Origin: a virus
Strand: one strand, 5' to 3'
Length of the DNA: 20,906 bases
Virus record (IMG/VR): IMGVR_UViG_3300001680_000239
Coordinates: 1 to 20,906 of that record
Shown: positions 1 through 20,906 of the stretch, one piece after another
Layout: every line of letters begins with the position of its first letter
Numbering within the stretch: position 1 is the stretch's first letter
Translations under genes and position numbers: made by a program
Notes under the pieces: model-generated
The model's input: the letters and a program-made list of their open reading frames with translations, nothing else
Databases searched by the model: none
Told to the model about the DNA's origin: nothing

Positions 1-147
1 ACTGCAATTAATGTAGGGTTAATAACAAAAGAAGAAGCAATACAACTTAGAAAGGATATTGCTGATGGTAAGAAAGACCTTGTTGATGTTACTTCACCTG
101 ACGGTATCCTATCATTTGGAACCATAACTTATGATGACGATCAATGA
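1..147 (+). CDS. 3' end of an unrecognised gene (partial)
   Basis: An open frame enters from the left edge in frame 1 and stops at TGA 145-147, giving the last 48 residues of a protein. The visible tail contains a likely helix with the motif LITKEEAIQLRKDI, then a short acidic end (TYDDDQ). I do not recognise the family from so little. Its last 17 bases overlap the start of the next gene, as is usual in tightly packed phage operons. That overlap and the lack of stops are the main support for it being real coding sequence. Confidence 0.6.
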   Translation, partial: TAINVGLITKEEAIQLRKDIADGKKDLVDVTSPDGILSFGTITYDDDQ

Positions 148-463
148 CCTCTCCTTACAATTAGCTGATTTAATAACCCCATTCTTTACAATGATGGCTG
201 GAATAGTCATCGTATTTTGGATTAAGGATTTCGCAGGCAATATAGCACAAGGTTTAAGTTTTAAATACTTTGGACCCTTTAAAGAAGGTGATCATGTAAT
301 GATTGATAACCATAAAGCTGTTATTGTTAAGATAGGGTTATCTGTTACAGTATTTGGTTGTGATGACCCAGAACGTGGTTATATTTGGAGATACGTTCCA
401 AATGACCGTATAGATACCCTAAAGCTAGGAAAAATTATCTCGTCAAGTTCTAAAAAACTATAA
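131..463 (+). CDS. Miniature MscS-like mechanosensitive channel protein
   Basis: This 110-aa protein resembles the pore helix plus beta domain of the small-conductance mechanosensitive channel MscS. Residues 14-31 form a hydrophobic helix, followed by AGNIAQGL (about 35-42), which aligns in my reading with the SNLAAGV pore-helix segment of MscS. The next stretch, FGPFKEGDHV (47-56), fits the MscS F.PF..GE/D.V signature, and YVPNDRI (88-94) fits the conserved v.iPN..i motif. E. coli MscS is about 286 aa, so the first two membrane helices and the C-terminal vestibule are absent. It would sit in the inner membrane, perhaps as an oligomer or as a modifier of a host channel. Start may be ATG 131 or the adjacent ATG 134. 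The beta-domain match is good; channel activity is an inference. Confidence 0.6.
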   Translation: MMTINDLSLQLADLITPFFTMMAGIVIVFWIKDFAGNIAQGLSFKYFGPFKEGDHVMIDNHKAVIVKIGLSVTVFGCDDPERGYIWRYVPNDRIDTLKLGKIISSSSKKL

Positions 464-466
464 ATA
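459..466 (+). promoter_or_regulatory. Late promoter box TATAAATA (distal of a tandem pair)
   Basis: An exact TATAAATA octamer, the T4-family late promoter -10 element recognised by the gp55 sigma-like factor with sliding-clamp activation. It overlaps the stop codon of the MscS-like gene and lies 30 bases before the next ATG. A second exact copy follows 15 bases downstream. Confidence 0.65.
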
Positions 467-473
467 TAAGTAG

Positions 474-481
474 TATAAATA
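474..481 (+). promoter_or_regulatory. Late promoter box TATAAATA (proximal of a tandem pair)
   Basis: The second exact TATAAATA, in the 33-base gap before the 133-aa gene. A start about six bases downstream would give a leader of roughly 10 bases that still contains the TAGGTAGG ribosome binding sequence at 488-495. A 7-base inverted repeat, TATAAGT (465-471) and ACTTATA (483-489), flanks this box. Confidence 0.7.
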
Positions 482-496
482 AACTTATAGGTAGGT

Positions 497-898
497 ATGG
501 AGCAAAGGGTAAACTCTTTAGAAACTGATTTAGAGATTCTTAAAAGAGATATGTCTGCGTGCCAAGCTAGTATTCATAAAGATATTACTCTGCTTAAAGA
601 GCAAAAACAGGATTTACCTATGTGGTTAAAGTCTTCAGCTGTTGCAGTTATCTTTGCTATTTTTGGACAGACAATTACTTCCGTTTGGTGGGCAGCAACG
701 ATCACTACTAGACAAGAAGCAATACAAAGTAAAGTAAACGAGAACACTGACTTGATATCTACCGTAGCACAAACACATGAACAAGTTATGTTGTCTCTCA
801 GAGAGATTCAAATTAACAATAAGAATATGAAGGAAATGCTTCATGATATTAAAAATAAGCAGAATGGACATGCAGCTGCATCACCTAAGGAACATTAA
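497..898 (+). CDS. Small coiled-coil / membrane / coiled-coil protein
   Basis: An unrecognised 133-aa protein with a clear three-part plan. Residues 1-37 have heptad-like leucine/isoleucine spacing (VNSLETDLEILKRDM). Residues about 43-68 form one hydrophobic membrane segment, rich in aromatic residues at its end (SVWWAA). Residues about 74-122 are a second polar helix with coiled-coil character, ending in a polar His/Ala/Lys tail. The layout recalls small phage membrane proteins such as XhlA-type holin accessories, but no specific motif confirms that. ATG 497 has a good upstream TAGGTAGG sequence and two late promoter boxes just before it, so late expression is likely. It follows the MscS-like gene and could act with it at the membrane; this is inference. 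Confidence 0.75.
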   Translation: MEQRVNSLETDLEILKRDMSACQASIHKDITLLKEQKQDLPMWLKSSAVAVIFAIFGQTITSVWWAATITTRQEAIQSKVNENTDLISTVAQTHEQVMLSLREIQINNKNMKEMLHDIKNKQNGHAAASPKEH

Positions 899-900
899 AT

Positions 901-1704
901 ATGAAAACATTATCCCAAATTAGAGAAGCATCAGATGACGGTAAAGCTGGCGATAAAGAAGCTTATCAGGCATTCTTCAAAAAAGCGTTAAAGAAATTTG
1001 GTGTTACTGAACCAGATCAATTGAAAGGTGATAAAGAGAAAGAGTTCTATGATTACGTTGATGCAGGTTGGAAGGGTGATAACGAGAAGCCTGAAAAGAA
1101 TGAAGGTATCTCAAAGTCTGTAACATACGGCAAATTAAAGGGTAAGAAGAAGTCAAAACCACTTCCAGAAAGTTGTGGTCGAGACCATTCTGATATGACT
1201 GGCACTTGTCCTGCATGTGGTAAAGAGTTAAGCGAAGAAGCTATTGAAGAGAATAAACTAAAAGGCATTGCTAAAGCATTAACTAATATCTCAGGTAAGC
1301 CTGAATACAAGAAGATTGCTAGAAACCTCAAGTCATTAGCTATGAGAGCTAACGAAGGTGATAAGGGTGCTGCTAAACAAATTAAAACTCAATTAGCTAA
1401 ATTAGCATCTAAGGTAGATAAGAAGGCAGGTGCTAAATTAACTAAGATGTCAGGTCTTGCTGCTACATACGAATCAGTAGAAGAAGCGGTTTCAGTTGAT
1501 ATGAGAACTAGAGGTTTTAAATCAGCAATGGCTAGAAACCTATTACGTAAAGAGAAGGCAGATGCTAAAAAAAAGTCTGAATTAGACGAAATCATTGATG
1601 CTACCAATAAAAAGTTGAGGGGAGAGGATGTATCAATTGGAGATGGAAACATTGACATGGGCCCAGGAAAGAAATTGGGTAAAATCAGAAAAAGGAAAAA
1701 GTAG
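901..1704 (+). CDS. Lysine-rich putative internal head protein with targeting/cleavage signal
   Basis: A 267-aa, strongly basic protein of no named family. Its N terminus MKTLSQIREAS matches the plan of T4 internal-protein capsid targeting sequences (T4 IPIII begins MKTYQEFIAEA as I recall it), including a candidate gp21 prohead-protease site of the form (L/I)xE|(A/G/S), here IRE|A at residues 7-10. Residues about 21-57 hold a compact AYQAFF...FGV...EFYDYVD module that I associate with marine T4-like phage proteins. A possible zinc site follows: C92, H96, C103, C106 (CPACGK). The rest is helical and Lys/Ala-rich, ending in a KIRKRKK tail suited to nucleic acid binding. ATG 901 is preceded by AAGGA at 889-893. 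Packaging in the head and injection with DNA are inferred. Confidence 0.75.
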   Translation: MKTLSQIREASDDGKAGDKEAYQAFFKKALKKFGVTEPDQLKGDKEKEFYDYVDAGWKGDNEKPEKNEGISKSVTYGKLKGKKKSKPLPESCGRDHSDMTGTCPACGKELSEEAIEENKLKGIAKALTNISGKPEYKKIARNLKSLAMRANEGDKGAAKQIKTQLAKLASKVDKKAGAKLTKMSGLAATYESVEEAVSVDMRTRGFKSAMARNLLRKEKADAKKKSELDEIIDATNKKLRGEDVSIGDGNIDMGPGKKLGKIRKRKK

Positions 1705-1705
1705 A

Positions 1706-1972
1706 ATGGATATTAAATCATTTAAAGAACTGCACGAAGTATCTGCAGAAACTAAAGCTAAAATGAAAGTGACGCTTAGTAGAAGCTATGCTGCTCAATT
1801 AAAAACTAAATTGAGTAATGCAGTGTCTTCTATGAAAGAATTAGCATTCGATTTAGATAATAAAGTTCAAACAGTTGATCCGACAGTATCTAAACAACTT
1901 AAAGCTTTCCACAAAGAACTTAATAAATTCGCAAAGCAATTCAATAAAGCTGTAGCAGATAAAGTAGAGTAG
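1706..1972 (+). CDS. Small basic helical protein, possible internal head protein
   Basis: An 88-aa protein, nearly all helical and rich in Lys and Ala, without a recognisable domain. I chose ATG 1706 because it directly follows the preceding stop (1702-1704) and has AAAGGAAAAAG just upstream; the longer in-frame start at 1628 lies inside the previous gene and is unlikely. The first residues MDIKSFKELHEVS again resemble a T4 capsid targeting sequence, with LHE at 9-11 in the place of the (L/I)xE cleavage motif, although the next residue is V rather than A, G or S. It sits between the other putative internal protein and the PAAR gene. A function as a packaged, injected DNA-associated protein is only an inference. 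Confidence 0.75.
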   Translation: MDIKSFKELHEVSAETKAKMKVTLSRSYAAQLKTKLSNAVSSMKELAFDLDNKVQTVDPTVSKQLKAFHKELNKFAKQFNKAVADKVE

Positions 1973-1974
1973 GC

Positions 1975-2289
1975 ATGCCTAGTGTTGCAAGAACAGGAGA
2001 TAGTGTTGATACAGGACACACCTGTACTAGTACAACCCAAGCTGATACTCATAGCTCTTCTGTATTTGCGGAGAATAAAGAAATCCACAGGGTAGGCGAC
2101 GCCACCTTATCTCACACATATCCCGTAGGGGACTCATGTCCCTCCCATATTGTAACACTAGACGCTTACAGCAATCCATCAGTATACGTAAACGATAAAG
2201 CTATCGGTAGAAACGGTGATTGGTATGGTAATCATATTATATCAGGTGGTGCTGATACTGTATTCGCAAACGGAAACGAGTATTATTAG
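1975..2289 (+). CDS. gp5.4: PAAR-repeat spike tip protein (gp5.4-like)
   Basis: A 104-aa PAAR protein that would cap the needle of the central tail spike, as gp5.4 does in T4 and PAAR proteins do in type VI secretion. The N terminus MPSVARTGD has the expected start of the fold. Three related beta repeats follow: SSVFAENKEIHRVGD (28-42), PSVYVNDKAIGRNGD (68-82) and DTVFANG (94-100). Several Cys/His residues (H15, C17, H47, C55, H58, H87) are candidates for the metal ion at the cone tip. ATG 1975 follows the previous stop by two bases, with AGAGTAGG upstream. Its position just before a peptidase-like gene and two giant genes recalls PAAR genes that precede type VI effector genes. Confidence 0.9.
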   Translation: MPSVARTGDSVDTGHTCTSTTQADTHSSSVFAENKEIHRVGDATLSHTYPVGDSCPSHIVTLDAYSNPSVYVNDKAIGRNGDWYGNHIISGGADTVFANGNEYY

Positions 2290-2306
2290 AAACAATTGGT
2301 GAATGA

Positions 2307-2324
2307 ATACGTATAAATACGTAT
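2307..2324. repeat. Two palindromic ATACGTAT octamers flanking a promoter box
   Basis: ATACGTAT at 2307-2314 and again at 2317-2324, separated by AA. Each octamer is its own reverse complement, so the pair is both a direct and an inverted repeat. The second copy ends on the base before the ATG of the peptidase-like gene, and the late promoter box is embedded in the array. It could bind a dimeric regulator or be a by-product of AT-rich sequence. Confidence 0.6.
2312..2319 (+). promoter_or_regulatory. Late promoter box TATAAATA before the giant-gene cassette
   Basis: An exact TATAAATA in the 35-base gap between the PAAR gene and the 459-aa gene. T4 late transcripts usually begin about six bases past the box, which here would fall at or next to the ATG at 2325. 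No purine-rich ribosome binding sequence is visible before that ATG, so a transcript from this promoter may be essentially leaderless. Confidence 0.65.
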
Positions 2325-3704
2325 ATGCCTCATAGTAAATTACCAAATTTCAGTAATAAACCAATCACAGTAGGAACTACTCAGCAATTAGCTGACGGAA
2401 CTCGACGTACGTGGACTGGTACTAAATGGTTAGTTGGATCATGGGATCTAGTGGGAACACCTAAAGATGATGTAGACTACTATCTAATTTCATTAGTACC
2501 ATCGGCGAATCCTAATGATAGCCCAGGGACTCAGGTTCATGGTGGTGATATATTTTTCCTTCATGATCAGACGTTAGCGGAGGGATCAAACAAGAAAGAA
2601 CACAAAGGTCCTATTATTGGTCCACCAAGTACTGTATTCGTACCTGGAGCAGCTGAAGAGGATAAAGTCAAGGTTGGGCGAGTTCAGGCGCAAGTTATTT
2701 TAAAATCGATGCAAGATATATTATTCGCTATGCCTATATACGCTTCACCAACTCTGGGTGATTCATATGGTTCTTTCTATAATCTCACAAGAACATTCTT
2801 TAAGCCATTTGTATATGCGGATATTGAATATGATAGTGATAAGGAAGCTAAGAAGGCGTTTGCTAGAAACTTCCATCTAAGAGATACTGATACTGTACCT
2901 GAATTTATGAAGGGGTGTGGACTTGCTCAAGATCCAGAATTCTATTTAAATCATAAGTGGAAACCTAAGTATCTAGTTGTATATAAGGATGTTGAAGGTG
3001 GTTGGTTTAGTGCACCGGGAGAAGGAGGTATTGCTGGTAGATATCACGGGTTAACTAATACAATAGTTTTTAATAATTCAGAAATGCCTGCTGCTAATGA
3101 TTTTGATCTTTATGGAATCGACACACTTGTTCATGAGTGGGCTCATAGTGAGGTGGCTCATCGCACTGTACAAGGACTAGTAGCAACAAGTGATGAAGAG
3201 TATGAGGAAGAGAAATTGAAGATACAGTTTAATCCAGCTGTTGCTCGTACTACCCTCTTTGGTGATTATGATAGGGCGTTTATATCTGACACAGCTACTG
3301 TAAGAAAGTCAATTGAAGAGATAACAGCCTACTCCTTAAAATTTGGATGGAGTAAGGTTTATGGTGCAGTTGGTAGGCGTTACTCCTCAAAGTCATGGTC
3401 TAGTGAACTATTTGTTCGAATGAAGGCTGCGGCTGCGGTTGGTACATACAGAACATTAAAAGACTTATGGCCTGATTATAAATTGCACATGACACCTGAA
3501 CTTATAGATTTCATGAACGACAATGTATTCCATGTTAATATTAAACAACAAAACATGACAGAAGGATTACAAACATTCTATCAAACATTATTTGGTGACG
3601 AAGGTGGTCAAAAGTTATCTACTGCATACTTTAAAATTAATCAAGTAGCAACATTATCTATAGATAATATCGAAAAGCCCAATCCATACATCTCGCACTG
3701 GTAA
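2325..3704 (+). CDS. Putative HExxH zinc metallopeptidase, virion-associated
   Basis: A 459-aa protein with a zinc-peptidase active-site motif. The helix IDTLVHEWAHSEVAH carries H270-E271-W-A-H274, the two zinc histidines and catalytic glutamate, and it follows an edge-strand-like stretch (TNTIVFNN, 244-251) as in zincin folds. A third ligand could be H279 or the glutamates at 331-332 (EEITAYS), the latter giving a gluzincin arrangement. Residues 14-40 form a small Gly/Trp-rich beta module (LADGTRRTWTGTKWLV) of a kind seen in phage virion proteins. The middle and C-terminal parts are unrecognised. No signal peptide or membrane helix is evident. ATG 2325 is the only reasonable start, since an in-frame TGA lies at 2304-2306. 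It may be a delivered peptidase or a virion-processing enzyme; the substrate is unknown. Confidence 0.75.
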   Translation: MPHSKLPNFSNKPITVGTTQQLADGTRRTWTGTKWLVGSWDLVGTPKDDVDYYLISLVPSANPNDSPGTQVHGGDIFFLHDQTLAEGSNKKEHKGPIIGPPSTVFVPGAAEEDKVKVGRVQAQVILKSMQDILFAMPIYASPTLGDSYGSFYNLTRTFFKPFVYADIEYDSDKEAKKAFARNFHLRDTDTVPEFMKGCGLAQDPEFYLNHKWKPKYLVVYKDVEGGWFSAPGEGGIAGRYHGLTNTIVFNNSEMPAANDFDLYGIDTLVHEWAHSEVAHRTVQGLVATSDEEYEEEKLKIQFNPAVARTTLFGDYDRAFISDTATVRKSIEEITAYSLKFGWSKVYGAVGRRYSSKSWSSELFVRMKAAAAVGTYRTLKDLWPDYKLHMTPELIDFMNDNVFHVNIKQQNMTEGLQTFYQTLFGDEGGQKLSTAYFKINQVATLSIDNIEKPNPYISHW

Positions 3705-3709
3705 TCAAT

Positions 3710-6700
3710 ATGGCATATAGTAAATCTCCTAGTATATTAGGCACACAAGCAAACGGACAAGGTAATACCGTATGGGATGCTTATAGTGATCCAATAACTG
3801 GTGGTTATCAGGTTGTAGATATATCCAAACAACTTGGGGATTCGACAGGTGGATATAGTGTGAGCCGAATAGTTCGTGACATGATACGTCTTAAAAATAG
3901 CTATGTTTTAAAGATCAACGGAAGGCGTATGGGTAAAATCGAAAGGGCGTTATGGACTGAAATTGTAACCAAGAAAGTTAACAGAGCTCAACAGAAGAAT
4001 CAAATTAAGATTGGTGTTGGAATTAAACCTTTATTGTTAGATGATAATATAATCAGTACTAGTAGCAGACGTGGTCAAAAAAATAAATTTACAGGTCCAG
4101 ACTATCAAGCCAGCTCGTTTACAACTGAAGGTATATTCGAGCCAGTATTACTTTATATAGACAGTAAGTTTCCATCTAATGATATTGCAGGAGATGTACC
4201 TGAAAACGTCATATATGCTGTTGCTCAGCCTCTGGGACTAACTCAAGCCTTTATTGCTAAGTCAGTAGTAATGAATGTTATTAAGAGACACCATAGAAGC
4301 GACTATTTATTACTGTATGTCAATTCAAAGACTACTAATATGGCATCTAAAGACTATGTTACTGGAGGTTCATTCAGTATGGATGAAAAATGGGGTGGTA
4401 CCTCATTAGCTACCGGTGAAGAAATGCTTAAATTAGCTGATGATGGTAAAATTGGCAACTTTATGGAATTTAAAGTTATAGAAGCTGGTCACTTAAATAA
4501 ACAAAATCTAACCATCATTGAGATAGTTAGCGACTTTCATATTGGCATAACACCTGGTCAGATGAAAATATCAGAGTTTATGCAAACATACTATCCAGCT
4601 TATAAAGGTGATATATCTAAAGTTAAACTAGATGGAATGAAATTTTCAGGGCCCTTACAGAAGGGAGATGGTACTGGTGGACTTCCAGTGGAGTGGCACG
4701 TAGAATATGGCAGTGCAACAGCTAAAAGTCACCTTCAACGAGCAGGTTGGATTATTATTGAAGAGTTTTCTGATGCTGCAGGTCTTAGCAGAGGTGAGGC
4801 TTCTGGTTGGGCTAAACCACCAGAACGCCTCAATTTAAACAAGCCTCTATTGCATAGATTAAAGAGGCACGGTATAGATGGTGTTAAACTCACTGATAAA
4901 CATCAAGCTAAGAAAATGGGTATGGGTGATTACCCCATTAAACAAACGATTATATTCGACCACGCAGTACAGAGAATACGTAACCTGATGAAACCCTCCC
5001 CTCATTATGGAATGTATGCTGTATCAAACACCCTAAAGGTTCAAGCTGCTGTTATGGCGGATGCAGGTATTTCTGTTAAGGATGGCTTATTAGTTCGTAA
5101 AAATGTTAACTCTACAGTTGTTGATCGAATTGTGAACCAGATTATAGCATCAGAAGTTCAAGAGATAATTGACACTGGCGAGTATGTATCTGATAAGCGA
5201 GTGAGTGATGATATTGTTAAATTTAAAAATAAATATCAATTTGATAATGAATGGGTTATATTAAAATTAAATGGACCTGTTCTCGATGATTGGCAGCAAT
5301 TTGATACATTTCAATTGGCAGATGATCAAGGGATAATGCAACCTAAGAAGCCAGTAGCACACACACAACATTACATAGTGACGCCTAAGAACATATGGCC
5401 TGAATCTGTATTGAAGCATGGTCAAATTTACGATTCTATAGAAAAAGACGGCTATAGAGTACAGAGAAATTCTCGACCTTTATATTACTCTGCTGAGGTT
5501 GGTGCAACGGAATTCAGTGCACTCGGACAGTACAATAGTTATATGCAACACCCCTTCCTAGAGTTTACAATAGATCCCAAGAGAAGTAATTTTGAACTAA
5601 AACTGATCATGTCGAACACGGATTTAATTAAGGCAAACCAAGCTTTTTATGAGGAAATTGGGTTTACACACTTTTCATATGATGAAAGGTCAAGAAGTAA
5701 AGCTGAAGGAAGATTAATCTATGCTAGGATAGCAAATGAAATGAAACATGCTATGTTTGGTTCAGATCTAGTAAAGGACACCTTGATTGGAGGTGGAGTA
5801 ATTCGTCAATCAAACCACTCATTGGAGGGTATTGTATCTGCCCAACGGTTCTGGCAAGAGGTTTATTCTTTACATGCAGAAATGAATTACGGTTATCTAT
5901 GGAATGAAAATGTTACTTGGAGGGACGTTAATTATCAGACTGAAATTAGGTTTGATCACAACAATAATTCTCATAGGATAGTGACTGGCACCCTCGAAGG
6001 TTTCGCTTCAGAAGCATTAAATGGAAAGGAAATGAGAGAGAGGTTCATGCATACTGGAAGTTTATCTAAGGAGGGTATTTTAGTACTTTATGGTGATGCT
6101 GATGCTATTTTGTATGATAAGCATGGAAACGAGCTGGTAAAGAGGAAACGATATGAAATTAAAAAGTTAAGTGAAGCTGATATTATTAAATTCGTTCGAC
6201 CTTTTCTTACTGTTAACTCCGCCGAAGCATTAAAGCAGTTAACAGAGATACAGAGGCAAGCAGTAGCAAAAGCCAACTCTGAGTTTAAATTGCCAGCATT
6301 AACAAGCCATAATATTGGTGATAGAAAGACATATGATGTTTCAGATCCAAGTCCAGGAATCCGATCTGAAAAACCAATTGGTAAAAATGGTGGTATAGCG
6401 TATATGTCACCTAGGGAATTCTTAAAGATGGCCTTCCCACTCGAGTATGATTTAAGTGTATGGTCAATGGAAGAACTTAATTCTTCCATAACACAACTAG
6501 AACAAGATGTCAACTTCTTAGAAGATATTGAAGACACAAAGGGATTGTCAGATGCACAGGACACTCTACTAGATGAGAAAAAACAAGATTTAAAGAATTC
6601 AAGAACTGAGAGGTCCAAGATTGAAAGCAGTGCTAGGCTTTATAAGAGTGGTGCTCAATTTGATGCTATTCCACAATTTAACATTAGATATGATCCAGCT

Positions 6701-9268
6701 GGAGGAATAGAGTATGGTCGTAATCATAGTACACTAGGAACATTGACGACTAAAAAAGGCGAAGCTGTGATAGCACATCAAGTGGGTAAGTGGTTTGCAC
6801 ACGATGGTAGACATAGAGCTTTAGCTATGGCATACGGTGGTGTTAAGTTAATGCCGGTATTATTTATCGATAGTAGAGGTAATCCAGTGGATTGGCAAGA
6901 GTTGGGTAAATCCAATTGGCCTGAGAAATTAATCAGTGAAAAATATTCCGTATCACTCGGACGATCACCTCGAGGCCAAATAATGGACTTTCCTATAAAT
7001 TGGGAAGCTGCACAGCCTGGTGGGATAGCACTACCTCATAACGTAGACAACACGGAACTTAAAAAATGGGTAGATGGCCATAAAGGTCCTATGTTAAGAT
7101 CGATGGGATTAAACCCACAACAACAAGAATTAACCCACTTAGCTGTAAAATTTGTTGACAAGTATGGCAAAACTGTAAAGGTTAGTAGTAAAATTAATAT
7201 CCACCCGGATTGGATAGATAAATTTGGTCCATTGACCTCTGCACGTATTAATGAACGCATTGTTCTTGAGATTAATGAAGCATACGGTTTACACGAACGA
7301 TATATAGCAAGCAATGCATTCGGGCCCATATCATCTGCAGATATGATGATACCATACACAATAGATGAATTTGAGAAATTAAAATATACATCAGAGAAAG
7401 TTAGTTTTAAGGGCTACAACTACACGAATCATCAAGTTGCAGAAGCTGTGATTATAGCACGTGGACGTCTTTCATACCAGGATAACCCAGACAATCCTGG
7501 AAGGCTTGGTGGTCCTTCCCAACAAGAGCTTGTAGATTTTATTGATAGCGCGAAGATAATGAAGGAACAAACTGCATTGATGGATAAACTTACTCATCCA
7601 ATTAAATTAAATTGGGAGAAAATAACACCATCTGATATGCGAACATATGGCCCTAAGTTGGCTGACATTGACGTCAATATGACTATAGCTGCTGATAAGC
7701 TGTTTAAACTTGTCAACCGTAATGACTTCATGTCACTAATTGAACCAGCTAAGATTATATTAAAGAAACCTATAGTAATAGAACGAAGAGGAAACGCACC
7801 TTCTAATCCAGAACACCTATACTCAGCTACTCAAGTAAATCCAGATGCTCCAATTGGAAAGGCTCCGGACGGCGTAGTGTTAACTCGTTATATTATACCT
7901 GAGGGCACTCACGTTTATCTAACTACAGGAAATGCTGATTTACATGAGGTTCTTATTGATGGTAACACAATAAAAGAAAAGTGGACATCATCTAGTGCAA
8001 AGAAATGGAGCATCGCTAGAAGTCATACGTATGATTATGTTAAAGTTACTGTAGATGGTAAAATGCAGTTTCATGATAGCAAGGGAAAGATAATTAAACT
8101 TGTTAACCCATACGGACCATATACTGCCCAAGAGTCATTTTCAATTGGTGATGTTACAATTGAATCTATTACTGGTCAAGGAGTAGAAGAGCTTTGGGAA
8201 ACATTCAAAAAACGAGTCACTAAATTAAAAGCTCAAATAATAAGAATCGAAAAGAAGGGTGGTTATGTTCATCCAGTAATGCAGGACTATGTAGACAAAC
8301 ACCACCAGGATATGCAAGCAATTGATAGGTTAGAATTCAAAGCTAAAGCTATCCGTGCGGCAGTAACTTCAATGCATATTAGTTTAGGTGTATTGGGTAT
8401 TGGTGGTAAGAAAATGTCTACTCGAATATTTACTGGAGGTATCTTCCTTGGTGCATCTGTATTCTTTCAAGAGCATTATTTCAACCGGGCTGCAGCTATG
8501 GCGTACGATGAGGAACATCCGGATCAGACACCAACATGGACAGATGAGCAGGAACAAATGTATCAGCGCTATGATTGGATGTGGGGACACATTTGGCTGA
8601 CTAAAGTTATTCATAGAGCTTTTGATAACGACCTAAGTAGTAGGGGTATCCTTCCAATTGCTGATGCAGTCCTTGCGCATACTGGAGCTGGTGTAACGAA
8701 AGCTTATAACGAGTTAACGGGTCATCAGAAAGCTAATTTGTGGCTTAAAGAACGAATTCAAGTTTATAATGAACGGTGGGCAATAGGAGAGACTTTTGCA
8801 AAAGCATTGATATTCATTGAACCAATAAGTGATTTAGCAAATATAATAGAACAAGGTCCTGCCCTCTCTTTCGATCAGAAAATGAGAATATATAAACCTG
8901 AATTATGGCGAAAGTATAAATCTTACATACTTACTACAACAAATGCTGCAGCCATGGCTGCAGAGTGTGAGAAATTACCTGAAGACACTACGGCGCGGGC
9001 CAGATGTGAACTAAAATTAAAATTATATAACGATGCAACTGATGTTTCGAGTCTTTTGGAAAATCCTCCATTTAGTCCACAAGAGCTTGGGCAATTATAT
9101 TCTTCAGGGTTTAATGTTAAAACAGGTAAACCATTTGAAAATGGAAAACAATTTGATAGCGAATTCGCTAGAAAGTGGCGGAAGAAAATGCGCAGTGGAG
9201 GCGGGGTGATGTATGGCAATGGAGATAGTCAAGGAACAAAATTTTGGAAGGACATATTAGGTAAATGA
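3710..9268 (+). CDS. Giant polyvalent-type protein with ParB/Srx-like motif and possible ADP-ribosyltransferase modules
   Basis: An 1852-aa protein, about 27% of the window. Clearest is a ParB/sulfiredoxin-like module at about 894-1060: IAYMSPREFL, then HDGRHRALAM (1031-1040) and GVKLMPVLFID, which fits the family's DGxHR...A...G...PV signature. Tentative modules are GIDGVKLTD...IIFD at about 380-417, YYSAEVGATEFSAL at about 592-605 followed by strands to about 675, and an R-S-E-like set with R1360-G, YSAT (1371-1374), IIPEGTHVYL (1395-1404) and HEVLIDG (1412-1418). Residues 915-975 look like a coiled coil. Two hydrophobic stretches lie at about 1553-1585, followed by a long helical C terminus. 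The beginning (MAYSKSP) resembles that of the upstream peptidase (MPHSKLP). It ends in an ATGA overlap with the next gene. Phages and conjugative elements are known to deliver such polyvalent proteins with their DNA; that role here is inferred. Confidence 0.8.
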   Translation: MAYSKSPSILGTQANGQGNTVWDAYSDPITGGYQVVDISKQLGDSTGGYSVSRIVRDMIRLKNSYVLKINGRRMGKIERALWTEIVTKKVNRAQQKNQIKIGVGIKPLLLDDNIISTSSRRGQKNKFTGPDYQASSFTTEGIFEPVLLYIDSKFPSNDIAGDVPENVIYAVAQPLGLTQAFIAKSVVMNVIKRHHRSDYLLLYVNSKTTNMASKDYVTGGSFSMDEKWGGTSLATGEEMLKLADDGKIGNFMEFKVIEAGHLNKQNLTIIEIVSDFHIGITPGQMKISEFMQTYYPAYKGDISKVKLDGMKFSGPLQKGDGTGGLPVEWHVEYGSATAKSHLQRAGWIIIEEFSDAAGLSRGEASGWAKPPERLNLNKPLLHRLKRHGIDGVKLTDKHQAKKMGMGDYPIKQTIIFDHAVQRIRNLMKPSPHYGMYAVSNTLKVQAAVMADAGISVKDGLLVRKNVNSTVVDRIVNQIIASEVQEIIDTGEYVSDKRVSDDIVKFKNKYQFDNEWVILKLNGPVLDDWQQFDTFQLADDQGIMQPKKPVAHTQHYIVTPKNIWPESVLKHGQIYDSIEKDGYRVQRNSRPLYYSAEVGATEFSALGQYNSYMQHPFLEFTIDPKRSNFELKLIMSNTDLIKANQAFYEEIGFTHFSYDERSRSKAEGRLIYARIANEMKHAMFGSDLVKDTLIGGGVIRQSNHSLEGIVSAQRFWQEVYSLHAEMNYGYLWNENVTWRDVNYQTEIRFDHNNNSHRIVTGTLEGFASEALNGKEMRERFMHTGSLSKEGILVLYGDADAILYDKHGNELVKRKRYEIKKLSEADIIKFVRPFLTVNSAEALKQLTEIQRQAVAKANSEFKLPALTSHNIGDRKTYDVSDPSPGIRSEKPIGKNGGIAYMSPREFLKMAFPLEYDLSVWSMEELNSSITQLEQDVNFLEDIEDTKGLSDAQDTLLDEKKQDLKNSRTERSKIESSARLYKSGAQFDAIPQFNIRYDPAGGIEYGRNHSTLGTLTTKKGEAVIAHQVGKWFAHDGRHRALAMAYGGVKLMPVLFIDSRGNPVDWQELGKSNWPEKLISEKYSVSLGRSPRGQIMDFPINWEAAQPGGIALPHNVDNTELKKWVDGHKGPMLRSMGLNPQQQELTHLAVKFVDKYGKTVKVSSKINIHPDWIDKFGPLTSARINERIVLEINEAYGLHERYIASNAFGPISSADMMIPYTIDEFEKLKYTSEKVSFKGYNYTNHQVAEAVIIARGRLSYQDNPDNPGRLGGPSQQELVDFIDSAKIMKEQTALMDKLTHPIKLNWEKITPSDMRTYGPKLADIDVNMTIAADKLFKLVNRNDFMSLIEPAKIILKKPIVIERRGNAPSNPEHLYSATQVNPDAPIGKAPDGVVLTRYIIPEGTHVYLTTGNADLHEVLIDGNTIKEKWTSSSAKKWSIARSHTYDYVKVTVDGKMQFHDSKGKIIKLVNPYGPYTAQESFSIGDVTIESITGQGVEELWETFKKRVTKLKAQIIRIEKKGGYVHPVMQDYVDKHHQDMQAIDRLEFKAKAIRAAVTSMHISLGVLGIGGKKMSTRIFTGGIFLGASVFFQEHYFNRAAAMAYDEEHPDQTPTWTDEQEQMYQRYDWMWGHIWLTKVIHRAFDNDLSSRGILPIADAVLAHTGAGVTKAYNELTGHQKANLWLKERIQVYNERWAIGETFAKALIFIEPISDLANIIEQGPALSFDQKMRIYKPELWRKYKSYILTTTNAAAMAAECEKLPEDTTARARCELKLKLYNDATDVSSLLENPPFSPQELGQLYSSGFNVKTGKPFENGKQFDSEFARKWRKKMRSGGGVMYGNGDSQGTKFWKDILGK

Positions 9269-10269
9269 AACATATACAAGTTCAATCTCAACCATTAAAT
9301 CAATCACAAACTGTTAATAGTCAAAAGATTATTATAGAGCCAACAAAGCTGACCCATTGTGCATTAGTAAACGCTCAAAAGAATTCTGATAAAACCTATG
9401 TTGATATGTGGCTCCTCAAATTATCTAATAGTAGACGAGCCTTTTATACTATTAGTGATGATCAAATAGGCCTTAGTGCAGCTGATATTGATAAAGTTGA
9501 ATTGTATGAAACTACTAAAGGCTTTACTGAATTAGCTATTAAGTTAGTGTATGATGATATCATGAGTAAATTTGAATTGGATTCACAAACGAGATTTTTA
9601 TATCATTCATTTAATAAGAATGTTCTTTGGTATGCTGATTGTGCTGTTGGTGTTTTAAGCAACTGGGATGAAGATATCACTGTTAACGGTGATGGGTACT
9701 CCGAATTGTATTGGGGGTATACACAAATATCACTTGCTGATCTGAGATACACCTTTGCGGTTTTTAAAAACCTGTTTAAAAAGTATAATGATAGGGTATC
9801 TAAGTCGTTAAGGACGTATTGGAACGGTGACTTAAATAAGTTAAAGATGCCTGAAATCATGATTAGTAAGCCAAGTTATATGGAAAATTTTGATGAAGGA
9901 TATGCTTCTACTGAAGGTGGTGATGTTAATTACGACGGAGTTATTGATGCACAAGAGAAGGCTAATGATGAAGCAGTGAAAGTAAGAGCTGCAGAACTTC
10001 ATTTAGATGCTGTATTTGAATGGAGATATCAAAATGCTGTTAGTGAGTGGACCTATGATCAGTTAGTCGGACTTATGATAATAGAGCATTATAGTAAGTC
10101 AACAGAAGATGGTCTTTTTGAGTCCGTTTTAAATTGGATTCAATTTGGAGCAGGAGATAATTATGGCACCACCTTACAAACATCTGCGATAAATATATTT
10201 AAGAAATCAAAAGAATCAGATATGATAAAGGAAGTAGGGGAAGCATTCTTCTACTGTTATAAACCATGA
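9265..10269 (+). CDS. Protein with EF-hand-like calcium loop, between two giant genes
   Basis: A 334-aa protein of no family I recognise. Residues 220-231 (DVNYDGVIDAQE) are a textbook 12-residue EF-hand/dockerin calcium loop, with D1, N3, D5, G6, I8, D9 and E12 in the proper places. A weaker calcium-loop-like stretch, TVNGDGYSEL, lies at 139-148. The region between them (about 155-190) is helical and basic. There is no signal peptide or membrane segment. Both ends are in 4-base ATGA overlaps with the giant genes, so the three are probably translated together in related amounts, and this protein could be a chaperone, linker or calcium-dependent partner for one of them. That partnership is inferred from position only. 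Confidence 0.75.
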   Translation: MKHIQVQSQPLNQSQTVNSQKIIIEPTKLTHCALVNAQKNSDKTYVDMWLLKLSNSRRAFYTISDDQIGLSAADIDKVELYETTKGFTELAIKLVYDDIMSKFELDSQTRFLYHSFNKNVLWYADCAVGVLSNWDEDITVNGDGYSELYWGYTQISLADLRYTFAVFKNLFKKYNDRVSKSLRTYWNGDLNKLKMPEIMISKPSYMENFDEGYASTEGGDVNYDGVIDAQEKANDEAVKVRAAELHLDAVFEWRYQNAVSEWTYDQLVGLMIIEHYSKSTEDGLFESVLNWIQFGAGDNYGTTLQTSAINIFKKSKESDMIKEVGEAFFYCYKP

Positions 10270-13200
10270 GTAAACATCTAATAACCCACGAGCCTGACCT
10301 TATACTACTGCAGAAAGACTTTGCTGAAAAGTTACGTGAGATTGTACCAACTAAAGCCTCTGTATTAAAAACACCTGTAGGGAGTGTTCATAAAGTTGAT
10401 GGTAAGTCAATTAAGACTAGACCAGATACTATTGATGAATTCTTTAAAATGTCTAAGGATTTAAAAGCTGCAAATATTCTATTATGGTTCAGGAGTGAGG
10501 AGGCTGGGTATCTTTCGACTAACCTTAACGAGCATTTAATGAGTAGGGGAGCATTTCTACAAAAATGGGGAGATGACATTAAAAAGGTAGCTGAGATTTG
10601 GAAGGAACTTAATCAAGCTTCTCAATATGGACATAATGGACCATTTGCTGGAACTGCAGAAAACCAAAAACTAAAAGCTGGTATTAACAGTATAGATATT
10701 GAATCACTAGATACACACTTCGAACAGTATCAGCGTGATGCGTTTTGGAAACGTAACCTCAACGCTGTTAAGAAAACTAATTTAACTAACCTTATTGAAA
10801 AGATTGAATTGATACTAGTAACAACTGATCAAGGGCAACGAAAGGCATTACAAGAAGAAATTCGAATTATAATTCATCAGAGGGGTGCTAAATTAGGTTT
10901 AGGCGGGGTGGTAAGTAGTAACATCAGGCCTGAAACTGAAGTATTACGTAATGTATTATCTAGGAACGGTTTTGGAATTCAGTATAATAAAAGAAGTGCA
11001 AACCTAAGAACAGAACTAAACCAAATAACTCAAAGGTGGATCAACAACATGCACCAAACAAATATTGTTGAGATAGTCGATATGATGGGAGTTATTTATG
11101 ATCAAGATATGTATGTACTACGAGTAGAAGGCCTCCAAGATACTGCAATCAAATACGAGATCAGACAAAATCCACAAAACATGCCAGGTGAATTAGTAAG
11201 TTTAAGAAACGGCGTGGCGCGAATCGATAGAACAATTAACAAAGATAATAAGCCTAATAGAAGAGCAGCAATCGATGCTATGATTAACCATAGAGGAGTA
11301 GATAGATCTACGGTGAATGTACCCTCAACAGTGAATCTACTATCCACTGCAATGGTCACACAAGCTGAATCAACCCTACTCAATTCATATGAAGGTAAAT
11401 TAATTAAAGGAATTAGTGTAACAAGAATTCCTGCAGGTACTGCAGTGATCCCAGTTGGTGGTTTGAATTCAACGGAACTACTTATCTATGAAAATGTTTT
11501 AAATAAACATACAAATGTGATTATAGATGGTGTTCAAATTATTAAATCTCTTAATATGATAAAACCTGGAAGTGGTGATGTAGATAGAGCTACTAAAAGA
11601 CTACTACAAGCATATGATAAAGATAGACTCAATGGAGATATCATTGATAACCTTTTCGATAGCGTATTCGACTTTAGTAGTATTGAAGCACAACATGACT
11701 CTAAAGTACTCACTGGTGTTGAGATAGTATCGGGAAGAAAACCAGGAATATTACAGAAATTAGCTACTAAAGACTCTAGTTGGAGGACCGTACTAAATTC
11801 AGTAGCATCTACCCAAAGTATATCAGCTCATGCATTGATTAACTTACAATTCACAGAGGAATTTAAGATACATCTAAAAGCTAATCCAGGCACAATATTA
11901 AGCGATTTATACGATTCTTTAGAGAGTGCTAGAAATAAAAAAGTTGGAGGTAAACCAGCTCCACATTCAATTGCTAAAGCTATTATTAGCGAGAATGGAA
12001 TACAGCATATACCTATATCGTTCTTTGTAAATGCTGCTAGTGCATCATACTCTGTAACATATGCTGGCCAATCATATATGAAAGGATTTTACAATCTATT
12101 TCAACAATATACAGCTGTAACATCCTTTAAACTTAAACCACTCAATGTACCATATCCATTATATTTTACTAAAACACTTCTTCCTCAAGAGTCCTTTGAA
12201 AAAACTATCGCGCAAGAGCTTAAAGTGTGGTTGGGTATTGAAGAGACATATGATCCAGAATTGGATAAGGATTTATATAACGATCAACAGAAACGTAAGA
12301 TACAATTCGAGAGGGATCTTAGAGATAAATATAAGATATATTATAAACAGTATGTTCTAATAGATGATGCTGCACGATTTCTTATAAGATATTCAGCTCG
12401 TAATGTAGCAGGTTCTGAGTATTGGGCAACAAACCAAGGGCATCAAGATTATCTAAAGAGATCAGCTGACATTGGATTCACAGTACCACCTAATACAGAT
12501 GTTTCTATAAGCCCAAGAGTTACTGGAAATGCGCAAGGAACATTATCTAAAGCTAGGGGATTTTTCTTACCAGATTCTATAGTTGAATCTGGTAAAGCTA
12601 TCTTGTTAGCTCTTCCACATACTGGTGCTGAAATATATAAAGAGCTGACTAAAAAGATCTATAGATCAGGTAATCCAGCATTTATAGAAATTATCTTTTG
12701 GATCAGAACTATACCATCTCAACTTGAAGGTAATGCTACGTTTGAAGAACTTATACTGGCTAATCAGAATCCACTAACCATGCCTTGGATTATAGATGAT
12801 GATGGAATCTCTGGAAAAGGTAATAAAGGGAAGAAGATGTTTTTGTCTACTTTACACTATTTGGGCAAACAAGGGTTAGCTGGAGGAAATAAAGGAGCTT
12901 GGGAGCTATACAAAAAAGGAATTCAATTCCATCCAGAAGTTCAAGGTGAAATTCAAAAGTGGATGCGAGCGGTATATGCAGACTTTGATAGACACTGGGA
13001 CACTGTAGCTGATGAAAACTACTTCCGTAATCGATTATCTAAAGCTAGATACTTAGACGTTTCATTGCAAAGAACAGATTTTACAATTGACTCAGATGCT
13101 CGATTCGGACCACAACCTGTGAAAAGTTCAGCCACAGTACCTCGAAGTGGCGCGATGCAAATGCCGTTCCTAGATACAAGGTATATCTTAAGAGCTATGA

Positions 13201-14909
13201 ACATGCTAGCTGTATCTCAAGTTGTTCCAGCATTTACTGTACTCAAATATAGGGGAACAAAAACTTCAGATCTATCATTCATGGACGATATCGCGCAAGC
13301 TGATGGTGGTGAGATTAAAGATTTCTTTGATCAATTCCATAACGTAATTGATGATAATATTGCAGACCCTGATCATAGAATTGGTGTTAAAAAACCTAAA
13401 TTAGCAGATGGTTTGATAGTAAATACAGTATTCATCGATGATAAATTGAATGAGTTATATATCAAACTATTGAATGGAACATTCAGTCACCCATATGATA
13501 GATATAGCAAAGGTGGTAATCCGGGTATTAATAGAATGAACATGCTTGCCAAACTTGGAGATGAACATCCTAGGTTTTTAGCATATGAACACCAATTATC
13601 GGTAAGAAAACAATTGTTTTCGGTGTTTGCATTCTTAGGTGCTAATAAAAACTCACAATATGATCTTAACAACACCAGGCCGAAAGCAAAGAAAGTTGCA
13701 AGACTTAAAGAGCAATTGGATGAGCTTGAAAATAGTATTAATGCATTTAATCAAAAGTTCGTTAATACTCAGAAAGCTAATGCTAAAGTCATTCAAGAAA
13801 AAATGAATTCTACTGTCAACTTCAGTATATCATCAATGCTTGATAATAGTGATTATGTTTTAGAGGATGGTAATTTATTCTTCTTTCAAGATGGTATTAA
13901 AATTAACACTAACATACCACTCGACATTACTCAAATTGACGCTATTAACAATCTACAAGGAAAGGGGTTGAATCTTGCTGTAGTAATCAAGGATGGTATG
14001 AAGTATCTTGAAGTGAGACAAGTTCGAGGAATACCTTCGGCCACGGGTGGTGTATTCAAAACACTCGGTAAAGCTGGTGGTGCAATACTTGCCCTTATAC
14101 CAATCGATGCAATAGCTGGTGTAATATTTCACTACGACAATGAACAAATGTTTAAAGATTGGTGGGATGCTTCATCATGTGATCCACACACTCCAGCATG
14201 TAAGGCTAAGATCAAAGCGATGCATGAAAATTTAAGTGAGGCTGCTCGAGTTAACTTCATTGATAATCCAGATGCTACTGGACCTTTATGGGGAATTACA
14301 CCTCGTGAAGCTTGGAGTGGAACCTCTGAATTTGCTGCAGATGCTTATTATATGGTTATGCATCAAATTCATAAAATTGTATCTAATGTACCATGGGACG
14401 AGATACTAGAAGGAACTATGAGATCAATTATTGATGTTTGGGAGAATGACATCACCTTGTATGAATTCAAGTTGCAGCTCGAGCAAATGTTATTTGATTT
14501 AAGAAATATGAAGAAAGGCTTTTTAGAAGTGTTTTCAGAATTCATTGACGTGTATCATCATGTATACCTTAGATCTGCAGTAGCGGCAGAAGCTATGTGG
14601 GATATGTTTGTATACGTTCTTAAATGGGTTGGCCATGGTATTGCTAGAGCTTTTGATCTAATCAGTGTATTGTGGTCTGTAGCAACTGATCTTGACTCAT
14701 TAAGACTTAATAGCCAATTCAATACTCAGAATATTTCCACTCTGATAGTTATTCTATCAGGAACCTATATATTAAAAACAATTGAAGGTATGCCTGAGTT
14801 AATTAAGACACTACAAGCTAAACAGTTAGAAGCTGAGAATTTGATGTCTGATGAAGATAAAGAAAGGCTCAATGACATTATATACCAAAGAACAGGGATG
14901 GGTTATTAA
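10266..14909 (+). CDS. Second giant virion-type protein with ADP-ribosyltransferase-like signature and C-terminal membrane helices
   Basis: A 1547-aa protein, largely unrecognised. Residues 341-412 hold a candidate ADP-ribosyltransferase core: HRG (342-344), LLSTAM (358-363) in the place of the STS strand, VTRIPAGTAVIPV (385-397), and STELLI (402-407) with E404 as the possible catalytic glutamate. This parallels RG, YSAT, IIPEGT and HEVLI in the 1852-aa neighbour. The central part (about 430-1130) is a mixed soluble region without a motif I can name. Residues 1139-1180 look like a coiled coil. Hydrophobic segments lie at about 1268-1288, 1443-1475 and 1489-1503, and the chain ends in a charged helix. 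T4 injects Alt, an ADP-ribosyltransferase, with its DNA, so a related delivered role is plausible. The gene starts in an ATGA overlap and ends 33 bases before gene 13. Confidence 0.75.
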   Translation: MSKHLITHEPDLILLQKDFAEKLREIVPTKASVLKTPVGSVHKVDGKSIKTRPDTIDEFFKMSKDLKAANILLWFRSEEAGYLSTNLNEHLMSRGAFLQKWGDDIKKVAEIWKELNQASQYGHNGPFAGTAENQKLKAGINSIDIESLDTHFEQYQRDAFWKRNLNAVKKTNLTNLIEKIELILVTTDQGQRKALQEEIRIIIHQRGAKLGLGGVVSSNIRPETEVLRNVLSRNGFGIQYNKRSANLRTELNQITQRWINNMHQTNIVEIVDMMGVIYDQDMYVLRVEGLQDTAIKYEIRQNPQNMPGELVSLRNGVARIDRTINKDNKPNRRAAIDAMINHRGVDRSTVNVPSTVNLLSTAMVTQAESTLLNSYEGKLIKGISVTRIPAGTAVIPVGGLNSTELLIYENVLNKHTNVIIDGVQIIKSLNMIKPGSGDVDRATKRLLQAYDKDRLNGDIIDNLFDSVFDFSSIEAQHDSKVLTGVEIVSGRKPGILQKLATKDSSWRTVLNSVASTQSISAHALINLQFTEEFKIHLKANPGTILSDLYDSLESARNKKVGGKPAPHSIAKAIISENGIQHIPISFFVNAASASYSVTYAGQSYMKGFYNLFQQYTAVTSFKLKPLNVPYPLYFTKTLLPQESFEKTIAQELKVWLGIEETYDPELDKDLYNDQQKRKIQFERDLRDKYKIYYKQYVLIDDAARFLIRYSARNVAGSEYWATNQGHQDYLKRSADIGFTVPPNTDVSISPRVTGNAQGTLSKARGFFLPDSIVESGKAILLALPHTGAEIYKELTKKIYRSGNPAFIEIIFWIRTIPSQLEGNATFEELILANQNPLTMPWIIDDDGISGKGNKGKKMFLSTLHYLGKQGLAGGNKGAWELYKKGIQFHPEVQGEIQKWMRAVYADFDRHWDTVADENYFRNRLSKARYLDVSLQRTDFTIDSDARFGPQPVKSSATVPRSGAMQMPFLDTRYILRAMNMLAVSQVVPAFTVLKYRGTKTSDLSFMDDIAQADGGEIKDFFDQFHNVIDDNIADPDHRIGVKKPKLADGLIVNTVFIDDKLNELYIKLLNGTFSHPYDRYSKGGNPGINRMNMLAKLGDEHPRFLAYEHQLSVRKQLFSVFAFLGANKNSQYDLNNTRPKAKKVARLKEQLDELENSINAFNQKFVNTQKANAKVIQEKMNSTVNFSISSMLDNSDYVLEDGNLFFFQDGIKINTNIPLDITQIDAINNLQGKGLNLAVVIKDGMKYLEVRQVRGIPSATGGVFKTLGKAGGAILALIPIDAIAGVIFHYDNEQMFKDWWDASSCDPHTPACKAKIKAMHENLSEAARVNFIDNPDATGPLWGITPREAWSGTSEFAADAYYMVMHQIHKIVSNVPWDEILEGTMRSIIDVWENDITLYEFKLQLEQMLFDLRNMKKGFLEVFSEFIDVYHHVYLRSAVAAEAMWDMFVYVLKWVGHGIARAFDLISVLWSVATDLDSLRLNSQFNTQNISTLIVILSGTYILKTIEGMPELIKTLQAKQLEAENLMSDEDKERLNDIIYQRTGMGY

Positions 14910-14913
14910 TTAT

Positions 14914-14921
14914 TATAAATA
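14914..14921 (+). promoter_or_regulatory. Late promoter box TATAAATA before gene 13
   Basis: An exact TATAAATA in the 33-base gap between the 1547-aa gene and gene 13. A start about six bases downstream leaves a leader of roughly 16 bases that includes AGAGGAAC (14931-14938), a good ribosome binding sequence for ATG 14943. Confidence 0.75.
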
Positions 14922-14942
14922 AGTCTATACAGAGGAACAATT

Positions 14943-15752
14943 ATGGCAAAAGTAACAACCAGAAAGGAATTAAAGGAACATGCGCTTAGAGCGTTAGGCG
15001 CACCTGTAATTGAAATCAATATAGATGATGACCAACTGGATGATAGGGTTGATGATGCTTTGCAGTATTACCAAGAGTTTCATTCAGACGCTATCGTTCG
15101 AACTTACCTTAAACATCAACTAACTCAAGCTGATATAGATAATTCGTATATTGCAATACCTGATGATATTACATCAGTTCTATCTGTTCTTGATTTTGGA
15201 TCATCAGCAAGTAATGTTGAACATAACGTTGAATACCAAATGAGAGTATCTGATATGTGGACTTGGGGTGCTTCATCTAGTTTGCAATTGTATGATGCAA
15301 GGAAGAGTCATTTAGCTCTTATTGATCACAGATTAAACGGAAAAGAGTTATTAAGATTCAATCGACATATGAATAGACTTTATATTGATGACGGCTTTGA
15401 TGGATTATCTGGTACAGGTTGTTCTGATCCAGCCTATGCAACTGAAGTTGCTTGTGTTGCAGCATCCGAAGCTTGGACAGAAGGAGACTACATTATTATT
15501 GAAGCATGGAAGATTGTCGATCCACAAACATATACAGACATCTATAACGATATGTTTTTAAAGAGATATGTAACAGCATTGGTTAAGAAACAGTGGGGTC
15601 AGAATATGAGTAAGTTCGAAGGTATGATGTTACCTGGTGGAGTTACTATGAATGGCTTAGAAATATTTAATCAAGCAAATGAAGATGTTATTAAATTAGA
15701 AGAAGAAATGCAGTTAGCTTGGGAATTACCAGTTGACTTCGCAATGGGATAA
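14943..15752 (+). CDS. gp13: Neck protein gp13
   Basis: A 269-aa homologue of T4 gp13, a neck protein that with gp14 completes the filled head and forms the site for tail joining. Support comes from the N-terminal T4-like pattern ELKEHALRALGAPVIEI followed by DRVDDALQYYQEFH, the C-terminal stretch LVKKQWGQNMSKFEGMMLPGG, and its place at the head of the gp13-to-gp18 run. T4 gp13 is about 309 aa, so this one is somewhat shorter. It carries a short cysteine-bracketed segment at 160-178 (C160...C171...W178), which I regard as an insertion typical of marine relatives. ATG 14943 has AGAGGA upstream. Confidence 0.92.
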   Translation: MAKVTTRKELKEHALRALGAPVIEINIDDDQLDDRVDDALQYYQEFHSDAIVRTYLKHQLTQADIDNSYIAIPDDITSVLSVLDFGSSASNVEHNVEYQMRVSDMWTWGASSSLQLYDARKSHLALIDHRLNGKELLRFNRHMNRLYIDDGFDGLSGTGCSDPAYATEVACVAASEAWTEGDYIIIEAWKIVDPQTYTDIYNDMFLKRYVTALVKKQWGQNMSKFEGMMLPGGVTMNGLEIFNQANEDVIKLEEEMQLAWELPVDFAMG

Positions 15753-15755
15753 ACC

Positions 15756-16661
15756 ATGAGAAATGTATATTTTTCCAATCAGGTTAAATCGGAACAGGAT
15801 TTATACGAAGACTTAATTATTGAGTCTTTGCAAATATATGGACAAGATATTGTCTATATTCCTCGTGCTGAAATATCCAGAGATGAAATACTAAATGAAT
15901 CATATTCAAAATTCGAAGACTCATACATTATTGAAATGTATATTGAGAACCAAGAAGGATTTGAAGGTGATGGAGACTTACTAGCTAAGTTCGGATTAGA
16001 AATTAGAGACCAAGCTACATTCATTGTGGCTAAACGTCGGTGGGATAAACAAGTAAGTAAATGGACTAATACCGTTAGACCTATGGAAGGAGACTTATTA
16101 TTCCTACCTTTGAGTAATAGTCTATTTGAAATTAAGTTTGTTGAACATGAACAACCATTCTATCAATTAAACAATCTTCCAATCTATAAGCTACAAGCTG
16201 AATTGTTTGAGTACGGTGATGAAGCAATGGATACCGGTATTGCTGCAATTGATCGGATTGAAACACTGTTGGCAACATCATATACGTATTCTCTTAACAG
16301 TGGTTCAGGAAACTACACTATTGGTGAGACTATTGTTCAATGGAGTGGTGAGAATGACGAAGCTGGTAATGCGATTAATATTGAAGGTGAAGTAGCTGCA
16401 TGGGCATCTGGTGGTTCTACTGAAGGTACGCTAACAGTTGTGGCTCATGTTACTACTGAAGGCAAGTTCCAGAAGTTCTATGTTGATCCATCTAATATGG
16501 TTACGGGTACTGAGTCAGGAGTTAGCTATGCTGTAATGAGTACTACACTTATTGACAGTACCAATTATAATAGAGATCCGTATGCAGCTAACGACTTCTT
16601 TGAAGCTGAGGCTGATAATATAATCGACTTTAGCGAAACTAACCCATTCGGAGAACCATAA
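15756..16661 (+). CDS. gp14: Neck protein gp14
   Basis: A 301-aa homologue of T4 gp14, partner of gp13 in the neck that closes the packaged head and receives the tail. The N-terminal half (1-155) has the family features, for example EQDLYEDLIIESLQIYGQDI and the later RPMEGDLLFLP...LFEIKFVEH block. T4 gp14 is about 256 aa. The extra length here is a beta-rich, Gly/Ser/Thr-rich domain at about 175-268 (NYTIGETIVQW...GEVAAW...TGTESGVSYAV) set before the acidic C-terminal segment. It starts three bases after the gp13 stop, and its own stop overlaps the gp15 start by one base (TAATG), so translation is probably coupled. Confidence 0.92.
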   Translation: MRNVYFSNQVKSEQDLYEDLIIESLQIYGQDIVYIPRAEISRDEILNESYSKFEDSYIIEMYIENQEGFEGDGDLLAKFGLEIRDQATFIVAKRRWDKQVSKWTNTVRPMEGDLLFLPLSNSLFEIKFVEHEQPFYQLNNLPIYKLQAELFEYGDEAMDTGIAAIDRIETLLATSYTYSLNSGSGNYTIGETIVQWSGENDEAGNAINIEGEVAAWASGGSTEGTLTVVAHVTTEGKFQKFYVDPSNMVTGTESGVSYAVMSTTLIDSTNYNRDPYAANDFFEAEADNIIDFSETNPFGEP

Positions 16662-17386
16662 TGTTTGGAGATCACTGGTATAATGAATCAACAAGAAGAA
16701 TGGTATCCGTATTTGGATCGTTGTTCAATAATTTAGAAGTATTAAAGGTAGATGCTGCAGGTAAAGAACTTGCAAGAATTAAAGTACCTTTAGCTTATGG
16801 TCCTCGCCAGAAGTTCTTAGCTCGTGCAGCTGATTTAAATGATACTAAGATAGCTCTTAAATTACCACGCATGTCATTTGAAATAACTGACATGAATTAT
16901 GATGGTGCTTCAAGACTTAATAAGAATAAGAAATATGCTAAAGTAGATCCAAACGATCCGACAAATAGAAAGTCTTTAGGAACTCCTGCTGTATATAAAG
17001 TAGGCTTTGAATTAAATATCATGACAAAATCCCAAGATGATGCTTTACAAATTCTAGAACAGATACTCCCTATATTCCAACCAGACTATACCATATCAAT
17101 TACAGACATTCCTGATATCGATATTAAATCAGATATTCCAATTGTGTTAACTTCTGTTGGCTTAAATGATGAGTATGAAGGAGATTTCTTAAGTAGAAGA
17201 ACTATTGTGTATACATTAACATTTGAAACAAGAATTAAGTACTACAGAGGTATTCAAGATAGAGGTATCATTGATAAAACTGAGGTTACATATATAAATC
17301 AGAATAACAATAACCCTATAGAGATACAAATAGTGGATGGAACTACTACACCGTATACGGAGACGATAGACTTTTTTAATGAATAG
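16661..17386 (+). CDS. gp15: Tail sheath stabiliser / tail terminator gp15
   Basis: A 241-aa homologue of T4 gp15 (about 272 aa), the hexameric protein that caps the finished tail, stabilises the contracted or extended sheath end and connects the tail to the neck. Diagnostic stretches include MFGDHWYNESTRRMVSVFGSLFNN (read from residue 1), the VPLAYGPRQKFLAR motif, and the FELNIMTKSQDDALQILEQILPIFQP block, all typical of the family. The start ATG 16661 shares its first base with the gp14 stop codon, and GGAGAACC lies just upstream as a ribosome binding sequence. Confidence 0.95.
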   Translation: MFGDHWYNESTRRMVSVFGSLFNNLEVLKVDAAGKELARIKVPLAYGPRQKFLARAADLNDTKIALKLPRMSFEITDMNYDGASRLNKNKKYAKVDPNDPTNRKSLGTPAVYKVGFELNIMTKSQDDALQILEQILPIFQPDYTISITDIPDIDIKSDIPIVLTSVGLNDEYEGDFLSRRTIVYTLTFETRIKYYRGIQDRGIIDKTEVTYINQNNNNPIEIQIVDGTTTPYTETIDFFNE

Positions 17387-17398
17387 GTAGACTACTAC

Positions 17399-17698
17399 AT
17401 GAGTGACTTAGATGATGATTATAAAAACATAAGACGAAATCTATACGATTTAGCTTCTCAAGGAGATGAAGCTATTGAGTTGATGATGGTAGGACAATTA
17501 ATCAAACAAAATGCAGAGATCGGTGAAAAGATTATGAAGCTGCAGAAATCAAAGAAAGAAGTAACCTTAATGGATGATGATAAGAAAGCATTGCCTGGAA
17601 CAGTGACTAATAATAATGTGTTTATTGGATCTACAACAGACCTACAAAGAATGCTACAAGATGAACAAGTGATTGAACATGGTGATGAAGAGACCTGA
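17399..17698 (+). CDS. gp16: Small terminase subunit gp16
   Basis: A 99-aa protein in the position of gp16, the small terminase subunit that recognises concatemeric DNA and regulates the gp17 packaging motor. The segment YKNIRRNLYDLASQGDEAIELMM (read across about 8-30) fits the N-terminal helix of T4-like gp16 proteins, and helical segments up to about 55 would form the oligomerisation core. It is shorter than T4 gp16 (164 aa), mainly for lack of a long C-terminal region, as in other marine T4-like phages. The start has AATAGGTAG upstream. Its 3' end overlaps gene 17. Confidence 0.85.
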   Translation: MSDLDDDYKNIRRNLYDLASQGDEAIELMMVGQLIKQNAEIGEKIMKLQKSKKEVTLMDDDKKALPGTVTNNNVFIGSTTDLQRMLQDEQVIEHGDEET

Positions 17699-19253
17699 TA
17701 GCTATTTAGGTAACGCTAGCGTTAAAAGAGATGGTGTTACTCAAGATTGGACAAAAGAAGATATCATTGAATACAAGAAGTGTATGGATGATATTGGATA
17801 CTTTTGTCGTACGTATATTAAGATTATACTCTTAGATAAAGGATTAGTCAACTTTAATTTGTATCCATATCAAGAGACAATGTTGAATAACTTTGATGAT
17901 AATAGATTTAATATCATATTAGCATGTCGTCAATCTGGTAAGTCAATATCAACATGTGCATACCTTCTTTGGTATTCTATATTCCAAACAGAAAAGACAG
18001 TAGCTGTTTTAGCTAATAAAGGTTCTACAGCTCGTGAGATGTTAGCCCGTATTACTCTTATGTTAGAGAACCTTCCGTTCTTTCTCCAGCCTGGTTGTAA
18101 GGCATTAAACAAAGGTTCGATTGAGTTCTCAAACAACTCAAGGATTATTGCTGCTGCAACATCTGGTTCATCTATTCGTGGTATGTCTATTAACTTATTG
18201 TATCTTGATGAGTTTGCATTCGTTGAAAATGCTGCTGAATTCTATACATCTACATACCCAGTAGTATCATCTGGTGAAACAACTAAGGTTATTATTACAT
18301 CTACTGCTAATGGTGTTGGTAATGTATTTCATAAGTTATGGGAAGGCGCCCAACAAAAGACTAATGAGTTTAAATCATTTAGAGTTGATTGGTGGGATGT
18401 TCCAGGAAGAGATGATAAGTGGAAAGCTCAGACAGTTGCTAATACAAGTGAGTTACAATTCCAACAAGAGTTTGGTAATACATTTCATGGTACTGGTAAT
18501 ACTCTTATATCTGCTGATACATTATTAGGATTGAGGGCGAAGGAGCCAATTGGCTATATGCATAATGTTAGTATATACGAAAATCCTATTGATGATCATG
18601 ATTATGTAGTGCTTGTGGACGTCTCTCGAGGAAGGGGTCAAGATTATTCAACCTTTACCATTATCGATGCATCTACTAAACCCTTACAACAAGTAGCAGT
18701 ATTTAGAGATAATATGATGAGTCCATTATTGTTCCCTGATTTGATTTATAAATACGCTGATGCATATAATAAAGCATATGTTGTAGTTGAAAGTAATGAT
18801 GCGGGTCAAATAGTATGTAATGGATTATACTACGATTTAGAATATGAGAATGTCTATGTGGAGTCAATGATTAAGGCTAATGCTATTGGTGTTACAATGA
18901 CTAAGAAGATTAAGAGAATTGGTTGCTCGAACATTAAGGATATCGTAGAACAAAATAAGCTTGATATTGTTGATGAAAATACAATTATAGAGATGTCAAC
19001 CTTTATTGCGCGAGGTAAATCGTATGAAGCTTCAACTGGTAATCATGATGACTTAATGATGAACTTAGTTATGTTTGGATGGTTTTCAACAACCCAATTC
19101 TTCAAGGAGATATCAGATATTGATATGAAGAGTATGTTATACGCAGAAAAGGTTAAACAAATTGAAGATGATCTATTACCATTTGGTATAATTAATGATA
19201 ATATGGGTGATGATTTAGTTGATATTCCTCAATGGGAAGTGTGGAAAGGGTGA
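17679..19253 (+). CDS. gp17: Large terminase subunit gp17 (packaging ATPase and nuclease)
   Basis: The DNA-packaging motor: an N-terminal ATPase that drives translocation and a C-terminal RNase H-like nuclease that cuts the concatemer. In residues counted from ATG 17679, the Walker A motif is CRQSGKS (83-89), Walker B is LLYLDEFAF with D177 and E178, and the coupling motif is TSTANG just after. Nuclease acidic residues are D314 (VDVSRGRGQDYS), E371/D374 (VVESNDAG) and D457/D458 (GNHDDLMM). Length (524 aa) is close to marine T4-like homologues and shorter than T4 gp17 (610 aa). The start is uncertain among TTG 17673, ATG 17679 and ATG 17685, none with a clear ribosome binding sequence. All overlap the end of gene 16, which suggests coupled translation. 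Confidence 0.96.
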   Translation: MVMKRPDSYLGNASVKRDGVTQDWTKEDIIEYKKCMDDIGYFCRTYIKIILLDKGLVNFNLYPYQETMLNNFDDNRFNIILACRQSGKSISTCAYLLWYSIFQTEKTVAVLANKGSTAREMLARITLMLENLPFFLQPGCKALNKGSIEFSNNSRIIAAATSGSSIRGMSINLLYLDEFAFVENAAEFYTSTYPVVSSGETTKVIITSTANGVGNVFHKLWEGAQQKTNEFKSFRVDWWDVPGRDDKWKAQTVANTSELQFQQEFGNTFHGTGNTLISADTLLGLRAKEPIGYMHNVSIYENPIDDHDYVVLVDVSRGRGQDYSTFTIIDASTKPLQQVAVFRDNMMSPLLFPDLIYKYADAYNKAYVVVESNDAGQIVCNGLYYDLEYENVYVESMIKANAIGVTMTKKIKRIGCSNIKDIVEQNKLDIVDENTIIEMSTFIARGKSYEASTGNHDDLMMNLVMFGWFSTTQFFKEISDIDMKSMLYAEKVKQIEDDLLPFGIINDNMGDDLVDIPQWEVWKG

Positions 19254-19257
19254 TACT

Positions 19258-19265
19258 TATAAATA
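19258..19265 (+). promoter_or_regulatory. Late promoter box TATAAATA before gene 18
   Basis: An exact TATAAATA starting four bases after the gp17 stop. Transcription would begin near 19271, leaving a leader of about 55 bases, the longest in the window, and AT-rich. A separate strong promoter for the sheath gene is sensible because the sheath is needed in many copies per virion. Confidence 0.75.
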
Positions 19266-19326
19266 ATAGTATTGAAAATAAACGTATTATGATTTTTCTT
19301 ACAAACAATTGATATAGGGGTAAAAT

Positions 19327-20906
19327 ATGGCTTTTTTAGTATCACCTGGTGTACAGGTAAAAGAAACCGATTTAACTAACGTTATTCCCGCCACTTCATC
19401 GTCTATTGGCGCAATCGCTGGAACTTTCCAGTGGGGCCCCGCAGATGAGATTGTCACGGTCGGATCAGAACAGCAATTAGTTGAAACGTTTGGGCAGCCA
19501 TCAAGAAACACATTCCAGTGTTTTTTGAATGCGACTCAATTCCTTAGTTATGGTAACACATTAAAAGTAGTTAGAACATTAGCAGATGGTGTAGATCTTC
19601 CTGCTGTACCACATTCATGTTCAATGGGTGTTGAAGGTACAGACTGGACTGATGAGTCAACTTGTGAAGCTCAAGTAGTAAGCGGTAGCGGTACCGTGGA
19701 AGATCCAAATGTATACGCAGTATACACAGCAGCAGTTGCGGCACAGACTAACACAAATCCAGCAGTAAATGCAGCAGCATCTGGTACTGGAGTTTTAGCA
19801 AAGAACACTGATCACTTTGATACATCAGTGACATTATCAGATTCTAACTGGGCAATCGCAAGATTCGCTGGTAAAATCGGTAATGGATTAGGAGTATCAG
19901 TAGCAACAAGATTGAGCTTTGCAGCTTGGGATTTTGCAGATAGTTTCAATTCAGCACCAAGTACTTCTGAGTATGCAGCTGGTGTTGGTGGTACTGATGA
20001 TGAACTTCATGTTGTAGTATATGATAGAGATGGATCAATTACTGGTGTAGCAAATACAGTTTTAGAAACATTTGAGTATGTTTCTCAAGCTAAAGATGCT
20101 AAGTCAACTGATGGTACATCGAACTTTTGGACAGCTAGGGTGAACCAATCTTCGAAGTGGATTCGTCTTGGAAATACATCTAACTTACCTGATTCAGGTC
20201 AACTCGCTCTTGGAGTAACATTTGCTGGTGTTGCAGTAGCATTTGAAGCGATATTAGCTGGTGGTGAGGCTAACAATGAAAACATCGATACCGGTGATAT
20301 CATGCTTGGATATGATTTATTCAAAGATGTAGAAACTGTAGAGATTTCATTGTTGATTCAATCAAGTGATGCTGCTGGTATAGATCAGTACATTGCTCAG
20401 ATTGCAGATCAACGCAAAGATTGCGTTGCATTTGTTTCTCCTCCAATCGCAGCAACTGTTGGCGAGCAATCTCCAGCTGTTAAAGTAGCTGCTTGGAGAA
20501 GTACTGTAACCGGTACTTCTTATGCATTTGCTGATTCTGGTGCTTTGTATGTATACGATAAGTATAATGATAAGTATCGTTGGATTTTAGCTTCAGGCTC
20601 TATGGCTGGTTTAGCTGCTAATGCTGATAATGTTGCAGATCCATGGTGGTCTCCAGCTGGATTTAGTAGAGGTGCTGTATATAACTGTACTCGCCTTGCA
20701 TTTAATCCAACGCAGATTGATAGAGATTCATTGTATAAACTCGGTGTTAATCCAATTGTATCTTTCGCAGGTCAAGGAACTATCTTATATGGTGACAAGA
20801 CTATGCAAAGTAAACCTTCTGCATTTGATCGAATCAATGTACGTAGATTGTTTATTACTTTGGAGAAAGCAATTTCAGTAGCTAGTAAGTTCCAGCTATT
20901 TGAATT
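19327..20906 (+). CDS. gp18: Tail sheath protein gp18 (3' end outside window)
   Basis: The contractile tail sheath subunit, open from ATG 19327 to the window edge (526 complete codons). The N terminus MAFLVSPGVQVKETDLTNVI, followed by AGTFQWGPADEI, is the highly conserved start of T4-like gp18. Near the edge the sequence reads NVRRLFITLEKAIS...SKFQLFEF, the conserved C-terminal sheath core. T4 gp18 is 659 aa, so roughly the last 80 to 130 residues are probably missing. Residues about 105-160 are rich in Ala, Thr and Gly and may be a surface-domain insertion. ATAGGGGT at 19313-19320 is a strong ribosome binding sequence, and a late promoter box lies upstream. Confidence 0.97.
   Translation, partial: MAFLVSPGVQVKETDLTNVIPATSSSIGAIAGTFQWGPADEIVTVGSEQQLVETFGQPSRNTFQCFLNATQFLSYGNTLKVVRTLADGVDLPAVPHSCSMGVEGTDWTDESTCEAQVVSGSGTVEDPNVYAVYTAAVAAQTNTNPAVNAAASGTGVLAKNTDHFDTSVTLSDSNWAIARFAGKIGNGLGVSVATRLSFAAWDFADSFNSAPSTSEYAAGVGGTDDELHVVVYDRDGSITGVANTVLETFEYVSQAKDAKSTDGTSNFWTARVNQSSKWIRLGNTSNLPDSGQLALGVTFAGVAVAFEAILAGGEANNENIDTGDIMLGYDLFKDVETVEISLLIQSSDAAGIDQYIAQIADQRKDCVAFVSPPIAATVGEQSPAVKVAAWRSTVTGTSYAFADSGALYVYDKYNDKYRWILASGSMAGLAANADNVADPWWSPAGFSRGAVYNCTRLAFNPTQIDRDSLYKLGVNPIVSFAGQGTILYGDKTMQSKPSAFDRINVRRLFITLEKAISVASKFQLFE

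Follow-up and report, generated by a model that had tools for sequence, protein, structure and literature searches.

A ParB/sulfiredoxin-type domain in a giant protein encoded next to the PAAR tail-tip gene of a T4-like phage

The locus and its genes

The window, i.e., the whole stretch of DNA analysed here, is a 20,906-base virus record of a T4-like phage whose nearest named relatives are found in the Kyanoviridae. Its large terminase shares 67.6% identity with that of Phage C48C1 (Kyanoviridae), and the two have in common a late-gene order of neck adaptor, head closure, sheath stabiliser, small and large terminase, and sheath. Ahead of the neck genes lies a slot in which a PAAR gene is followed by the gene for a 459-aa HExxH protein, that for the giant protein P0001, that for a 334-aa protein and that for a second giant of 1547 aa:

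1975..2289, plus strand: PAAR tail-spike tip protein, 104 aa, standalone in the window (PHROG 281, E 5.7e-14; Pfam PAAR, E 1.1e-4)
2325..3704, plus strand: 459-aa metallopeptidase-like protein with HEWAH (HExxH), between PAAR and P0001 (by motif only)
3710..9268, plus strand: P0001, 1852 aa, the giant protein containing the ParB/Srx-type domain, an uninterrupted ORF
9265..10269, plus strand: 334-aa protein that shares homology with the gene following PAAR-ART in relatives, over that gene's N-terminal part
10266..14909, plus strand: second giant protein, 1547 aa, with a single, strongly hydrophobic segment around residue 1270

No match in Pfam or PHROG was found for the 459-aa protein. Metallopeptidase-like proteins or domains of the HExxH/HExxx kind recur in this slot (window 2325-3704, L003 434-2157 and L298 5455-7026), with no Pfam match. 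The 334-aa protein has in common with the downstream gene of L003, L006, L298, L299, L304 and L305 a domain with the pattern 'E..W.p...AYGY.Q', which, judged by its motif, resembles lytic transglycosylases; the Glu of this pattern in most relatives is missing from the window copy. No family match was found for the 1547-aa giant, in which the string 'SVTRIPAGTAVIPVGGLNSTELLI' looks like an ADP-ribosyltransferase-like (ART-like) block, one that an ART-like profile fails to separate from shuffles. Upstream of PAAR, a 110-aa membrane-like protein (window 131-463), which may be MscS-like, is kept in L304 (64% identity) and L305 (54% identity). Further downstream, an extra ORF of ~330-350 aa is situated between the first two neck genes (gp13/gp14 positions) in L002, L003, L020 and L304, and is not present in the window.

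When the whole of P0001 was compared by tblastn with phages and IMG/VR, zero relatives were returned, and none of the Pfam LPD domains was matched in it. Several candidate features were discarded. Matches to Pfam DUF1192 and phrog_29084 lie on coiled coil and were treated as spurious, phmmer matches to coronavirus nsp1 (E 0.28) were dismissed as chance, and a jackhmmer match of residues 150-450 led to an ORF in L265 that is itself a spurious basic ORF. A hydrophobic segment suspected at the C-terminus fell below the hydropathy threshold, and an upstream ART-PolyVal domain, suggested by 'LKRHGIDGVKL...', scored no better than shuffles against the ART-PolyVal profile.

The ParB/Srx-type domain and its family

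An earlier note on this DNA had placed a ParB/sulfiredoxin-like module in the middle of P0001, based on three motif blocks. The frame, the coordinates and the blocks proved correct, and the proposed interval (6389-6889) does hold all three, but it stops short of a conserved W...WPEKL tail (nt 6893-6931). The domain and its elements are as follows:

6383..6934, plus strand: ParB/Srx-type domain, residues ~892-1075 (family profile, AlphaFold model, top Foldseek matches sulfiredoxin)
6401..6424, plus strand: YMSPREFL, residues 898-905, first strand and helix of the domain (family 'v.M.P..FL.LA')
6467..6607, plus strand: helical hairpin/coiled-coil insertion, residues ~920-966, not present in relatives, two long helices in the model
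6704..6787, plus strand: second insertion (loop), residues ~999-1026, of low confidence (pLDDT<50)
6800..6826, plus strand: HDGRHRALA, residues 1031-1039, P-motif (GxxR = G1033..R1036), which binds phosphate in the ParB-CTPase fold (PMC12704722)
6839..6859, plus strand: GVKLMPV, residues 1044-1050, last core strand, with conserved columns
6893..6931, plus strand: W..L...NWPEKL tail, residues 1062-1074 (family 'irW..Q.dP...DY...P..L..E.G', the DY element missing from P0001)

Searched as a single sequence against Pfam, PHROG and the PDB, the domain segment gave nothing useful (weak coiled-coil matches only), and tblastn against phages and IMG/VR gave zero relatives. For this reason, IMG/VR was scanned for DNA encoding HDGRHRAxA, which yielded at least 60 loci. 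The 25 representatives chosen from these have in common an extended pattern reaching well beyond the motif, i.e., v.M.P..FL.LA, a helix, G..fd.iP.L, kV, H[DE]GRHRA.A, G...mPV and a W...DY...P..L tail. The profile of the 25 members matched P0001 with 44.9 bits, compared with 12.5 for the best of 3000 shuffles. The 100% conservation of H.GRHRA.A is a consequence of the scan pattern itself, and the evidence therefore comes from the other columns only. With the motif masked in both the profile and P0001, the match still reached 23.8 bits vs. 7.2 for the best of 3000 shuffles. Among the columns not fixed by the scan, P0001 retains F904 and L905 (conserved at 92% and 96%, outside the selection pattern), P988, G1044, P1049 and V1050 (97%, 93% and 99% in the family), W1062 and P1071, and it has neither the KSR motif nor the DY element that most relatives carry. 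A search with jackhmmer over three rounds, seeded with P0001's own segment, recovered at least 146 ORFs, and a second IMG/VR scan with HEGRHRA, with a profile search afterwards, gave at least 147.

The segment on its own thus has no one-sequence match in Pfam, PHROG or the PDB, and is matched through the intermediate family profile, which resolves a failure that we ascribe to the lack of sensitivity of one-sequence searches. The unmatched single sequence, with its weak coiled-coil matches, would also fit a chance HDGRHR string in an ordinary coiled-coil structural protein. This is very improbable: the motif-masked match lies far above the 3000 shuffles, several separate conserved blocks match in order, and the predicted fold, described below, matches Srx. 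By chance, H[DE]GRHRAxA would be expected ~1e-7 times in a sequence composed like P0001.

The fold was approached through both profiles and models. The best PDB profile match of the family was SbnI, a serine kinase of the ParB/Srx fold, with an E of 0.026, and then 0.013 when 91 sequences were used; these values are modest, and the match was the best among 177,635 sequences. Family members also gave weak matches to ParB_N, to ParB-like PHROGs and, in NCBIfam, to SerK and SbnI. An AlphaFold model of residues 885-1095, built on a 91-row alignment (pLDDT 72, pTM 0.65), has the order strand-helix, long helical hairpin, strand, disordered loop, and helix-strand around HDGRHR...MPV, with the GxxR (Box II) motif G1033-R1036 followed by a helix and a strand. 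When this model was compared with the PDB using Foldseek, the top six matches were all sulfiredoxin chains, at weak E values of 0.4-0.95 and a TM by query length of 0.22-0.24, a weakness that is attributed to dilution of the score by the helical insertion; in BFVD, the second match was a phage 'ParB/Sulfiredoxin' protein (E 0.01). Each of these items is modest, and with independent methods in agreement the assignment of residues ~892-1075 to a ParB/Srx-type domain is well supported. The class proposed in the earlier note is therefore upheld by the masked-motif profile, the SbnI match in the PDB, the weak SerK and ParB matches, the six sulfiredoxins and BFVD alike.

The note's further suggestions, of a CTPase or nuclease and of an enzymatic rather than structural protein, go beyond the intact GxxR motif, which implies nucleotide binding at most. 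An acidic residue equivalent to the catalytic Glu of SerK/SbnI, which we take to be N-terminal to the DGxHR box, was not evident by inspection in P0001, nor was one conserved in the aligned region. Since P0001 has no DY element, no KSR motif and no evident equivalent of this Glu, binding without catalysis is possible. We know of no member of the clade with an established nucleotide or reaction. ParB-fold proteins, including those of phages, bind CTP, ATP or GTP through GxxR, and their nucleotide specificity is not predictable from sequence (Kaljevic et al. 2025; PMC12704722). The fold has a published precedent as a scaffold (PMC12704722), and in P0001 it might likewise be a nucleotide- or protein-binding scaffold, without catalysis, in a structural or injection-channel protein. 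The two insertions, the missing DY element and the position of the gene among structural genes would all be in keeping with this, but the HDGRHRA box is fully intact and the slot contains neighbours of enzymatic appearance (ART-like, HExxH), so that such a role appears unlikely. A true ParB-type CTP-dependent DNA clamp or partition protein is harder still to credit, and is given almost no weight. Some relatives do weakly match ParB_N and a ParB-like PHROG, but P0001 has no helix-turn-helix, dimerisation-domain or ParB-family match in Pfam/PHROG, the window genes searched included none recognised as ParA-like, and the locus is the late region of a lytic phage.

Members of the H[DE]GRHRA clade occur widely in giant (large polyvalent) proteins of phages, with at least 140 matching ORFs. 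Many of the ORFs listed are longer than 1000 aa and some longer than 3000 aa, the giants reaching up to ~4000 aa, and one family member carries LPD38 together with ART-PolyVal, so that the link to polyvalent proteins drawn in the earlier note was correct in kind. P0001 itself, with a ParB/Srx domain and an ART-like block (see below) in 1852 aa adjoining late genes, resembles large polyvalent proteins in combining distinct domains in one giant protein. The DdrB-like ParB domains of such proteins have been treated as likely NTP-regulated DNases (Iyer et al. 2017; PMC5512222), and the domain of P0001, from the same superfamily and in the same kind of host protein, could be one of these, nicking or degrading DNA. 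This is quite unlikely, as Pfam ddrB-ParB (PF18763) matched 0 of 91 family members at E<=0.1, vs. 2.1e-39 for P1 DdrB as a positive control, and hhalign of the family with the DdrB segment left the cores unaligned. Comparisons by hhalign with single P1 ParB and DdrB sequences were uninformative or negative, and no Pfam model was found to match the clade well. At the level of sequence, the clade appears to be separate from Pfam's ddrB-ParB. Among the loci listed, PAAR occurs in only one other ParB-family locus (L203), and proximity to PAAR is therefore not a property of the clade.

PAAR fusions and the ART-like block

The relatives L006, L298/L300 (near-identical), L299, L304 and L305 have the upstream genes, PAAR and the neck genes in common, and differ in the region between. 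In five syntenic relatives, PAAR is fused (547-588 aa in all) to a C-terminal half that shows the pattern R / YSA / E, and the window PAAR protein scores 107 bits against the PAAR part of these fusions. A block with the same pattern is found in P0001:

L006 1123-2841: PAAR-ART-like fusion, T4-like phage contig
L298 3719-5452: PAAR-ART-like fusion, T4-like phage contig
L299 890-2644: PAAR-ART-like fusion, T4-like phage contig
L304 9146-10909: PAAR-ART-like fusion, T4-like phage contig
L305 9179-10819: PAAR-ART-like fusion, T4-like phage contig
Window 7748..7987, plus strand: ADP-ribosyltransferase-like block of P0001, residues 1347-1426, with invariant R / YSA / E

A profile of the five PAAR fusions matched residues 1347-1426 of P0001 with 22.5 bits, compared with at most 5.4 among 2000 shuffles, and the R, YSA and E of the block are invariant in a four-sequence alignment. 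The model of the ART-like region of a relative was poor (pLDDT 53), although its top five matches in the PDB were ADP-ribosyltransferase folds (best E 0.012), and the ART-like assignment of the block is for this reason considered likely, not proven. The block had no sequence match to named ARTs, tblastn with the non-PAAR part of the fusions gave zero relatives in the phage collection, and, with the patterns used, GTDB genome contigs yielded no PAAR-ART-like relatives. Jumbo phages have been described as having standalone PAAR proteins, i.e., unfused to effector domains (PMC7824862); since that survey concerned jumbo phages, the fusions in T4-like phages are an exception outside its set and not a contradiction of its data. 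In the part of the literature on phage PAAR and ADP-ribosyltransferases that was covered, no title was recognised as describing such fusions.

A possible role in host takeover and comparison with known systems

Taken together, P0001 is probably a polyvalent-type host-takeover protein of a T4-like phage, with an NTP-using ParB/Srx part and an ART-like part, that enters with the virion. Its gene would occupy a cargo slot, with the PAAR tail-tip gene on one side and the neck genes on the other. The ParB/Srx-type domain would bind a nucleoside triphosphate through G1033-R1036, and the bound nucleotide would serve phosphotransfer, NTP hydrolysis or a nucleotide-gated reaction directed at a host target. 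The ART-like block (residues 1347-1426), which is PAAR-fused in relatives, would contribute to this takeover as well. To reach the cell, P0001 would travel in the virion, on the PAAR tip or inside the head. It may be delivered into the host by the virus, as its gene adjoins the tail-tip gene and lies in the slot of the enzyme-like proteins of relatives. Delivery by the tail tip is favored because relatives carry PAAR fusions, with head packaging, as in T4 Alt, as the alternative; an attachment of P0001 to PAAR is a guess, as the PAAR of the window is standalone and encoded by a separate gene.

A broader and distinctly more tentative idea is that the PAAR tail tip of this T4-like lineage is a T6SS-like carrier of exchangeable effectors, delivering host-takeover enzymes at infection. 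With such a carrier, the slot would be filled by PAAR-fused ART-like domains in most members found, and here by a giant ParB/Srx and ART-like protein. Neither the type of domain nor the polyvalent idea is new; new, as far as checked, are the clade outside Pfam's ddrB-ParB, the insertions particular to P0001 and the PAAR-ART-like fusions in T4-like phages. The PAAR-adjacent P0001, in the slot of the relatives' PAAR-ART-like fusions, would be an exception to the published standalone PAARs of jumbo phages, and the locus makes the loading of enzymes on a phage tail tip a testable question.

Among known systems, the free serine kinases SbnI/SerK have the same order as the family (helix, strand, [DE]GxHR, helix, PV strand), but possess a catalytic Glu, at the position of which no conserved residue was found in the family; SbnI is a small metabolic enzyme, whereas the P0001 domain is embedded, with insertions, in an 1852-aa phage protein. 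Sulfiredoxin accounts for the top six Foldseek matches of the model (E 0.4-0.95), but the P0001 domain has no sign of the catalytic Cys or the peroxiredoxin substrate of Srx. The DdrB-like ParB domains (PMC5512222) resemble it in belonging to the ParB/Srx superfamily, in occurring in phage polyvalent proteins and in their late-gene context, and differ in that the clade is unmatched by Pfam ddrB-ParB or hhalign. The PAAR-fused effectors of T6SS/eCIS are similar to the relatives, which in this slot carry a PAAR gene with a fused ART-like domain; the relatives, however, are T4-like phages, and the PAAR of the window is standalone. Finally, T4 Alt, a virion-injected ADP-ribosyltransferase (PMC5512222), compares with the ART-like block, itself of putative R-S-E type, in its R-S-E type, its T4-like phage and its late-gene context, but Alt is a head protein, whereas the ART-like block is found here on PAAR or in the adjoining giant protein.
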